Assembly: GCA_905234365.1 (NCBI GenBank)
Contig: CAJOHI010000005.1
Coordinates: 1-58,906, forward strand
Direction of reading: 5' to 3'
From: an uncultured Selenomonadaceae bacterium
GTDB lineage: Bacteria; Bacillota; Negativicutes; Selenomonadales; Selenomonadaceae
Length of the DNA stretch: 58,906 nt
In this document: positions 1 to 58,906 of the stretch, in pieces
Layout of the letters: every line of letters begins with the position of its first letter
How positions within the stretch are numbered: the stretch's first letter is position 1
Translations under genes and position numbers: made by a program
Notes under the pieces: generated by a model
Seen by the model: the letters and a program-made list of their open reading frames with translations, nothing else
Database searches by the model: none
Told to the model about the DNA's origin: nothing

Positions 1-2
1 CT

Positions 3-32
3 AAGGCTATTTTAAAGGAATTGGCAGGCTAA
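3..32 (+). CDS. Possible C-terminal end of a gene cut by the left window edge
   Basis: One plus-strand frame gives a short tail ending KAILKELAG followed by TAA. It lies 14 bases before the hairpin at 47-89, which matches the right-end hairpin of the element at 12748-12970. In IS200/IS605-type elements a nuclease or transposase gene normally ends just before the right-end structure, so this could be the end of such a gene. Nine residues cannot identify a family, and the call rests on position alone. Confidence 0.2.
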   Translation, partial: KAILKELAG

Positions 33-46
33 GTCAACATTTTTTT

Positions 47-89
47 GCGCCTTATATCCCCATAACTAAAGTTAGGGGTATTACGGCGC
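47..89 (+). mobile_element. Right-end hairpin of an IS200/IS605-like element (copy C)
   Basis: A 43-nt imperfect hairpin has an outer GCGCC/GGCGC stem and an inner CCCC-TAAC/GTTA-GGGG stem. It is nearly identical in sequence and equal in length to the hairpin at 12919-12961; a shortened version occurs at 38807-38830. The left part of this copy lies outside the window. The hairpin overlaps the 3' end of the convergent minus-strand gene at 52-480 and supplies its last codons and stop. Confidence 0.6.
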
Positions 90-480
90 ATTTCGATAAA
101 ATGAAGACAGCAAACAGCTCATTGATGTTTTCATATCGAGAATTTAAATCGAAATTTTTATTCTGTACTATATGTATAGGTCGAAATTTTAAAATCCAAT
201 AAGCATATAAGGAGGCTTCTTTCATTTCGTTTATGTGAGTTTGCTTATGAAAAATTAAAAAATAATCCTTTCGTTTGTCAATCCTGATAGGTAATTCTAA
301 AAAATTTGTACTATCGAACAAGATGTCTTCTGGAAATTTAATATCTGGAAGTTGCTGTACAAGAAGTTTTAAAGTATTGCACAAACGTGAAATCTCTCCA
401 TACAATTCTGGCTTGCTCATCTTTTTGTATTGATAATTTTTTGTTCCATTATTTTCGTCTATTATTTCTTCAATAGCCAT
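52..480 (-). CDS. Hypothetical protein (142 aa), 3' end inside a mobile-element hairpin
   Basis: I do not recognise this protein. It is acidic and hydrophilic in its first half, with no clear signal peptide or membrane segment. I chose the ATG at 480 because AAGGA lies 9 bases upstream; the longer GTG-initiated version is less likely. It follows the 72-residue gene at 496-714 by 15 bases in the same direction, so the two are probably co-transcribed. The last dozen or so codons fall in the hairpin at 47-89, so the original C-terminus was probably replaced or extended by an insertion. It may be prophage or genomic-island cargo. Confidence 0.55.
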   Translation of the reverse strand: MAIEEIIDENNGTKNYQYKKMSKPELYGEISRLCNTLKLLVQQLPDIKFPEDILFDSTNFLELPIRIDKRKDYFLIFHKQTHINEMKEASLYAYWILKFRPIHIVQNKNFDLNSRYENINELFAVFILSKCAVIPLTLVMGI

Positions 481-495
481 AATCACCAATCCTTT

Positions 496-714
496 TTACA
501 AAGAGGCAAGTTTTCTAATTACCTCACTGTCTGCCTTTATCATCTTTTTAGATCCTTCTTCTAAAAAGGCACCGAAAGATTGTTTATCATTGTGCGCTGG
601 ACGATTTCGATTGACTTTTTCATCAAAGCCGTCGTGCTTATCATACAACAAATCAAATTGTTCTCTGGTCAGTCCCAATTCTTCTGCTGCATTAATATTG
701 TTTTTATTTTTCAA
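496..714 (-). CDS. Hypothetical small protein (72 aa)
   Basis: A short charged protein of unknown function. The start is TTG at 714, supported by TGGAGG 10 bases upstream. The N-terminal half has an EELGLTREQFDLLYDKHDG stretch that looks helical; the C-terminal half is lysine-rich. No homologous family is recognised. It heads a two-gene unit with the gene at 52-480. About 150 bases of very AT-rich sequence separate it from the phage-derived genes upstream, and I see no further gene there. Confidence 0.5.
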   Translation of the reverse strand: MKNKNNINAAEELGLTREQFDLLYDKHDGFDEKVNRNRPAHNDKQSFGAFLEEGSKKMIKADSEVIRKLASL

Positions 715-865
715 TTTTGAAATACCTCCATTAAGTCATAATAACAATTTATTATTCCTCGTTCTTTAATTATATCGTGAGTAAAAAATTATTCAATAGT
801 GTTTTTTAAAAAATTTTTGAAAAAAAATATCACAGCAAGATATTATTTCTCACTGTGGATTTATA

Positions 866-1066
866 TTATCGCTCATTAACTTCAATAAATTCAACATGGT
901 TATCGCCTTCACCAAGCTGCACAATCTGGTCGCCGTCATAATTCGTAAAGTCTGGGATTGAATCGCGTAGACTTTCATTAGGACACTGTGATTCGTTGAA
1001 AATATATTGTATCTTTTTTAAGCGCAATTCATTAATGGGTTTATCGCTCCTAACCTCAATTAGCAT
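866..1066 (-). CDS. Hypothetical prophage-associated protein (66 aa)
   Basis: A short acidic protein, rich in Asp, Glu and Asn, with no recognisable motif. Its start overlaps the end of the upstream lysin-like fragment by 11 bases, the kind of overlap common in phage late operons. AGGAGGT-like sequence lies just before the ATG at 1066, so translation may still occur. Because every upstream gene in this remnant is broken, expression is doubtful. Function is unknown. Confidence 0.45.
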   Translation of the reverse strand: MLIEVRSDKPINELRLKKIQYIFNESQCPNESLRDSIPDFTNYDGDQIVQLGEGDNHVEFIEVNER

Positions 1067-1508
1067 AATTAAAACCTCCTGTCAACATTGCCAATGCGTC
1101 GGCACGTTCTCTGACAAATCTGCTACGAAGTGCAAGAATTATTGACTTGCTGCCGTGACAAAAATCGTCAGGACTTCGCCAGATATCGCTACCGTCAGGT
1201 TTCGATAAATCATACTCAACAATCAGATAATCATAGATTGCACCGATTAAATCACCATCGAACCAACTATCATCAAGATATGACAAATTAGGTTGTCCAA
1301 GTCTTTCGCAAGCAATGTCAAAAAGTTTAGCGCAACCACTCGCGTCGTTTTGTACAGCTCTCGAAAGAACAACCTGCTTTTAAAGCGTCGGTGTGCTTAT
1401 TGACATTGAAATATTCGGCAATGAGCTTTTTGGCGGCAACGTCATAATACTGCGCTTTGATATACTCATCTTGCAGCCTTCCAAAGTTACCGGAGTCAAT
1501 AAGTACCT
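1056..1508 (-). pseudogene. Broken phage lysin / VgrG-related protein, C-terminal part
   Basis: Two minus-strand frames join into one protein. The upstream frame reads GRLQDEYIKAQYYD and then KHTDALKA. After a frameshift near 1370-1385 the second frame continues VVLSRAVQNDASGCAKLFD and then YLDDSWFDGDLIGAIYDYL, ending at 1056. A layout of AQYYD, then a 'VLSRAVQ' helix, then a Tyr- and Asp-rich helix resembles C-terminal domains of phage lysins and VgrG-related proteins of Negativicutes phages; this is from memory of the family. The N-terminal half is missing. The reading frame that starts at 1286 is only the tail of this gene, not an independent gene. Confidence 0.5.
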
Positions 1509-1751
1509 AATTCCTTCCACTGTTTAAGCGGTAAATCATTTATATTTTCCCAGATAGTTGTGATAATGCCGTTGCCGCCAAGTGCGTTATAAGCTGCGTA
1601 GAGTTTATTCATAGTCTCTAAGTCTTGTGCAGATATGCTGCCATTTCGTTTATAGTAAGGTAGCCTTGCAAAATTCTATCTCGGCATAGTGCTAAGCAAC
1701 AGTTGTAGCGAATGGTAAAATGATTTGCAGCATAATTTCTACATCATTCAC
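1496..1751 (-). pseudogene. Broken phage holin-like / small late protein
   Basis: GGAGGTGAATT precedes a GTG start at 1751, giving VEIMLQIILPFATTVA and then a stop. A second frame carries SISAQDLETMNKLYAAYNALGGNG and ends KQWKELGTY at 1496. The 'YNALGGNG' core followed by a helix resembles small proteins encoded beside holins in Firmicute prophages. At least one frameshift separates the halves. It sits between a broken tail-region gene and the lysin fragment, which fits a lysis module. Confidence 0.4.
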
Positions 1752-1831
1752 ATCAATTCACCTCCGTGAGCTGCATACATAAAAACGCCAGCGGTCTTGA
1801 TGTGTTAGTGCCCTGACGTCAATATTACCGA

Positions 1832-2128
1832 TTAAGGTCTTACAATCTGGTCAATCGTCCAGTTGTCTTGGAAATTGTTGATGGCAACTCGCGTAAGATA
1901 AGGTTCAGCTAACGACAACAGCAAAATCTTTGATGGTCTTGCCACCGCTCATCTGCTTGGTGCGTTCAACAACAAGTTTGTGGTTGGTGCCGTTGACGGG
2001 TTGAGTACATCGGCACATAGGAGCGACCGAACTTTGAGCCGAAAAGATTGCCGAATGAAGTTGTGAGGTCTTGAGGCAATTTATCAGCCTTTTCGAGTTT
2101 AAGTGTCCAACCGTCCAAAATTTTGCAT
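1832..2128 (-). pseudogene. Broken prophage protein of unknown function
   Basis: Three minus-strand frames read in order and together give a roughly 100-residue protein. The pieces are ILDGWTLKLEKADKLPQDL with FGNLFGSKFGRSYVPM, then VNGTNHKLVVERTKQMSGG with KDFAVVV, and last EPYLTRVAINNFQDNWTID. At least two or three indels disrupt the frame, including one just after the ATG. No family is recognised. Its place after the XkdX-like gene suggests a tail-fibre or tail-accessory origin. Confidence 0.4.
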
Positions 2129-2159
2129 TAGTGATTTCTCCAAATCTCCCTCGTTTTTA

Positions 2160-2538
2160 TCATTTTTTTGGATTGATACAGCCTTTAGCAACGGCATTAT
2201 TGATACCTTCTTGAGTGATTTTGCCGTCAGTGTAAAGCCTTTTCAATCTCTCAAACATCGTAATTACGAGTTCGTCGATAGCTGCACTGTTGGCAGCAAC
2301 AGCCGCCGTAGTTTTGTTTGATTCAACGCCGCCATCAATTTCAATTAAATAGACGGTATCATTAGCATCAATACCGTCTCTGCCTTGCGAATTGTATGCT
2401 GTGTCTTTGTAAGCAATGCCTTGAGCATTTTGTTGGTCGGTCTAAAATGTAGCAACCCGTATCTTTTTTCTTGATGTAGCGCGGATTTTCCGTGCTGCCG
2501 ATTTCAGTGCCGTCTTTTACACTTATAATCTTGTACAT
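2160..2538 (-). pseudogene. XkdX-like phage protein, frameshifted
   Basis: The ATG at 2538 opens MYKIISVKDGTEIGSTENPR. The frame then breaks near 2440-2450 and resumes in another frame as DQQNAQGIAYKDTAYNSQG. It ends with MFERLKRLYTDGKITQEG and NNAVAKGCI. That last part matches the usual ending of XkdX-family phage proteins (short helix, 'RLY..GKIT', then 'A..KGWI'), here with Cys in place of the typical Trp. On the coding strand the break coincides with a directly repeated GACC (GACCGACC). Removing one copy restores a single 124-residue frame, so a 4-bp duplication probably killed the gene. Confidence 0.6.
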
Positions 2539-2541
2539 AAC

Positions 2542-2846
2542 TCACAATCCTTTCACGCCGACAAGTCCGGCGATATACTTCAAATCTTCAATCGGTGCAT
2601 TAAAAAAATCGTCTGACCAAAGCCAGTATTATGCTCATCATAACCCTGCAAATAAGCAAGCATACCATACCATTCACGCTTGTCTAAAGTCCTCCCAGCT
2701 CTCATCTTGACTTTCTTGTACAGTGCTTTAATTTTGCGGCGGTCTCTCGGCATGGCAGTTTTGTTTGCACGTCTCACAATATGACCGCTTTCAAAATGAG
2801 TAAAAAAATTGAACCAATTTATAAATTGATTCAAAGATTTATTCAA
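2542..2846 (-). pseudogene. Possible reverse-transcriptase C-terminal fragment (phage/DGR type)
   Basis: The frame from 2846 encodes an 88-residue stretch with a basic helix (PRDRRKIKALYKKV) and then REWYGMLAYLQGYDEHNTG. This resembles the end of phage or DGR-type reverse transcriptases, where a basic 'RR.KLK.L' helix is followed by a 'S..SW.GH..H..TY' helix. The frame stops at 2580, but a neighbouring frame continues as FNAPIEDLKYIAGLVG to a stop at 2542, so a frameshift near 2595-2605 is likely. The catalytic domain is absent, so the call rests on a weak C-terminal likeness. It could instead be another phage protein. Confidence 0.3.
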
Positions 2847-2881
2847 TTATATACGCAGAGCATACAAATGGTTTACATTGT

Positions 2882-2957
2882 TGGTGGAGACGAAGGGAAT
2901 TGAACCCTCGACCCTCAGATTGCGAACCTGATGCTCTCCCAGCTGAGCTACGTCCCC
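2882..2957 (-). tRNA. tRNA-Ala (anticodon CGC)
   Basis: A complete 76-nt cloverleaf reads on the minus strand. The acceptor stem is GGGGACG/CGTCTCC, and its G3-U70 wobble pair is the alanine identity element. The anticodon loop is TTCGCAA, giving CGC, which reads GCG codons. The T-loop is GTTCAATTC. The CCA end is encoded. The 3' end points toward the prophage remnant, and tRNA 3' ends are common phage attachment sites. I did not find a duplicated tRNA end within the window. Confidence 0.95.
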
Positions 2958-3050
2958 GACGCAAGTTAGTTTATAACATTATTTGAATTTAGTCAATAAC
3001 TTTTAAAAATTTTTAAATTAAATTCCAAAACTTGTTATTAAAATTCACAA

Positions 3051-4340
3051 TTACATATCCTGATTAATCTTTACTATATGTACTTTATCAATGCGTGCTC
3101 TATCCATACTTGTAATTTCAAATCTAAAGTTATTCCATTCAAAGCGTTCGCCAACATTCGGTATTCTTCCAATATATGAAGTCAAAAAACCGCCTAATGT
3201 TTGGTAATGATCGTGATCTTCTTCCGGCAGTTCTTCGATATTGAAACGTCTTTTAAAATCAGCAATATCATAGAGACCGTCAACAAACCAAGAATTTTTA
3301 CCGATCATTGTGAATTGTGTCGATTCAGTGTCAATGTTTGAATCCGTACCTATAATTTCTATCAATAAATCATTCAGCGTAATAAATCCAACAACACCGC
3401 CGTATTCGTCTAAAACCATTGCTTCATGTATGCCTGTACTGCGAAATTTTTCAAGAAGTCTAAAGGCGTCCATTGTTCTGGGTACGTAAATTGGTTTTTT
3501 GAGAAGTTCGGTTATGTCAAGTGTTTTGAGCTTTTGAGTCAAGGCAACGTTGAGTAAATCTTTAGTATATAAAACACCTCGACAATCGTCTAAACTGCCA
3601 TCACCAACAGGCAGAATCTCATTTTTATATTTTGCAATGATTTTTAAATTGTGTTCAATCGAATCTGTCAAGTCGAGCCAGACAATTTGAGTTCTTGGTG
3701 TCATAAGTGAATAGGCCGTTTCATCGCCAAGTTGAAAAATTCTATCGACTAACTCCTGTTCTTCCTTTTCAAATGTGCCATCTTCGCGACCTTGTTCTAT
3801 TAAATCTTTAACTTCGTCTTCAGTCACAGCGTCTTCAGTTTCTTCACTTATTCCTAAAATCATCATTATTCCAATAGAAATATTTTTTATCAAGAAGATC
3901 AACGGTGTTAAAAAAATAGAAATTATTTTTATACTTCGATAATATTTGATAAGAAATTTTTCCGGCGATTGATGAGCAATTCGACTTGGTAGAAATTCGC
4001 CAAAGAGTAATATCATCAAAGAAACTATAAAAGCGGATAAGATTGCGGCCAAAAGAGGATTGAAATTTGGCAAAAGCGATAATGCTGTAAGAATAGCAAT
4101 TAAACTTACAAATATTTTTGTAAAAGTTAAACCTATTTTGGCAGCTATTAAAAATTTTTCAGGTGCTTCTAAGGTATTCAAAATTTTTTTGTCTTCAGTT
4201 AATTTTTCAAGTCGACTCTTATGACTTTCCAAAAATGCCGTTTCAACTAAAGTAAAATAGCCGCTCATCATCACCAGAATTAAAATTAGTGCGAGCGGCA
4301 AGCCTATATTATCCAAAAAAATTTCACACTCCTCAATCAA
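3051..4340 (-). CDS. CNNM/CBS-domain membrane protein (hemolysin C/CorC family)
   Basis: The 429-residue protein has the standard layout of the DUF21-CBS-CorC_HlyC family. An N-terminal domain carries about four hydrophobic segments (residues ~12-175). A CBS pair opens at SLMTPRTQIVW (~residue 210) and includes DEYGGVVGFITLNDLL. The C-terminal transporter-associated domain covers ~345-425. Such proteins act in the inner membrane and are linked to Mg2+ or Na+ transport; older 'hemolysin' labels are not functional evidence here. The start is unsettled: TTG at 4340 opens the longest frame, but a TTG at 4316 preceded by GAGGAG would start just before the first membrane helix. It stands alone between tRNA-Ala and fhs. 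Confidence 0.85.
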   Translation of the reverse strand: MIEECEIFLDNIGLPLALILILVMMSGYFTLVETAFLESHKSRLEKLTEDKKILNTLEAPEKFLIAAKIGLTFTKIFVSLIAILTALSLLPNFNPLLAAILSAFIVSLMILLFGEFLPSRIAHQSPEKFLIKYYRSIKIISIFLTPLIFLIKNISIGIMMILGISEETEDAVTEDEVKDLIEQGREDGTFEKEEQELVDRIFQLGDETAYSLMTPRTQIVWLDLTDSIEHNLKIIAKYKNEILPVGDGSLDDCRGVLYTKDLLNVALTQKLKTLDITELLKKPIYVPRTMDAFRLLEKFRSTGIHEAMVLDEYGGVVGFITLNDLLIEIIGTDSNIDTESTQFTMIGKNSWFVDGLYDIADFKRRFNIEELPEEDHDHYQTLGGFLTSYIGRIPNVGERFEWNNFRFEITSMDRARIDKVHIVKINQDM

Positions 4341-4452
4341 CTTAGAGAAATTTTATAACTTATATTATAGCATTCTCATTTAGTCAGCGTCAAGAATATG
4401 AGATTTTTTAATTTTTTACAATATAAAACCCTTTTTAAATTAATCATCATTT

Positions 4453-6120
4453 TTAGAATAAACCTGTGATTTTACCATCAATATCAATATCCATATTTTC
4501 CGCTGCCGGACGTTTGGGCAAGCCAGGCATTGTCATAATATTTCCAAGCAAAACGACAATGAATCCAGCACCGGCAGAAATTTTTAATTCTTTCACTGTC
4601 ACGTTAAAATCTTTAGGTTTGCCGAGTTTTGCCGCATCGTCGCTCAATGAATATTGCGTCTTAGCTATGCAAATCGGCAAATTGTTAAATCCAAGCGATT
4701 CAATTTCCATAAGTTGTTTTTTAGCAGCACTTGTGAAGTCAACACCGGCAGCACCGTAAATCTTCGTTGCAACAGCGGAAATTTTTTCTTTAATGCTCAT
4801 ATCATTGGTGTAAGTAAATTTTAAATTTGACGGCTCATTAAATGCAGATTCAACAGCTTCCGCAAGTTTAATACCGCCTTCACCACCATTTACAAAGACT
4901 GATGAAGCTGCAACATTCGCACCAAGTTTTTGGCAACGTTCCTGAATATATGCAATTTCTTCAGCCGTATCCGTCGGAAACTCGTTAATCGCCACTACTG
5001 CCGGAAGTCCAAAAGTTTTAACGTTTTCGATATGCTTTTCAAGATTTTCAAAACCTTTGCCTAGTGCTTCCATATTGACTTCGGAAAGATCATTTTTTGA
5101 AACACCGCCGTGCATTTTTAATGCTCTGACTGTAGCAACAATCACAACGGCATCAGGTTTAAATCCTGTTAAACGGCATTTGATATCAAGGAATTTTTCA
5201 GCGCCTAAATCAGCACCAAATCCGGCTTCAGTTACCACCACGTCAGCAAGTTTCAATGCAAATTTAGTCGCCATTACTGAATTACAGCCATGAGCGATAT
5301 TTGCAAAAGGTCCGCCATGAATTAATGCCGGAGTACCTTCTAAAGTCTGCACGAGATTAGGTTTAATTGCGTCTTTGAACAGCAAAGTTAAAGCGCCGGT
5401 GACTTTTAAATCGTTTGCAGTAATCGGCTTATTGTCAACATCATAAGCAACAATTATCCTGCCTAATCTTAATTTTAAATCATCTAAATCATTTGCAAGA
5501 CAAAGAATCGCCATCATCTCACTTGCAACGGTGATGTCAAAACCGCTTTCACGGGGTACGCCGTTGATTTTTCCGCCTAGACCAACTATGACATTTCTCA
5601 GCGCTCTATCATTTAAATCTAAAACTCTTTTCCAAACGACGCGGCGAACATCAATTTTGAGTTCATTGCCGTGATGAATGTGATTATCAAGTACGGCAGC
5701 TAAAAGATTATGCGCCGTCGTGACTGCGTGAAAATCTCCGGTAAAATGCAAATTAATATCTTCCATAGGCACGACTTGAGAATAACCTCCGCCAGCGGCA
5801 CCGCCTTTAATTCCAAAACATGGACCTAATGAAGGTTCACGAAGTGCGACTGCGACTTTATGACCGCGACATTGCAAGGAATCAGCTAATCCGATCGAAG
5901 TTGTCGTTTTTCCTTCACCGGCAGGCGTTGGAGTAATTGCCGTCACCAAAATCAATTTGCCATCAGGACGATTTTTTAATTCATTCCAATAAGATGCAGA
6001 AATCTTTGCTTTATATTTGCCGTAAAATTCCAGATTATCTTCGTCAATTCCGAGTTTTGCGGCAATTTTTTGAATTGGCTCAATAACTGCTTCTTGTGCA
6101 ATTTCTACGTCTGTCTTCAT
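4453..6120 (-). CDS. fhs: Formate--tetrahydrofolate ligase
   Basis: This 555-residue enzyme makes 10-formyltetrahydrofolate from formate, tetrahydrofolate and ATP and feeds one-carbon units to purine synthesis. The family's nucleotide-binding loop TPAGEGKT is at residues 65-72. Other signatures are visible, including [19 protein letters not shown] and [13 protein letters not shown]. Length matches the usual 555-560 residues. The ATG at 6120 has GAGGAG at a good distance. It lies 37 bases after dhaL in the same direction, so the two may share a transcript. The folate fusion gene at 18180 and purF at 27811 belong to connected pathways but are not adjacent. Confidence 0.97.
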
Positions 6121-6157
6121 CTGAATTGCTCCTCAAAAAATTTTTCTTTGTGTTTAA

Positions 6158-6790
6158 TTAAATCAATTTATTTTCCTTCAAAAATTGACAGAAAGTACGG
6201 AATAAAATCATTGATGATACGGCTCCAGGATCTTCAAAACCTATACTGCGCTCACCAATATAACTTGCGCGACCGCGTTTAGCTGCAATAGTTTTTGTAA
6301 ATTCGACACCTTCACGCGCTGCAGTCATGGCGGAATCAAGCGCCTTATCCAAAACTTCACCATCAATTTTGCTCTTTTGTAAGCTCTCTTTAATTGGCAT
6401 CAAAGAATCCAACATGGTCTTGTCGCCTTTTTTTGCATGACCACGACGTTGAATGCCGGCAATAGCTGCGCTTAAAACTTTTTCAAGCGTCTCAACGTCA
6501 AGTTTTGCATTTTCGTTAATGACTTTTGACGCATCAACAAACCCGGTACCATAAAGTGGACCTGCCGTGCCTCCGACATTCATTATAAAAGCCTTGCCAA
6601 CAGTATTAAGAACCACTTTCGCATTTAATTCCTCGTCGTCAAGTTCTTCCATTGCTTCAAGTGCTGCCGTTGCACCGCGAGCCATGTTCAGACCGTGATC
6701 TCCGTCACCAATCTTTGTGTCAAGCATTGTCAAATAATTTTTTTCGGCGATAATTGTGTCAGCTAAAAATTTAACTGCTTCTCTAATCAA
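6158..6790 (-). CDS. dhaL: DhaL-type nucleotide-binding subunit (dihydroxyacetone kinase L)
   Basis: The 210-residue protein is a complete DhaL domain. The Mg-ATP-binding aspartates lie in KIGDGDHGLNM (residues 26-36), and the usual GTAGPLYGTGF and KKGDKTMLD motifs follow. In PTS-linked dihydroxyacetone kinase DhaL works with substrate-binding DhaK and phosphodonor DhaM, but neither is in the window. It may pair with a distant DhaK or with a different acceptor protein. The start is TTG at 6790, supported by GGGAGG 8 bases upstream. It lies 37 bases upstream of fhs and 132 bases after the GNAT gene. Confidence 0.88.
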   Translation of the reverse strand: MIREAVKFLADTIIAEKNYLTMLDTKIGDGDHGLNMARGATAALEAMEELDDEELNAKVVLNTVGKAFIMNVGGTAGPLYGTGFVDASKVINENAKLDVETLEKVLSAAIAGIQRRGHAKKGDKTMLDSLMPIKESLQKSKIDGEVLDKALDSAMTAAREGVEFTKTIAAKRGRASYIGERSIGFEDPGAVSSMILFRTFCQFLKENKLI

Positions 6791-6922
6791 TTTTTATGCC
6801 TCCCAAATTTTAATTTGATGACATTAACTATAACACATTATTACCAACTGCGCTATGATATTTTCAAAAAATTTTAATTTTTAGTTACTATAGATTTTCG
6901 ATATAAAATTTTTGAATTAAGT

Positions 6923-7453
6923 TTATCGAAATTTAATGATTTTTTCCATCCAAGCCATATTATACCAACGATTAAATTTATAGCCGCATTTTTGAAAGCG
7001 ACCACAAATTTCAAAGCCAAGATGTTTGTGAAAATTGATACTGTTCATCGTCAAATATTCATCTTCAACATCAGGATAACCAATGCAGGCATAAAGATTA
7101 AAGATACCTTTTGATTCGAGTTCATCTTCCAAAGCCTTGTATAATTTACCGCCGATACCTTCACCAAGTAGATCATGATTAATATAAATTGTCAACTCGG
7201 CTGAATATTTATAGGCTTCGCGTCCAACAAAGGGTCCTGCATAAGTGTAACCAACAATTTTACTTTCAATTTCTGCAACAAGATACGGATAATTAGCCAA
7301 AGTTTTGACAATGCGGTTGCGAAATTCCTCAACAGTCGGCACGTCATATTCAAAACTTATAGCCGTATTTGTGACGTAATAAGTATAAATATTTAATAAC
7401 GCCTCAGCATTATCCGGCGTTGCTTTTTTTATAACAACATTTTTATTAAGCAT
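6923..7453 (-). CDS. GNAT acetyltransferase (phosphinothricin acetyltransferase-like)
   Basis: A 176-residue single-domain GNAT protein that transfers acetyl from acetyl-CoA to an amine. The first strand and helix are typical of the PAT/YwnH group (AEALLNIYTYYVTNTAISFE). The acyl-CoA-binding region is ELTIYINHDLLGEGIGGKL at ~90-105, and INFHKHLGFEICGRF near the C-terminus is a family hallmark. Relatives detoxify methionine sulfoximine- or phosphinothricin-like compounds; the substrate here cannot be told from sequence. It starts 15 bases after the SYLF gene and is probably co-transcribed with it. Confidence 0.85.
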   Translation of the reverse strand: MLNKNVVIKKATPDNAEALLNIYTYYVTNTAISFEYDVPTVEEFRNRIVKTLANYPYLVAEIESKIVGYTYAGPFVGREAYKYSAELTIYINHDLLGEGIGGKLYKALEDELESKGIFNLYACIGYPDVEDEYLTMNSINFHKHLGFEICGRFQKCGYKFNRWYNMAWMEKIIKFR

Positions 7454-7468
7454 ATTGTGACCTAAAAA

Positions 7469-8056
7469 TTATTCAGATTTTTTATTAAGCTTTTTATCTT
7501 TGTAATAGCTCGTGCTATTTAACGTGGCTTCCAATGAGAGACCTTTTGTTGTCATTTGATAAATCCAAATTCCTTTTGAGGCTAAGGTTGCACCTTCAAC
7601 AGCACCACCGGCATTTCCGTCAGTTGCCGTCGCGCTAACTTCGCCGCCAAACTTGTTTTTACCGGTCAAAAATCTGTTCCAAGCATCCTCATCGTCAAAT
7701 ACAAAAACTAAATCGAATTCACGAGCACCGGCACCAAGTCCTATACCGACTTCCTTCATCTTCATGAATACTTCTTCGCCGGTCCGATTGTTTACCGCAA
7801 GACCGCGACCACGACTGCTACTAAAAAGTATTATATTTGTGTTGGAATTGCTCAAAGTTGCATAACCATAACATTCACCAATAACACGTTGAGCACTCGG
7901 ATATTTTTCGTAGAGTTTTGATAAGGTGACTTTTGACATCTCGCGAATCTCTTGGCGCTGCTCATCTAAACTCTTTTTTGCTGCCGAAGTCGTCGCAGTT
8001 ATCGCAACAAGACACGCTAAAGTCAACAAAAAAAGTCGCATTGCAAATTGTTTCAT
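7469..8056 (-). CDS. Secreted SYLF/YSC84-domain protein
   Basis: The preferred start is the ATG at 8056 (MKQFAMRLFLL), because AAGGTGAGG lies just upstream; an upstream in-frame start lacks this. The 195-residue protein opens with a signal peptide cleaved near TTSAAKKS, then a short helix, then the SYLF/YSC84 domain with glycine-rich strands (GECYGYATL, EVGIGLGAGAREFD, GGEVSATATDGNAGGAVEG). SYLF domains bind lipids in eukaryotes. Bacterial exported versions are poorly characterised, and an outer-membrane or periplasmic role is an inference. It leads a likely operon with the GNAT gene and lies divergently to the flagellar block. Confidence 0.85.
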   Translation of the reverse strand: MKQFAMRLFLLTLACLVAITATTSAAKKSLDEQRQEIREMSKVTLSKLYEKYPSAQRVIGECYGYATLSNSNTNIILFSSSRGRGLAVNNRTGEEVFMKMKEVGIGLGAGAREFDLVFVFDDEDAWNRFLTGKNKFGGEVSATATDGNAGGAVEGATLASKGIWIYQMTTKGLSLEATLNSTSYYKDKKLNKKSE

Positions 8057-8273
8057 AAAAATCCTCACCTTCCACCGTAATAGTTGCGGCAAAAATATTT
8101 TTAACATTTTATCACATTTATATTTTTAAAATCAATCACAACGTAAATTTTAGAAACTTTGAAATTAAATTTACTTATATATGAAGGAATTTTTTGTCGA
8201 AATTTTAAACAGTAATTAATTTGAAGTTTTAGAATTAATTTTTTAAGGATAATTTTTATCAGGAGGAAAATTT

Positions 8274-9195
8274 ATGTGGCGAGGATTATACACCGCAGCT
8301 TCTGGAATGATAACCGAAATGAAGCGCACTGATGTCATTTCCAACAACTTGGCAAATGCGGCAACAACAGGTTATAAACGTGATAAAGCGGTTCATAAAG
8401 AGTTTGAAGCAATGTTAATTCGCCGATATTATGATCACGAAGACGGCGGTTTAGTTGGTATGGAGCCGAACAGTCAAACGGATTACAACACAAATACTAT
8501 TGATGTGACACGTTTTAAAGGTTTCGACGCTGATCCGTTTTATCGTTTATATTGACGAAATTGCCGTTGATTATGTTCAAGGACCGATTGAAACCACCGG
8601 CAATGAACTTGATCTTGCAATAGGCGGCGAGGGATTTTTCACGATTCAAACTCCGAATGGCGTTAGATATACTCGTAACGGTGCTTTTTTCCGTAATGCT
8701 CAGGGTTTTATACAAGATATTCGCGGTTATAATCTCCTCGATGCTCAAGGTCAGCCGATACAAATTCCACGCGACATGTTTAATAAAGATATTGAAGTTG
8801 CTGAAGATGGTGCAGTTTACGTCAAAGGCGAAGAAACTGAACCTTACGAACCGGATCCGACTCAAATTGTGACTACCGGTTATGACAGAAACAGACAAAA
8901 TCGCCAGCTTCTTGCACAAATTCAACTTGTTACCTTTGATGACAGACTTGCACTTCAAAAACAAGGCGACAATCTTTTTTATCAAGTAGCGGATGCTGAC
9001 GGCAATGTTGCAGCACCTCAAATCTCAAACGCTCAAATTATTCAAGGCGCTCTTGAAAAATCTAATGTACAAATTGTTCGCGAAATGGTCGAATTGATTC
9101 ACAATCACAGAATGTACGAAGCCAATGCAAAAGCCGTTACTACTCAAGATACCATGCTAGATGCTTCAGTTAATCAAGTTGGCACTGTCGGTTAA
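8274..9195 (+). pseudogene. flgF: Flagellar rod protein FlgF, frameshifted
   Basis: AGGAGG precedes the ATG at 8274. The first frame gives the classic rod N-terminus ([20 protein letters not shown], then [15 protein letters not shown]) and stops at 8555. The protein continues in a second frame: VDYVQGPIETTGNELDLAIGG, GEGFFTIQTPNGVRYTRNGAF, and a normal C-terminus ending ALEKSNVQIVREMVELI with HRMYEANAKAVTTQD at 9195. Removing one T from the TTTT at 8538-8541 gives the smooth join [14 protein letters not shown]. Apart from this the gene looks undamaged. It is either an inactivating frameshift, a slippage site or a sequencing error. It heads the flgF-G-A-H-I cluster. Confidence 0.88.
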
Positions 9196-9322
9196 TTTTA
9201 GCAATAATTTTAATTTTTATTGATGTAATGAGTTTAAGTTTTAAATGATTTTTAACGATAAAATTTATAAGGAAATTAATTGACACGGAAGTTTTAACTG
9301 TATAGATAGGAGGAATTTTATC

Positions 9323-10114
9323 ATGATGAGAGCCCTTTGGTCTGCGGCTTCGGGCATGATTGCTCAGCAGACAAATATGGACGTTGTGGCGCATAACCTT
9401 GCTAACGTCAATACTTATGGCAATAAAAAAGTCAGAGCAGAATTTCAAGATTTACTTTATCAAACGCTAAGAGATCCAGGCGGTAATTCAAGTGCAACGA
9501 CAACTTATCCTCAAGGTAAACAAGTAGGTCTCGGTGTCAGAGTTGCAGCAACTCACAGAGTATTTGTACAAGGTCCACTTGAATCAACTGATAATCCGAC
9601 TGATGTTGGTATTCAAGGTGACGGCTTCTTTAAGATTCGACTTCCGAACGGCGACGCTGCTTATACTCGTGACGGTTCTTTTAAACTTGACAGCGACGGC
9701 AACCTTTTAACTACTGACGGTTATCATTTGTTCGAAGAAGTTACTATTGATCCGAATGCTTCGCGCGACTCTATTGTTATCGCAGCAGACGGCACTGTTT
9801 CATACACTTTAAATAATGCAATTCAAAATGCCGGCACAATCAATGTTTATCGTTTTATAAATCCTGAAGGTCTTACTTCTCTCGGTAAAAACCTTTTTAG
9901 AGCAAATGACGCTTCCGGTGACGAAATTCAAGTTGACTTCAATCAATCTGGACAAGCTAACTCATTGGCACAAGGCGTCGTTGAAATGTCCGGTGTACAA
10001 GTCGTCGAAGAAATGGTTAATATGATTATTGCTCAACGTGCATATGAGTCAAATTCAAAAGCTATAACTACTTCAGATTCAATGCTTGAAATTGCAAATA
10101 GCATTAAGAGATAA
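9323..10114 (+). CDS. flgG: Flagellar distal rod protein FlgG
   Basis: The 263-residue protein builds the distal rod in the periplasm. The N-terminal rod/hook motif MRALWSAASGMIAQQTNMD with NLANVNTYGNKK, the central TDNPTDVGIQGDGFFKI and the C-terminal QVVEEMVNMIIAQRAYESNS are all intact, and length matches the family. AGGAGG lies 9 bases before the ATG at 9323. It follows flgF after 127 bases and precedes flgA by 6 bases, so flgG and flgA are probably one transcript. Confidence 0.97.
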   Translation: MMRALWSAASGMIAQQTNMDVVAHNLANVNTYGNKKVRAEFQDLLYQTLRDPGGNSSATTTYPQGKQVGLGVRVAATHRVFVQGPLESTDNPTDVGIQGDGFFKIRLPNGDAAYTRDGSFKLDSDGNLLTTDGYHLFEEVTIDPNASRDSIVIAADGTVSYTLNNAIQNAGTINVYRFINPEGLTSLGKNLFRANDASGDEIQVDFNQSGQANSLAQGVVEMSGVQVVEEMVNMIIAQRAYESNSKAITTSDSMLEIANSIKR

Positions 10115-10120
10115 TTTTAA

Positions 10121-10831
10121 TTGAGAATGTATAAATTCTTATTAATATTAATGCTGTCTCTTTTGATGAATCTTCAAATTGTAAATGCACAAGTCATAAG
10201 CGGTGAAGAAGTTGAGGCAGCAACTATCAACAGAATAAATCAAATTCTTGACGAACGCGGCGACATGCGTAGACGTGAGATTGATTTTTTGCGAAATATT
10301 TACGATGTTACTTTGCCCGAAGGTTATCCTCAAATTGATATCTCTATACCTGGACAAATTAACTATGCAGGTATGACAAGTGTAACTGTCAAATACAAGG
10401 TTGACGGCAAAATCATAAAAGTCATAAACTTCGTTTTAAAAGTTAAAATTTATGATAACGTGCTGGTTACTAATCATGCTTTGATCTTTGATAAAATTAT
10501 AACCGCCGCTGATTTTCGATACGCTGAAATTGCTGTTGACGGTCGCAATGAATATGTTAAGGACTTTTCGGCAATTAAAAGTTTAGTTCCGATTCGTAAT
10601 ATAAGTGCTGGTTCACCTGTAACGCTTTCAATGTTCCGAACTGCTCAAGTAATTCAGATGAATCAGCCTGTAAGACTCTTAATAAGGTATCACGGCGTTG
10701 AAGCTTCTGCAAAAGGTATTGCAATGGCACGTGGTCGCGTCGGTGAAATGATTCGCGTTAAAAATGAATCCAGCGGAAAAATTATCACAGGTCGAGTTAT
10801 AGATGCTCAAACTGTCGAAGTTATGTTTTAA
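10121..10831 (+). CDS. flgA: Flagellar basal body P-ring formation chaperone FlgA
   Basis: A 234-236-residue exported protein: signal peptide (MYKFLLILMLSLLMN, cleaved near VNAQ), an N-terminal region, then a SAF-like domain (NHALIFDKIITAADF, then GSPVTLSMFRTAQVI) and the typical ending GRVGEMIRVKNESSGKI with GRVIDAQTVEV. FlgA is the periplasmic chaperone for FlgI P-ring assembly. The start is TTG at 10121 or ATG at 10127; neither has a strong ribosome binding site, so translation may be coupled to flgG, whose stop is 6 bases away. Its place before flgH and flgI agrees with the role. Confidence 0.92.
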   Translation: MRMYKFLLILMLSLLMNLQIVNAQVISGEEVEAATINRINQILDERGDMRRREIDFLRNIYDVTLPEGYPQIDISIPGQINYAGMTSVTVKYKVDGKIIKVINFVLKVKIYDNVLVTNHALIFDKIITAADFRYAEIAVDGRNEYVKDFSAIKSLVPIRNISAGSPVTLSMFRTAQVIQMNQPVRLLIRYHGVEASAKGIAMARGRVGEMIRVKNESSGKIITGRVIDAQTVEVMF

Positions 10832-10867
10832 TGTGCAACTCGTGGCTCATTTAGAGAGGTGAAGTTC

Positions 10868-11449
10868 ATGAAAAAAATATTGGCATTAATTGCCATTTTT
10901 GGCGTTTTATTGATGATGTCCGGTCAAAGTGTTGAAGCTAAAAGTTTATGGCGTGACAGCACATGGAGTTTATATTCAGATCGCAAGGCAAGAGATGTCG
11001 GCGACATTTTAACGATTGTAATTAACGAAAATACAACTCAAACTGCTTCAAAATCACGCAGCAACACAAAGAACGGCTCAGTAAATCTGAATGCAGGTAC
11101 AGGTATTTTTCACTTCTTAGCAGCAGCAACGGCAAGCGGTTCTGATTCATTTTCCGCTGAAGGTAGTGCTACGGATACCAACAGCTTTACCGGAAACGTG
11201 ACAGTAACCGTTGTTGAAGTCATGCCTAATGGTAATTTGGTAGTTGAAGGCACTCAATCAATTTGGCAAAATCGTGACGAACATAAAATTACACTACGCG
11301 GCGTAATTCGTCGTGATGACGTAACGACTAATAATACGGTTTCTTCAAATAGAGTTGCAAATGCTACGCTTAAATTTGACGGCAAAGGTCCACTTAATGC
11401 CAAACAGCGTCAAGGTATTTTAACTCAAATATTTAATATTTTGTTCTAA
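10868..11449 (+). CDS. flgH: Flagellar L-ring protein FlgH
   Basis: The 193-residue protein forms the L-ring in the outer membrane. Family motifs are visible: LWRDSTWSLYSDRKARDVGD, then ILTIVINENTTQTASKSRS, then VEVMPNGNLVVEG, ending AKQRQGILTQIFNILF. I chose the ATG at 10868 because AGAGGTGA lies just upstream; the GTG at 10859 overlaps that site. FlgH is usually a lipoprotein, but this signal sequence ends SGQSVEAKS with no lipobox cysteine, so it looks like a signal peptidase I substrate. It follows flgA by 36 bases and precedes flgI. Confidence 0.95.
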   Translation: MKKILALIAIFGVLLMMSGQSVEAKSLWRDSTWSLYSDRKARDVGDILTIVINENTTQTASKSRSNTKNGSVNLNAGTGIFHFLAAATASGSDSFSAEGSATDTNSFTGNVTVTVVEVMPNGNLVVEGTQSIWQNRDEHKITLRGVIRRDDVTTNNTVSSNRVANATLKFDGKGPLNAKQRQGILTQIFNILF

Positions 11450-11477
11450 TTCTCAAGTAATCACAGAGGTGAAGTTC

Positions 11478-12599
11478 ATGAAAAAATTGCTGACTATATT
11501 AACACTGCTGAGTTGTCTTGTAATTTTCACCTCTACGGTGTTTGCAGAATCAGCAGTGACTAGGATCAAAGATATTGCCAAAGTGCAAGGCGTCAGAAGT
11601 AACCAATTAATGGGTTATGGCTTAGTCGTCGGCTTACCAGGTACTGGCGATAGTGATGATACGGTACAAATGATACAGTCTACGGTTTCAATGTTGGAAA
11701 GATTCGGTATAACAATTAGCTCTGCAGATTTAGATACGGATAACGTCGCGGCTGTTATGGTTACAGCAACATTACCGCCATTTGTCCGCGAAGGCGATAC
11801 GATTGATGTTACGGTAAGTTCAATGGGTGACGCAGACAGCATTCAAGGCGGTACGTTATTACAAACGCCGCTCTTAGCTGCTGACGGTCAAGTTTATGCC
11901 GTTGCACAAGGTCCGGTATCAACAGGTGGTTTCATTGCAGGTAACGGCGGCAACAATCGAGCACAGCGAAATTTTCCAACAGTCGGTACAACACCTAATG
12001 GAGCAATCGTTGAGCGTACAGTTGAAGATGAACTTGGCAAAAATGGTCAGCTTTCACTGTCACTTTCAAATATGGACTTTACGACGGCAACAAGAGTTGC
12101 AAATGCTATAAATTCCGCTTATTTTCAATACGGAGCCATTGCAAGAGCTGCTAATCCTGGCAGAATTGATATAAGAATACCGCCTGGCTATCGCAGCAAT
12201 GTCGTCGGATTTATCGCTTCGATTGAATCGTTACCTGTCAGACCGGATAACGTTGCAAAAATCGTATTCAGCGAACGCACCGGCACAATCGTTATGGGCG
12301 GTGATGTTACTGTTGACGAATGTGCTATTACTCAAGGCGGCTTGTCTATAAAAGTGCAGCAAAGCACTGACGTTTACCAGCCGAATCCGTTTTCTTACGG
12401 TACGACAATGGTTACACGCACTGAAGAATCGAACGTTGATGAGGAAACTTCCAGTTCAATAGTAATTCCGGCAACGACGAGTGTCAGCGATATTGTTGGT
12501 GCTTTAAATGCTGTCGGCGCAACTCCACGCGATTGTATATCTATTCTTCAGGCAATGAAGGCTGCCGGAGCTATTCATGCTGTTCTTGAAATAATTTAG
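11478..12599 (+). CDS. flgI: Flagellar P-ring protein FlgI
   Basis: The 373-residue periplasmic P-ring protein has a signal peptide cleaved near VFAES, then the FlgI opening TRIKDIAKVQGVRSNQLMG with GLVVGLPGTGDSD. TVSSMGDADSIQGGTLLQTPL and the C-terminal DIVGALNAVGATPRDCISIL are standard. The ATG at 11478 follows the same AGAGGTGAAGTTC leader that precedes flgH; the in-frame GTG at 11469 is part of that leader. It is the last gene of the block. No flgJ follows, and a terminator lies at 12681-12722. Confidence 0.97.
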   Translation: MKKLLTILTLLSCLVIFTSTVFAESAVTRIKDIAKVQGVRSNQLMGYGLVVGLPGTGDSDDTVQMIQSTVSMLERFGITISSADLDTDNVAAVMVTATLPPFVREGDTIDVTVSSMGDADSIQGGTLLQTPLLAADGQVYAVAQGPVSTGGFIAGNGGNNRAQRNFPTVGTTPNGAIVERTVEDELGKNGQLSLSLSNMDFTTATRVANAINSAYFQYGAIARAANPGRIDIRIPPGYRSNVVGFIASIESLPVRPDNVAKIVFSERTGTIVMGGDVTVDECAITQGGLSIKVQQSTDVYQPNPFSYGTTMVTRTEESNVDEETSSSIVIPATTSVSDIVGALNAVGATPRDCISILQAMKAAGAIHAVLEII

Positions 12600-12680
12600 T
12601 ACATTAAAATAAACTTGCTAAATTTTATAACAAAATATATTGTTTAATATAATTTGTTGATTCGATAATAAATATTAAAA

Positions 12681-12722
12681 AAATATTCCCAGCGACTTCG
12701 ATTCGTTGAGAATATTTTTTAT
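12681..12722 (+). terminator. Rho-independent terminator after flgI
   Basis: Stem AATATTC/GAATATT continues through CAGCG/CGTTG with a short loop, followed by a run of six T. It lies about 80 bases after the flgI stop. Confidence 0.8.
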
Positions 12723-12747
12723 TGTCGCCGAGTATCATATAAAATGA

Positions 12748-12970
12748 TTGACATACTCCCCACGGCTAAAGCCGGCGGATTCTGCTATCATCGACATTCG
12801 CCTTAAAAATAAGGTCTTACGATGTCTCCTGCAATGGTCGATGCCAAGGCGGCTTTTACCCCTGCTCATCTTCAAGCGTATTTTAGCAAAAAAATTTACA
12901 AAATGCAATAAAAATTTAGCGCCTTACATCCCCATAGCTAAAGCTAGGGGCTTTTCGGCGCATTTCGGTA
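12748..12970 (+). mobile_element. IS200/IS605-type element with omega-RNA (HEARO)-like sequence, copy A, no ORF
   Basis: About 220 bases begin TTGACATACTCCCC and contain a GGCT-AAA-GCC hairpin followed by GGATTCTG, an internal AGGTCTTACGATGTCTCC segment, and a right-end hairpin (GCGCC...GGCGC) at 12919-12961. A 'TTGACATACTCCC..hairpin..GGATTC..GGTCTTACGATCTC' order is known from left ends and associated RNAs of IS200/IS605-family elements carrying IscB or TnpB genes. No transposase or nuclease gene is present. A reading frame crosses it but has no family likeness. Copy B at 38617-38835 has the same order and length. It sits 26 bases after the flgI terminator. The rest of the gap to 13080 holds nothing I can identify. 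Confidence 0.6.
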
Positions 12971-13079
12971 AAAAAATTTTAAGTGAAGATAACTCTCGTA
13001 AGGGTAATAAAAAATAATGACATTTTCCTCGATATTTCCACTACTGATGTCGAAGTAGCTAAGTTATTAAATTTATTAT

Positions 13080-15368
13080 TTAATTTTGCTTCGTCTTCGT
13101 ATCTTTAAAAGAGATTTTAGTATAATCCGTCAGTTCATCAGAAGACGCTGCATTAAAATTATCATCATAATTGAAATTTGTACTAATCAAACTTGATTTA
13201 TCAATAAGAATTGAATTTAATTCCGAATTTTGCATTTTAAATTCCGAATCATCATCAAACCAGAAAGTTTCAACTTCGCGATAATTAGCAGAGGCACCGT
13301 AGGATTTTTGAGTACCTTTATTATCAATAACGGTAATTTGTTTATTTGCTGCGTCTTTGAGAGTCAATTTGCCTTTGCCAATAGTAAATACAAAATCGTT
13401 ATCTTTTGCAACCGCCTTTTTAACGTTTGTTTTCTTTCCGAGTTTTATAATATCACCAACGTCATAATCCATAATTACATCATTGCCATCACCGGCAGTG
13501 TAAACGAAAGTGTCAGAGCCTGTGCCGCCGTAAAGAATATCCGCACCAGCACCGCCAACGATTGTATCATCACCGGCGTTTCCATTGATAGTGTCAATGC
13601 CTTTGCCGCCGGTGAGATAATCTTCCTCTATGCTGCCAAAAATAGAATCGTTTCCGTCACCGCCGTTGAGAGTTGAAGATTTATTTCCTGCAACGATTGA
13701 ATCGGATTTGCTGCTGCCGGTAATTACGTTATTATTATCATTTCCAATAATGTAAGTAGGTTTATTTCGATTCGAGGCATTAATTTTTATGATTGAAGAA
13801 TTAACAGGCTTAGATGCGTCAAATGTTTCTGAATCTTTATTGGTAAGTTTTATATTTTCCATTGTGTAAGTCCGCGTTGAAGATTGACCATCACCGTCGA
13901 TAATCGTAATTTTTTGAGCAACGATTTTTTCAACTTTCTTTTGCTTGACAACTTTAATTCCATTATTGATTGTCAAAGTATTATTCTGACCAAAATCAAA
14001 GACAAGTTCGCCGGTATCAGTATAGCTGTTTACAGTAGCATTGGCAAGCGACAGAGACGAATCCAACTGAATTTTATCTTCACCTTCAGTGTAATCAATA
14101 ATAGTGTCATTGCCTTTTTTATAAATAAACAAATCTTTTCCGGCACCACCAGTTAAAACATCGTCACCTGCCAAAGATTTAATTGTATCGTTGCCTTTGC
14201 CGCCTATAATTTCATTTGCACTTGAATTGCCGATTATAAAAATGCCTTTTTTAAGTTTTGAAGCGTCAACTTTTTCAATGGATTTAGCCGCAGTATATAC
14301 AGTATCTTTATCACCTTTGGCAAAGATTTTTTCAACAGGATTTTTGTAAGAACCGGAATAAGAACCTATCGTATGACCATAAAGATCAACAAATGTAATG
14401 TCTTTACCCTTGCCATTCATTACTGTCAGCGTACCGCCACTGCCAGTGCTGGTTGTTGGATTATCAATAGTAAATATAAGGTCGTTTTCAGAAAAAGTAA
14501 CGTTGTCAAGACTTGCCATGCTGCTCATTGTAACATTGACGAGACGAATAACATCGCCTTGTTTCGGTGAATAATCAGTTATAACATCATCGCCGCCATT
14601 GTATGAAAAGAAATCAGCACCTTCACCGCCGGTAAGAGTATCATTGCTCCTTACTCCGCCAATAATTGTATCGGAACCATTGCCGCCTTTAATTATATTA
14701 TCTTCGTCATTTCCGATTATATAAATGCTTTTTTTCCGTTTGGAAGCATTTATTCTAACTACGCTTGGATTAGTTCTCGTGTCTATCTTCTTGCCGTCAT
14801 TGTCTGTGATATTTATTACTTCAGCGCCGTATGCTTGAGAAGTTGTAAGACTTGTTTTGTCATCAATAATGGTAATTTTGGGAGAATTGCCGTCTTTAAT
14901 AATATTGCTGAGTGTCAAGGTTCCTTTGCTGAAAGTTAAAACTATATCGCTATCTCTAATATCTGAAGTTACAAGTGTAGTATCCGAAGATACTTTGATT
15001 TTGTCTTCACCGGCTTTATAATCAGTAATTGTAATATCACCGTTATTGTAGACAAAAATATCATTGCCTACACCGCCTGTTAAAGTGTCATTACCGACAC
15101 CGCCATCCAAAGTATCGTTAAATTTGCTGCCCTTAATTGAATTATTTTTCGCGTTGCCAATTATATAAACCGGTTTCTTGCGCTTTTTGGCATTTGCAAT
15201 GTCAGTATTGGCTTCCAAAGTAACGATTGTTCCGTCTGAATTTTTAATTACTTGCGTATTGAGTAAAACGGTATCGGTAGTAGTATCAGAACTGCTGCCA
15301 CCGTCTAAAGTATCTTCTGTATAAAAATTAAAATGAGTTACAGGCTCAAAATTAACAGTATACGTCAC
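13080..15368 (-). CDS. RTX-type Ca2+-binding repeat protein, four modules
   Basis: A 762-residue acidic protein with four modules of roughly 150-200 residues. Each opens with a basic linker and 'YIIGN' or 'FIIGN' (e.g. ASKRKKSIYIIGN). RTX nonapeptides follow (GGVGNDTLTGGVGND, GGKGNDTIKSLAGDD, GGAGADILYGGTGSD), then a 'F.Y..GDD.I.DY..GD.I.L' strand and a 'LTL.N....ITIID' strand. RTX repeats bind calcium after type I secretion. No catalytic domain, N-terminal signal peptide or secretion genes are seen, so a surface or S-layer-like role is inference. AAAGGAGTGA precedes the ATG at 15368, and a promoter lies at 15415-15443. Confidence 0.85.
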   Translation of the reverse strand: MTYTVNFEPVTHFNFYTEDTLDGGSSSDTTTDTVLLNTQVIKNSDGTIVTLEANTDIANAKKRKKPVYIIGNAKNNSIKGSKFNDTLDGGVGNDTLTGGVGNDIFVYNNGDITITDYKAGEDKIKVSSDTTLVTSDIRDSDIVLTFSKGTLTLSNIIKDGNSPKITIIDDKTSLTTSQAYGAEVINITDNDGKKIDTRTNPSVVRINASKRKKSIYIIGNDEDNIIKGGNGSDTIIGGVRSNDTLTGGEGADFFSYNGGDDVITDYSPKQGDVIRLVNVTMSSMASLDNVTFSENDLIFTIDNPTTSTGSGGTLTVMNGKGKDITFVDLYGHTIGSYSGSYKNPVEKIFAKGDKDTVYTAAKSIEKVDASKLKKGIFIIGNSSANEIIGGKGNDTIKSLAGDDVLTGGAGKDLFIYKKGNDTIIDYTEGEDKIQLDSSLSLANATVNSYTDTGELVFDFGQNNTLTINNGIKVVKQKKVEKIVAQKITIIDGDGQSSTRTYTMENIKLTNKDSETFDASKPVNSSIIKINASNRNKPTYIIGNDNNNVITGSSKSDSIVAGNKSSTLNGGDGNDSIFGSIEEDYLTGGKGIDTINGNAGDDTIVGGAGADILYGGTGSDTFVYTAGDGNDVIMDYDVGDIIKLGKKTNVKKAVAKDNDFVFTIGKGKLTLKDAANKQITVIDNKGTQKSYGASANYREVETFWFDDDSEFKMQNSELNSILIDKSSLISTNFNYDDNFNAASSDELTDYTKISFKDTKTKQN

Positions 15369-15414
15369 AATATATCACTCCTTTGATAAATCTTTGTAAA
15401 TTCAGAATATCACA

Positions 15415-15443
15415 ATGATATTATCAAAATTTATATTTGTCAA
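15415..15443 (-). promoter_or_regulatory. Sigma70-type promoter of the RTX gene
   Basis: Reading on the minus strand: TTGACA, a 17-base spacer, then TATCAT. It lies about 50 bases before the RTX start codon. Confidence 0.6.
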
Positions 15444-15613
15444 GTTTTGCAAAAAGAATTTCTATTATATATATCGTATTTAAATTGTGCAAATTAAAGG
15501 ATTTTTTAAAGAAAACTTTTTACTTAAATTGATAGACATTTCACAATATTTATGTTAATCTTAGTTATCATTTATTTTAATAATTTTTGTCAAATTTTAT
15601 TTGGAGGACAATT

Positions 15614-17071
15614 ATGACTCAATTTGATAATCGAAACATTAGCATGGTAATGGATTTTTACGAAATGACGATGGCTAACGGCTATTTTCGTAACGGCAAC
15701 ACAGATTCGCGTGCGGCTTTTGATGTTTTCTATCGTCGCAATCCAGACAATGGCGGTTTTGCAATTTTTGCCGGTCTTGAACAAATTATTGAGTATGTCG
15801 AAAATATGCACTTCACCGACGAAGATATTGACTATTTCCGTCAGCAAGGTATTTTTGATGAAGATTTTTTGAACTATCTCAAAAACTTTCATTTTCACGG
15901 CGATATTTATTCATTTCCAGAAGGTACAATTATGTATCCGAATGAACCTTTTATGACTGTCGTTGCGGATTTAATTGACGCTCAACTGATTGAAACGGCG
16001 ATTTTAACTCAAGTTAATCATCAATCATTGATCGCGACTAAGGCAAGGCGAATTGTCAGAGCCGCTGAAGGTCGTTTCGTTTCTGATTTTGGAGCAAGAC
16101 GCGCTCATAATATGGACGCTGCAACTTATGGTGCTCGTGCGGCTTATATCGGCGGTGTCAATGGTACGGCAACTGTCTCAGCAGGAAAAATGTTTAACAT
16201 TCCGGTCAATGGAACTATGGCACATTCTTGGGTAATGTTTTTCAGCAGCGAATTTGAGGCCTTTAAAAAATATGCCGAATGTTATCCTGACGCGGCAACT
16301 CTGCTTGTCGATACTTATGATGTCATTCATTCTGGCATACCAAATGCAATTCGCGTTGCCAAAGAAGTTTTGGAACCTATGGGAAAACGACTCAAAGGTA
16401 TCAGAATTGACAGCGGCGACTTGGCTTATCTTTCTAAAAAAATTCGCAAAATGTTAGATGATGCAGACCTTAAAGATTGTAAGATCGTCGTTTCAAACAG
16501 TCTTGATGAATTTACAATTACATCACTTTTGAGCCAAGAAGCAGCGATTGACAGTTTTGGCGTCGGTGAAAGGTTAATTACTGCAAAGTCAGAGCCGGTA
16601 TTTGGTGCCGTTTACAAAATTGCTGCAGTCGGTGAAAACGGCAAATTTACTCCGCGAATCAAAGTCAGTGAAAATGTCGAAAAAATCACTAATCCTGGCC
16701 TCAAAGACATTTATCGCGTTTACAATTCTGACGGTCATGCGGTAGCTGATATCATTGCACTTCACGGCGAAAAAGTTGACATGAGTCAGCCTTTCAGATA
16801 TGTGGACCCGGTTAAGCCTTGGAAGAATCGTTCATTTACAAATTGCACAGCAAAAAAACTCTGCAAACTTTACGTTAAAGACGGAAAGCGTACAGAGGAA
16901 TTGCCAAAACTCAACGAAATTCGTGATTATGTAAAATATCAGCTTGACAATGAAGTTTGGCAGGAAGAACAACGTTTTGAAAATCCACATCATCATTATT
17001 TAGATATGACGCCGGATTATTACGAAATGAAAATGAGTCTTTTATACGAAACTCGTAAACAATCGAATTAA
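15614..17071 (+). CDS. pncB: Nicotinate phosphoribosyltransferase
   Basis: The 485-residue enzyme makes nicotinate mononucleotide from nicotinate and PRPP in NAD salvage. Diagnostic stretches are DFYEMTMANGYF, FSDFGARRAHNMD-like sequence (here VSDFGARRAHNMDAATYGAR), NGTMAHSWVMFF and IRIDSGDLAYLSKKIRK. These are typical of the Firmicute form. The ATG at 15614 has TTGGAGG at a good distance; an upstream in-frame extension lacks one. It ends on the base before the stop codon of the convergent oxidoreductase gene, so the two 3' ends abut exactly. Confidence 0.95.
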   Translation: MTQFDNRNISMVMDFYEMTMANGYFRNGNTDSRAAFDVFYRRNPDNGGFAIFAGLEQIIEYVENMHFTDEDIDYFRQQGIFDEDFLNYLKNFHFHGDIYSFPEGTIMYPNEPFMTVVADLIDAQLIETAILTQVNHQSLIATKARRIVRAAEGRFVSDFGARRAHNMDAATYGARAAYIGGVNGTATVSAGKMFNIPVNGTMAHSWVMFFSSEFEAFKKYAECYPDAATLLVDTYDVIHSGIPNAIRVAKEVLEPMGKRLKGIRIDSGDLAYLSKKIRKMLDDADLKDCKIVVSNSLDEFTITSLLSQEAAIDSFGVGERLITAKSEPVFGAVYKIAAVGENGKFTPRIKVSENVEKITNPGLKDIYRVYNSDGHAVADIIALHGEKVDMSQPFRYVDPVKPWKNRSFTNCTAKKLCKLYVKDGKRTEELPKLNEIRDYVKYQLDNEVWQEEQRFENPHHHYLDMTPDYYEMKMSLLYETRKQSN

Positions 17072-18052
17072 TTACCGCGATAAATTTGCACTTTTAACGG
17101 CGGATTCCGCAACATTAACAACGGCTTTTGAAGTTTCCAAACTTGCCTTCATGGCTTCAAAATTTTTACTCTCAAAAGTCTCGGCAAATTCTATAAATTC
17201 ATGTACCATTCTATGACTAAATTGATTCAAATTCATTGATTCAACTTCGCAGCCGTGAATACTTATTTCAACGTTTGATAACAGATTTGGCGCACTATTA
17301 ACGCGAATAAAGCCATTATCACCTTGAATAATTAAAAAACTTGGGCTTTCCGAATCTTTAGCACCGGTACAATGAGCAATAAAATTTTCGTATTTCAACA
17401 CCAAAAAGCCGGAAGTATCAACACCGTTAAAACCAATATTTGCGACGTATTCCACCGACTTAGGCGCACCGAAAAGTCCAACAATGAAATTTATGTTATA
17501 GATGTTGATGTCATAGAGCGCACCGCCGTAAAGTTTCGGATCAAATGCCGGCGCGACTTTGCCTTCTTTGTAAGCGTCGTAGCGGCTGGAATATTGCGAA
17601 TAGTTGCATTGAATAATTTTAATACTGCCGATTTCTTTGATTGCCTCGCGAATCTTATAAAAGTTCGGACAATGCAGCAAAGTTACAGCTTCAAAGAGAT
17701 ATAAATTTTTTGCAATGGCAAGGTTGACAATTTCTTCAGCTTCGGAAGATTTAACTGTAAAAGGCTTTTCAAGTATGACATTTTTGCCGGATTGGAGAGC
17801 CTTTTTAGTGTATTCATAATGCACGGCGTTGATAAGACCGACGTATATAAATTCAATTTCTTTGTCGTTGAGCAATTCTTCATAATCAGTATAAATTTTT
17901 GCAATGCCGAATTTTTTAGCAAGTGCTTCTGCTTTGTCTTTGCTGTGCGGTCTTGCCCAAATTGCAGCGACATTAAATTTTTTGCCTTGCTGAATTGCGT
18001 CAATAGCTTCCGGCACAATTTTGCCTGTTCCTAAAACTGCAATGTTAATCAT
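17072..18052 (-). CDS. Gfo/Idh/MocA-family oxidoreductase
   Basis: A 326-residue two-domain NAD(P)-dependent dehydrogenase. The Rossmann motif is VLGTGKI at residues 5-11. The conserved EKPFTVKS loop at ~95-102 carries the catalytic lysine, and the C-terminal alpha/beta domain includes GGALYDINIYNINFIVGLFG. Substrates in this family are sugars, inositols and related compounds; the likely class is trans-1,2-dihydrobenzene-1,2-diol-type dehydrogenases, and the actual substrate is unknown. A GAGGTGA site precedes the ATG at 18052. It is a single-gene unit convergent with pncB. Confidence 0.88.
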   Translation of the reverse strand: MINIAVLGTGKIVPEAIDAIQQGKKFNVAAIWARPHSKDKAEALAKKFGIAKIYTDYEELLNDKEIEFIYVGLINAVHYEYTKKALQSGKNVILEKPFTVKSSEAEEIVNLAIAKNLYLFEAVTLLHCPNFYKIREAIKEIGSIKIIQCNYSQYSSRYDAYKEGKVAPAFDPKLYGGALYDINIYNINFIVGLFGAPKSVEYVANIGFNGVDTSGFLVLKYENFIAHCTGAKDSESPSFLIIQGDNGFIRVNSAPNLLSNVEISIHGCEVESMNLNQFSHRMVHEFIEFAETFESKNFEAMKASLETSKAVVNVAESAVKSANLSR

Positions 18053-18179
18053 AAAAAATCACCTCAAAATTATTTTTAATGACAGTTTATCAATAGTTTT
18101 TAACAGCGTCAAGAATTTGCAGGAAAATCAATCAAATTGCAGAATTAATTTTTAAAAATCTTGAGGGTCAAGTTATAAA

Positions 18180-19160
18180 ATGAATTGTTATTTAAGTCTT
18201 GGTGCCAATCTCGGCGATAAACAAAAAAATATTCGTCAAGCTATTGAATTAATTTCGCAGATTAGCGGAGTTTCTTTAATTGCAGTGTCTCATTTTTACG
18301 AGACAGAAGCTTGGGGCGTCATAAATCAGCCAAATTTTATAAATGCTGCCGTCAGAATTAAATCGACGCTTCAACCGCTACAGCTTCTTGACGAACTTCA
18401 AAAAATTGAATATAAACTCGGTCGCGTTCGTCATGGACATTGGAGCGCAAGAACGATTGATATTGACATTTTGTACATTGACGACATGAAAATTGACAGC
18501 GATCGGCTAAAAATTCCACATCCGTTTATGATTGAGCGTGATTTTGTTCTGGTGCCGCTCAGTGAAATTAGCGGCATTAAATACAACCTGCACGGCGATA
18601 AAGTCATTAAAATCAATGGTTGTTTGGTTGACTTCAATTTAAAATTAATTGCCTGTGTCGATAAAAATTTTGGACTCGGTTATAAAGGCAAGTTGTTATT
18701 TAAAATTCCTGAAGATATGAGGCGATTTCGCAAATTGACGCTGAATAATACTGTTATTATGGGCCGCAAAACTTTTGAGTCGATTGGCAAACCTTTGGAT
18801 AACCGCCGAAATATCATCTTGTCAAAAAGTGTTGCTAACATTGGCGGCGTTGAAGTTGTAAATAATCTTGAGGAACTTTATAATATTCTCAACTACGATT
18901 GGCAAATCAAAAATTCTACATTAATTATTGGCGGCGGCGAAATTTATAGACAGCTCTTGCCTTATGTTTCAGAAATTTATTTAACGGTCGTCAACGAAAA
19001 AAAAATTGCCGATACCTTCCTGACGAATTTTGAAGAATATGGCAATTTTATTTGCGACTCAATAGAAAGTCATAATAATTTTGAATTTAGACATTATTTT
19101 TTGAAAACGCTTACGCCTGATGTCAGCAGCATTGCATCACCAAAAGAAAAGAATCTGTAA
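18180..19160 (+). CDS. Fused HPPK (FolK)-dihydrofolate reductase
   Basis: Residues 1-~150 are 6-hydroxymethyl-7,8-dihydropterin pyrophosphokinase: [12 protein letters not shown] at the start, [10 protein letters not shown], and [15 protein letters not shown] with the Mg-binding aspartates. Residues ~154-310 are dihydrofolate reductase: [28 protein letters not shown] with the acidic catalytic position, [12 protein letters not shown] and [13 protein letters not shown]. The protein would carry an early and a late step of folate synthesis. No folP, folB or folE is nearby. The last ~16 residues pass the normal DHFR end and overlap the 3' end of queA by 67 bases. The ATG at 18180 has GAGGG upstream. 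Confidence 0.92.
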
Positions 19161-20134
19161 CGCTCTTTGACAGCTTCACGATAAGCACTCAAAATAAATT
19201 CGCGGCCGGCAAAGGCAGAAATTAACATTATAAGCGTAGACTTAGGCAGATGAAAATTAGTTATAATCGCGTCAACAATTTTAAACTCATAGCCTGGATA
19301 AATAAAAATCTTCGTTGCACCGCTCATTGCTTTTAATTCACCGTCAATGAATGCGGATTCAAGTGTTCTGATTGACGTTGTGCCGACGGCAATAACTCGG
19401 CGCTTATTTTTTTTTGTCTGATTAATTAAATCAACCGTCTCCTGCGGAATTGAAAAGTATTCTTCGTGCATTTGATGTTCTTCAATGTTTTCAACCTGTA
19501 CAGGTCGAAAGGTTCCAAGTCCAACGTGTAAAGTAACAAAACCAAGATTGATACCGGAATTTTTAAGGTCGTTCATTTGCTCTTTTGTAAAGTGCAGACC
19601 GGCAGTTGGTGCAGCAGCGGAACCGCATTCACGATTATAAACAGTCTGATAGCGTTCACTGTCGTCAAGTTTTTCGTGAATATATGGAGGCAACGGCGTT
19701 TCACCAAGTTTATCTAAAATTTCTTCAAAGATACCATCAAAAATAAATTCGACAATTCGACCACCAAAATCAGTATTGTCAACGACTTTGCAAGCTAAAT
19801 CATCACTGAAAATAATTTTATTGCCTTTGATTGCCTTCTTACCCGGTTTAACCAGAGTTTCCCAATGATTTTTATCAATTCGGCGCAATAGAAAAACCTC
19901 AACTTTGCCGCCGGTCTCACGATGTCCTATTAATCTTGCCGGTATTACGCGAGTATCATTAAAAATTAACGTGTCGCCTGCCGTCAGAAAATTTTTCAAA
20001 TCATAAAAATGATGATGCTCAATCGTTTTATCAATAGGATTAAGCACCATTAAACGTGACGAATTACGCGGCTCAATAGGCTTCTGTGCTATCAATTCTT
20101 CCGGCAATTCATAATCAAAATCACTAAGTAACAT
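19094..20134 (-). CDS. queA: S-adenosylmethionine:tRNA ribosyltransferase-isomerase
   Basis: The 346-residue enzyme transfers the ribosyl part of SAM to preQ1 in tRNA, making epoxyqueuosine. Motifs are [18 protein letters not shown] at the N-terminus, [28 protein letters not shown] and [10 protein letters not shown], ending [10 protein letters not shown]. Length is typical. AGAGGT precedes the ATG at 20134. Its last 67 bases overlap the convergent folate fusion gene. It lies 47 bases after the GGDEF gene in the same direction and may be co-transcribed; tgt and other queuosine genes are not in the window. Confidence 0.96.
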
Positions 20135-20181
20135 TTATTTAAAACCTCTTGACAATTTAATATAAGGAAAATTTGACACTT

Positions 20182-22581
20182 TTAACGTACGTCTTCTCCG
20201 TACTTCGCTTTAATAGCTGACTTGTGATTATACATTGCAACATCAGCTCTCTTTGCTACGGAAATGAAGTCCATTCCCTGTTCGTAAATTCCGATACCAC
20301 GAGCTACAGACACTGTGAGTGTATCTCCAGCCGCTTCAAAACGTTCTTCCAATATTTTGTCATCAAATAGGTTAAGAAGTTCTTTACGATTTTCGTAGTC
20401 TTTCTGCTCCAATACCGCCGCAAATTCGTCGCCGCCGATTCTATAAACCGGACTGTGTTTGAATACTTTGCAAATGACTTTAGACGCATGACGAAGAAGT
20501 TCGTTACCAGCCTCATGACCATAATTGTCATTGACTTTCTTTAGGAAATTTGCATCGAATATGACTACACCATAAGCTAAATCCGGATCCAATTTACTTT
20601 GTGCATCAAGTTCTGCTCCCTTGCTCATATATGCCGCTGCATTACGAAGACCTGTCAGCTTATCACGATAGACGTAAACTTCAAGTCTCGCCGCCATTTC
20701 ACGAATACTGCGGACTAAAAGACCCAATTCGTTGCCGGACTCATAGGAAATTTTTACATTGAGATCGCCTGACGCTATACGTTTTGCCGCTTCCGTCATT
20801 CCTGCCAAAGGACGAATAGCGTGAGACGCAAGTGCAATACTTCCAACAGATATAAGCATTGCAACCATTAAAATTGCCGCCACCAAATGCATTAAGATAC
20901 GATTACGTGCGTCATGAACTTTACTTAAAGGCGTTGCAATACCTAGCCACATTCCGTTTGCCAAATAAAGTTCTATTTCCTGAAACTCTGGATTTGATTG
21001 AAATATAGAGCCTTGAAACCGATCTTTATGATAAAGTACAATATTATTTCGGTTCATTATGTAAACATAGCCATAATCATAAATGGACATACGCCGTAGT
21101 TCCTGAATTATAAAATTAAAGTCGATATCCATACCGATAACGCCTATGAATTTTCCTTCAATAAAAATTGGAGCAACATAAGAGATGACATAGGAATTTG
21201 ACACAGGATCAACGTAAGGTTCAATCCAGGTTGCACATTTACATTTAAAAGGAATGTAGTACCAGCCGACATTTTTAACATCATCTGAAGAATAAACAGA
21301 AAGGTCGATTGGATCTCGCCTTATGAAAGGTGAAAGCGCTCCTTCCCAACGTGCATCTTCGCGCTCCATAGAAAAGCCGCCTTTTGTTCCTGCAATTTCC
21401 GGCGCTAGTCTTAAATAATAAGCAATGCTGCCATCTGTTTCCATAGCGATAGCACTAAAAGCCTTCTCCATATTGGCAAGATAATTTTCCCTATAATCTC
21501 TATCTCCTACCAGTCGATCATAACTTTCAATAGCGTTTATTGCTTGAAGTTCCATACCATTTACAGCCTGTCTCACGCAGAAGAAAGTGCGATCTAATCT
21601 CTCGCGGCAAATAACACTCATAGCATGTAGAGAATCGTCTGCATGGGATTTTACTAAATTTCCCATAGCTACAGAACTTCCCCAACCAAGCACTGCCGCA
21701 GAAAGAAATACAGTCAATGCTACTAAAAATACAATTTCCATCATGATTGAACGGCGATATCGCAACAGCAGATAAAACATAAGGACAAGATATATATCTA
21801 TCATTGCTAAACATTCAACTATAAAGCGTAGCCATGTAGCTAAATGATCCATTCCATAAATTTGATAGATATTCAGATAAGCAACTACTATTGGAAAGAT
21901 CATATAAAATACGGATGCTACAATCCATGCTTTATGATTCTCACCTGCAAACTGATCGTTTTGTTCAGCGGACAACTCGCCAATGTTTTCGGTCATTTGA
22001 TAAAAGGTATAGCCTTTGCTGATTAAGAAGAAAAAACAAACAAGGTCAAAAAATATTGCCACGAAAAAATCATTCATGAAGCAAACAAGCATATATACCG
22101 GCATTATTGATGTTTTTGCCAAACTAAGCCAGTTTTTTAATTCTTCCAATTCTATTGCAGGCGCTGTTAAGGTGCGAAATACTGAAGTTACAGCAAAAGT
22201 AACGAACATAATTATAAGGAATTTTTTTAGCGTATTTACTCTAAGTGAAAGTGCAGATTTATCCGAATCAAAATGAAGTTTCTGCCAAAGTAAGTAAGGC
22301 AAATATCCTGCAAAAAATATCCATAATCCTCTGCCAAAATATGGAAGCCAGCTATCTATAGTGCTTGTATAAATAAGGTCATGAAGTTCAGGTACCGATA
22401 ATAGTCCTCCAACATAAACTCCTGCTGCTGCCAAAGGTCCCCACATAAATCCTAAGATAGGTGGTAAGAATGTTGCAATACTAATAATTTTTGCTGGTAT
22501 TACAAAAATAACTCCTGCGTATGTTGCAACAAGCCAATATAAGAACGCTGACATGCAAAACCGATATACTCCTTGTTTCAC
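20182..22581 (-). CDS. Multipass membrane Cache-HAMP-GGDEF protein (diguanylate cyclase)
   Basis: The 799-residue protein starts with about six hydrophobic helices (1-~190) reminiscent of MASE-type or ECF S-component-like modules. More membrane segments follow (~215-305). A dCache-like periplasmic sensor (~310-560) has YVIMNRNN-like strands (GYVYIMNRNNIVLYHKDR). HAMP covers ~590-635 and GGDEF ~640-795. The catalytic motif RIGGDEF is intact at 714-720, with FDANFLKKVNDNYGH upstream, so it should make c-di-GMP. The inhibitory I-site (RxxD before GGDEF) is absent. The GTG start at 22581 overlaps the TRAP binding protein's stop as GTGA, implying translational coupling and a shared sensory role. 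Confidence 0.9.
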   Translation of the reverse strand: MKQGVYRFCMSAFLYWLVATYAGVIFVIPAKIISIATFLPPILGFMWGPLAAAGVYVGGLLSVPELHDLIYTSTIDSWLPYFGRGLWIFFAGYLPYLLWQKLHFDSDKSALSLRVNTLKKFLIIMFVTFAVTSVFRTLTAPAIELEELKNWLSLAKTSIMPVYMLVCFMNDFFVAIFFDLVCFFFLISKGYTFYQMTENIGELSAEQNDQFAGENHKAWIVASVFYMIFPIVVAYLNIYQIYGMDHLATWLRFIVECLAMIDIYLVLMFYLLLRYRRSIMMEIVFLVALTVFLSAAVLGWGSSVAMGNLVKSHADDSLHAMSVICRERLDRTFFCVRQAVNGMELQAINAIESYDRLVGDRDYRENYLANMEKAFSAIAMETDGSIAYYLRLAPEIAGTKGGFSMEREDARWEGALSPFIRRDPIDLSVYSSDDVKNVGWYYIPFKCKCATWIEPYVDPVSNSYVISYVAPIFIEGKFIGVIGMDIDFNFIIQELRRMSIYDYGYVYIMNRNNIVLYHKDRFQGSIFQSNPEFQEIELYLANGMWLGIATPLSKVHDARNRILMHLVAAILMVAMLISVGSIALASHAIRPLAGMTEAAKRIASGDLNVKISYESGNELGLLVRSIREMAARLEVYVYRDKLTGLRNAAAYMSKGAELDAQSKLDPDLAYGVVIFDANFLKKVNDNYGHEAGNELLRHASKVICKVFKHSPVYRIGGDEFAAVLEQKDYENRKELLNLFDDKILEERFEAAGDTLTVSVARGIGIYEQGMDFISVAKRADVAMYNHKSAIKAKYGEDVR

Positions 22582-23633
22582 TTGCCATCATCCTCTCCGT
22601 GTTTTTTTTCCATATCAATGCGAAAAGCAGTACAAGCTTCTTCGCCATATTTTGCCTTGAGTTTTTCTCGCAGAGGATATACCCTTTCTTTAAAAACTTC
22701 CAATTCCTCCGGAGTAAGGTCTATAATTTCCAAACCATCTGCAGCAAATTGTCTACGAATCTTTTTTTCTTCCGTTTCCAAATAATCACGACTCCACTCG
22801 CAGGCTTCTCGCATTTTTTCACGAAGCAGTGCTTGCGTTTTCGGTTCTAATTGCTCAAAGGTTTTGCGATTAGCAACAAAAAGGTAATTTTCGTAAAGAT
22901 AATTCCAGACCGTCATATATTTTTGAATTTCGTTGAGATGACCGGATCGCATAAGGAAAAATCCGTTTTCCTGTCCTTCAATTACACCTTGTCGAATAGC
23001 AATATTTAATTCACTCCAACCTAATGGAACCGGCTCGGCACCAAGTGCAGCAAAGAAAAGACGGTAAACCTCGCCTCCAAGTACGCGGATTCTCATACCT
23101 TGAAGGTCATCAGGAGATCGCATTGGATTGCGGTTACTGGTCAGTTGGCGCATGGCGTTATGCGTTGATCCGAGATAAACAAGACCATAATCAGAAAGAA
23201 CCTTTGCATAATAGTCGCCACCTGTATCATCAATTACTTGCCGTGCTTCTTGATAACTTGAAAAGGACCAAGGAATTGTTGCCACTTCCAACCGCGAATC
23301 GAGAAGCGACATGGTTCCTGATACATAAGCGCCTAAATCAACGGCTCCTTCTGTTAAAGATCGTACAGCCTCATTTGTATTGCCGCCGGTCAATTCATCG
23401 TTAGGATAAAATTCAATATGCACATTGCCACCGGACGCTTCTGCTACCAATGCCGAAAAATGCCGTGCCGTGAGTGTTTCGATTCCCATATCTGTGCCGT
23501 TGGCAGTCATTACTAAACGAACTTTTTCGTATTGCTCTCCATTTGTTTGAGGTTCTTCTCGTTGTTCGCTGCAACCATTAAAAAAGGTCAGCACTGATAG
23601 CAAGAAAAAAATAAATGCTAAACAACGCTGCAT
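22578..23633 (-). CDS. Orphan TRAP-type (DctP family) binding lipoprotein
   Basis: The 351-residue protein has a lipoprotein signal with lipobox FNGC (Cys21). The DctP fold follows: LVMTANGTDMGIETLTARHF, VHIEFYPNDELTGG, AVRSLTEGAVDLGAYVSGTM, and QGMRIRVLGGEVYRLFFAALGAEPVPLGWSEL split by conserved positions. In TRAP transporters such a protein delivers organic acids to DctQ and DctM membrane proteins; neither is present. The next gene overlaps by 4 bases and is a membrane diguanylate cyclase, so a ligand-sensing role is likely. AGGAGGACA precedes the ATG at 23633, and a promoter lies at 23690-23717. Confidence 0.9.
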   Translation of the reverse strand: MQRCLAFIFFLLSVLTFFNGCSEQREEPQTNGEQYEKVRLVMTANGTDMGIETLTARHFSALVAEASGGNVHIEFYPNDELTGGNTNEAVRSLTEGAVDLGAYVSGTMSLLDSRLEVATIPWSFSSYQEARQVIDDTGGDYYAKVLSDYGLVYLGSTHNAMRQLTSNRNPMRSPDDLQGMRIRVLGGEVYRLFFAALGAEPVPLGWSELNIAIRQGVIEGQENGFFLMRSGHLNEIQKYMTVWNYLYENYLFVANRKTFEQLEPKTQALLREKMREACEWSRDYLETEEKKIRRQFAADGLEIIDLTPEELEVFKERVYPLREKLKAKYGEEACTAFRIDMEKKHGEDDGK

Positions 23634-23689
23634 CGCAAAATGTCCTCCTTTTACATATAAATATTCATTGTCTGTTAGAGTAGCAGCAA

Positions 23690-23717
23690 TTTATAATTTT
23701 TGAAAATTCTTTGTAAA
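23690..23717 (-). promoter_or_regulatory. Probable promoter of the TRAP binding protein-GGDEF pair
   Basis: Minus strand: TTTACA, a 16-base spacer, then TATAAA, about 57 bases before the start codon at 23633. The sequence is AT-rich, which lowers certainty. Confidence 0.45.
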
Positions 23718-23793
23718 TATTAAAATTAACATAATAAAAATGATATGATATGATAACTGTCGCTAAATTATTATAATAAAATTTCGCTATGAG

Positions 23794-23832
23794 AAAAAAA
23801 AAACCTTCTTATGGAAAGGCTTTTATTTTATT
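23794..23832 (-). terminator. Hairpin with a ten-T tail between two divergent genes
   Basis: On the minus strand AAAGCCTT and AAGGTTT pair with one bulge across a short loop, and ten T follow. It lies upstream of the minus-strand promoter at 23690-23717 and of the plus-strand promoter at 23864-23892. It may stop antisense reading from maa into the binding-protein gene. The stem is short. Confidence 0.45.
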
Positions 23833-23863
23833 ACTGCGATAGATTTTTTTACAGCTCACTTGC

Positions 23864-23892
23864 TTGACAATGATAATGCCGACTGCTAAAAT
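23864..23892 (+). promoter_or_regulatory. Sigma70-type promoter of maa
   Basis: TTGACA, an exact 17-base spacer, then TAAAAT. The position rules out the longest frame (start 23893) and supports the ATG at 23926. Confidence 0.75.
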
Positions 23893-23925
23893 TTGAAATA
23901 TATTTTAGTTGAAGGAGTAATTTTG

Positions 23926-24492
23926 ATGGTAGCTGAAAAAGATAAAATGCTTGTCGGAGAATGGTATAACGCCAATTTCGACAAGGAATTGATTGACGAA
24001 CGCACTTATGCAAAAGATTTATGCTTCAAATTGAATCAGACTAAGCCGAGCGATTTGCGGACAAGACGCAGAATTTTACGTGAACTCTTGCAAAATGTTG
24101 ACACTGATGTCATAGAAATTCTTTCACCATTTATGGTCGATTATGGTTACAATGTTCATATTGGCGAAGGTTCATTCCTCAATCACAATATTTATCTTAT
24201 GGATTGTGCCAAAATTACTATTGGCAAAAATTGCTTCATTGGTCCGAATTGCGGATTTCCGCTGATTGTCGAAAAGCGCAACGAAGGTTTGGAAATGGCT
24301 AAACCTATTGAACTTAAAAACAATATTTGGATTGGTGGCGATGTGACGATTTTACCGGGTGTCACTATTGGCGAAGGCAGCGTTATCGGTGCAAAAAGTC
24401 TTGTAAGTAAGGACATTCCGGCAGGCGTTTTGGCTTTCGGAAATCCTTGTCGAGTTGTTAAGCATATCATTGATAAGTCTTTGTCAATTTGA
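23926..24492 (+). CDS. maa: Maltose O-acetyltransferase-family (hexapeptide-repeat) acetyltransferase
   Basis: The 188-residue protein begins with the Maac helical domain (KDKMLVGEWYNANFDKELIDE) and continues with left-handed beta-helix hexapeptides (IGEGSFLNHNIYLMDCAKIT, IGKNCFIGPNCGF, IWIGGDVTILPGVTIGEGSV, then IGAKSLVSKDIPAG). It transfers acetyl from acetyl-CoA to sugars; maltose, glucose and galactosides are known substrates of relatives. The histidine usual in the 'HP' loop of Maa/LacA (CGFPLIVEK here) is not obvious, so activity is uncertain. AAGGAG precedes the ATG at 23926. It lies 10 bases before the chromate transporter gene. Confidence 0.88.
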   Translation: MVAEKDKMLVGEWYNANFDKELIDERTYAKDLCFKLNQTKPSDLRTRRRILRELLQNVDTDVIEILSPFMVDYGYNVHIGEGSFLNHNIYLMDCAKITIGKNCFIGPNCGFPLIVEKRNEGLEMAKPIELKNNIWIGGDVTILPGVTIGEGSVIGAKSLVSKDIPAGVLAFGNPCRVVKHIIDKSLSI

Positions 24493-24502
24493 AGTGAACG
24501 AT

Positions 24503-25069
24503 ATGGACACAAAACCTGACATTAAATTCAGCTATTGGCTGTTGTTCAAGTCGACATTTATAGTTAGTATGTTCACCGTTGGCGGCGGTTATGTAATAAT
24601 TCCGCTTCTTAAGGCAAAATTTGTCGATGAATATCATTGGATTAACGATCAAGAAACACTGGATATGATAGCTATTGCACAATCAACGCCAGGAATTATG
24701 GCAGTCAATACTTCAATTATGCTCGGTTATAAAATGGGTGGTTTATTTGGAGCAATTTGTGGAATGTTTGCGACTGTTCTGCCGCCGCTGATAATTATAA
24801 CAATCGTTGCGACTTTCTATGACTTAATTGCAACAAACGAGCATGTAAAATTAGTTCTTAAAGGTATGCAATGCGGTGCAACGGCTTTACTACTCAATGT
24901 GGCGATTGACCTTTTGCGAAAACAATTTGCAAAGAAGTTAATTTTGCCGATTATTATAATTATTGCGACATTCATTGCGAATCTATTTTTCGATGTCAAT
25001 ATAATTTTGCTCGTATTAATTGACGGCGTGATAGGTTTCTTCTTAATGCGTGACAAAATTTACGCTTGA
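24503..25069 (+). CDS. Half-size chromate transporter (CHR family)
   Basis: A 188-residue membrane protein with the CHR domain opening: FKSTFIVSMFTVGGGYVIIP, then MIAIAQSTPGIMAVNTS with the conserved 'Q..PGP'-like region, and about five further hydrophobic segments. Half-size CHR proteins generally come as adjacent pairs that form one transporter. Only one is present here, followed by a terminator. Real substrates in anaerobes are unclear. The ATG at 24503 has a GAAGTGA site; the longest frame begins inside maa and is unlikely. Confidence 0.88.
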   Translation: MDTKPDIKFSYWLLFKSTFIVSMFTVGGGYVIIPLLKAKFVDEYHWINDQETLDMIAIAQSTPGIMAVNTSIMLGYKMGGLFGAICGMFATVLPPLIIITIVATFYDLIATNEHVKLVLKGMQCGATALLLNVAIDLLRKQFAKKLILPIIIIIATFIANLFFDVNIILLVLIDGVIGFFLMRDKIYA

Positions 25070-25082
25070 TGATTGTTTGTAT

Positions 25083-25126
25083 AAAAAATAACGCACTGTC
25101 TCCCAACGATGCGTTATTTTTATTTA
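25083..25126. terminator. Bidirectional terminator between chromate transporter and waaA-lpxK genes
   Basis: AAATAACGCA pairs with TGCGTTATTT across a 15-base loop, with A- and T-runs on the two sides. It serves both convergent genes. Confidence 0.8.
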
Positions 25127-25137
25127 TCAATATCAAA

Positions 25138-27630
25138 TTATTTTCCAGGTCTTCCAAGTTTTTCTGCAAGACGACGTTTTAATTCTCTTTGAAATTCTTC
25201 TGCACCACTTTGAAATTTAACCTCAACACAAATAACATAAATTGGTATGCTCCAATTTTCTTTTGCCACATCAACCGGAATTTTAACGGCGTCTTTTTCA
25301 GTTATGACTATCGCTTCTGCACCTTGTGCTTCTGCCTGCTGCAAAACGTCCTGCATTTCACGCATTGTGTATTCATGGTGGTCAGGATAGCGCATACTTT
25401 CCATAATTACAGCGCCTAAATCTTTTAAAGTTCGCTCAAATGATGCAGGATTTCCAATCGCCGACACCGCCATAATTCGCTTACCTTTGATATGATCAAC
25501 ATTGACACCTTCACCGGCTAAATCAACATACCAGTCGCCAAGCGGAATAAAACAGCGCGGTTGATGAATGCTTTCAACGATTTGCGCCTGTTCATTGTAT
25601 TTATGAACAGTCTCACGAATATACTCGCAGGAACCTTTTGCCGCCTGATCAACTTTCGTCATAAGGCAGACATCAGCGCGGCTGATATGTGACATTGATT
25701 CTCTCAAAGTGCCGCGAGGCAATAAATGACCGTTGCCAAAAACGTTGACAGCATCGACAAGCAAAATATCCATATCACGAACAAGCTGCCAATGTTGATA
25801 GCCGTCGTCTAAAATTGCAACTTCAGCGCCGAAATGCTCAATAGCATATTGACCGGTGACGGCACGTTGAGCACCGATTAAAACCGGCACATTCGGCAAA
25901 TGTTTAGCCAGCATGTAAGCTTCATCACCTGCCTCAGCCGCATCCATATGCAACTGTTTTCCGTCGCTGACTATTCCAACTTCACCGTGCCATTTAGCTC
26001 GATAACCACGATTCAAAATTACAACGCGATAACCCATGTCCCTAATATCGCGAGCCAATTTTTGCGCTGTCGGTGTCTTTCCTGTGCCGCCGACAGTTAT
26101 ATTGCCGAGACTTATAACATAACAATTAATCTTTTCCTGTCGCGAAATTCCAATTTTATAGCCGAGAAGTCTTATATTGATAAGCTGTTCATATACCAAA
26201 GAAAAAGAGTACAGAATAGCAACTAAAATGTGCATAGTTATGCCTTCGACTTCCTTATTTTGCAGCATGTGCAGGAAATAAGTTTGCAAATTTTCAACTT
26301 TTTCGGTCGTGCGAACGTGTTTTGCATTTTCGCGTTCCTCAAATTCCGTAAGCATATTTCTGAGCAAAATTGCAGATTTTCTTGAGGCGCCGCGATTTTC
26401 TCTAACAATAGACAACGTTTCAATCTCCAATTTACGGCGATGTTCAGGATCATCAAACAATTTAAGTGCCTCATCAATCAATTCTTTCGGACTGTTAACG
26501 GTTATACAGGCATTGCGATTTTTAAAAAGTGCATGTGTATCCTTAAAATTTTCCATATGATGACCGACAATAATCGCCTTGCCATGCGCTGCCGGTTCTA
26601 AAATATTATGACCACCGTGAGTTACGAGACTGCCGCCAACGTAAATGACATCACCAATACTGTAAACTTTACCGAGTTCACCAATCGTGTCAAGAATGAT
26701 AATATCCTCACCGGCAGGCGGTCGCTTTTGCAATTCCGTTCGAGTGCCAACTGTGAAACCTGCCTTGCTGCAAATATGAACTACTTCAACCGTTCTAAGT
26801 AGTTCACGCGGTGCAATTACAAGGCGTGCCTTTGGGTGATGTTCGCGAATCTTTTTGAAGGCGTTTATTACATATGTTTCTTCGCTGCGATGAGTGCTGC
26901 CTGCAAGTAAAATACCGTCAGCGTCTGTCAATCCCAAATCAATGAGAATTTTTTGACGTTCTTCAGGTGTAACGTCGGTGTAAGTTTGATCGAACTTTGT
27001 ATTGCCTGTAACTGTGACCAAATCTTCCGGCGCACCGAGCTGTTTAATATAATCAGCATCAATAGAGGACTGCATGGCAAACAACTTGACCGTTTTAATC
27101 ATATTTGTCAAAACTGAATAGAGATATTTATAACGCTTAACACTCTTTTCGCTGATTCGACCGTTGACCATCATAACCGGCACATTTAATTTTCTTGCGG
27201 AATTTAAAAAGTTAGGCCATAATTCCGTTTCAACGTTTAAAAATACTCTTGGGTGTATTCGACGCAAGACATGAGCAGCAACAAAAGGCAAATCCAGCGG
27301 AAAATAAATTATGCTGTCTGCGTCTTTGATGATTCTGTTTGCCATTTCATAACCGGAAGTTGTCACAACAGATACTAAAATTGGCGACTTTGGAAATTCT
27401 TGGCGAAATTCCTTAATTAATGGACTTGTTGCAACAATTTCACCGACTGAAGCGGCATGTACCCAAATACAATTTTTTTTCGCAACCTTGTCAAGTGCAT
27501 GTTCAGGAAAAAAACCTAAACTCTGTTTAATTCGTTCCGTAAAACCTTTTTCACGTATTGAACGTATAGCAAACATAGGTATTATTAAAATTACAACGAT
27601 AATTGCTACGATATCATAGAGAAGCTGCAT
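25138..27630 (-). CDS. Fused Kdo transferase (WaaA)-tetraacyldisaccharide 4'-kinase (LpxK)
   Basis: Residues 1-~425 are WaaA/KdtA (GT30): a membrane anchor (4-22), WVHAASVGE with catalytic Glu64, ETELWPN, and GGSLVTHGGHNILEPAAHGK. Residues ~465-830 are LpxK: P-loop SLGNITVGGTGKTP (507-520), VVILNRGYR, GDEAYMLAKHLPN, ILDDGYQHW and TEKDAVKIP. LpxK phosphorylates the lipid A precursor at 4'. WaaA then adds Kdo to that product, so the fusion joins consecutive steps at the inner membrane. AGGAGTGA precedes the ATG at 27630. No other lipid A genes are nearby. Confidence 0.95.
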   Translation of the reverse strand: MQLLYDIVAIIVVILIIPMFAIRSIREKGFTERIKQSLGFFPEHALDKVAKKNCIWVHAASVGEIVATSPLIKEFRQEFPKSPILVSVVTTSGYEMANRIIKDADSIIYFPLDLPFVAAHVLRRIHPRVFLNVETELWPNFLNSARKLNVPVMMVNGRISEKSVKRYKYLYSVLTNMIKTVKLFAMQSSIDADYIKQLGAPEDLVTVTGNTKFDQTYTDVTPEERQKILIDLGLTDADGILLAGSTHRSEETYVINAFKKIREHHPKARLVIAPRELLRTVEVVHICSKAGFTVGTRTELQKRPPAGEDIIILDTIGELGKVYSIGDVIYVGGSLVTHGGHNILEPAAHGKAIIVGHHMENFKDTHALFKNRNACITVNSPKELIDEALKLFDDPEHRRKLEIETLSIVRENRGASRKSAILLRNMLTEFEERENAKHVRTTEKVENLQTYFLHMLQNKEVEGITMHILVAILYSFSLVYEQLINIRLLGYKIGISRQEKINCYVISLGNITVGGTGKTPTAQKLARDIRDMGYRVVILNRGYRAKWHGEVGIVSDGKQLHMDAAEAGDEAYMLAKHLPNVPVLIGAQRAVTGQYAIEHFGAEVAILDDGYQHWQLVRDMDILLVDAVNVFGNGHLLPRGTLRESMSHISRADVCLMTKVDQAAKGSCEYIRETVHKYNEQAQIVESIHQPRCFIPLGDWYVDLAGEGVNVDHIKGKRIMAVSAIGNPASFERTLKDLGAVIMESMRYPDHHEYTMREMQDVLQQAEAQGAEAIVITEKDAVKIPVDVAKENWSIPIYVICVEVKFQSGAEEFQRELKRRLAEKLGRPGK

Positions 27631-27750
27631 TGACTCACTCCTATTCAGATTCTTAATTCATAACGAAATTAACAATCAAAAATTAATTACACATTGTTTA
27701 TAGTTTATCGTTTGTGAAAAAAAAATGCAAGCCTTTAATAATATTTACAT

Positions 27751-27789
27751 AAAAAAATTACTCACCTCAAACAGATGAGCAATTTTTTT
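27751..27789 (-). terminator. Rho-independent terminator of purF
   Basis: AATTGCTCAT/GTGAGTAATT stem on the minus strand with a short loop and a T-run, about 20 bases after the purF stop. Confidence 0.8.
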
Positions 27790-27810
27790 GAAAAACTTTT
27801 CGTTACAAAA

Positions 27811-29244
27811 TTACTTTAAATATTCTCCACGAATATCTTCCTTCGGCGGTGCTATTGGATAATTGCCGCTGAAACATGCTGTACAAATTGGTTGATTGCC
27901 GCTCAATTCTTTTAAACACTCGATAGGCAAATAACCAAGTGAATCAGCGCCGATAATTTGGCAAATTTCCTCAACGGTTCGATTATGAGCTATCAACTGC
28001 TCCTCTGAAGGAATATCAATTCCGAAATAGCAAGGGTGATAAAATGGCGGCGAAGAAATTCTCATATGCACTTCTTTTGCGCCGGCAGTTCTAAGCATTG
28101 TAACAATTTGATCGCTTGTCGTTCCTCTTACAATCGAATCGTCAATAATTATAACTCTCTTGCCTTCGACCATTTCTCTCAACACGTTGAGTTTAATATG
28201 GACACTTTTAATTCTGCTGCTTTGCTGTGGCTTAATGAAAGTTCTGCCAACGTAAGTATTTTTTGTAAAAGCAATGCCGTAAGGTATACCGGATTCCATT
28301 GAATAGCCAAGCGCCGCCATATTGCCGGATTCAGGAATACTGACGACTACATCAGCTTCAATCGGATGAGTTTTCGCTAATAATCTTCCGGCAATAATTC
28401 GTGACTTTGCTACGCTCATTCCGTCAAAAGTCGTATCCGGTCTGCAAAAGTAAATATATTCAAAGATACAACGAGCCTCTTTTTCGTGTGGCAACGCCAA
28501 ATCAAGATTGGATTCAATCTTACCATTATAATTAATCGTTACAACTTCACCAGGCAAAACATCACGAACAAATTTAGCATTGACGGTTTCCAAAGCGCAA
28601 CTTTCTGAAGCGATAATATAAGCACTGTCCAGCTTGCCAATAACCAGCGGTCTAAATCCAAATGGGTCTCTTGCTCCGATTAATTTACGCGGACTTGCAA
28701 TTACAAGCGAATACGAACCTTGAACTCGTTTGAGAGCACGAACAGCCGCTTCTTGAACAGTAGGAGCATTAATCCTTTCACGAGCAATATGGTAAGCAAT
28801 GGTTTCGGTGTCAATCGTCGTTTGAAAAATGGCGCCACCTTTGGCAAGTTCACGGCGAAGTTGCGGTGCATTTACTAAATTTCCATTATGAGCGAGCATT
28901 AAGGTTCCTTTAATGTAAGCAAGGACCAATGGCTGAGAATTTTCATGAGTTGAGCCGCCGGCAGTGGAATAACGAACATGACCAACACCAAGATTGCCTT
29001 TAAGTTTGTCAAGGTTATGAATACGGAAAACCTCGTTGACACGTCCAAGATCCTTATGACAAAGAACCTTATTCTTGCCGTTAAATGTGTTGGTTACTGC
29101 AATTCCGGCACTTTCCTGACCGCGATGTTGCAAGGCGTAAAGTCCGTAATAAATCGTTGGAGCAACGTTGCCGCCTTCCAAATCATACATACCAAATACG
29201 CCACATTCCTCACCGATTGGGTTTTCCAAATCACCAAAATCCAT
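27811..29244 (-). CDS. purF: Amidophosphoribosyltransferase
   Basis: The 477-residue enzyme makes phosphoribosylamine from PRPP and glutamine, the first step of purine synthesis. The N-terminal glutaminase nucleophile is Cys14 in GEECGVFGM, which requires removal of a short propeptide as in the Bacillus-type enzyme. RGQESAGIAV, LAHNGNLVN and the PRPP-binding loop VIIDDSIVRGTTS are intact, as are cysteines in the C-terminal region (ACFSGNYP) that fit an Fe-S form. AGGTGAG precedes the ATG at 29244. It follows the chemoreceptor gene by 53 bases; no other pur genes are in the window. Confidence 0.97.
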   Translation of the reverse strand: MDFGDLENPIGEECGVFGMYDLEGGNVAPTIYYGLYALQHRGQESAGIAVTNTFNGKNKVLCHKDLGRVNEVFRIHNLDKLKGNLGVGHVRYSTAGGSTHENSQPLVLAYIKGTLMLAHNGNLVNAPQLRRELAKGGAIFQTTIDTETIAYHIARERINAPTVQEAAVRALKRVQGSYSLVIASPRKLIGARDPFGFRPLVIGKLDSAYIIASESCALETVNAKFVRDVLPGEVVTINYNGKIESNLDLALPHEKEARCIFEYIYFCRPDTTFDGMSVAKSRIIAGRLLAKTHPIEADVVVSIPESGNMAALGYSMESGIPYGIAFTKNTYVGRTFIKPQQSSRIKSVHIKLNVLREMVEGKRVIIIDDSIVRGTTSDQIVTMLRTAGAKEVHMRISSPPFYHPCYFGIDIPSEEQLIAHNRTVEEICQIIGADSLGYLPIECLKELSGNQPICTACFSGNYPIAPPKEDIRGEYLK

Positions 29245-29297
29245 AACTCACCTCATATGTCAATTTTTAATTCACAATCTGCAATTATTAATAAGCA

Positions 29298-31100
29298 TTA
29301 AATTTTAAATCTTGCAATGACTTCCTGCATATTTTGTGCCTGTGTTGCGAGTGAACGGCTGGCATCTGCAATTTCGTGCATTGTCGCTGTCTGTTCTTCA
29401 GAAGCTGCGGATACCGTTTCAGATTCTTTGGCAACTTCGCGACTCTTTGTATTAATATGTTCAACAGATTTTGTAATTACTCCGGTACTTTCAACGAGTT
29501 CTGCGACAATCGCTTCCATTCTCTGAGAACCTTGATCCACATCAGTAACCATTACAGCTATCTCTTTAAATGTCTTTCCTGCGCCATCAACTGAACCTAC
29601 GCCACTTTGAACCTGTTTGACGCTATCCTGCATTGAATGAACGGCATCTTGTGCCTTAGCCTGAATTGAACCGATTAAATTGGAAATTTCTTGAGCAGAA
29701 GTTTGAGATTGTTCTGCAAGCTTACGAACTTCATCAGCAACGACTGCGAAACCTCTGCCATGTTCACCGGCACGAGCCGCCTCAATCGCTGCGTTAAGTG
29801 CAAGCAAATTCGTTTGATCTGCTATTGCAGCAATGGCGTCAACAATTTTGCCGATTTTATCTGATTCTTCGCCGAGTTGTGCAATAACGGTAGAAGCATC
29901 ACTGACGGAACTTTCAATAATCTTCATTTGGTCAACCGCATCAGCAACGCTTTTGCCGCCCATTTCAGCGGCATTGTTTGTCTCTTGAATCTTACTACTG
30001 GACGCACTCAAAGTGTCAGTAAAAGTATTCATGTTAGTCATAAGCTGTTCTGATTGGCGCGTTGCATTTTCAACTTCCGTAAACTGTTCGGTAGCGGCGC
30101 CTGCAACTTTAACTATTGATTCAGCAACCTGGTTAATTGCGATTGAAGATTGATCTGCACTTGCTGTCAACTGTTCAGACGCAGCGGCAACCTGTTCAGC
30201 AGATTCAACAACTCTTGCAACCATATCGTGAACATTCTTGCGAAGATTTAATAAAGCATTGCCCATAACACCAATTTCATCGCTGCGCTCAGTATCAATA
30301 GGAATATCATTTACATTTGTTCTAAAATCACCGGTTGAAAGAACTTCGATAGCTTGTGTCAAATCTCTAATCGGTTGAATCATTCTTCTTGACAAGGCGA
30401 TAGAAGCGAAAATTAAAATAATTTCGAGGACAATCATAACGATTGCCGACATTATGAAGTTAGAGCGAAATTCGGCATCAGCTTTAGATTGAACTTCTGC
30501 TACCTTTTCATCAATGTAGTCAATCCAAACGCCTGTGCCGACAATCCAGCGATATGGAGCAAATGAGGCGGTATAATTTCTCTTTGGAAGTGGTTCAGTT
30601 TGATTTGGCTTTGCAAACATTAAATCTGTATAGCCGCCACCGGATTTTTGTCCGTTTTCAATCATTTCCTTAATAAATTGTTTGCCGTGAGGATCAGTTA
30701 GATTTATACGCGATTTGCCTTCAACATCAGCACGACCAAGTAAAACAACATTGATACCTTCGTAAGTGTCAATCCAAAAATAACCGGCACCGTTGTCGTA
30801 ACGCATTGCACGAACAAGTGCAGCAGCTTCTATTTTTGCCTGATCTTCGGTAAGTTGTCCGGCTTGCTGGCGTTTGTATACTGAATCTATCACGCTGATT
30901 GCAACTTCCGTTTCTTTTTTCAATTCAGCTTCAATGTCTTCGGTAAGTGCAGTTCTGTAGGAAGTTACCTGTTCTTCCGTATTGTCGAGCATACTTTTAA
31001 AAAATATGCCGCCCATACAAATCATCGTAATTATTGATGCACCTATCATCATTATTAGAAATTGTGTCCGCATAGACGATTGCATCTGGAGTCCGCCCAT
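29298..31100 (-). CDS. Methyl-accepting chemotaxis protein with a Cache sensor
   Basis: Layout from the chosen start: TM1 (~13-35), a periplasmic single-Cache_2 sensor ([20 protein letters not shown], then [16 protein letters not shown]), TM2, HAMP ([20 protein letters not shown]) and a long coiled-coil signalling domain. The CheA/CheW hairpin tip is canonical ([19 protein letters not shown]). Relatives sense small organic acids. Start options are GTG at 31142, ATG at 31118 and ATG at 31100. I chose 31100 because GGGAG lies 11 bases upstream and the first membrane helix follows closely. Probably a single gene or the first gene of a unit with purF. Confidence 0.93.
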
Positions 31101-31242
31101 ATTAAATTCATCTCCCATTCTGTTTTTACTCTTTTTATTCACGAGTTTTATAAAATGATTATTCTATTCTATATTTTAAAATCCTGCGTCATTGCAAATA
31201 AAAAACTTTATATTTAATTTCGCAAAAATTTTGATAAAGTCG

Positions 31243-31271
31243 TCGACAAGTCAGAAAATTTCGTGTAAACT
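31243..31271 (+). promoter_or_regulatory. Possible promoter of the GltD-like gene
   Basis: TCGACA, a 17-base spacer, then TAAACT, about 80 bases before the start codon at 31354. Confidence 0.45.
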
Positions 31272-31353
31272 AAATAAAAGTAGCGATGTGTGATTTTGTC
31301 AGATATTTTATTTTAAAAATGCTTTCTGGCAAAGAGACAGGAGGAATTAAAAA

Positions 31354-32586
31354 ATGGCTGTTCATGTACTTAATGAAGCAAGACGCTGTCTTCAATGTAA
31401 AAAACCGCTTTGCAGATTGAAGGGCTGTCCGGTTGAAACTAACATTCCTGAGATGATTCGGCTCTTTCTTGCCGGTGAATCCGAAGCAGCAGGCAAAATG
31501 CTTTTTGAAAATAATCCGCTTTCCATTGTCTGCTCTCTCGTTTGCGATCACGAAAACCAATGTGAAGGTAATTGCATTCAAGGTCGTCGTGGCGCTGCAA
31601 TTAACATTCCAAGCATTGAAAATTATATTTCTGATGCTTATCTTGACAAAGTGATTATTGAGCGTGAACCGGATAAAGGACAAAAAGTTGCGATTATCGG
31701 CGCAGGTCCGGCAGGAATTACCATTGCGATTAAACTTGCTGAACGCGGTTACGACATTACGATTTTTGAGCGCATGGATAAAGTCGGCGGCATGATGCGC
31801 TACGGCATACCGGCTTTCAGACTTCCAAGAATGATATTAGATCGTTATCAAGTTAAACTTCGTCAAATTGGCATTCATTTCAGACCTAATACCTCTATCG
31901 GCGGTGCAATTCATCTTGACGATTTATTTACAGATGGTTATGACGCAGTATTTATCGGAACAGGCGTATGGCGGCCGAATCGTACACATTGCAAAGGTGA
32001 ATCACTTGGCAACGTTCATTTTGCGATTGACTATTTGCAGAATCCTGAAGCCTACGATTTAGGCGACACTGTTGCAATTATCGGTGCCGGTAATTCCGCA
32101 ATCGACGTTGCAAGAACCGTTGTCCGAATGGGAAGCCGTCACGTTACGATTTATGCACGCCGTCAAAGAATTGCAGCAAGTCAACGCGAGTTGGATTATG
32201 CACAAGTTGATGGAATTGATGTTCAGCAAGGCATGCAGATTAAAGAGTTTACGGACAAAGGACCTGTTTTTATACCGAAGATTTTTGACGAGGAAGGCAA
32301 TTTAGTCCGCGAAGAAGAACCTGTGCTTGTCCTTGCAGATAGCACGATTATTGCAATAAGTCAAGGACCTAAAGATAAAATTGTCAATACCACAACAAAT
32401 CTTGATGTCAACAATAAAGGCTTAATTGTAGTTGACGACGCCGGAAAAACCACTCACGAAGGTGTATTTGCAAGCGGTGATGTCGTTGCAGGTTCAAAAA
32501 ATGTAGTTTTAGCAGTTAAATATTCTAAACTTGTTGCTAAGGCAATGGACGAATACTTAACTTCAAAACGTGAAACTAAAAATTAA
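31354..32586 (+). CDS. GltD-like NAD(P)-binding Fe-S oxidoreductase
   Basis: A 410-residue flavoprotein of the glutamate synthase small-subunit family. The N-terminal Fe-S domain has Cys12, 15, 20 and 25 (RCLQCKKPLCRLKGCPV) and a second cysteine group (CDHENQCEGNC). FAD binding is at AIIGAGPAG and NADPH binding at AIIGAGNSAIDVA. The C-terminal FASGDVVAGSKNVVLAVK completes the FAD site. Such proteins work as the small subunit of glutamate synthase, NfnB-type transhydrogenase or related enzymes. No large-subunit gene is adjacent, so the partner is unknown. An AGGAGG site precedes the ATG. Confidence 0.88.
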   Translation: MAVHVLNEARRCLQCKKPLCRLKGCPVETNIPEMIRLFLAGESEAAGKMLFENNPLSIVCSLVCDHENQCEGNCIQGRRGAAINIPSIENYISDAYLDKVIIEREPDKGQKVAIIGAGPAGITIAIKLAERGYDITIFERMDKVGGMMRYGIPAFRLPRMILDRYQVKLRQIGIHFRPNTSIGGAIHLDDLFTDGYDAVFIGTGVWRPNRTHCKGESLGNVHFAIDYLQNPEAYDLGDTVAIIGAGNSAIDVARTVVRMGSRHVTIYARRQRIAASQRELDYAQVDGIDVQQGMQIKEFTDKGPVFIPKIFDEEGNLVREEEPVLVLADSTIIAISQGPKDKIVNTTTNLDVNNKGLIVVDDAGKTTHEGVFASGDVVAGSKNVVLAVKYSKLVAKAMDEYLTSKRETKN

Positions 32587-32603
32587 TTGATAATTAATAA
32601 TCG

Positions 32604-32643
32604 GAATGCGGAATTAAAGATAGAAATTTTTAATTCTGCATTC
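32604..32643. repeat. Imperfect inverted repeat
   Basis: GAATGC-GAATTAAA pairs with TTTAATTC-GCATTC around a 9-base loop, with one mismatch. There is no T-run, so it is not a clear terminator. It may be a short dispersed palindrome or an mRNA stabilising structure between the GltD-like and binding-protein genes. Confidence 0.5.
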
Positions 32644-32674
32644 TTGATTCTAAATCACAGAAAGAGTGATAATC

Positions 32675-33601
32675 ATGAATTGTTTAAAGAAAATTTTGTT
32701 GCCTATGATTGTACTTATTGTGGTCATAGCAGTTATGACAGGCTGTGGAGGAGAGCGTAGTGACAAAATTTTTTATCTCAATCACGACAACACAGATTTC
32801 TTTGGTGGCATGTTAATTAGGGAGGAAGTTGCCAGATTTGCTCAAACTAAAGGACTCAACATTGATTTTTATGATGCCAAAGGTGACAGCAATACTCAAA
32901 TGGACCAAATGAAAGAAGCTCTCAAAAATAATCCTCAAGCTATCGTTTTGCTTGCGATTGACGGCGATGGAATGATTCCATTTGTCAAGCGTGCCAATGA
33001 AATTGGTATACCAATCGTTACAGTTAATCGTGATGCAAATGACGGCGAAAGGATAAGAGTTACTTCTGACGACTTTGAAGCCGGCAAATTACAAGCTAAT
33101 TATATGGCTCAAAAACTTCCTCAAGGCGCAAATGTCGTATATCTTGAAGGCACAGCAAATTTATTGCTCTCTCAAAAACGTTGGGACGGTTTCAAAAAAG
33201 AATTGAATGCCAAGCGTCCGGATATCCAAATTTTGGACATGCAGGACGGTAAGTTCAGTAAGGCAGAAGCAATGAAAATTACTGCTCTTTGGCTGTCAAT
33301 ATATCCTAAAATTGACGCTGTTGTTTGCGGTAATGACCAAATGGCACTCGGCGCTATTGCGGCGCTTAAATCTGCAAATCGTCTCACAGGTTGCCTCGTT
33401 TCAGGTATCGACGCAGTAGATGATGCCTTAAAAGCCATTGCAGCCGGTGAAATGGTGCAAACTATCAAACAAGATGGAATTAAACAGGCAGACAGTGTTG
33501 TTGAAATTTTGGAAACTATCAGCAAAGGCGGCAAACCTACTGATATTGAAATTCCGTATACTTCTATCACCAAAGATAATTTGGCACAATTCAAAAAATA
33601 A
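32675..33601 (+). CDS. Orphan ribose/galactose-type binding lipoprotein
   Basis: The 308-residue protein (from the ATG at 32675, with AGAAAGAG upstream) is a lipoprotein with lipobox MTGC (Cys24). Its Peripla_BP_4 fold resembles Rbs[63 protein letters not shown], split by conserved loops, and [18 protein letters not shown]. RbsB-type proteins bind sugars such as ribose or galactose. No ABC permease or ATPase gene is present. A chemoreceptor gene starts 11 bases after its stop, so it may present sugar to that receptor, as RbsB does to Trg in E. coli. Confidence 0.92.
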
Positions 33602-33612
33602 GGAGAACTGCC

Positions 33613-35319
33613 ATGTTAAAAAAATTATCCGTAAGAACAAAAATATTATTTCTTTCCATAGTTATGATTTTTATTATTTGCGTAGTTGCAGGCGTCGGTA
33701 TTATCTTCAATAGTTGGGCGAAAGATTCCTTAGATGAGATGTATAAATCGAATCTTATGGCAACTCAATTTTTAAACGATGCAAATGGTCATTTTCGTAA
33801 TATTGATGTAGATATTGCCTACATGTTACTTGGCAGCAGTGGCATTGACCGCAATATCTTGCAGGAAGACATTCTGGCACGTTTAGAAAATATTCGTAAT
33901 AATGCTGACAGATTGAGTGAGATTGTCAAAGATGAAAAATCTCATCAGATTCTACAGAGTCTTTACGAACATTTAAATCAGGCAAAAACAGCAGTCAATG
34001 CAACTAAAGGTCTCTCAAATTCTCCGGAAGATAAAATTAAATTGTATAAAAATCTCATGGCAGTCAGAACCGTTGCAGATGATCTTAACGCAATTACGCC
34101 AAATAACGTATTTCAAGGCAAAATTTTATTTGAGGAAAATAACGAAAGTTACAATCTTGTCATTCGCATATTCGCTGCAATTATAATTCTCGGTCTTCTT
34201 TTTGGAATCGGTGCAGCAATTATAATATCAAGAAATATTGCCAATCCTTTATCACGTGCTATTGAAGAATTAAACACCATAGCCAAAGGCGAATTGACTA
34301 AAGAAATTCCAGCGGAACTCATGGAACGCGAAGACGAAGTTGGAACCGTCGTTCATGCTCTTTCAAAAATGCAAGGTAGTCTTCGCGATATTTTAAAAAA
34401 CGTCCGAGAAGAAGCGCAACATAGCGTGGATATGGTAGGAAGTGTACAAGCACTCATAAGAACACTTGACGAACACACACAAGATATGTCTGCGGTGACT
34501 GAACAAATTGCCGCCGGCACTGAAGAAACGGCTGCCACTACCTCAAATATTCAAACTTTAAGCGACAATGTAAATAAAGAAATTCTCAACACTTCTGAAG
34601 AATCGCAGCGCAGTGAAGCCTACGCAAATGAAATTGACGAAAGAGCCGCTAAACTTCGAGAGAGTACAAGTCAAGCCATTAAGGTATCGGAACAGCTTTA
34701 CGGTCAAACTAAGTCATCACTTGAAAAGTCTATCGAATCGGCACAAGTTGTCAGCGATATTGAGCACTTCACAGGCGAAATAGTAAATATAGCGGATCAG
34801 ACCAATCTTTTAGCACTTAATGCGGCAATCGAAGCTGCAAGAGCCGGTGAACATGGTCGCGGTTTTGCGGTTGTCGCCGACGAAGTTAGAAAACTCGCCG
34901 AACAAACTGCCGGTTCTGCTGATAACATAAAAAAACTTACTGAACAAGTTACAAGTTCCGTTAATGAGCTTTCAAAAGGAGCTTTCGACATTCTCAAATT
35001 CATTGATGATACGGTCATTAAAGACTATCAAGGCATGGGAGAAACTGCCGAACAATACAAGAAAGACGCCGAATATGTTAAAGATTGGGCGCGTCAAAGC
35101 AACGAAAGAGCATCTACGCTTGCCGAATCAATTCAAACTATGACCAGAGCAATGGAAGATATTGCAAGGGCAACACATGAAGGCGCTGTTGGCAATACCA
35201 GCATTGCTGAGAAAGTTTCACTAATGGCAGAAAATGCACATGAAATTTCCAACAAGATGAACGAATCAGAAGCAGGTGCAAGGCGTTTAATGGAACAAGT
35301 TGACAGGTTTAAAATTTAA
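33613..35319 (+). CDS. Methyl-accepting chemotaxis protein with a 4HB-type sensor
   Basis: The 568-residue protein has TM1 (~11-32), a helical periplasmic domain of ~150 residues that looks like a four-helix bundle ([18 protein letters not shown]), TM2 (~183-207), HAMP ([17 protein letters not shown]) and a signalling domain with the canonical tip ([19 protein letters not shown]) and ending [15 protein letters not shown] precedes the ATG. It starts 11 bases after a binding lipoprotein gene; 4HB receptors such as Trg and Tar accept ligand-loaded binding proteins. The specific partnership here is inference from adjacency. Confidence 0.93.
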
Positions 35320-35352
35320 TATTCAAAATAAAATTAGAAATGAGTAGTGACA

Positions 35353-36585
35353 ATGAAATTAAAAAGATTTTTATTAGTTATATTCACAATGTTAATGGTT
35401 GTGACAGTGATAAACACGACAGAAGCAGCTAAAAAGGTTAAATTCGATAAAAAAAAGTTGGCGACTGCTGAATTTATCGACGCAGCATCAAAATTAAATC
35501 CACTAATAATGAGCAAAGAGGCACCGGAATTAATTACAATTTTAGGCGACGCTGAGGCAACTCAAGGGCAAATGGTTCATTACATTCAAAAGCGCAATCC
35601 TAATCCGCTGTTAAATTGCACAGTCAGACAAATTGTACAACTCTACTACGAAGAAGCCGGTCGCGAAGGTATTCGTGCAGATATTGCACTTTGTCAGGCA
35701 TTCAAAGAAACCGCCGTGTTTGCTTACGGCGGCGATGTCGATCCTTCACAAAATAATTATTGCGGACTTGGTGCAACAGGAAATCACGAACCTGGTTTAA
35801 AATTTGAATCGCCACAAATTGGCGTCAGAGCACATATTCAACATCTTCTTGCTTACACTTCAACTAAACCGCCAAAAGTCGCAATCGTTGATCCGCGCTA
35901 CGCTTTAGTCAGAGATTTTCGTAAGGACATTTTCGGCAAGGCAACGCATTGGACGGATTTAAACGGCGTTTGGGCGGTTCCTGGTACTTATTACGGACAA
36001 GATATTATAAAACTTTGGCAGCAGGCATTAATGCCGGACGGTTCAAATGAATCACTTATGGCAGCAAATCGAAATATTAAATTAAATGCACCAACGGCTG
36101 AGATGTTCGTTTATAGAGGTCTTGTTTACTTTGCACGCGGTGAAGCAGGTTCCGATAATGATTATTACAATGCAATAGATGATTTTGAATCTGCAACGAT
36201 TCTTGCGCCAAATTCGACGGCGGCACTTTACGATTTAGCAATAACTCGCGAAAAGATTGGTAAAAATAAAGAGGCCATAGATACTTATAATAAACTGATT
36301 GAGATTGACAATGAGTTTACGCAAGCTTTTTATAATCGTGGCAGGTTAAAATTACTCAATGGCAAGTACGATGAAGCTATTAAAGATTTTGAGCGCGTCC
36401 TTGAACTTGAACCGCGTACCGCTGATGCAAGAAATGAAATTGGAATCGCCCATTTTAAACAAAAGTTATATCAAGAGGCTTACAATGACTTTAGTGAAGC
36501 GCTTGAAATCAATGATCGCAATGAAACGGTAATTGCCAACAAACAAATTATTGATTCTTGTATCAAGAAGAAGAAAAAATCTTAA
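35353..36585 (+). CDS. Secreted glucosaminidase-domain protein with TPR repeats
   Basis: A 410-residue exported protein with a signal peptide ending near TTEAAKK. Residues ~85-215 form a glucosaminidase-like domain: EEAGREGIRADIALCQAFKE with the likely catalytic Glu, NNYCGLGATG and GVRAHIQHLLAY. Residues ~245-400 hold four TPR units (AAALYDLAITREKIG-like helices, AFYNRGRLKLLNGKYDEAI, ARNEIGIAHFKQKLYQEAY). It probably cleaves peptidoglycan in the periplasm while the TPR region binds a partner. The ATG at 35353 and GTG at 35347 are both possible; the ribosome binding site is weak. It lies 33 bases after the chemoreceptor gene. Confidence 0.85.
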   Translation: MKLKRFLLVIFTMLMVVTVINTTEAAKKVKFDKKKLATAEFIDAASKLNPLIMSKEAPELITILGDAEATQGQMVHYIQKRNPNPLLNCTVRQIVQLYYEEAGREGIRADIALCQAFKETAVFAYGGDVDPSQNNYCGLGATGNHEPGLKFESPQIGVRAHIQHLLAYTSTKPPKVAIVDPRYALVRDFRKDIFGKATHWTDLNGVWAVPGTYYGQDIIKLWQQALMPDGSNESLMAANRNIKLNAPTAEMFVYRGLVYFARGEAGSDNDYYNAIDDFESATILAPNSTAALYDLAITREKIGKNKEAIDTYNKLIEIDNEFTQAFYNRGRLKLLNGKYDEAIKDFERVLELEPRTADARNEIGIAHFKQKLYQEAYNDFSEALEINDRNETVIANKQIIDSCIKKKKKS

Positions 36586-36609
36586 AGTTTAAAATGTGGT
36601 TGTGATAAC

Positions 36610-38169
36610 TTGATTGACAAAAAAATTGTCTGTTTTTTATTGTCAAGAGCGATGTTTGCAATGGCGTTAGCTTATCTTCTTCCGATTTGCTACGCTTTTT
36701 TTTCAATGCAAAATTGGAAAGTTGCAGCTTTTTTTTCAATACTTGCAGCAATTTCAACAATAACAGGCTCCATTTTTGCTTACAGCAGCAGAAATCATAG
36801 ACAGAGAATCAAAATTAGCGAATCAGCGGCTTCAATGATAGTTGTCTGGATACCGCTTGCTGCGATTGGTGCTGTGCCGTTTATTATGACAAATTGGCTC
36901 TCACCGATTGATTCTTTGTTGGAAACAATCTCAAATTTGACGGCTGCCGGTCTTTCGCTTTTACCGCTCAATGCGCCTTACATTTTGCAGCTTTGGCAGG
37001 CTTCTTTGATGTGGCTCGGTTCATTTATATTTTTGAGCATACTCGTTACGATTTTGCCGGAAGTCAGCGGTTGTTTCGGAATGGAATTATCATTGAGTCA
37101 AGGACAAATATTTTCGCCAATGCTTGGACAAATGCGCTATATGGCGACTAAAATTTTGTTGATTTATGAGGCGTTGACGCTGCTTTCATTTGGACTATTT
37201 AAATTGGCAGGACTCGACAACTGGGATTCACTCTCAATGGCGTTAAGATGTATTTCAACCGGCGGCGGCTCATTCTTTGCAGGAAAAGGCAATATTTATG
37301 TTGAATATGCAGCGATTTTTTCAATGCTGTTCGCATGTGGAAATTTTTTGTTATACTTTAGGCTGCTAAATACAATAATTCCACCTGCGTCGAGTTTGAG
37401 TTCAAAAAAATTTGTAAATATAAAACACTTCGCAAAAAATGTACATTTATTGATTATAAAATTCTTCGTGTTGCTGCGAAATAATGCAAAATCAAATGCA
37501 AAAATATTTTTCAGCAATTCCGAAGTTCAATTTTTACTTGTAACGATTTTCGTCAGTACAAATTTCATACTTTTTACTATGTTTGGCACTCTAATTGACG
37601 GTAATTTCAGCTTTCGTATGGCATTTTTTCATGTCGTTTCATTTATAAGTACAACCGGAATGACAATCGCTAACGTTAATGATTTTCAAGACTATAATCG
37701 TTTTTTGTTATTCATTTTAGCTGTTGTTGGCGGCTGTATGGGTTCTGTGACCGGCGGCTTAAAATCAATTCGTGTTATAATTCTTTTCAAATTAGCGGCA
37801 AATGAAACGTTAAAGGTTATACACCCAAGAATGATGACAAACATAAAAGTCAGCGGCGCTTCGGTGCCAATGAAAATTGTCGGACGTGTGCTTGCGTTCT
37901 TCTTCTTGTGTTCGGTATCAATGTTCGTATTTTCAGTAATTCTTTCGTTAAGTGGACAGCCTTTTTCGACTTCAGTGGCAATGTCAATGGCGTGTTTAAC
38001 AAATACCGGAACATTGCCTGGAATTTGTGATTCGGAGACATTTTTGGAATTACCGATTGTAATGAAACTGCTATGCTGCTTAATTTTTGTTGTCGGGCGC
38101 ATGGAAATTTTTGCATTTTTAATTTTAGCTGCGCTGATACACTTTAATCAAGAGAAACGAACATGGTAA
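36610..38169 (+). CDS. trkH: TrkH/KtrB-type potassium uptake membrane protein
   Basis: A 519-residue polytopic protein with about ten membrane helices and the repeated pore-loop pattern of the Trk/Ktr/HKT family: ETISNLTAAGLSLL, CISTGGGSF, FISTTGMTIANV and CLTNTGTLPGI. It moves K+ with H+ or Na+ coupling. The cytoplasmic partner (TrkA or KtrA) is not in the window. The start is TTG at 36610; the next in-frame Met is at 36652 and would cut into the first helix. It follows the glucosaminidase-TPR gene by 24 bases. Confidence 0.9.
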   Translation: MIDKKIVCFLLSRAMFAMALAYLLPICYAFFSMQNWKVAAFFSILAAISTITGSIFAYSSRNHRQRIKISESAASMIVVWIPLAAIGAVPFIMTNWLSPIDSLLETISNLTAAGLSLLPLNAPYILQLWQASLMWLGSFIFLSILVTILPEVSGCFGMELSLSQGQIFSPMLGQMRYMATKILLIYEALTLLSFGLFKLAGLDNWDSLSMALRCISTGGGSFFAGKGNIYVEYAAIFSMLFACGNFLLYFRLLNTIIPPASSLSSKKFVNIKHFAKNVHLLIIKFFVLLRNNAKSNAKIFFSNSEVQFLLVTIFVSTNFILFTMFGTLIDGNFSFRMAFFHVVSFISTTGMTIANVNDFQDYNRFLLFILAVVGGCMGSVTGGLKSIRVIILFKLAANETLKVIHPRMMTNIKVSGASVPMKIVGRVLAFFFLCSVSMFVFSVILSLSGQPFSTSVAMSMACLTNTGTLPGICDSETFLELPIVMKLLCCLIFVVGRMEIFAFLILAALIHFNQEKRTW

Positions 38170-38203
38170 TGTAGCAGGAACATAATTTTAGCTAAAAAAA
38201 GTG

Positions 38204-38232
38204 TTGCAACAACTAAAATTTTGTGCTATGAT
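38204..38232 (+). promoter_or_regulatory. Sigma70-type promoter of rpmB
   Basis: TTGCAA, a 17-base spacer, then TATGAT, 50 bases before the L28 start codon. Confidence 0.7.
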
Positions 38233-38282
38233 TAATGCGTTGTCTTAAATTGTAAGATTATGCTAATGAAAGGCGTGATAAT

Positions 38283-38492
38283 ATGTCAGCTTATTGTGAA
38301 ATTTGCCATAAAGGCAAGATGAGTGGTATGAATGTCAGCCACTCACATTTAAAAACTAAACGTAAATGGAAACCAAATATTCAACGTGTTCGTGCTGTTG
38401 TCAACGGTGAAATCAAGCGCATTAATGTTTGCACACGTTGTCTTCGTTCCGAAAAAATTCAACGCAGTATTTCTTTACCGGCTGAACTTTAA
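38283..38492 (+). CDS. rpmB: 50S ribosomal protein L28
   Basis: The 69-residue protein is a complete bL28 of the zinc-ribbon type, with CEIC near the N-terminus and CTRC near the C-terminus. The core KTKRKWKPNIQRVRAVVNG is typical. It binds 23S rRNA in the large subunit. AAAGGCGTGATAAT precedes the ATG. It is monocistronic, with its own promoter and terminator; rpmG is not adjacent. Confidence 0.97.
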   Translation: MSAYCEICHKGKMSGMNVSHSHLKTKRKWKPNIQRVRAVVNGEIKRINVCTRCLRSEKIQRSISLPAEL

Positions 38493-38516
38493 TGAAAAAT
38501 TTTTTCTACGATATAT

Positions 38517-38550
38517 AAAAACTGTCCGCCATCTGGTGAACAGTTTTTTT
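38517..38550 (+). terminator. Rho-independent terminator after rpmB
   Basis: AACTGT/ACAGTT stem extended by CC/GG with a short loop and a seven-T tail, 25 bases after the stop codon. Confidence 0.8.
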
Positions 38551-38616
38551 GTATTAGATTTTTTTAATTTATACTTCCGAAATTGCCTCAAAGAATGATT
38601 CTTCAATTTGTTTAAG

Positions 38617-38835
38617 TTGACACTCCCTAGAGTTAAAACTCAGGGATTCCTAATTCAATGAACACAGCCTTTGCCACAGGCGGCTAAGTATTAGGTCTTA
38701 CACGTTCTCCACAAGCGTGACTTCCCGTGTGCCCCACGGTAGTGAGCTTGGTTTTCGTTCTTTTTTAAATTTTACATCGTAATTTCCAATTTGTCAATTA
38801 GGAATTGCGCCTTACATCTTCTTACGGCGCGGAAG
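38617..38835 (+). mobile_element. IS200/IS605-type element with omega-RNA-like sequence, copy B, no ORF
   Basis: The order matches copy A at 12748-12970: TTGACACTCCCT, a GAGTT-AAA-ACTC hairpin, GGGATTCCT, internal TTAGGTCTTACACG and TTCTCC blocks, and a right-end GCGCC/GGCGC hairpin at 38807-38830 with its inner arm shortened. Length is about 220 bases. Internal stems differ in sequence but pair (GCGTGA.. with compensating changes), suggesting conserved RNA structure. No ORF is present. It sits about 65 bases after the rpmB terminator. Apart from it, the gap 38493-38986 contains only that terminator and AT-rich sequence before pgeF. Confidence 0.55.
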
Positions 38836-38986
38836 ATAAATGATTTTTTACCCACAAACTATTCCTACTTAAATCTTTTATGATATAATTATAACATTGT
38901 ATATGTTAATATTTTTTTACATTATTATTGCATGAGTGATTATAAAAAATTATGCCGCAATGATCGCGACGGAATGTGAGGTTTTT

Positions 38987-39823
38987 ATGAGTTATTATTT
39001 AAAGCAATGTCGTCAAAATTTTTGGCATGGAAGATTTTCAACATTTCCTGATGATTTAGTTGTACATGCAATTTCAACTCGTTTGAGTGGTATCAGTAAG
39101 TCGCCGTTTGACAGTCTTAATCTTGCACTTCACGTTGGAGATAATCCGCAGGATGTTTTAACTAATCGCCGCCGTTTTGCAAATTCATTAAATTTAAATT
39201 TTGAAGATATAATATCACCTAATCAAGTTCATGGCGATAAAATTGTTCGCGTTGATGAATCTCATCGTGGGCTTGGTGCTATTAACTACAACGACGCGAT
39301 AAAAGAAACTGACGCATTGATTACAAATACGCCAAATTTGCCTTTAATGCTCTGTTTTGCTGACTGCGTTCCAATTTTATTTGTTGATGTTGACAACCGT
39401 GCTGTTGGCATTGCTCATGCCGGTTGGAAAGGAACCATGTTAAAAATCGCCGCAAAAACTTTAATGGCAATGACGGACGAATTTGGCACGAATCCGCAAA
39501 CTTGTCTTGCAGGTATTGCGCCTTCAATCGGTCCTTGTTGTTATGAAGTTGGCGAAAATGTCATCGAAGCAACAAAGGAAGCCTTTCCACATCATGCTGA
39601 TAAATTAATAATTAATCGTAATGGAAAAACTTTTATTGATTTGTGGCAAGCTAATTTCATTCAGTTGATTGAAGCCGGCATGAGTAATGAAAATATTGAT
39701 ATCTCTCGTGAATGTACTTGCTGCAAATCAAGTTGGTATTTTTCTTATCGTGCTGCTCGTCTTGCTGGAAAAAATGAGACCGGCAGAATTGCTGCGATCA
39801 TATCAATAAAAGATTCAGAATGA
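38987..39823 (+). CDS. pgeF: Peptidoglycan editing factor PgeF (YfiH family, multicopper-oxidase-like fold)
   Basis: The 278-residue protein has the YfiH metal-site motifs: NQVHGD (His82), LCFADCVPILF (Cys127) and GIAHAGWKGT (His144), and APSIGPCCYEVG. PgeF proteins remove wrongly incorporated L-Ser-containing precursors from peptidoglycan synthesis in E. coli. Related enzymes act as purine nucleoside phosphorylases or adenosine deaminases. The ATG at 38987 has GAGG 5 bases upstream; a longer frame starting at 38936 has no such site. It stands alone. Confidence 0.9.
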   Translation: MSYYLKQCRQNFWHGRFSTFPDDLVVHAISTRLSGISKSPFDSLNLALHVGDNPQDVLTNRRRFANSLNLNFEDIISPNQVHGDKIVRVDESHRGLGAINYNDAIKETDALITNTPNLPLMLCFADCVPILFVDVDNRAVGIAHAGWKGTMLKIAAKTLMAMTDEFGTNPQTCLAGIAPSIGPCCYEVGENVIEATKEAFPHHADKLIINRNGKTFIDLWQANFIQLIEAGMSNENIDISRECTCCKSSWYFSYRAARLAGKNETGRIAAIISIKDSE

Positions 39824-39863
39824 TTACAAAAAATTTTTTAATCAATTTTTAATTTGTCATTAA

Positions 39864-39892
39864 TTGTCATTTAATTATAAAAGCGTTATAAT
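39864..39892 (+). promoter_or_regulatory. Sigma70-type promoter of the lectin-domain gene
   Basis: TTGTCA, a 17-base spacer, then a perfect TATAAT, 47 bases before the start codon. Confidence 0.75.
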
Positions 39893-39939
39893 GTATTTAT
39901 AAGTGAGGACGTTATTTAAAATTTTGCGAGGTTAATGAC

Positions 39940-40938
39940 ATGATTAAGTTAAAAAAAATTTTGATTAAAATTGTCATTGCAGCCGGATTGCTGACAATGA
40001 GCATTGATATTATTTATCCGACAAATATTGCCTATGCTGAAATTATTGAGCGAACAGTTGAAGATGTCGTAGGCGAATATCGAATGGGCGATCATGAGAC
40101 CCGTGAACAGGCAAGACACGCTGCACTTGCTGAGGCTAAACGTGTTGCCGCCGAGAGAGTTTTCGTTGGTGTCATTGGCAATACTTTCGTTGAAAATATG
40201 GCGGTCGTCAAGGATAACGTATCGACTTATGCAATGGCACATATGGAAATTTTAAAACAAAGTACCTCTTTTGTCGGAGAAGAAGGTACTCTTTGTCGTG
40301 CAACTATTACTGCTTTTGTTAAGGTTGACAAGGATAAGATCATGGCGATGATTGAAGAATCAAATAATCAAAGTCAAGGAGTTTCCGAAGAACAGCGCAA
40401 ACGTGAAGAAGAACATAGATTAGCTGAGGAAAGAAGATTAGAACTTGAACATCAAAGATTAGAGGAAGAACGACAGAGGATAAGGGCCGAAGAAGAACGA
40501 CGTTTAAGAGAACAGCGTAGAGAATTTAACGGACATCATTATCAAATTGTAGATGAGAGTTTGGATTGGTATGACGCTGAGGCTTATTGCGAAGATCAAG
40601 GCGGTCATCTTGTATCAATTAATTCTGAAGTTGAACAGAAATTTATTGAAAGTCTCCTAAGTTTTCAAGGCGCTCGAAACAGTTATTGGATCGGCGGTAG
40701 AAAAACCGTTGGCGGAAAATTATATTGGGTTGATGGCTCGCCATTTACTTATACTAATTGGGCTGACGGACAACCTGACAACATTAGCGAAATGTCATTA
40801 ATGATTTACAGGAATACAAATCCTCTAAGCAATAGCACTTTAGGTCAATGGAATGATTTAGCAGCAAACGGCAGATTTAAAGCAGAAACTTTTTTTGGAC
40901 TTGAAAACTTTGGATTTATTTGCGAATGGGATTATTAA
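39940..40938 (+). CDS. Secreted protein: FlgT/LPP20-like domain, coiled coil, C-type lectin domain
   Basis: 332 residues in three parts. After a signal peptide (cleaved near AYAEI), residues ~35-145 resemble the N-terminal domain of FlgT/LPP20-like proteins (EQARHAALAEAKRVAAERVF, then VDKDKIMAMIEE). Residues ~148-200 are a highly charged Glu/Arg coiled coil. Residues ~203-332 are a C-type lectin domain with WIGGRK, WADGQPDN and QWNDL. The QPD triplet is the galactose-type Ca2+-site motif in animal lectins; whether it binds galactose here is unknown. The role is probably surface adhesion or wall association. It starts a same-strand run of envelope genes. Confidence 0.8.
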   Translation: MIKLKKILIKIVIAAGLLTMSIDIIYPTNIAYAEIIERTVEDVVGEYRMGDHETREQARHAALAEAKRVAAERVFVGVIGNTFVENMAVVKDNVSTYAMAHMEILKQSTSFVGEEGTLCRATITAFVKVDKDKIMAMIEESNNQSQGVSEEQRKREEEHRLAEERRLELEHQRLEEERQRIRAEEERRLREQRREFNGHHYQIVDESLDWYDAEAYCEDQGGHLVSINSEVEQKFIESLLSFQGARNSYWIGGRKTVGGKLYWVDGSPFTYTNWADGQPDNISEMSLMIYRNTNPLSNSTLGQWNDLAANGRFKAETFFGLENFGFICEWDY

Positions 40939-40961
40939 TTATTATTTATGAGGTGTTTTTA

Positions 40962-42269
40962 ATGAATTATATTGCAAAGATTTTTGCAACAACGATTTTT
41001 GCATTTGCTGCGACTGGTGCTTCTTTAACACAGGCTGCGACGCCGGATTATATTTTAGGTACTTTTTTTACTTCAAATGAAGATACAAAAATGCAATGTT
41101 ATTTCTCGGAAGACGGCATAAGAATGGCACATTGGCTGGAAATGAAGGATATTGCCGGACGCGATATATCATGTCAGTATTATAATCATTCGTTTTACGT
41201 TTGTTTGGTTGATAACAATGGCAATAATACTTTCAAGATTTACAGATATAAGGACCTCAAAGATTGGCAAGCGCCTAAATCCTTCAGCGTTATAGATCGC
41301 GGCGATAAATATCGTAATGTTTGGGCGCCGGATTTATTCATTGATGATGACGGTTCGGCTTATGTTTATTTTGCAAAACAGAAGGGTTATAATTCAAAAA
41401 ATGATGAGCGCACTTTTGATATTTACGTTTCAAAAATTAATGACATTGAAAAAATGCAAGAGGTTAATTTTGAGGAAGCCAAACCTATCAAGATGTTAAT
41501 GGACAAAAAATCTGATAATTACATAGATGCTCAAGTTCGCAAAGTCAACGGCAAATACTACATGATCGTTAAGAATGAAGCCTGGATTACAACAAATGAC
41601 AATAAATCGCCTGTGCTGTTAAAGTCGGATACGCCGGATGGTAATTTTATAGAAGTCATAAATTGGCCGTTAAACGCAATTCGAGGCTATGAAGGTTTTT
41701 CAATTCTTACGAAAGGCGACAAAGTTTACATTTACGGCGACAATTATTCTCGAAGATACGATAATGTTAATAACTCCAATCACACCGTTTGGATTGCTGA
41801 CAAGAAAAATATTGAAAATGGACCATATACCGCACATTATGTTGAATCTGATAGAGATTTGCGGCATGGCAGTGTAATTTTGATTGACGATGATTATGTC
41901 AAGAAAAATTTTGATATCGCTGGTTTCGCCGAAATGCACCGAATGACTTCTTCCTATAATGATAATCAAGAGCCTAAAACCGTAATATTGTCAAAAGAAA
42001 ATTTTGCGGTTGATTCTTCTTCCAAAGACAGCGATATTGTAATTGATAATTTTGCACCGGCAATTAATGTCATTTATGAACTGCCAAAGAAAAAAAACGT
42101 CATTATAAACAAAATTTTAAATCCATATGGAGTGAACGAAATTAAATTTAAATTGTCAGAAGGTTCAACTTTAAGAATCATTCAAATTGACAAAGATTTA
42201 GTATATGATAGGCAGGATAAAGAAATTATTTTCAAGATTGATGAAGAAGGTAAAATTACGAAGGAATAA
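40962..42269 (+). CDS. Secreted GH43-like beta-propeller protein
   Basis: The ATG at 40962 has GAGGTG upstream, and a signal peptide ends near LTQAATPD. The 435-residue protein has features of GH43/GH32-type five-bladed propellers: VWAPDLFIDDDGSAYVYFAK, YIDAQVRKVNGKYYMIVKNE with the kind of acidic residues used for catalysis, and GYEGFSILTKGDKVYIYG. It probably acts on, or binds, an arabinose/xylose-type polysaccharide or a surface glycan. The last ~80 residues form an extra beta domain. Its stop overlaps the GT8 start (TAATG), so the two are coupled. Confidence 0.8.
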   Translation: MNYIAKIFATTIFAFAATGASLTQAATPDYILGTFFTSNEDTKMQCYFSEDGIRMAHWLEMKDIAGRDISCQYYNHSFYVCLVDNNGNNTFKIYRYKDLKDWQAPKSFSVIDRGDKYRNVWAPDLFIDDDGSAYVYFAKQKGYNSKNDERTFDIYVSKINDIEKMQEVNFEEAKPIKMLMDKKSDNYIDAQVRKVNGKYYMIVKNEAWITTNDNKSPVLLKSDTPDGNFIEVINWPLNAIRGYEGFSILTKGDKVYIYGDNYSRRYDNVNNSNHTVWIADKKNIENGPYTAHYVESDRDLRHGSVILIDDDYVKKNFDIAGFAEMHRMTSSYNDNQEPKTVILSKENFAVDSSSKDSDIVIDNFAPAINVIYELPKKKNVIINKILNPYGVNEIKFKLSEGSTLRIIQIDKDLVYDRQDKEIIFKIDEEGKITKE

Positions 42270-43231
42270 TGGATTTTAATCAATTTATTTATAAAAAAGA
42301 GACTTTTGGTGAAATTTCCAACGTTGATGAATTTAATATTGCGTTCGGTATTGACGCTAATTTTGTTCCGCCAATGGGTATTATGCTAACGTCCATTTTG
42401 CTCAACAATCCTGAATGCAATTTGCATGTTCATGTTTTTTTAAATTCAATTTTGTCTGAAGATATAGGTAAGTTAAAAAGTCTTGCAAGTCAATATAATA
42501 ACATTCAAGTTGACATGTATCATGTTGACGCCGACATTTTTAAAAATTTTTACGTTGGAAAAGGTTACACCGTAGCAACATATCACAGAATTTTAATTGC
42601 TAAAATATTATATCCGGCAGTTTCCAAACTTTTGTATATTGATGCCGATACTTTATGTGTTGGTAAAATTTTTGAGTTGAGGAAGCTGTCTTTTGATAAT
42701 GAAATGATTATGGCGGTGCCGGACAGAGGCGAATGGTTGCCACAGCATAAGAAAGAATTAGGAATTTCTGCAGAGCAAATATATTTTAATGCAGGTGTTT
42801 TGTACATTGATTTAGCTAAATGGAATGAATTTGAATTATCCGAAAAAATGATACAACTTTTAAGTGAGCGAAATTTATCATTTCAAGATCAAGACGCATT
42901 GAATCTTTTGGCAGGTAATCAAATTAAGCCTATCTCGGTACGCTTCAATCAATTTCTACTGATGAAAAAAGTCAACGAAAAGTTGCCTGATGATACGGTA
43001 TTTATACATTTTGCCGGACAAGTTAAGCCTTGGCAACCGTGGTGCGATAATCCTCAACGTACAATTTATGATGAATATCGAAATAAATCATTATGGCGAA
43101 AATTTGACTATCACCCACGAGATTATCAGGAAAATCGTTTAATGGGCAAAGCTGAACGCCGTCGAGGAAATTTTTTAACTGCGTTGAAATGGTATTATAA
43201 ATACGTTAAAGATAAACTACTTAGAAATTAG
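42269..43231 (+). CDS. Family 8 glycosyltransferase
   Basis: The 320-residue GT8 protein has a metal-binding DAD motif at 125-127 (LLYIDADTLC), YFNAGVLYIDL and FIHFAGQVKPW, all typical of retaining galactosyl- or glucosyltransferases of the WaaJ/RfaJ and LgtC type. It would extend lipopolysaccharide core or another surface glycan at the cytoplasmic face. It starts one base inside the preceding gene's stop and is followed 25 bases later by a DUF4422 gene. Confidence 0.9.
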   Translation: MDFNQFIYKKETFGEISNVDEFNIAFGIDANFVPPMGIMLTSILLNNPECNLHVHVFLNSILSEDIGKLKSLASQYNNIQVDMYHVDADIFKNFYVGKGYTVATYHRILIAKILYPAVSKLLYIDADTLCVGKIFELRKLSFDNEMIMAVPDRGEWLPQHKKELGISAEQIYFNAGVLYIDLAKWNEFELSEKMIQLLSERNLSFQDQDALNLLAGNQIKPISVRFNQFLLMKKVNEKLPDDTVFIHFAGQVKPWQPWCDNPQRTIYDEYRNKSLWRKFDYHPRDYQENRLMGKAERRRGNFLTALKWYYKYVKDKLLRN

Positions 43232-43256
43232 TAAACGGAGAATATTTTTTAATACA

Positions 43257-44090
43257 ATGAAAATTAGTATTTACATTGCGACTCAAAATGATTATAATTT
43301 TCCAAAATGTAAAAGTTATGTGCCATTGATAGTTGGAAAGCCAAATTATAAAATTGAAAGTTCAATTAATGACAGCGTTGGTGAGTCTATAAGTTCAAAA
43401 AATCGCTTTTATTGCGAGTTGACAGGTCATTATTGGATTTGGAAGAATGATAATCAGAGTGATATTGTCGGATTGTGTCATTATCGGCGGTTTCTTTGGC
43501 TCAACAACATTCGCCGCCGAATTTGCAAGAAAAATTTTACTGCTTTAAGTGCTGAAGTTGAAAATTATCTTGATACATGCAATGTTGAAAAAATCTTGAC
43601 AGATTATGATATAATTTTGCCTAGACCTTATATATTTTCTGCTGATAATATAAAATCGCAATTTGTCCGATATCACGGTCAAACAAATTATGATTTAATT
43701 ATTGACTCTTTGCAGAGATTATATCCGAATTATGTTGAATCGGCAAAATTGACATTTAATCAACGCTTTGAATATCTTGCAAATTTATTAATTACTCGAA
43801 AAGAATTATTTGATGCTTATTCTGAATGGCTTTTTTCAATTTTGCAGGATATTGAAAATCACATTGACTTGTCAGACGAGAGAAGTTTTCGACTGCTTGG
43901 CTATATCGGTGAGCGTCTGCTGAATTTATACGTATTTCATAATAAATTGAATGTCAAAGAAGTTCCACAGATTTTTATAAATGCAAACGACAAAGAAGAT
44001 TTATATATTGATTTGCGATATATTAAGCGTCGATATTTTGCAGGTGTTTTGAATTTTGAGGAAAGTATCCGAAAGAGATTCAAAGGTTGA
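43257..44090 (+). CDS. DUF4422 glycosyltransferase-like protein
   Basis: The 277-residue protein fits DUF4422, often found in capsule and LPS loci: an N-terminal KISIYIATQNDYNFPK strand, then SSKNRFYCELTGHYWIWKN, GLCHYRRFLW and DYDIILPRPY. The family is thought to be a glycosyltransferase, but its donor and acceptor are unknown. The start has only a weak ribosome binding site (ACGGAG about 17 bases upstream). It sits between GT8 and the RseP-like gene. Confidence 0.82.
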   Translation: MKISIYIATQNDYNFPKCKSYVPLIVGKPNYKIESSINDSVGESISSKNRFYCELTGHYWIWKNDNQSDIVGLCHYRRFLWLNNIRRRICKKNFTALSAEVENYLDTCNVEKILTDYDIILPRPYIFSADNIKSQFVRYHGQTNYDLIIDSLQRLYPNYVESAKLTFNQRFEYLANLLITRKELFDAYSEWLFSILQDIENHIDLSDERSFRLLGYIGERLLNLYVFHNKLNVKEVPQIFINANDKEDLYIDLRYIKRRYFAGVLNFEESIRKRFKG

Positions 44091-44112
44091 TAATTACGCG
44101 AGGTGAAAATTT

Positions 44113-45150
44113 TTGATATTAACGATAGCTGCAACGGTATTTGTATTCGGCTTATTAGTGTTGGCGCATGAATTTGGACATTTTATAACAGCTAAGATGA
44201 CCGGCATGCGTGTAGATGAATTTGCAATCGGCTTTGGTCCAAAACTCATAAGCACGAGATACGGTGAGACGATTTATTCTATTCGTGCCGTACCTCTTGG
44301 CGGATTCAACGACATTGCAGGAATGGATCCGAATAACAATGAGGCAGGCGAGCGTGGTTACTGCGAAAAACCGGTCTTATCAAGAATGATTGTAATACTT
44401 GCAGGTTCCACGATGAATTTTATTTTGCCAATATTTTTGTTCTTTGGCATTTTCTTTTTCAGCGGAGTTGATATGCCGTCTCCTGAACCGGTAATTGGCT
44501 CGGTGATTGAAGGTAAAGCTGCCGAAAGTGCAGGATTAAAAGCCGGCGATCGAATTATTAAAGTCAATGGCGTTGAGGTTGCTACCTGGATAGAATTTAC
44601 TGATTCGCTGCGAGAAATGAATGAGGAGCAATCCGTAAACATTGCTTATGAGCGCAACGGTCAAGTAAATGAAGTTGAACTTCAACCTACTTATGATAAG
44701 GCAAGCAAGCGTATTTTAATTGGCGTTCAGAGCGATATTATACACAGAGAAGCTGGTTTTTTTGAATCAATTCAGTTGGCAGTGAAAAAAACAGTTGATA
44801 TAATCGTAATGATGTTGACTGCTTTAGTTGAAATTTTTGCAAGTCCGTCACAAGCAGATTTAGCTGGACCTATTGGCATTGCACAAATGGCAGGAAAAGT
44901 TGCGGAGACAGGTTTTGTGCCTTTGTTGAATTTTGCCGCATTGTTAAGTTTGAATTTAGGAATAATAAATTTGCTGCCGGTACCTGCACTTGACGGTGGT
45001 CATTTCGTTACACTTCTGCTGGAAGCTGTCAGAGGAAAGCCGCTTGGACCAAGGGCAATTATTTATGCCCAAAGAATTGGCGTTGCATTGCTGATAATTT
45101 TAATGCTCTTTGCAACAAAAAACGACATCGTTCGTGTGTTCTTCAGCTAA
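44113..45150 (+). CDS. rseP: RseP-type site-2 zinc metalloprotease (M50)
   Basis: A 345-residue inner-membrane protease. HEFGH at residues 19-23 in TM1 binds zinc, LDGGH in TM3 supplies the aspartate ligand, and a single PDZ domain (~120-200; AAESAGLKAGDRIIKVNG) regulates access. It cleaves membrane-bound anti-sigma factors or signal peptides. One PDZ domain is the form usual in Firmicutes. In many Firmicutes it sits between dxr and ispG; those neighbours are absent here. The start is TTG at 44113 with AGGTGA upstream. Confidence 0.93.
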   Translation: MILTIAATVFVFGLLVLAHEFGHFITAKMTGMRVDEFAIGFGPKLISTRYGETIYSIRAVPLGGFNDIAGMDPNNNEAGERGYCEKPVLSRMIVILAGSTMNFILPIFLFFGIFFFSGVDMPSPEPVIGSVIEGKAAESAGLKAGDRIIKVNGVEVATWIEFTDSLREMNEEQSVNIAYERNGQVNEVELQPTYDKASKRILIGVQSDIIHREAGFFESIQLAVKKTVDIIVMMLTALVEIFASPSQADLAGPIGIAQMAGKVAETGFVPLLNFAALLSLNLGIINLLPVPALDGGHFVTLLLEAVRGKPLGPRAIIYAQRIGVALLIILMLFATKNDIVRVFFS

Positions 45151-45165
45151 AGAATCGTAATTTAC

Positions 45166-45193
45166 TTGACTTGATAATCTAAAATGTTATAAT
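45166..45193 (+). promoter_or_regulatory. Sigma70-type promoter of the GT2 gene
   Basis: TTGACT, a 16-base spacer, then a perfect TATAAT, about 29 bases before the start codon. Confidence 0.7.
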
Positions 45194-45221
45194 TAAAAAA
45201 ATTTTTTTCAAGTGTGATAAA

Positions 45222-46001
45222 ATGAATGCAAAAATTTCAGTTTTGATATTGGCGAAAAATGAGGAAAAATTTATTGGCGCCTGCCTTGAAAGTGTTTTAA
45301 ATTTTGCTGATGAAATAATTGTCATTGACGACGACAGCACTGATAAAACAGCTCAAATTGCGAGTTCATTAGGTGCTAAGGTTATAAATCATGCTCTAAA
45401 TGGCGATTGGGGTAGTCAGCAGACCTTTGCAATTCAACAGGCGAGCAATGATTGGATTTTTTTTATTGATGCGGACGAGCGTGCTACGAAAAAATTATCA
45501 GAACATATTAAAAAAATTCTTGCTGAAGATGACAGACGATTTGCCTATTTGACAGCAAGGTTGAGTTATTTTTGGGGACAACCGCTCAAACACGGCGGTT
45601 GGTTTCCAGATTATGTAGTTAGACTGTTTCCGCGTCAAGGTACTTATGTTACCGGCCTTGTTCATCCTAAAATTTGTCACAACTATCAAGAAAAGAAACT
45701 TCCGGAAAATGAATATCTTGTGCATTATCCGTATCGTGATTGGGATCATTATTTTAATAAGCTGAATTTTTATACGACACTTGCGGCAAAAAAAGCTAAA
45801 GAGGCAGGAAAAACTGCTACTATCGCGGATATGATTCTGCACCCAATTTGGGCAGCATTTAGAATGTATTTTTTGAAAGGCGGCTTCCTTGACGGAAGAA
45901 TTGGCTTTATCCTTGCAAGTTTCCATTATTTCTACACAATGGCAAAATATGTTAAACTCTATTATCTTGACAAGGAAAATACTCATGTAACCGAAAAGTA
46001 A
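45222..46001 (+). CDS. Family 2 glycosyltransferase, WaaE/KdtX-like LPS core type
   Basis: The 259-residue protein has the GT2 opening SVLILAKNEEKFIGACLES, VIDDDSTDKTAQIA and the DxD metal site FFIDADERATK. The C-terminal half has GGWFPDYVVRLF, GLVHPKI and YRDWDHYFNKLNFYTTLAAK, a pattern of beta-1,4-glucosyltransferases acting on LPS inner core. It probably adds a glucose to the first heptose. It has its own promoter and is followed by a small ORF and a GT9 gene. Confidence 0.9.
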   Translation: MNAKISVLILAKNEEKFIGACLESVLNFADEIIVIDDDSTDKTAQIASSLGAKVINHALNGDWGSQQTFAIQQASNDWIFFIDADERATKKLSEHIKKILAEDDRRFAYLTARLSYFWGQPLKHGGWFPDYVVRLFPRQGTYVTGLVHPKICHNYQEKKLPENEYLVHYPYRDWDHYFNKLNFYTTLAAKKAKEAGKTATIADMILHPIWAAFRMYFLKGGFLDGRIGFILASFHYFYTMAKYVKLYYLDKENTHVTEK

Positions 46002-46027
46002 TAAAGAGACAAGCAGAAATTAAGCAG

Positions 46028-46171
46028 TTGAAAAAAATTCACTTCTTTGACTCGCCATATCCAAATCAATGGTCTGAAGAAAAACTCAAGGAATTTAAGA
46101 GTGTTGCTGATAAATTGGCAGCTCGTCAAGCTAAAGATTATATTAAAATTTATCTGGAGTTAATGAGTTAA
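46028..46171 (+). CDS. Possible small protein (47 aa) between two LPS glycosyltransferases
   Basis: A frame from TTG at 46028 encodes KKIHFFDSPYPNQWSEEKL, then a helix with ADKLAARQAKDYIKIYLEL, and stops two bases before the GT9 start. The composition is protein-like (charged amphipathic helices, no rare runs), and the spacing fits an operon gene. The ribosome binding site is weak and the start is unsure. No family is recognised. Confidence 0.4.
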   Translation: MKKIHFFDSPYPNQWSEEKLKEFKSVADKLAARQAKDYIKIYLELMS

Positions 46172-46173
46172 AA

Positions 46174-47232
46174 ATGTACAAAAATATTTTAATTAATGCG
46201 CTGGTCAATCTTGGTGATGTGGTGCTGACAACTTCAGCATTGGCATTGATTAAGAGACATTATCCAGCAGCAAAAATTACAATTATGGTTAGAGGCGTTG
46301 TTGCTGACGCGGTGCGAAATAATCCCGTTATCGACGACGTTATTATTTTTGACTATAAAGCTAAAAAAAATTCTCTGTCGAAAATGGCAGCGATTATCAA
46401 GGAAATTAAACGACGTCATTTTGATTTGTCGATCTCGTTTGACAGAAAGTTAAGACCGGCACTTTTAACTTATCTTGCAGGAATACCGAGAAGAATTGGA
46501 CCAAGCAAAGTTTTTGATAACAATAAAAGCCGCGTCACGTGGTTATATACTGACGTTATTGAAATTAATCACGATCTCAATAAAACCTTGCAAGCAGAAA
46601 CTTACCAAACAATAGTGCGAAAATTTTTTGATATAGAAGGTCACGAAAAGCCGGTTTTTGCAAATATTACATCGGACAATGAAAATAAAGTTGATGAACT
46701 TTTTAAAAGACTGCCGCAGACTGAAATTAAAATTGCTCTATGTGTCAAGGGTACTTTCCCGCTGAAAACGTGGCCTAAAGAATATTTCGCCGAAGTTGTT
46801 AAAAATTTATCGACTAAATTTAATGCGGCTTTTTATATCGTTGGTGCTCCGAATGATAAAAATTATGCTGACGAAGTAATTGCCGAAATTAAATCGACAT
46901 CAAATGTCAATGTTGAAAATTTTTGCGGTGAAACCAATCTTGTAGACTTGGCGACAATTTTTAAAAAATCTGACTTGCTTATAACTGTTGATACCGGTGC
47001 CACTCATATTGCTGCAACAACCGGCGTTAAAACGATTGTGATGTACGGCTGCACAAGTCCTGATCGTTGGAATCCAATTAATGATAATGCAACGGTTTTT
47101 ACTTCACGCGAAACATGTTGTCCATGTTCCGTAAAAGTTGAAAATTGTTCAAGTTACCCAAAGCCTAAATGTTTGTATAATGTAACGCCCAAAATGGTGA
47201 CTGAATCTGCGATTATTAAATTGACAAAATAA
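46174..47232 (+). CDS. Family 9 glycosyltransferase (heptosyltransferase-like)
   Basis: The 352-residue GT9 protein has NALVNLGDVVLTTSALALIK at the N-terminus, ALCVKGTFPLKTWPKEYFAE in the donor site, and TVDTGATHIAATTG and YGCTSPDRWNP-type sequence for ADP-heptose binding. Such enzymes add heptose to the LPS inner core. A cysteine-rich segment near the C-terminus (ETCCPC, ENCSSYPKPKCL) occurs in several anaerobe GT9 proteins. Which heptose it adds (WaaC, WaaF or WaaQ type) cannot be decided. It ends the GT2-small ORF-GT9 unit. Confidence 0.92.
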   Translation: MYKNILINALVNLGDVVLTTSALALIKRHYPAAKITIMVRGVVADAVRNNPVIDDVIIFDYKAKKNSLSKMAAIIKEIKRRHFDLSISFDRKLRPALLTYLAGIPRRIGPSKVFDNNKSRVTWLYTDVIEINHDLNKTLQAETYQTIVRKFFDIEGHEKPVFANITSDNENKVDELFKRLPQTEIKIALCVKGTFPLKTWPKEYFAEVVKNLSTKFNAAFYIVGAPNDKNYADEVIAEIKSTSNVNVENFCGETNLVDLATIFKKSDLLITVDTGATHIAATTGVKTIVMYGCTSPDRWNPINDNATVFTSRETCCPCSVKVENCSSYPKPKCLYNVTPKMVTESAIIKLTK

Positions 47233-47242
47233 AGTAAAATAT

Positions 47243-47291
47243 AAAAAACCTCTTGAAGTAGTTTTGAATTTCTACTGCATGAGGTTTTTTT
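47243..47291. terminator. Bidirectional terminator between GT9 and gdhA
   Basis: AAAAACCTC/GAGGTTTTT with an inner GTAG/CTAC stem, and A- and T-runs on the two sides. It serves both convergent genes. Confidence 0.85.
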
Positions 47292-47352
47292 GATTTATGA
47301 TTTTTATGGCTTTACAATTTAGAATTTTAACTTCCTAAACGAATCTGAATCA

Positions 47353-48735
<1,383 letters not shown>

Positions 48736-48907
48736 TCATACTTTATTTTTTTTTGATTAAAAATAGTATAGCTTAAAATATTATTTTTGTACAGATATAT
48801 TTTCAAGAAATACTGTATACATTTTTTTGCAAGAGTGAGTTTTAAAAGACATTAAAATTATCGAAAGAACAAATAAATCAATAATGAAGGAGGCTGTTTT
48901 TCATGTA

Positions 48908-48936
48908 TTGACAAAAGTTGAGTTTTCATATATAAT
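48908..48936 (+). promoter_or_regulatory. Strong sigma70-type promoter of tusA-sulfhydrylase
   Basis: Perfect TTGACA, an exact 17-base spacer, and perfect TATAAT, 31 bases before the tusA-like start. The rest of the 265-base gap between gdhA and this gene shows no other feature. Confidence 0.85.
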
Positions 48937-48967
48937 TAGTATGAATTAAGAATTTGGAGGTTATATT

Positions 48968-49207
48968 ATGAGATCTAATGAATTTATTGATATTACTGAT
49001 GTAGTTTGTCCGATAACTTTTGTGAAGGTAAAAGTTTCGCTTGAGGAAATGAACGATGGAGAAATTTTGGAAATTAAACTTAATGAAGGCGAACCAATCC
49101 AAAATATTCCGAGAAGTCTAAAAGATGAAGGACACAAAGTTTTGGAACTGATTGAAAATGACGACGGCACATTTAAATTATTTGTTGAGAAAGGCGGCTT
49201 AAAATGA
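48968..49207 (+). CDS. TusA-family sulfur carrier protein
   Basis: The 79-residue protein has the TusA/SirA fold. The sulfur-carrying cysteine is Cys14 in DVVCPITFVKVK (the family's 'CP.P' becomes CPIT), and the two-strand, two-helix layout ends LFVEKGGLK. TusA proteins carry persulfide sulfur between enzymes. TTGGAGG precedes the ATG. Its stop overlaps the start of the sulfhydrylase gene (ATGA), so both are coupled and are expressed from the promoter at 48908-48936. Confidence 0.88.
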   Translation: MRSNEFIDITDVVCPITFVKVKVSLEEMNDGEILEIKLNEGEPIQNIPRSLKDEGHKVLELIENDDGTFKLFVEKGGLK

Positions 49208-50427
49208 GATTTGCGACTGAACTATTGCACAAAGTTGCGCCTGATAAAATCACTGGTTCGACGACTGTGCCAATTTATCAAACGGCAGCGTATTGTCAAG
49301 ATACTGCCGAAAACTTAGAAAAAATTTTTGTTGGGCGTAAGCCTGGCTTTGTTTACAGTCGAATAGGAAATCCAACAATTTCAATTTTTGAGCAGAGAGT
49401 TGCTGCACTTGAACATGGCGCAGGAGCAGTTGCATTTTCCTCTGGAATGGCGGCAATTTCAGCGGCAATTTTAAACATTGTCGAAAGCGGCGATGAGATT
49501 ATTGCTAACGGCGGACTTTTTGGCGGTACAAGTGAATTTTTCAAAGAACTAAAAAATTTTAACGTGAACGTGAAATATGTTGCCGAAAATCGTATTAAAA
49601 ATTTTGCCAAACTCATCACTGACAAGACAAAATTGATTTATGTTGAAACTATAGGAAATCCTAAACTTGATGTATCAGACATTGAAGGACTCGCAAAACT
49701 TGCTCATAAAAATAATTTGCTTTTGTTCGTTGACAGCACCGTTACTACTCCATATTTAATTCGACCGCTTGAATTTGGCGCGGACGTTGTTATACATTCT
49801 ACTTCAAAAATGATTAATGGCGGCGGCAATTCTATCGGCGGAATTATCGTAACTGGAAATAAATTTTTTGGCAATACGGAAAAATTTCCCAAGTTGGAGA
49901 ATTTTAAAAAGTTTGGCGCAATGAGTTATCTCGTCAGACTTCGCGCAAATATGCTGACAAATTTCGGCGGATGCGCTACGCCGTTTAATGTCTTTTTAAC
50001 GAATATTGGTTTTGACACTTTAGAAGTAAGAATGGAAAGAGCTTGCGAAAATGCCTTTAAACTTTCTAAATTTTTATATAATCAAAAAAATATCTCGGTC
50101 AATTATCCTGGACTTGAAAATAATCCTTATAGGGAGCTTGCCTCAAAACAATTTAATAATCGTTTCGGAACAATGCTTACAATAAATTTCGATAGCAAAG
50201 ATAAAGCATTTAATTTTATAAACTCGTTGAATTTTGCTTTAAATGAATCGAATATCGGCGATGTGCGTACTTTAGTTATACATCCTGCATCAACGATTTA
50301 TTGTCATGCAAACGAAATTGAAAAATTAAATGCAGGTATAAGTGATAGTTTAGTTCGCATAAGTGTAGGAATTGAAAATATTGAAGATTTAATTAGCGAT
50401 TTTGAACAAGCGCTGCAAAAAATATAA
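49204..50427 (+). CDS. O-acetylhomoserine sulfhydrylase / Cys-Met PLP enzyme
   Basis: A 407-residue PLP enzyme of the Cys/Met metabolism group. The PLP lysine is Lys202 in HSTSKMINGGG. YSRIGNPTISIFEQRVAALE, SSGMAAISAAIL and VDSTVTTPYLIRPLEFGADV are typical of the MetY/MetZ branch, and the 'KMINGGGN' loop leans to sulfhydrylase over lyase. It would make homocysteine or methionine precursors from O-acetylhomoserine and sulfide. Coupling to TusA suggests that persulfide sulfur feeds it, directly or via another enzyme. Methionine gamma-lyase cannot be excluded. Confidence 0.85.
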   Translation: MRFATELLHKVAPDKITGSTTVPIYQTAAYCQDTAENLEKIFVGRKPGFVYSRIGNPTISIFEQRVAALEHGAGAVAFSSGMAAISAAILNIVESGDEIIANGGLFGGTSEFFKELKNFNVNVKYVAENRIKNFAKLITDKTKLIYVETIGNPKLDVSDIEGLAKLAHKNNLLLFVDSTVTTPYLIRPLEFGADVVIHSTSKMINGGGNSIGGIIVTGNKFFGNTEKFPKLENFKKFGAMSYLVRLRANMLTNFGGCATPFNVFLTNIGFDTLEVRMERACENAFKLSKFLYNQKNISVNYPGLENNPYRELASKQFNNRFGTMLTINFDSKDKAFNFINSLNFALNESNIGDVRTLVIHPASTIYCHANEIEKLNAGISDSLVRISVGIENIEDLISDFEQALQKI

Positions 50428-50456
50428 AAGATTTTTTGAACGTTAAAAAATTAAAA

Positions 50457-50489
50457 TTTTCCTTGAAATATCGTCAAGGATTTTTTTTT
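50457..50489 (+). terminator. Rho-independent terminator after the sulfhydrylase gene
   Basis: TCCTTGA/TCAAGGA stem with a seven-base loop and a nine-T tail, 30 bases after the stop codon. A TATAAT about ten bases later probably belongs to the rbgA promoter. Confidence 0.85.
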
Positions 50490-50533
50490 GTGTTATAATT
50501 TATAAAAATTATTAAAAAGGCAGTTTTATAATT

Positions 50534-51400
50534 ATGTCAGAAACAGATAAAAGAAATTTGCCGCAAATTCAATGGTTTCCAGGACACATGAAAAAGGCGC
50601 AGCGGTTAATCGAAGAAAATTTAAAACTTGTTGACTTGGTTATTGAAGTTCTTGATGCAAGAATACCGGTTAGCAGTCAAAACCCAATGTTAAAAGATTT
50701 AATAAACGATAAACCGCGATTAATTGCACTCTGTAAATCTGATTTATCGGATTCAAAATTAACCAAGCAATGGATTAAAAATTTTGCCGAAGAAAATGTT
50801 AGCGCGGTCGCTGTTGACGCAGTTAAAGGTACCGGTTTAAAGGAACTTATCGCGGCGGCAAAAACAATCGCTCAAGAAAAAACGCATAAACTTACAAGTC
50901 ACGGTGCAAAACCTCGCTGTGCTCGTGCAATGATTATAGGAATACCTAACGTTGGCAAATCTTCACTTATTAATAAGTTAGCTGGAATAAATCATACTAA
51001 AATTGAAAATCGTCCAGGCGTCACACGGGCGAAGCAATGGATTAAAATTGACAGCGGTTTAGACTTACTCGACATGCCTGGTATTTTATGGCCAAAATTT
51101 GAAGATCCAGAAGTTGCATTGAAACTTGCATGGACTTATGCTATCAGTGATGAAATTCACGATCTTGAATTAACCGTCTGTAAACTTCTTGAAGTGCTTG
51201 TTGCGAATTATCCTAAAGGATTGATTGAGCGCTACAAATTGACTGAACCGCTGCTGTCAGAAGGTATTGAACTGCTTGAAATTATCGGAAAAAAACGCGG
51301 CTGTATTAAAAAAGGCGGTCTAGTGGACTTTGAGAAAGCACAGCGGCTTATATTGAATGAATTTAGAGCCGGAAAGTTAGGAAAAGTCACTTTAGATTGA
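50534..51400 (+). CDS. rbgA: Ribosome biogenesis GTPase RbgA (YlqF)
   Basis: The 288-residue protein is a circularly permuted GTPase needed for late 50S assembly. IQWFPGHMKKA at the N-terminus is a hallmark. The motif order is G4 (CKSD, 67-70), G5, then G1 (GIPNVGKSS, 136-144), G2 and G3 (DMPG). The usual G4 Asn is replaced by Cys. A C-terminal ANTAR-like helical domain follows. Followed by rnhB, ylqG-like and ylqH-like genes, the same order as in Bacillus subtilis. Confidence 0.96.
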   Translation: MSETDKRNLPQIQWFPGHMKKAQRLIEENLKLVDLVIEVLDARIPVSSQNPMLKDLINDKPRLIALCKSDLSDSKLTKQWIKNFAEENVSAVAVDAVKGTGLKELIAAAKTIAQEKTHKLTSHGAKPRCARAMIIGIPNVGKSSLINKLAGINHTKIENRPGVTRAKQWIKIDSGLDLLDMPGILWPKFEDPEVALKLAWTYAISDEIHDLELTVCKLLEVLVANYPKGLIERYKLTEPLLSEGIELLEIIGKKRGCIKKGGLVDFEKAQRLILNEFRAGKLGKVTLD

Positions 51401-51425
51401 TATTCCATAAAGAAAAGATGATAAA

Positions 51426-52115
51426 ATGACGATAAAAGAAATGAAAGCGTTAAAAGCTCTTGAAAAGCAAAATAAAGAGTTTGCAAGAGTTCAAAAGCTC
51501 TACGAATACGAAAATGAGGCACGCAGTCAAGGTTATAATCTCATTGCAGGTGTTGACGAAGCCGGACGCGGTTCACTTGTCGGACCAATGCTTGTTGCCG
51601 CAGTAATTTTGCCGCCGAATTTTTTTATTGACCACCTAAATGATTCAAAAAAATTGACTCATAATGTACGTGAACGGCTTTACGACATAATTATTAAAAA
51701 TGCAATTTGTTACGCTTATGTTTGCGTTGATGTTGACGTTATCGACACTCAAAATGTCTATCAAGCTACTATTCAAGGAATGTGTAAAGCGGTTAAATCC
51801 TTGTCAGTGCAGCCGGATTTTGTTTTAACTGACGCAATGAAAGTCAAATTTGATGAACCTATTGAAACTCGCAGCATAGTTCACGGCGATGCACTTTCCG
51901 CGTCAATCGCTGCAGCGTCGATTATTGCCAAAGTCACACGCGATAGAATGACGGACGATTGGGATAAATTATATCCTCAATATGGGTTTTCGCACAATCG
52001 CGGATATGGCACAAAGACGCATATAGAAGCGATTTATAAATTTGGAGCATGTCCACTTCATCGGCGAAGTTTTGAACCGGTTAAAAGTTTAACTGATAAT
52101 ATTAATGCCAATTAA
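51426..52115 (+). CDS. rnhB: Ribonuclease HII
   Basis: The 229-residue enzyme removes RNA from RNA-DNA hybrids. GVDEAGRGSLVGP (42-54) holds the first catalytic Asp and Glu, FVLTDAMKV the third, and ASIIAKVTRDRMTDDWD the fourth; YGFSHNRGYGTKTH follows. An N-terminal helix of ~38 residues with many Lys and Glu is typical of the longer Firmicute form. It starts 25 bases after rbgA. Confidence 0.97.
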   Translation: MTIKEMKALKALEKQNKEFARVQKLYEYENEARSQGYNLIAGVDEAGRGSLVGPMLVAAVILPPNFFIDHLNDSKKLTHNVRERLYDIIIKNAICYAYVCVDVDVIDTQNVYQATIQGMCKAVKSLSVQPDFVLTDAMKVKFDEPIETRSIVHGDALSASIAAASIIAKVTRDRMTDDWDKLYPQYGFSHNRGYGTKTHIEAIYKFGACPLHRRSFEPVKSLTDNINAN

Positions 52116-52134
52116 TTACAAGGAGTGATAATAG

Positions 52135-54621
52135 ATGCCATTGGAAGCAGGAGCTATAGGTATAAGACCGGCACCACAACCACAGCGAACAGGAACATCC
52201 GAAGGTGTACAGCGGCGCGAAGACGGCAGTTCCAGCGGCTCCGGTTTTCGACCGCAGACTAACGTTGCAATTAAAACCGCCATTGATGATATGGCAGGTG
52301 TATTAACTAAAATTTCAACCAACGAAAAATTAAATATGGAGCGTATGCCAGAAGAAGTAAGCCAAATTGTCAAAAATATTCTTCAGCAGTCTTTTTCAAT
52401 GGAAGAAACGCTTTCAAAAGGTATCGGATCCACATTGGAAAGTCAGCGCTTTTCAATGGAACAGTTATCTGTCTTTGCAAGAATGTTGACCCAAATAGGC
52501 GCACTTGCTGAAAAAGGCTTTTCAATGGAACTCAGCAGCCAACTTGAGTTGATCCTAAAAAATTTCAAGGCAATGGTGGTCAACGAAGAAGGCGGCAGTG
52601 ATTTGGAACCGGTTCTGCTCTCAAAGGCGGCATTTGAATTGATTGACTCAAAAATCGCCGAACAGTTACCGCAACAACTCTACTCAATTCTTGCTTCACT
52701 TTCTGCCGGAACTTCAACACAATTAGCCGCATCACAGGTGTCGGAATCTGAATCAGAGACGATGGCTTTTTTAAAACAACTTGTAAAATTTTTCATGCCG
52801 AGACCTTCAACTGGCGGACAAACATCTAGCGGACAAACTCAAGGACAGACACAGGAACAAATGACAAGACAGGCAGCGCAAAGTCAAGCAAGACAATTTT
52901 TGCAGTCAATGTTTGGAAATTTGAAGTTAAGACAAAATCAACCTCAGCAATCGCAACAAGGTCAACAAATGCAACAATCGCAACAAATGAACCAGCCTCA
53001 AACTCAATCGTTTAATAACCAGCAGCCTCAACAGATGAATCAATCGCAACAGCAGCAGCAATTTAACAATAATCAGCAGCCGCAAATGCAAAATAATCAA
53101 CAACCGCAGCAAACATTTAATAACCAGCAGCCTCAACAGATGAATCAATCGCAACAACCGCAGCAATTTAACAATAATCAGCAGCCGCAAATGCAAGGCA
53201 ATCAAAATGTACCTCAACAACAATTCAATAACCAACAGCCGCAAATGCAAGGCAATCAAAATGTACCTCAACAACAGTTCAATAACCAACAATCGCAAAT
53301 GCAAGGCAATCAAAATGTACCTCAACAACAGTTCAATAACCAACAATCGCAGCAAATGAATCAGTCACAACCGCAGCAATTTAATAATAACCAACAGCCG
53401 CAAATGCAAAATAATCAGCAGCCACAGCAAACATTTAATAATCAATCACAGCAGCCGCAACAAATGAATCAACCACAACAATTTAACAATAATCAGCAGC
53501 CACAGCAAATAAATCAGCAACAACAAATAAGTCAGTCACAGCCTCAACAATTCAATAGTCAACAGGCACAATTAAATAATAATCAATTCAATCAGTCACA
53601 ACCGCAGCAATTCAATAATAATCAGCAGCCGCAAATGCAAGCAAACCAAAATATACAGCAACAACAATTCAGCAATCAGCAACCGCAACAGATGAATCAG
53701 CCACAATCACAAAATTCAATGCTCAATAACGATTTGCAAGCGCAGCAACAATTATTCGGACAAAAATTACAGGCGCAGATGGAAAGATTGGAGCAAGGTG
53801 ATGACTTCTTAGCTAAACAGCAGCAACTTAAATCAGATTTACAAGCGGCAAAAACCGTATTACTTAAACAACCTTTGCAAAATACGCCGCAAACTATGGA
53901 AACGATGAAAAATGTAGCTCAAATGCTGATGAAAAATCCTGAAATTACAACTCGCGATGCTGAAACTTTAAATAATTTTATTAACAATAAACAGGAAATG
54001 TTATCCGAAGGTGAGGCTAGACATCTCCAGAATTTACTCAGACTTTGTCAGCAAAATGTACCGATAACTGTTCAGCAAGCCGCCGTTCAGCAAAAATTAC
54101 CGGATTTACCGCGACTTTGGGCTTTTATGCAGCTTTGTGACATGGCGTCTCTGACTTCTAAACTCAGCGCTAAAGCGTTTAAACGTGCCGGCCGAGATGT
54201 TGCCGAATTTGCAAATGCAATGCGTCAATCTATGGGCGGCGAGAATTTTTCCGTTCAAAATGCTGCACAAAATCAACGCTCATTGCAAATGATGATGCCG
54301 CTTTATATTGGCGATAACGACAATTCATATCCAACTTATCTTCATGTTTATGATGAAAATGGCAAGGATAAGGAAACGGGCGAAGACAAAAAGGAAACTT
54401 GGCTAAGAATTTGTATTTTGACCGATAATATTGGTGCTGTTGAGTTGACTTTCCGAATGTATGAGAGCAATCAGCTTGATATGCGTTTTTACTTTTCTGA
54501 ACGTGCAGTTGCCAGAGAATTTAGAACTTATATCCCTAGCATTAAAGAAAAACTCAAAGAGACTACTTTAAATGTCGGCGAAGTAAGAATTGGCGCAGTT
54601 GGTGAAAAGATGACTGAATAA
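52135..54621 (+). CDS. YlqG-like / FliK-like protein with a large Gln/Asn-rich repeat
   Basis: 828 residues. The N-terminal ~230 residues are mostly helical. Residues ~260-545 are extremely Gln- and Asn-rich, with Pro and Met, and include three perfect-frame 18-residue repeats (53179-53340). Residues ~545-715 are helical again. The C-terminal ~100 (LRICILTDNIGAVELTFRMY, YFSERAVAREFRTYI) resemble the FliK hook-length-control C-terminal domain. Position between rnhB and an FlhB-like gene equals ylqG in Bacillus. It may act in flagellar export control; B. subtilis YlqG lacks such a long low-complexity part. AAGGAGTGA precedes the ATG. Confidence 0.75.
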   Translation: MPLEAGAIGIRPAPQPQRTGTSEGVQRREDGSSSGSGFRPQTNVAIKTAIDDMAGVLTKISTNEKLNMERMPEEVSQIVKNILQQSFSMEETLSKGIGSTLESQRFSMEQLSVFARMLTQIGALAEKGFSMELSSQLELILKNFKAMVVNEEGGSDLEPVLLSKAAFELIDSKIAEQLPQQLYSILASLSAGTSTQLAASQVSESESETMAFLKQLVKFFMPRPSTGGQTSSGQTQGQTQEQMTRQAAQSQARQFLQSMFGNLKLRQNQPQQSQQGQQMQQSQQMNQPQTQSFNNQQPQQMNQSQQQQQFNNNQQPQMQNNQQPQQTFNNQQPQQMNQSQQPQQFNNNQQPQMQGNQNVPQQQFNNQQPQMQGNQNVPQQQFNNQQSQMQGNQNVPQQQFNNQQSQQMNQSQPQQFNNNQQPQMQNNQQPQQTFNNQSQQPQQMNQPQQFNNNQQPQQINQQQQISQSQPQQFNSQQAQLNNNQFNQSQPQQFNNNQQPQMQANQNIQQQQFSNQQPQQMNQPQSQNSMLNNDLQAQQQLFGQKLQAQMERLEQGDDFLAKQQQLKSDLQAAKTVLLKQPLQNTPQTMETMKNVAQMLMKNPEITTRDAETLNNFINNKQEMLSEGEARHLQNLLRLCQQNVPITVQQAAVQQKLPDLPRLWAFMQLCDMASLTSKLSAKAFKRAGRDVAEFANAMRQSMGGENFSVQNAAQNQRSLQMMMPLYIGDNDNSYPTYLHVYDENGKDKETGEDKKETWLRICILTDNIGAVELTFRMYESNQLDMRFYFSERAVAREFRTYIPSIKEKLKETTLNVGEVRIGAVGEKMTE
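53179..53340 (+). repeat. Three tandem 54-bp repeats in the Gln/Asn-rich gene
   Basis: Units at 53179-53232, 53233-53286 and 53287-53340 differ at only a few bases and encode QQPQMQGNQNVPQQQFNN-type units. Looser copies of shorter pieces flank them on both sides. Copy number could change in frame through recombination or slippage. Confidence 0.9.
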
Positions 54622-54740
54622 GACCAGAAATTTATTCATATATTTTTCATTTTGCCTATTGACTAATGATGTTTCAGAATTTATAATAAATAGCAATAGT
54701 AAAGATAAACGATAAATACTTGCTAAGAGGAAGAAATTTT

Positions 54741-55088
54741 ATGGATAATCTGGAAAATCAGCAGCAAGAACAGGACGTTAATTTAGACAAAAAAGCAGTT
54801 GCGCTCAAATATGACCAACTTAAAGACAGAGCACCGCGAGTTATCGCTAAGGGTAAAGGACATGTGGCGGAACATATTTTGGCCACAGCGCAGAAACATA
54901 CTATACCTGTCTATCAAAATAAGGCATTAGTTAATATGCTCATGGCGCTTGAAATTGATCGTGAAATTCCGCCGGAACTTTATAAAGCTATTGCCGAAGT
55001 TATGGCCTATGTTTACAGAATGGACGCTTCCAAAGGTCGTGAAGAAAGATTTAATCAACTGGCTGCCATGCGACGCAATCGAAGATAA
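54741..55088 (+). CDS. FlhB C-terminal-domain protein (YlqH/FlhX-like)
   Basis: The 115-residue protein matches the cytoplasmic part of FlhB after its autocleavage site: AVALKYDQLKDRAPRVIAKG, AQKHTIPVYQNKALV, EIDREIPPELYKAIAEVM, AYVYRMDA. The NPTH cleavage motif itself is absent, so it mimics the released FlhB fragment. FlhB-like proteins of this kind can replace that fragment in flagellar export switching. AGAGGAAG precedes the ATG at 54741. Its pairing with a FliK-like protein fits a role in hook-to-filament control. Confidence 0.88.
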   Translation: MDNLENQQQEQDVNLDKKAVALKYDQLKDRAPRVIAKGKGHVAEHILATAQKHTIPVYQNKALVNMLMALEIDREIPPELYKAIAEVMAYVYRMDASKGREERFNQLAAMRRNRR

Positions 55089-55098
55089 AATTTTAGTT

Positions 55099-55136
55099 AA
55101 TAAAAAACCACCGCTTTTGAGGCGATGGCTTTTTTA
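55099..55136 (+). terminator. Rho-independent terminator after ylqH-like
   Basis: CCACCGC/GCGATGG stem with one mismatch and a short loop, then a T-rich tail. Confidence 0.75.
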
Positions 55137-55144
55137 TTTTTAAA

Positions 55145-55219
55145 TGGTGCGCTCGGCGAGAATCGAACTCGCATTTCAAGCTCCGGAGGCTTGCGTCCTA
55201 TCCATTGGACTACGAACAC
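55145..55219 (-). tRNA. tRNA-Arg (anticodon CCG)
   Basis: A 75-nt cloverleaf on the minus strand: acceptor GTGTTCG/CGAGCGC (with two G-U pairs), anticodon stem CAAGC/GCTTG, loop CTCCGGA giving CCG for CGG codons, T-loop GTTCGATTC, and an encoded CCA end. Confidence 0.93.
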
Positions 55220-55231
55220 ATTCATAAAATT

Positions 55232-56380
55232 TTATTTAACTACAGCATATCTTAACATGAGTTCTTTCATATCAAATACGATACGTGAAGGAGTTAAATT
55301 TTCGTCTACAAATTCTCTTAAATTTTTTACCATTTCGTCATAAACATCAGGATGGCTCTCCATATATTTGTAACGTTTTATTAAATCCGATAAATCTTCT
55401 TTGACAGGTACATAATGTTTCCAAGCTATCATTCTGTCAAAGTACCACTCTCGAAATGGTCTGTCAACCATAAATATTGGTCTGCCTAATTTCAAAAGAG
55501 TTTGTAATCGGCTGCTCCAACCATTACCACGAGTATCAATTAAATATTTATATTTAGCTTGATCCGGCATATGTACCCATTGACCTTCAGAACTATCTTC
55601 TATTTTTAGATAATCAGGATATTTTTTTCCAAGTTCAAATAAACAATATCTAGTAAAACTTGTAAAAAGATTACCGCGCCAAAATGCACGATTATCTTCA
55701 TAAGGCTTTTCTGCTGCTTCTATACATTTTGAATGTGTATTAAAAGGATTGTAAAATTTACTTTCATTATAACAACTTTCATAATCTGGAAATGCTGTTA
55801 CACGATCACGCATAGCGTAAGTTGTACTATAGCAAAAAACATGAGGTATATCTAATGCTTTTGCTAATCTAAGTGCCCCTAATGGCCAATCATCACTACA
55901 TGACATCCATAAATCCAATTCTTTACCTTCAAATTCTCTATGAAAGTTTTGAAACACTTCTTGAATCAATCCTAGAGTCTTAGGATTACGAAAATTATCG
56001 CTACAAGGATCAACTTTAATATCAGGAAATTTGCCATAAACATGAATATAAGGCGTTGCAGGTGCCCAAAATGAAAAAGGTATTTCATTTCGTTTGAGTA
56101 TTCCGGCAGCAGCCAAAGAAAGACGATGAAAGAAAGACCTTCCTAAGGCGCTCTCATCTTTTGGCTTACCTATACCAATAGCAATGATTCCCTTATACCC
56201 CCCCCCCTTAAATTGTTCCAATCCACTAATATTAAAGCCTTCCGGTATAATATTAGAAGGAAAATTTTCAAAACTCTCAAAATTAAATACGCTGACAACT
56301 AAATTTTTATCAACTTGTTTTAAAACGTCTTCCAATACTTGATTATTTCTGACAAATAAAACGAGTTTCTGCTCCTCCAT
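55232..56380 (-). CDS. GT90/CAP10-family LPS-modifying glycosyltransferase with a G10 tract
   Basis: The 382-residue protein belongs to the CAP10/GT90 group: a C-terminal donor region with YKYLIDTRGNGWSSRLQTLL, GRPIFMVDRPFREWYF, MIAWKHYVPV and SDLIKRYKYMESHPDVYDEM. Relatives add glucosyl or xylosyl residues to LPS or capsule. A run of ten G on the coding strand (56198-56207, codons 58-61, Lys-Gly-Gly-Gly) lies near the N-terminus; one base more or less would truncate the protein. The gene is in frame here (ON). It starts 6 bases after the AlaT-like gene and shares its direction. Confidence 0.85.
   Translation of the reverse strand: MEEQKLVLFVRNNQVLEDVLKQVDKNLVVSVFNFESFENFPSNIIPEGFNISGLEQFKGGGYKGIIAIGIGKPKDESALGRSFFHRLSLAAAGILKRNEIPFSFWAPATPYIHVYGKFPDIKVDPCSDNFRNPKTLGLIQEVFQNFHREFEGKELDLWMSCSDDWPLGALRLAKALDIPHVFCYSTTYAMRDRVTAFPDYESCYNESKFYNPFNTHSKCIEAAEKPYEDNRAFWRGNLFTSFTRYCLFELGKKYPDYLKIEDSSEGQWVHMPDQAKYKYLIDTRGNGWSSRLQTLLKLGRPIFMVDRPFREWYFDRMIAWKHYVPVKEDLSDLIKRYKYMESHPDVYDEMVKNLREFVDENLTPSRIVFDMKELMLRYAVVK
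56198..56207 (-). repeat. Poly-G (G10) tract inside a glycosyltransferase gene
   Basis: Ten consecutive C on the plus strand, equal to G10 on the coding strand, in an AT-rich genome. This is a classic slipped-strand site for phase variation. I noticed no other G or C run of comparable length in the window. Confidence 0.9.
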
Positions 56381-56386
56381 TATATT

Positions 56387-57562
56387 TTACCTCCGATGAT
56401 TCTTTAAAAAATTCTCAATTCGTGCCAATGCTTCAGAGATTTTGTCGATTGAGGTAGCATAGGAACAACGAACGTGACCTTCACCGCTTGCACCAAAAGC
56501 TGCGCCCGGAACAAGGGCAACATGTTCAGCTTGAATCAATGCTTCAGCAAACTCAGAAGAATTATAACCTGTGGATTTTATACTTGGAAATATGTAAAAA
56601 GCACCTTTTGGCTCAAAACACTCAAGACCCATTTTAATAAATCCGTCGTAAATCAGTTTTCTGCGGCGATTATATTCTGCTACCATTTTTTTCATGTACT
56701 TCTCACCGTGACGAAGCGCTTCAATCGCTGCAATTTGAGCAGTAATTGGCGCACAGAGCATTGTATATTGGTGAATCTTAGTCATCGCGGCAATAAAATC
56801 AGCGTTACCTAAAGCGTAACCGATTCTCCAGCCTGTCATAGCATAAGCCTTGCTAAAACCGTTGAGAACTATTGAGCGTTCCTGCATATTCGGAAATTCA
56901 GCAAAACAAACATGCTCCGCTTCGCCATAAGTTAAATCGCCATAAATTTCATCTGAAATAACAATCAAATCATATTTTAGAGCAAATTCAGCAATTTTAG
57001 ACAAATCTGCACGTTCCATGATTGCACCTGTTGGATTGTTCGGATAGCCAATCAACAAAATTTTAGTTCGTGGCGTAACATAACGTTCAAGTTCTTCTGG
57101 AGTAATTCTAAATTCATTTTCAATATTTGCAGGAACACTGACAGGAACACCACCTGCAAGAGTTGTGCAAGCAGCGTAAGATACGTAACAAGGTTCAGGA
57201 ATAAGCACTTCATCACCAGGCGATACGACCGCTCTTAATGCCAAATCCAAAGCCTCAGAAACACCAACGGTTACTAAAATATCGGTTTCTGCATTGTAAT
57301 TTATATCGTGACGACGTTTAAAATGATTGGAAATTTCCTGCCTTAATTCCAAAGTACCGCGATTAGCAGTATATGAAGTGTAGCCTTGTTCAAGACCGTA
57401 AACGCAGCTTTCACGAATTGACCAAGGAGTTACGAAATCCGGTTCGCCGACACCTAAACTGATAACGTCTTTCATTTTGGCGGCAATATCGAAAAATTTG
57501 CGAATGCCGGAAGGTGCAATAGAGCGAACTTGCGGACTTAATCTCTCATTCCAATTAATCAT
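56387..57562 (-). CDS. Class I/II aminotransferase, AlaT/PatA-like
   Basis: A 391-residue PLP aminotransferase: ISLGVGEPDFVTP, YPNNPTGAIM, SDEIYGDLTY, and the PLP lysine Lys238 in NGFSKAYAMTGWRIGYALG. The N-terminal form and the directly preceding Lrp-type gene match alanine transaminase (AlaT/YugH) of Bacillus with its regulator AlaR. Aspartate aminotransferase activity is possible too. Its start overlaps the regulator's stop (ATGA). It is followed by the GT90 gene after 6 bases. Confidence 0.88.
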   Translation of the reverse strand: MINWNERLSPQVRSIAPSGIRKFFDIAAKMKDVISLGVGEPDFVTPWSIRESCVYGLEQGYTSYTANRGTLELRQEISNHFKRRHDINYNAETDILVTVGVSEALDLALRAVVSPGDEVLIPEPCYVSYAACTTLAGGVPVSVPANIENEFRITPEELERYVTPRTKILLIGYPNNPTGAIMERADLSKIAEFALKYDLIVISDEIYGDLTYGEAEHVCFAEFPNMQERSIVLNGFSKAYAMTGWRIGYALGNADFIAAMTKIHQYTMLCAPITAQIAAIEALRHGEKYMKKMVAEYNRRRKLIYDGFIKMGLECFEPKGAFYIFPSIKSTGYNSSEFAEALIQAEHVALVPGAAFGASGEGHVRCSYATSIDKISEALARIENFLKNHRR

Positions 57563-58038
57563 GGCGATACCACCAATCTGCGATCTTGTTCTTCATCGTC
57601 GATTATAACGCCGTCTTTTTTGTAAGCCTTAAGCATAAAATGACTTCTAGTTTGCGTGACGCCTTCAATGGTTGAAAGTCTTGTTGCAACAAAATTTGCG
57701 ACTTCCTTTAAACTTTTGCCTTCAATTATAACAAGTAAATCAAAACTGCCGCTCATTAAATAGACAGTTTTAACTTCGTCGAATCTGTAAATTCGCTCCG
57801 CAATGGCATCAAATCCAACTTCACGTTGCGGAGTAAGATTTATTGAGATAATTGCTGTAACCGTCTCGCTGCCGAATTTTTCCCAGTTGACAATCGTAGG
57901 ATAACTTAAAATTATCTTTTCCTTTTCGAGGCGCTTAATATCTTGTTCAACTTGGTACTCACTCATGCCTAAAATTGATGCCAATTCTGCCGTCGTCGTA
58001 CGTGAATTTTTTTCTAAGAGTTCTAATAATTCTCTCAA
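57559..58038 (-). CDS. Lrp/AsnC-family regulator, AlaR-like
   Basis: The 159-residue protein has an N-terminal winged helix-turn-helix (TTTAELASILGMSEYQVEQDI) and a C-terminal RAM domain (VKTVYLMSGSFDLLVIIEG) that binds amino acids. AAGGAA lies 9 bases before the TTG at 58038; a GTG at 58047 abuts that site and is unlikely, and the longest frame would run into the recT gene. Coupling to an AlaT-like gene suggests alanine- or leucine-linked control, but target sites are not seen. Confidence 0.88.
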   Translation of the reverse strand: MRELLELLEKNSRTTTAELASILGMSEYQVEQDIKRLEKEKIILSYPTIVNWEKFGSETVTAIISINLTPQREVGFDAIAERIYRFDEVKTVYLMSGSFDLLVIIEGKSLKEVANFVATRLSTIEGVTQTRSHFMLKAYKKDGVIIDDEEQDRRLVVSP

Positions 58039-58117
58039 TATTTGCACTTCCTTGAAATTAATATTCAAAATTTTTATATTGCAAAAGCCGCAAAACTTTG
58101 TTAATATTCGCTTTGAT

Positions 58118-58906
58118 TTAAGTTTTATCAGTAGATTCTTCCGAAATTGAGTTATCTCCCAAATCGTCAATATTAGCTGTTTCAAATGGTACTGACGATT
58201 CAAAAGGTATTGAAACGGTGTCATTTTTGTTATCGACGTATGTAACTGTACCATCAGGATTTATTCTGCCTTGATCGGCCGCAAGAGCACGTGCCATATC
58301 AGTGAATTTTGAATCAATGCTGACAATTCCATACCTTGAAATTAACAATTTCATTACCGTTTTCATAGCCATTTTATCAAAATCGCTTTTCCAAACTGAA
58401 CCTTTACCGCTGGAATAACCTTGCGAATACTTTTTGGCATGTTGTTCAATTTCGTCAAGTGTCATGTAAAGTGTTTTATTAAAGCCGTTAATTAATTCCA
58501 TGTAAGCAATATATCCGATAACCCTATCAGAAATTTTTTCACCACGAATTACATCTCCAGTAATAAAATCAATTTCTTTAATTTGACCCTCAAAGACTTT
58601 TCCGGCATTGAGTTTACGATATTGGTTGCTTCGCATTGCAAGTTGAATAAAACCTTTGTAACCTACTTGAAAAGTAGCAGACTTGCCATATGGAATGATA
58701 TAAGCATAACCAAGAGAAGGAGTAATTGGCAGTCTTAAAGAAGCTGCCATTGTAGCCGCTGAAAGAATCGTTCGAGGATCACAATTTTTAAAAGCGCTGT
58801 TATTGTTGTAAACGGTAAGCAAGGCGCCTAAAAATGTGCCGGAATTATCTCCAAGCATACTTTCAAATCTATTGATAATGCTTCTTTGCTGCAATAACTC
58901 AGGAAA
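58118..58906 (-). CDS. recT: RecT-family phage recombinase, 5' end cut by the window edge
   Basis: At least 258 residues of a RecT single-strand annealing protein: IINRFESMLGDNSGTFLGAL, LSAATMAASLRLPITPSLGYA, IPYGKSATFQVGYKGFIQLAM and VWKSDFDKMAMKTVMKLLI are all hallmark segments. The frame stays open to the window end, so the true start lies beyond it. RecT works with RecE or related exonucleases in phage recombination. Its presence points to a prophage or phage-derived island to the right. It precedes the Lrp-type gene by about 80 bases in the same direction. Confidence 0.92.
   Translation of the reverse strand, partial: FPELLQQRSIINRFESMLGDNSGTFLGALLTVYNNNSAFKNCDPRTILSAATMAASLRLPITPSLGYAYIIPYGKSATFQVGYKGFIQLAMRSNQYRKLNAGKVFEGQIKEIDFITGDVIRGEKISDRVIGYIAYMELINGFNKTLYMTLDEIEQHAKKYSQGYSSGKGSVWKSDFDKMAMKTVMKLLISRYGIVSIDSKFTDMARALAADQGRINPDGTVTYVDNKNDTVSIPFESSVPFETANIDDLGDNSISEESTDKT

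Follow-up and report, generated by a model that had tools for sequence, protein, structure and literature searches.

The window, i.e. the whole stretch of 58,906 nucleotides that was analysed, carries a gene for a DctP-type solute-binding lipoprotein that runs directly into a gene for a predicted membrane diguanylate cyclase. The features of this pair are as follows:

22578..23633, minus strand: DctP-type (TRAP) solute-binding lipoprotein, 351 amino acids, ATG start, orphan (PF03480, TIGR00787, AlphaFold2)
23571..23582, minus strand: lipobox, residues 18-21, acylation site Gly20-Cys21 (G20 and C21 invariant in 36/36 aligned DctPs)
23148..23150, minus strand: pocket Arg162, which corresponds in the alignment to the RQ motif of F. 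nucleatum SiaP (4mnp)
23085..23087, minus strand: pocket Arg183 (alignment with TRAP binding proteins)
22965..22967, minus strand: pocket Asn223 of the GQEN motif (alignment)
22578..22581, minus strand: 4-nt overlap of the dctP stop with the GTG start of the cyclase (ORF coordinates)
20182..22581, minus strand: membrane diguanylate cyclase, 799 amino acids, GTG start, with multi-helix module, dCache, HAMP and GGDEF (Pfam, AlphaFold2)
21748..22581, minus strand: N-terminal membrane module, residues 1-278, about seven helices (AlphaFold2, hydropathy)
20917..21684, minus strand: periplasmic dCache domain, residues ~300-555 (PF02743; Foldseek and phmmer to 9hvj)
20680..20832, minus strand: HAMP domain, residues 584-634 (PF00672)
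20215..20670, minus strand: GGDEF domain, residues 638-789 (PF00990)
20422..20436, minus strand: GGDEF motif, residues 716-720, with the RxxD I-site absent upstream (F707, S710; alignment)

The lipoprotein falls into the DctP family PF03480 by profile match (Pfam, E=4e-62) as well as by fold, and it scores above the family cut-off of TIGR00787 (DctP) in NCBIfam. Its AlphaFold2 model has a mean pLDDT of 88.8 and finds its best PDB matches among TRAP binding proteins, with a target-normalised TM-score of about 0.9. The window DctP was aligned with the 35 DctPs of the DctP-adjacent loci in a set of 52 cyclase loci (36 rows). Arg183—which we take to be the counterpart of the canonical Arg that binds carboxylate in TRAP binding proteins—is kept in all 36 cyclase-linked and all 22 TRAP-linked rows. 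Arg162 is present in 29/29 clade A, 7/7 clade B and 22/22 TRAP-linked rows, and Asn223 in 29/29, 3/7 and 22/22, respectively; all three residues occur together in each of the 29 clade A rows, the window DctP among them. If these Arg and Asn positions have the ligand role that we presume from the SiaP literature, their retention suggests a ligand of the organic acid or small carboxylate type.

In the 799-residue protein, Pfam detects dCache_1 (E=2e-17), HAMP (E=2e-12) and GGDEF (E=1e-21). The GGDEF motif, the metal Asp and the guanine-contact Asn are intact in 47/47 aligned cyclases (the window's own plus 46 from the 52 loci; L208, L213, L223, L224, L228 and L233 were omitted as cut, incomplete or not chosen), and none of the 47 has the RxxD I-site, which bears out an earlier sequence-only reading of this DNA on both counts. 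Judging from these motifs, the protein probably makes c-di-GMP, and the absent I-site suggests that product inhibition may have been lost. No PilZ protein was found in the window's genome, a point against the c-di-GMP receptor proposed below.

The same reading had described the N-terminal part of the cyclase as a six-helix region resembling an ECF S-component or MASE module, and here it found no support. The AlphaFold2 model places about seven helices, not clearly six, ahead of the one that connects to the Cache domain. Searching six N-terminal modules against Pfam at E<=10 returned no fitting family, neither ECF-S nor MASE, the latter identity being tested through Pfam only. With hhalign, the module reached a probability of 0.2-0.3% against 5TM-LYT and ECF sets from relatives, compared to 43% for the ECF set against the LYT set. 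In a Foldseek search with the whole cyclase, the 50 matches listed are accounted for by Cache, GGDEF and long helices, with no apparent match to the N-terminal module among them.

Conservation of the gene pair

The open reading frames and the four-base overlap lie where the sequence-only reading had placed them. The overlap likely reflects translational coupling, and the same spacing of -4 is seen at 17 of the 35 DctP-adjacent loci. Conservation of the pair had been set beforehand as a test that could speak against the proposal, and the pair proved to be conserved: among 119 genomes searched, 26/26 DctPs of 72-100% identity lie directly upstream of this cyclase, and the 52 cyclase loci comprise 35 with an upstream DctP, eight with a ChvE-like binding protein, eight with no adjacent binding protein and one at a contig end. 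Both data sets consist of draft genomes, mostly metagenome bins, and they cover largely the same genomes (contigs of equal length recur in both, e.g. of 99,883 and 174,475 bases), meaning that their counts are not additive. The pair is found in Selenomonadaceae, and many of these bacteria come from ruminant guts.

The adjacency of DctP and cyclase exceeds chance, since it recurs at 35/52 cyclase loci in changing gene surroundings. By tblastn (E<=1e-20), none of the seven neighbour genes in the window was found at the 35 DctP-adjacent loci, which argues that the pairing is not inherited synteny, and just one gene type recurs in the flanks of these loci, at two of them. Some flanking ORFs are spurious antisense frames, of which the tblastn test is independent. 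As in binding-protein-dependent c-di-GMP receptors of the NspS-MbaA kind, a binding-protein gene is coupled directly to the gene of a membrane GGDEF protein and conserved with it as a pair.

The cyclase can also exist alone, as three genomes (G007, G038 and G042) have it with no DctP match. A further genome, G008, contains an intact DctP of this clade that stands alone (L086) and, on another contig, a cyclase without adjacent binding protein (L158), which are perhaps the two halves of a split pair. The eight cyclase loci without adjacent binding protein count against a receptor built from both proteins.

Three long DctP frames were examined for fusion of DctP to a cyclase, and none is GGDEF: one (L040) is by sequence a DctM-DctP fusion, and in the other two (L041 and L042), by Pfam, DctP forms the C-terminal end of a chemoreceptor protein. 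In a mirror-tree analysis of 34 pairs, DctP distances correlate with those of every cyclase part; once the GGDEF signal is removed, the partial correlation (r) with the Cache domain is 0.62, that with its membrane-proximal half 0.70 and with its distal half 0.41, compared to 0.65 with HAMP and 0.39 with the N-terminal module. The test singles out no contact of DctP, and the whole Cache does not rise above HAMP.

A proposed two-protein receptor and its rivals

Most likely, the lipoprotein and the cyclase form a chemical sensor. The orphan DctP, anchored outside the cytoplasmic membrane, would close on a small carboxylate-type ligand and, once loaded, engage the periplasmic dCache of the neighbouring cyclase; the ensuing shift would pass down the final transmembrane helix and through HAMP into the GGDEF dimer, altering c-di-GMP synthesis, most likely upwards. 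We think it probable that loaded DctP controls the cyclase, and infer the contact, the ligand, the sign and the enzyme activity. Of the two-component sensor in the sequence-only reading, the core is thus retained—favoured by the conserved pair, the separation from TRAP-linked DctPs in the tree, the lack of DctM in the genome and the orphan lipoprotein of a paralogue—but the ECF-S/MASE module is not.

That the lipoprotein was an orphan holds locally: no dctQ or dctM lies beside its gene in the window's gene list, so the DctQ and DctM membrane subunits of a TRAP transporter do not accompany DctP at this locus, and the window's genome (89.4% complete) has a single DctP match and no DctM match. 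In a DctP tree of 73 rows (leaving out the truncated or fragmentary L090, L092 and L106-L110 as well as the pairs L076 and L085, which lie outside the 52-locus set), 36 cyclase-linked rows and one solitary row fall on one side (98/90), and 22 TRAP-linked rows, sitting with dctQ-dctM, on the other (99/93). Where dctPQM operons are present, they own a DctP from this sister clade; in the same genus it is about 50% identical, keeps the canonical pocket Arg and Asn, and is followed by dctQ and dctM where the window pair has the cyclase.

It nevertheless could be, though we regard it as improbable, that DctP still works in transport for a TRAP permease encoded elsewhere and adjoins the cyclase for joint regulation. 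DctM-family matches (E<=0.001) occur in 24 of the 33 genomes examined, as a separate dctPQM operon, a protein of about 650 residues (as in many cases) or a weak match, and one such ~650-residue protein (L245 in G006), with no apparent binding-protein gene beside it, might in theory work with an unlinked DctP. Of 13 genomes with a completeness of 90% or more and a contamination of 5% or less, 12 have a match, five of the 12 being weak; this presence of DctM-family proteins in most pair-bearing genomes of higher completeness weighs against the receptor. On the other hand, no DctM match was found in the window's genome (G000), in two genomes with the pair, G059 (completeness 96%, contamination 6%) and G004 (93%), or in G064, G057, G025, G039, G048 and G066, although G057 has a dctP-dctQ stretch at a contig end; in G023 (94%) the sole match scores 17.5 bits. 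A dctQM elsewhere that clearly pairs with this DctP, named in advance as one of the findings that would refute the proposal, was hence not found in the window's own genome, yet DctM-family matches exist in most of the genomes examined. The genome and the tree together argue for a binding protein not dedicated to a transporter, with the 24 genomes on the opposite side of the balance. Less probable still is that the lipoprotein scavenges freely or serves another receptor, has no tie to the cyclase and adjoins it through inherited synteny: close gene spacing is by itself common in bacteria and the solitary L086 would fit, but the pair is conserved where its flanks are not, and L086 shares its genome with a lone cyclase.

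The most serious rival, albeit unlikely, is that the dCache senses a ligand of its own (an amine, a nucleobase or a short-chain acid), DctP being merely co-expressed or a second, independent input. The nearest solved structure of this domain is the Roseburia dCache uracil/acetate receptor 9hvj (Foldseek rank 1, phmmer E=7e-35), and residues that contact the ligand there are mostly kept in 34 aligned DctP-linked cyclases, with R391 and D485 in 32/34 and F403, W440, Y456 and H518 in 34/34; W440, Y456, D485 and H518 are also kept in 6/6 aligned cyclases without adjacent binding protein. The Cache domain hence retains residues able to bind a ligand directly, a point against the receptor. However, three uracil contacts are mostly not kept in the DctP-linked cyclases: the T145 position is Thr in 4/34, and Asn is never among the commonest residues at the N178 and N180 positions. 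In addition, W440 is deleted and H518 replaced in 7/7 aligned ChvE-linked cyclases, though Y456 and D485 remain, and co-expression alone explains neither why the pair stays together at many genomic places nor why a ChvE-like protein takes the place of DctP in the paralogue.

Possible exchange of binding proteins and comparison to known systems

At eight of the 52 loci, a paralogous cyclase is preceded by a ChvE-like sugar-binding lipoprotein; in the window's genome this paralogue is C54, whose gene follows that of an orphan lipoprotein of Peripla_BP_4 after 32 nt. A paralogue with its own, unrelated orphan binding lipoprotein fits a receptor composed of binding protein plus cyclase, and we read the two as one receptor chassis with two kinds of binding protein. 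The single DctP and each of the four Peripla_BP_4 proteins detected in this genome lie with a cyclase, chemoreceptor or histidine kinase, and neither a TRAP permease nor a clear sugar-type permease was found. It is quite possible, and we put it forward tentatively, that in Selenomonadaceae exchangeable, structurally unrelated orphan lipoproteins (DctP of the TRAP type or a ChvE-type protein) set the ligand of one cyclase chassis and that transporter binding proteins have been turned wholesale into receptors.

Sensors that combine a binding protein with a c-di-GMP enzyme are known. In NspS-MbaA of Vibrio cholerae and Sinorhizobium meliloti, a transporter-type periplasmic binding protein delivers the ligand signal to a membrane c-di-GMP enzyme, whose gene the binding-protein gene overlaps or abuts as in the window (PMC8079147, PMC8967002, PMC9993111). 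The window system is not NspS-MbaA proper, which has a PotD-type protein and an EAL domain: NspS is PotD-like (ABC type), whereas the window lipoprotein is of the TRAP type, DctP family and lipid-anchored; MbaA is GGDEF plus EAL, whereas the window cyclase has GGDEF only and an extra N-terminal membrane module; and the ChvE-type partner of a paralogue sets the window system apart. Binding proteins also act on membrane receptors in XylFII-LytS (PMC9769921), in CuaD-CuaSR, where CuaD is a lipoprotein whose gene adjoins its sensor gene (PMC10384115), and in BctC-BctDE, where the citrate-loaded BctC, part of a tripartite tricarboxylate system, signals via BctE (PMC5812351). The output of these three systems is a histidine kinase in place of a cyclase, and none of XylFII, CuaD and BctC is of the DctP family. 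According to one paper citing a review, 13 of 22 binding-protein families were found to interact with receptors. The 9hvj protein, in turn, is a chemoreceptor that binds its ligand directly, unlike the proposed DctP-dependent cyclase, and the term 'solute-binding' is absent from the main text of its report (PMC12415202). No description of a DctP or TRAP binding protein paired with a GGDEF protein or diguanylate cyclase was found in the literature searched, which mostly lay outside subscription papers.

ChvE-VirA is a further case of a binding protein acting on a membrane receptor; here, too, the output is a histidine kinase and ChvE is no DctP-family protein. To our knowledge, the inputs of many diguanylate cyclases are unknown, and a conserved soluble binding protein beside a cyclase would make the signal directly screenable, e.g. 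by thermal shift. Within one genus, DctPs divide cleanly into transporter-linked and cyclase-linked forms, and the paralogue has a ChvE-type partner; this amounts to a natural experiment in the conversion of a transport protein into a subunit for signalling. In ruminant guts, where organic acids and sugars from plants abound, the system would tie c-di-GMP, and through it perhaps attachment or swimming, to specific metabolites.

Finally, and in favour of the receptor, in four genomes of another family the single DctP match adjoins a gene of the dCache-GAF-GGDEF-EAL type in the opposite gene order, and these DctPs form a separate clade.

The dctP–cyclase pair and its conservation

The pair is encoded on the reverse strand of the window:

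22578-23633 (-): dctP, ORF of 351 aa, matching PF03480 (E=4e-62) and, above cut-off, TIGR00787
20182-22581 (-): cyclase gene, ORF of 799 aa with GTG start
20422-20556 (-): GGDEF subtype with DxN and GHxxGN, from the cyclase alignment

These ORF coordinates bear out the 4-base overlap of dctP with the GTG-start cyclase gene that the sequence-only reading had described. DctP carries a lipobox whose Gly20-Cys21 is invariant in 36/36 aligned DctPs, while the cyclase consists of a membrane module of ~7 helices, dCache, HAMP and an intact GGDEF domain (mean AlphaFold2 pLDDT of 88.8 for DctP and 84.0 for the cyclase). The same reading had claimed an intact GGDEF domain and a missing RxxD I-site. Judged by its motif, which is found in all 47 aligned cyclases, the former does appear intact; RxxD is present in 0/47, making I-site absence a family trait. 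Residue 693, corresponding to a guanine-contacting Asp in other GGDEF domains, is Asn in 46 of the 47.

Conservation of the pair, proposed earlier as a check, was found both among close DctPs and across a larger collection. A DctP search of 119 genomes gave matches in 78. Twenty-six DctPs, counting that of the window, are at 72-100% identity, and each has this cyclase gene immediately after it (in two cases a contig end truncates the cyclase near its start); the set also holds three more distant pairs (L046, L085, L104). With the sensor part of the cyclase as query, 77 of 299 genomes matched at E<=1e-10, which added pairs from further genera of the family. Scanning a named collection of 84,980 species genomes yielded 52 cyclase loci, whose titles name Selenomonadaceae, Veillonellaceae, Selenomonadales or Schwartzia and, in many cases, state that the sample came from the rumen or elsewhere in a ruminant gut. 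Since this collection largely consists of the same genomes, its counts are not additive with those of the other searches. Directly upstream of the cyclase, 35 of the 52 loci encode DctP and eight a ChvE-like binding protein; eight have no adjacent binding protein, and at one the start is lost at a contig end. The 4-nt overlap recurs in 17/35 DctP-adjacent loci, the remaining gaps being 5-50 nt, apart from a 205-nt gap at a locus with an uncertain cyclase start. None of the window's seven neighbour genes was found at these 35 loci (tblastn, E<=1e-20), and among the immediate flanking ORFs a single upstream type recurs, at two loci. Thus, dctP and the cyclase gene remain together amid changing surroundings.

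Orphan status and origin of DctP

The genome of the window, G000 (2.3 Mb, 148 contigs), contains one DctP match and 15 GGDEF matches, some of which are parts of one gene; a search of this 89.4% complete genome found no DctM-family match. As far as the genome is complete, the orphan state of DctP is real. Across genomes, the pair occurs whether or not a TRAP permease is encoded elsewhere. The DctM search covered 33 genomes (28 from the home family with an adjacent pair, G000 included; G008, whose DctP is solitary; and four genomes from a different family), of which 24 gave a match at E<=0.001, 23 of them over the family cut-off. With limits of 90% or more for completeness and 5% or less for contamination, 13 genomes remain, and 12 of them have a match, five of these being weak (the four other-family genomes and G023). 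Strong matches lie either in a distinct dctPQM operon that encodes a DctP itself or in a ~650-aa protein; at the one locus of the latter kind inspected (L245 in G006, 6177-8093 (+)), no binding-protein gene is apparent alongside the ~640-aa DctM-family protein. The pair genomes without a DctM match in this search are G000, G059 (96% complete, 6% contaminated), G004 (93%), G064, G057, G025, G039, G048 and G066. Of these, G057 still carries adjacent dctP and dctQ where a contig breaks off, illustrating that draft genomes can hide DctM. On the earlier view, dctQM elsewhere that clearly pairs with this DctP would speak against the proposal; G000 lacks a DctM match, but most of the genomes searched have one.

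A normal TRAP operon in the same genus encodes a DctP of ~50% identity, followed by dctQ and dctM. In a maximum-likelihood tree of 73 DctP rows, whose bootstrap is not fully settled, the 36 cyclase-linked DctPs and the solitary L086 lie on one side (98/90); the other side (99/94) holds 22 transporter-linked DctPs (99/93) and an apparently frameshifted copy, L087. In G008, the genome of L086, a different contig encodes a cyclase that has no binding protein beside it; the two may represent a pair that became split. Arg162 and Arg183 do not vary across the 36 cyclase-linked and 22 transporter-linked rows, while Asn223 is kept in 29/29 rows of the close clade A but only 3/7 of the distant clade B. 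All three are aligned to their equivalents in F. nucleatum SiaP, which bind the ligand carboxylate, and DctP may likewise bind a carboxylate. Several other positions consistently differ between cyclase-linked and transporter-linked DctPs (e.g. F226 vs Ser), suggesting that the ligand may differ.

Probable DctP input and possible direct sensing by the Cache domain

We consider it quite probable that DctP regulates the neighbouring cyclase. On the simplest view, ligand-loaded DctP would engage the periplasmic dCache, and this engagement would shift HAMP-GGDEF output; the likely contact site would be the Cache and not the membrane module, and c-di-GMP would probably be raised rather than lowered. 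By analogy, DctP may act on the cyclase as NspS does on MbaA; the genes of those two proteins likewise overlap in most species (PMC9993111, PMC8967002). c-di-GMP enzymes driven by binding proteins are already known. A 2022 review of c-di-GMP sensing describes PBP-clan domains as prevalent within GGDEF, EAL or HD-GYP proteins, with only SBP_bac_3 among them studied, a statement on fused domains (PMC8846402). Full-text searches of a literature set covering a minority of subscription papers turned up no account of TRAP-type DctP partnered with a diguanylate cyclase.

Direct ligand sensing by the Cache domain of the cyclase is the serious rival. Its nearest solved relative, a Roseburia dCache receptor (9hvj; PMC12415202), binds uracil and acetate, and several contact residues are kept in the 34 DctP-linked cyclases: R391 in 32/34, F403 (matched to F129 allowing a one-column shift), W440 and Y456 in 34/34 each, D485 in 32/34, H518 in 34/34 and Y505 in 27/34. 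However, Thr occupies the T145 position in just 4/34 and Asp the N178 position in 33/34; Y273 and K280, which contact acetate, fall outside the alignment. One receptor could also take both inputs; a mirror-tree test did not tell the two explanations apart. Regulation by DctP is the reading we favour. Against it stand the eight named loci without an adjacent binding protein and genomes G007, G038 and G042, which have the cyclase and no DctP match, so that a cyclase lacking DctP can occur. A genome search also found no PilZ protein in G000.

Related binding-protein/receptor neighbourhoods

Strongest among the unexpected findings is another cyclase in G000 that shares this architecture and is ~40% identical to the first. 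The neighbourhoods of the four Peripla_BP_4 matches in this genome are:

L162 (contig C54) 2012-3058 (-): ChvE-like Peripla_BP_4 lipoprotein
L162 (contig C54) 3-1976 (-): paralogous cyclase, 32 nt downstream
window 32666-33601 (+): orphan Peripla_BP_4 lipoprotein, 311 aa, with a 4HB chemoreceptor after 11 nt
window 33613-35319 (+): 4HB (four-helix-bundle) chemoreceptor, 568 aa, completing the second binding-protein/receptor pair in the window
L241 (contig C6) 4600-8868 (-): 4HB chemoreceptor and Peripla_BP_4 lipoprotein with a WavE-like gene between, in one orientation
L252 (contig C1) 821-5053 (-): Peripla_BP_4 protein with histidine kinase, LuxR-type response regulator and SBP_bac_1 protein

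The C-terminal end of the C54 cyclase appears to continue on contig C118, and the best solved relatives of its lipoprotein are 4ys6 (E=2e-109) and ChvE 3urm (E=1e-101). In the seven aligned ChvE-linked cyclases, W440 is deleted and H518 replaced; both are kept in 34/34 DctP-linked cyclases and 6/6 aligned cyclases without a binding protein. One receptor chassis is therefore found beside two unrelated binding-protein families.

All five DctP or Peripla_BP_4 proteins found in G000 lie with receptors. Only two BPD_transp_2 permeases were detected, by eye branched-chain amino-acid LivH/LivM, a distinction from sugar permeases that Pfam does not make; as the genome is incomplete, permeases may be missing. 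Genes beside L252 resemble, by eye, a mannose-type PTS.

An independent parallel to the DctP–cyclase pair exists in family f11, where four genomes, two of which consist of one or two contigs, have their only DctP match downstream of a GGDEF gene, in opposite gene order (L054, L114, L115, L116). Two of these GGDEF genes were profiled as dCache-GAF-GGDEF-EAL, and similarity places the remaining two with them. The f11 DctPs form their own clade (100/100) in the 73-row tree, and DctM-family matches in these genomes reach at most 41.8 bits, versus 323-394 bits for full-length DctM in the same search.

In two genomes, a pair of chemoreceptor and ChvE-like lipoprotein directly adjoins the DctP–cyclase pair (L205, 7172-9950 (+); L207, 633-3367 (+), the latter with Pfam domains checked). 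At L041 (3017-5248 (+)) and L042 (4376-6544 (-)), a DctP domain forms the C-terminal end of HAMP-MCPsignal proteins; it comes after the signalling domain, as though serving as a cytoplasmic part.

Elsewhere in the window, two single ORFs look like fused enzymes: one of 830 aa at 25138-27630 (-), putatively KdtA-LpxK-like, and one of 326 aa at 18180-19160 (+), putatively FolK-dihydrofolate-reductase-like. By eye, the ORF at 13080-15368 (-) has GND-type repeats resembling RTX calcium-binding repeats, and similar-looking repeats are also seen on other contigs.
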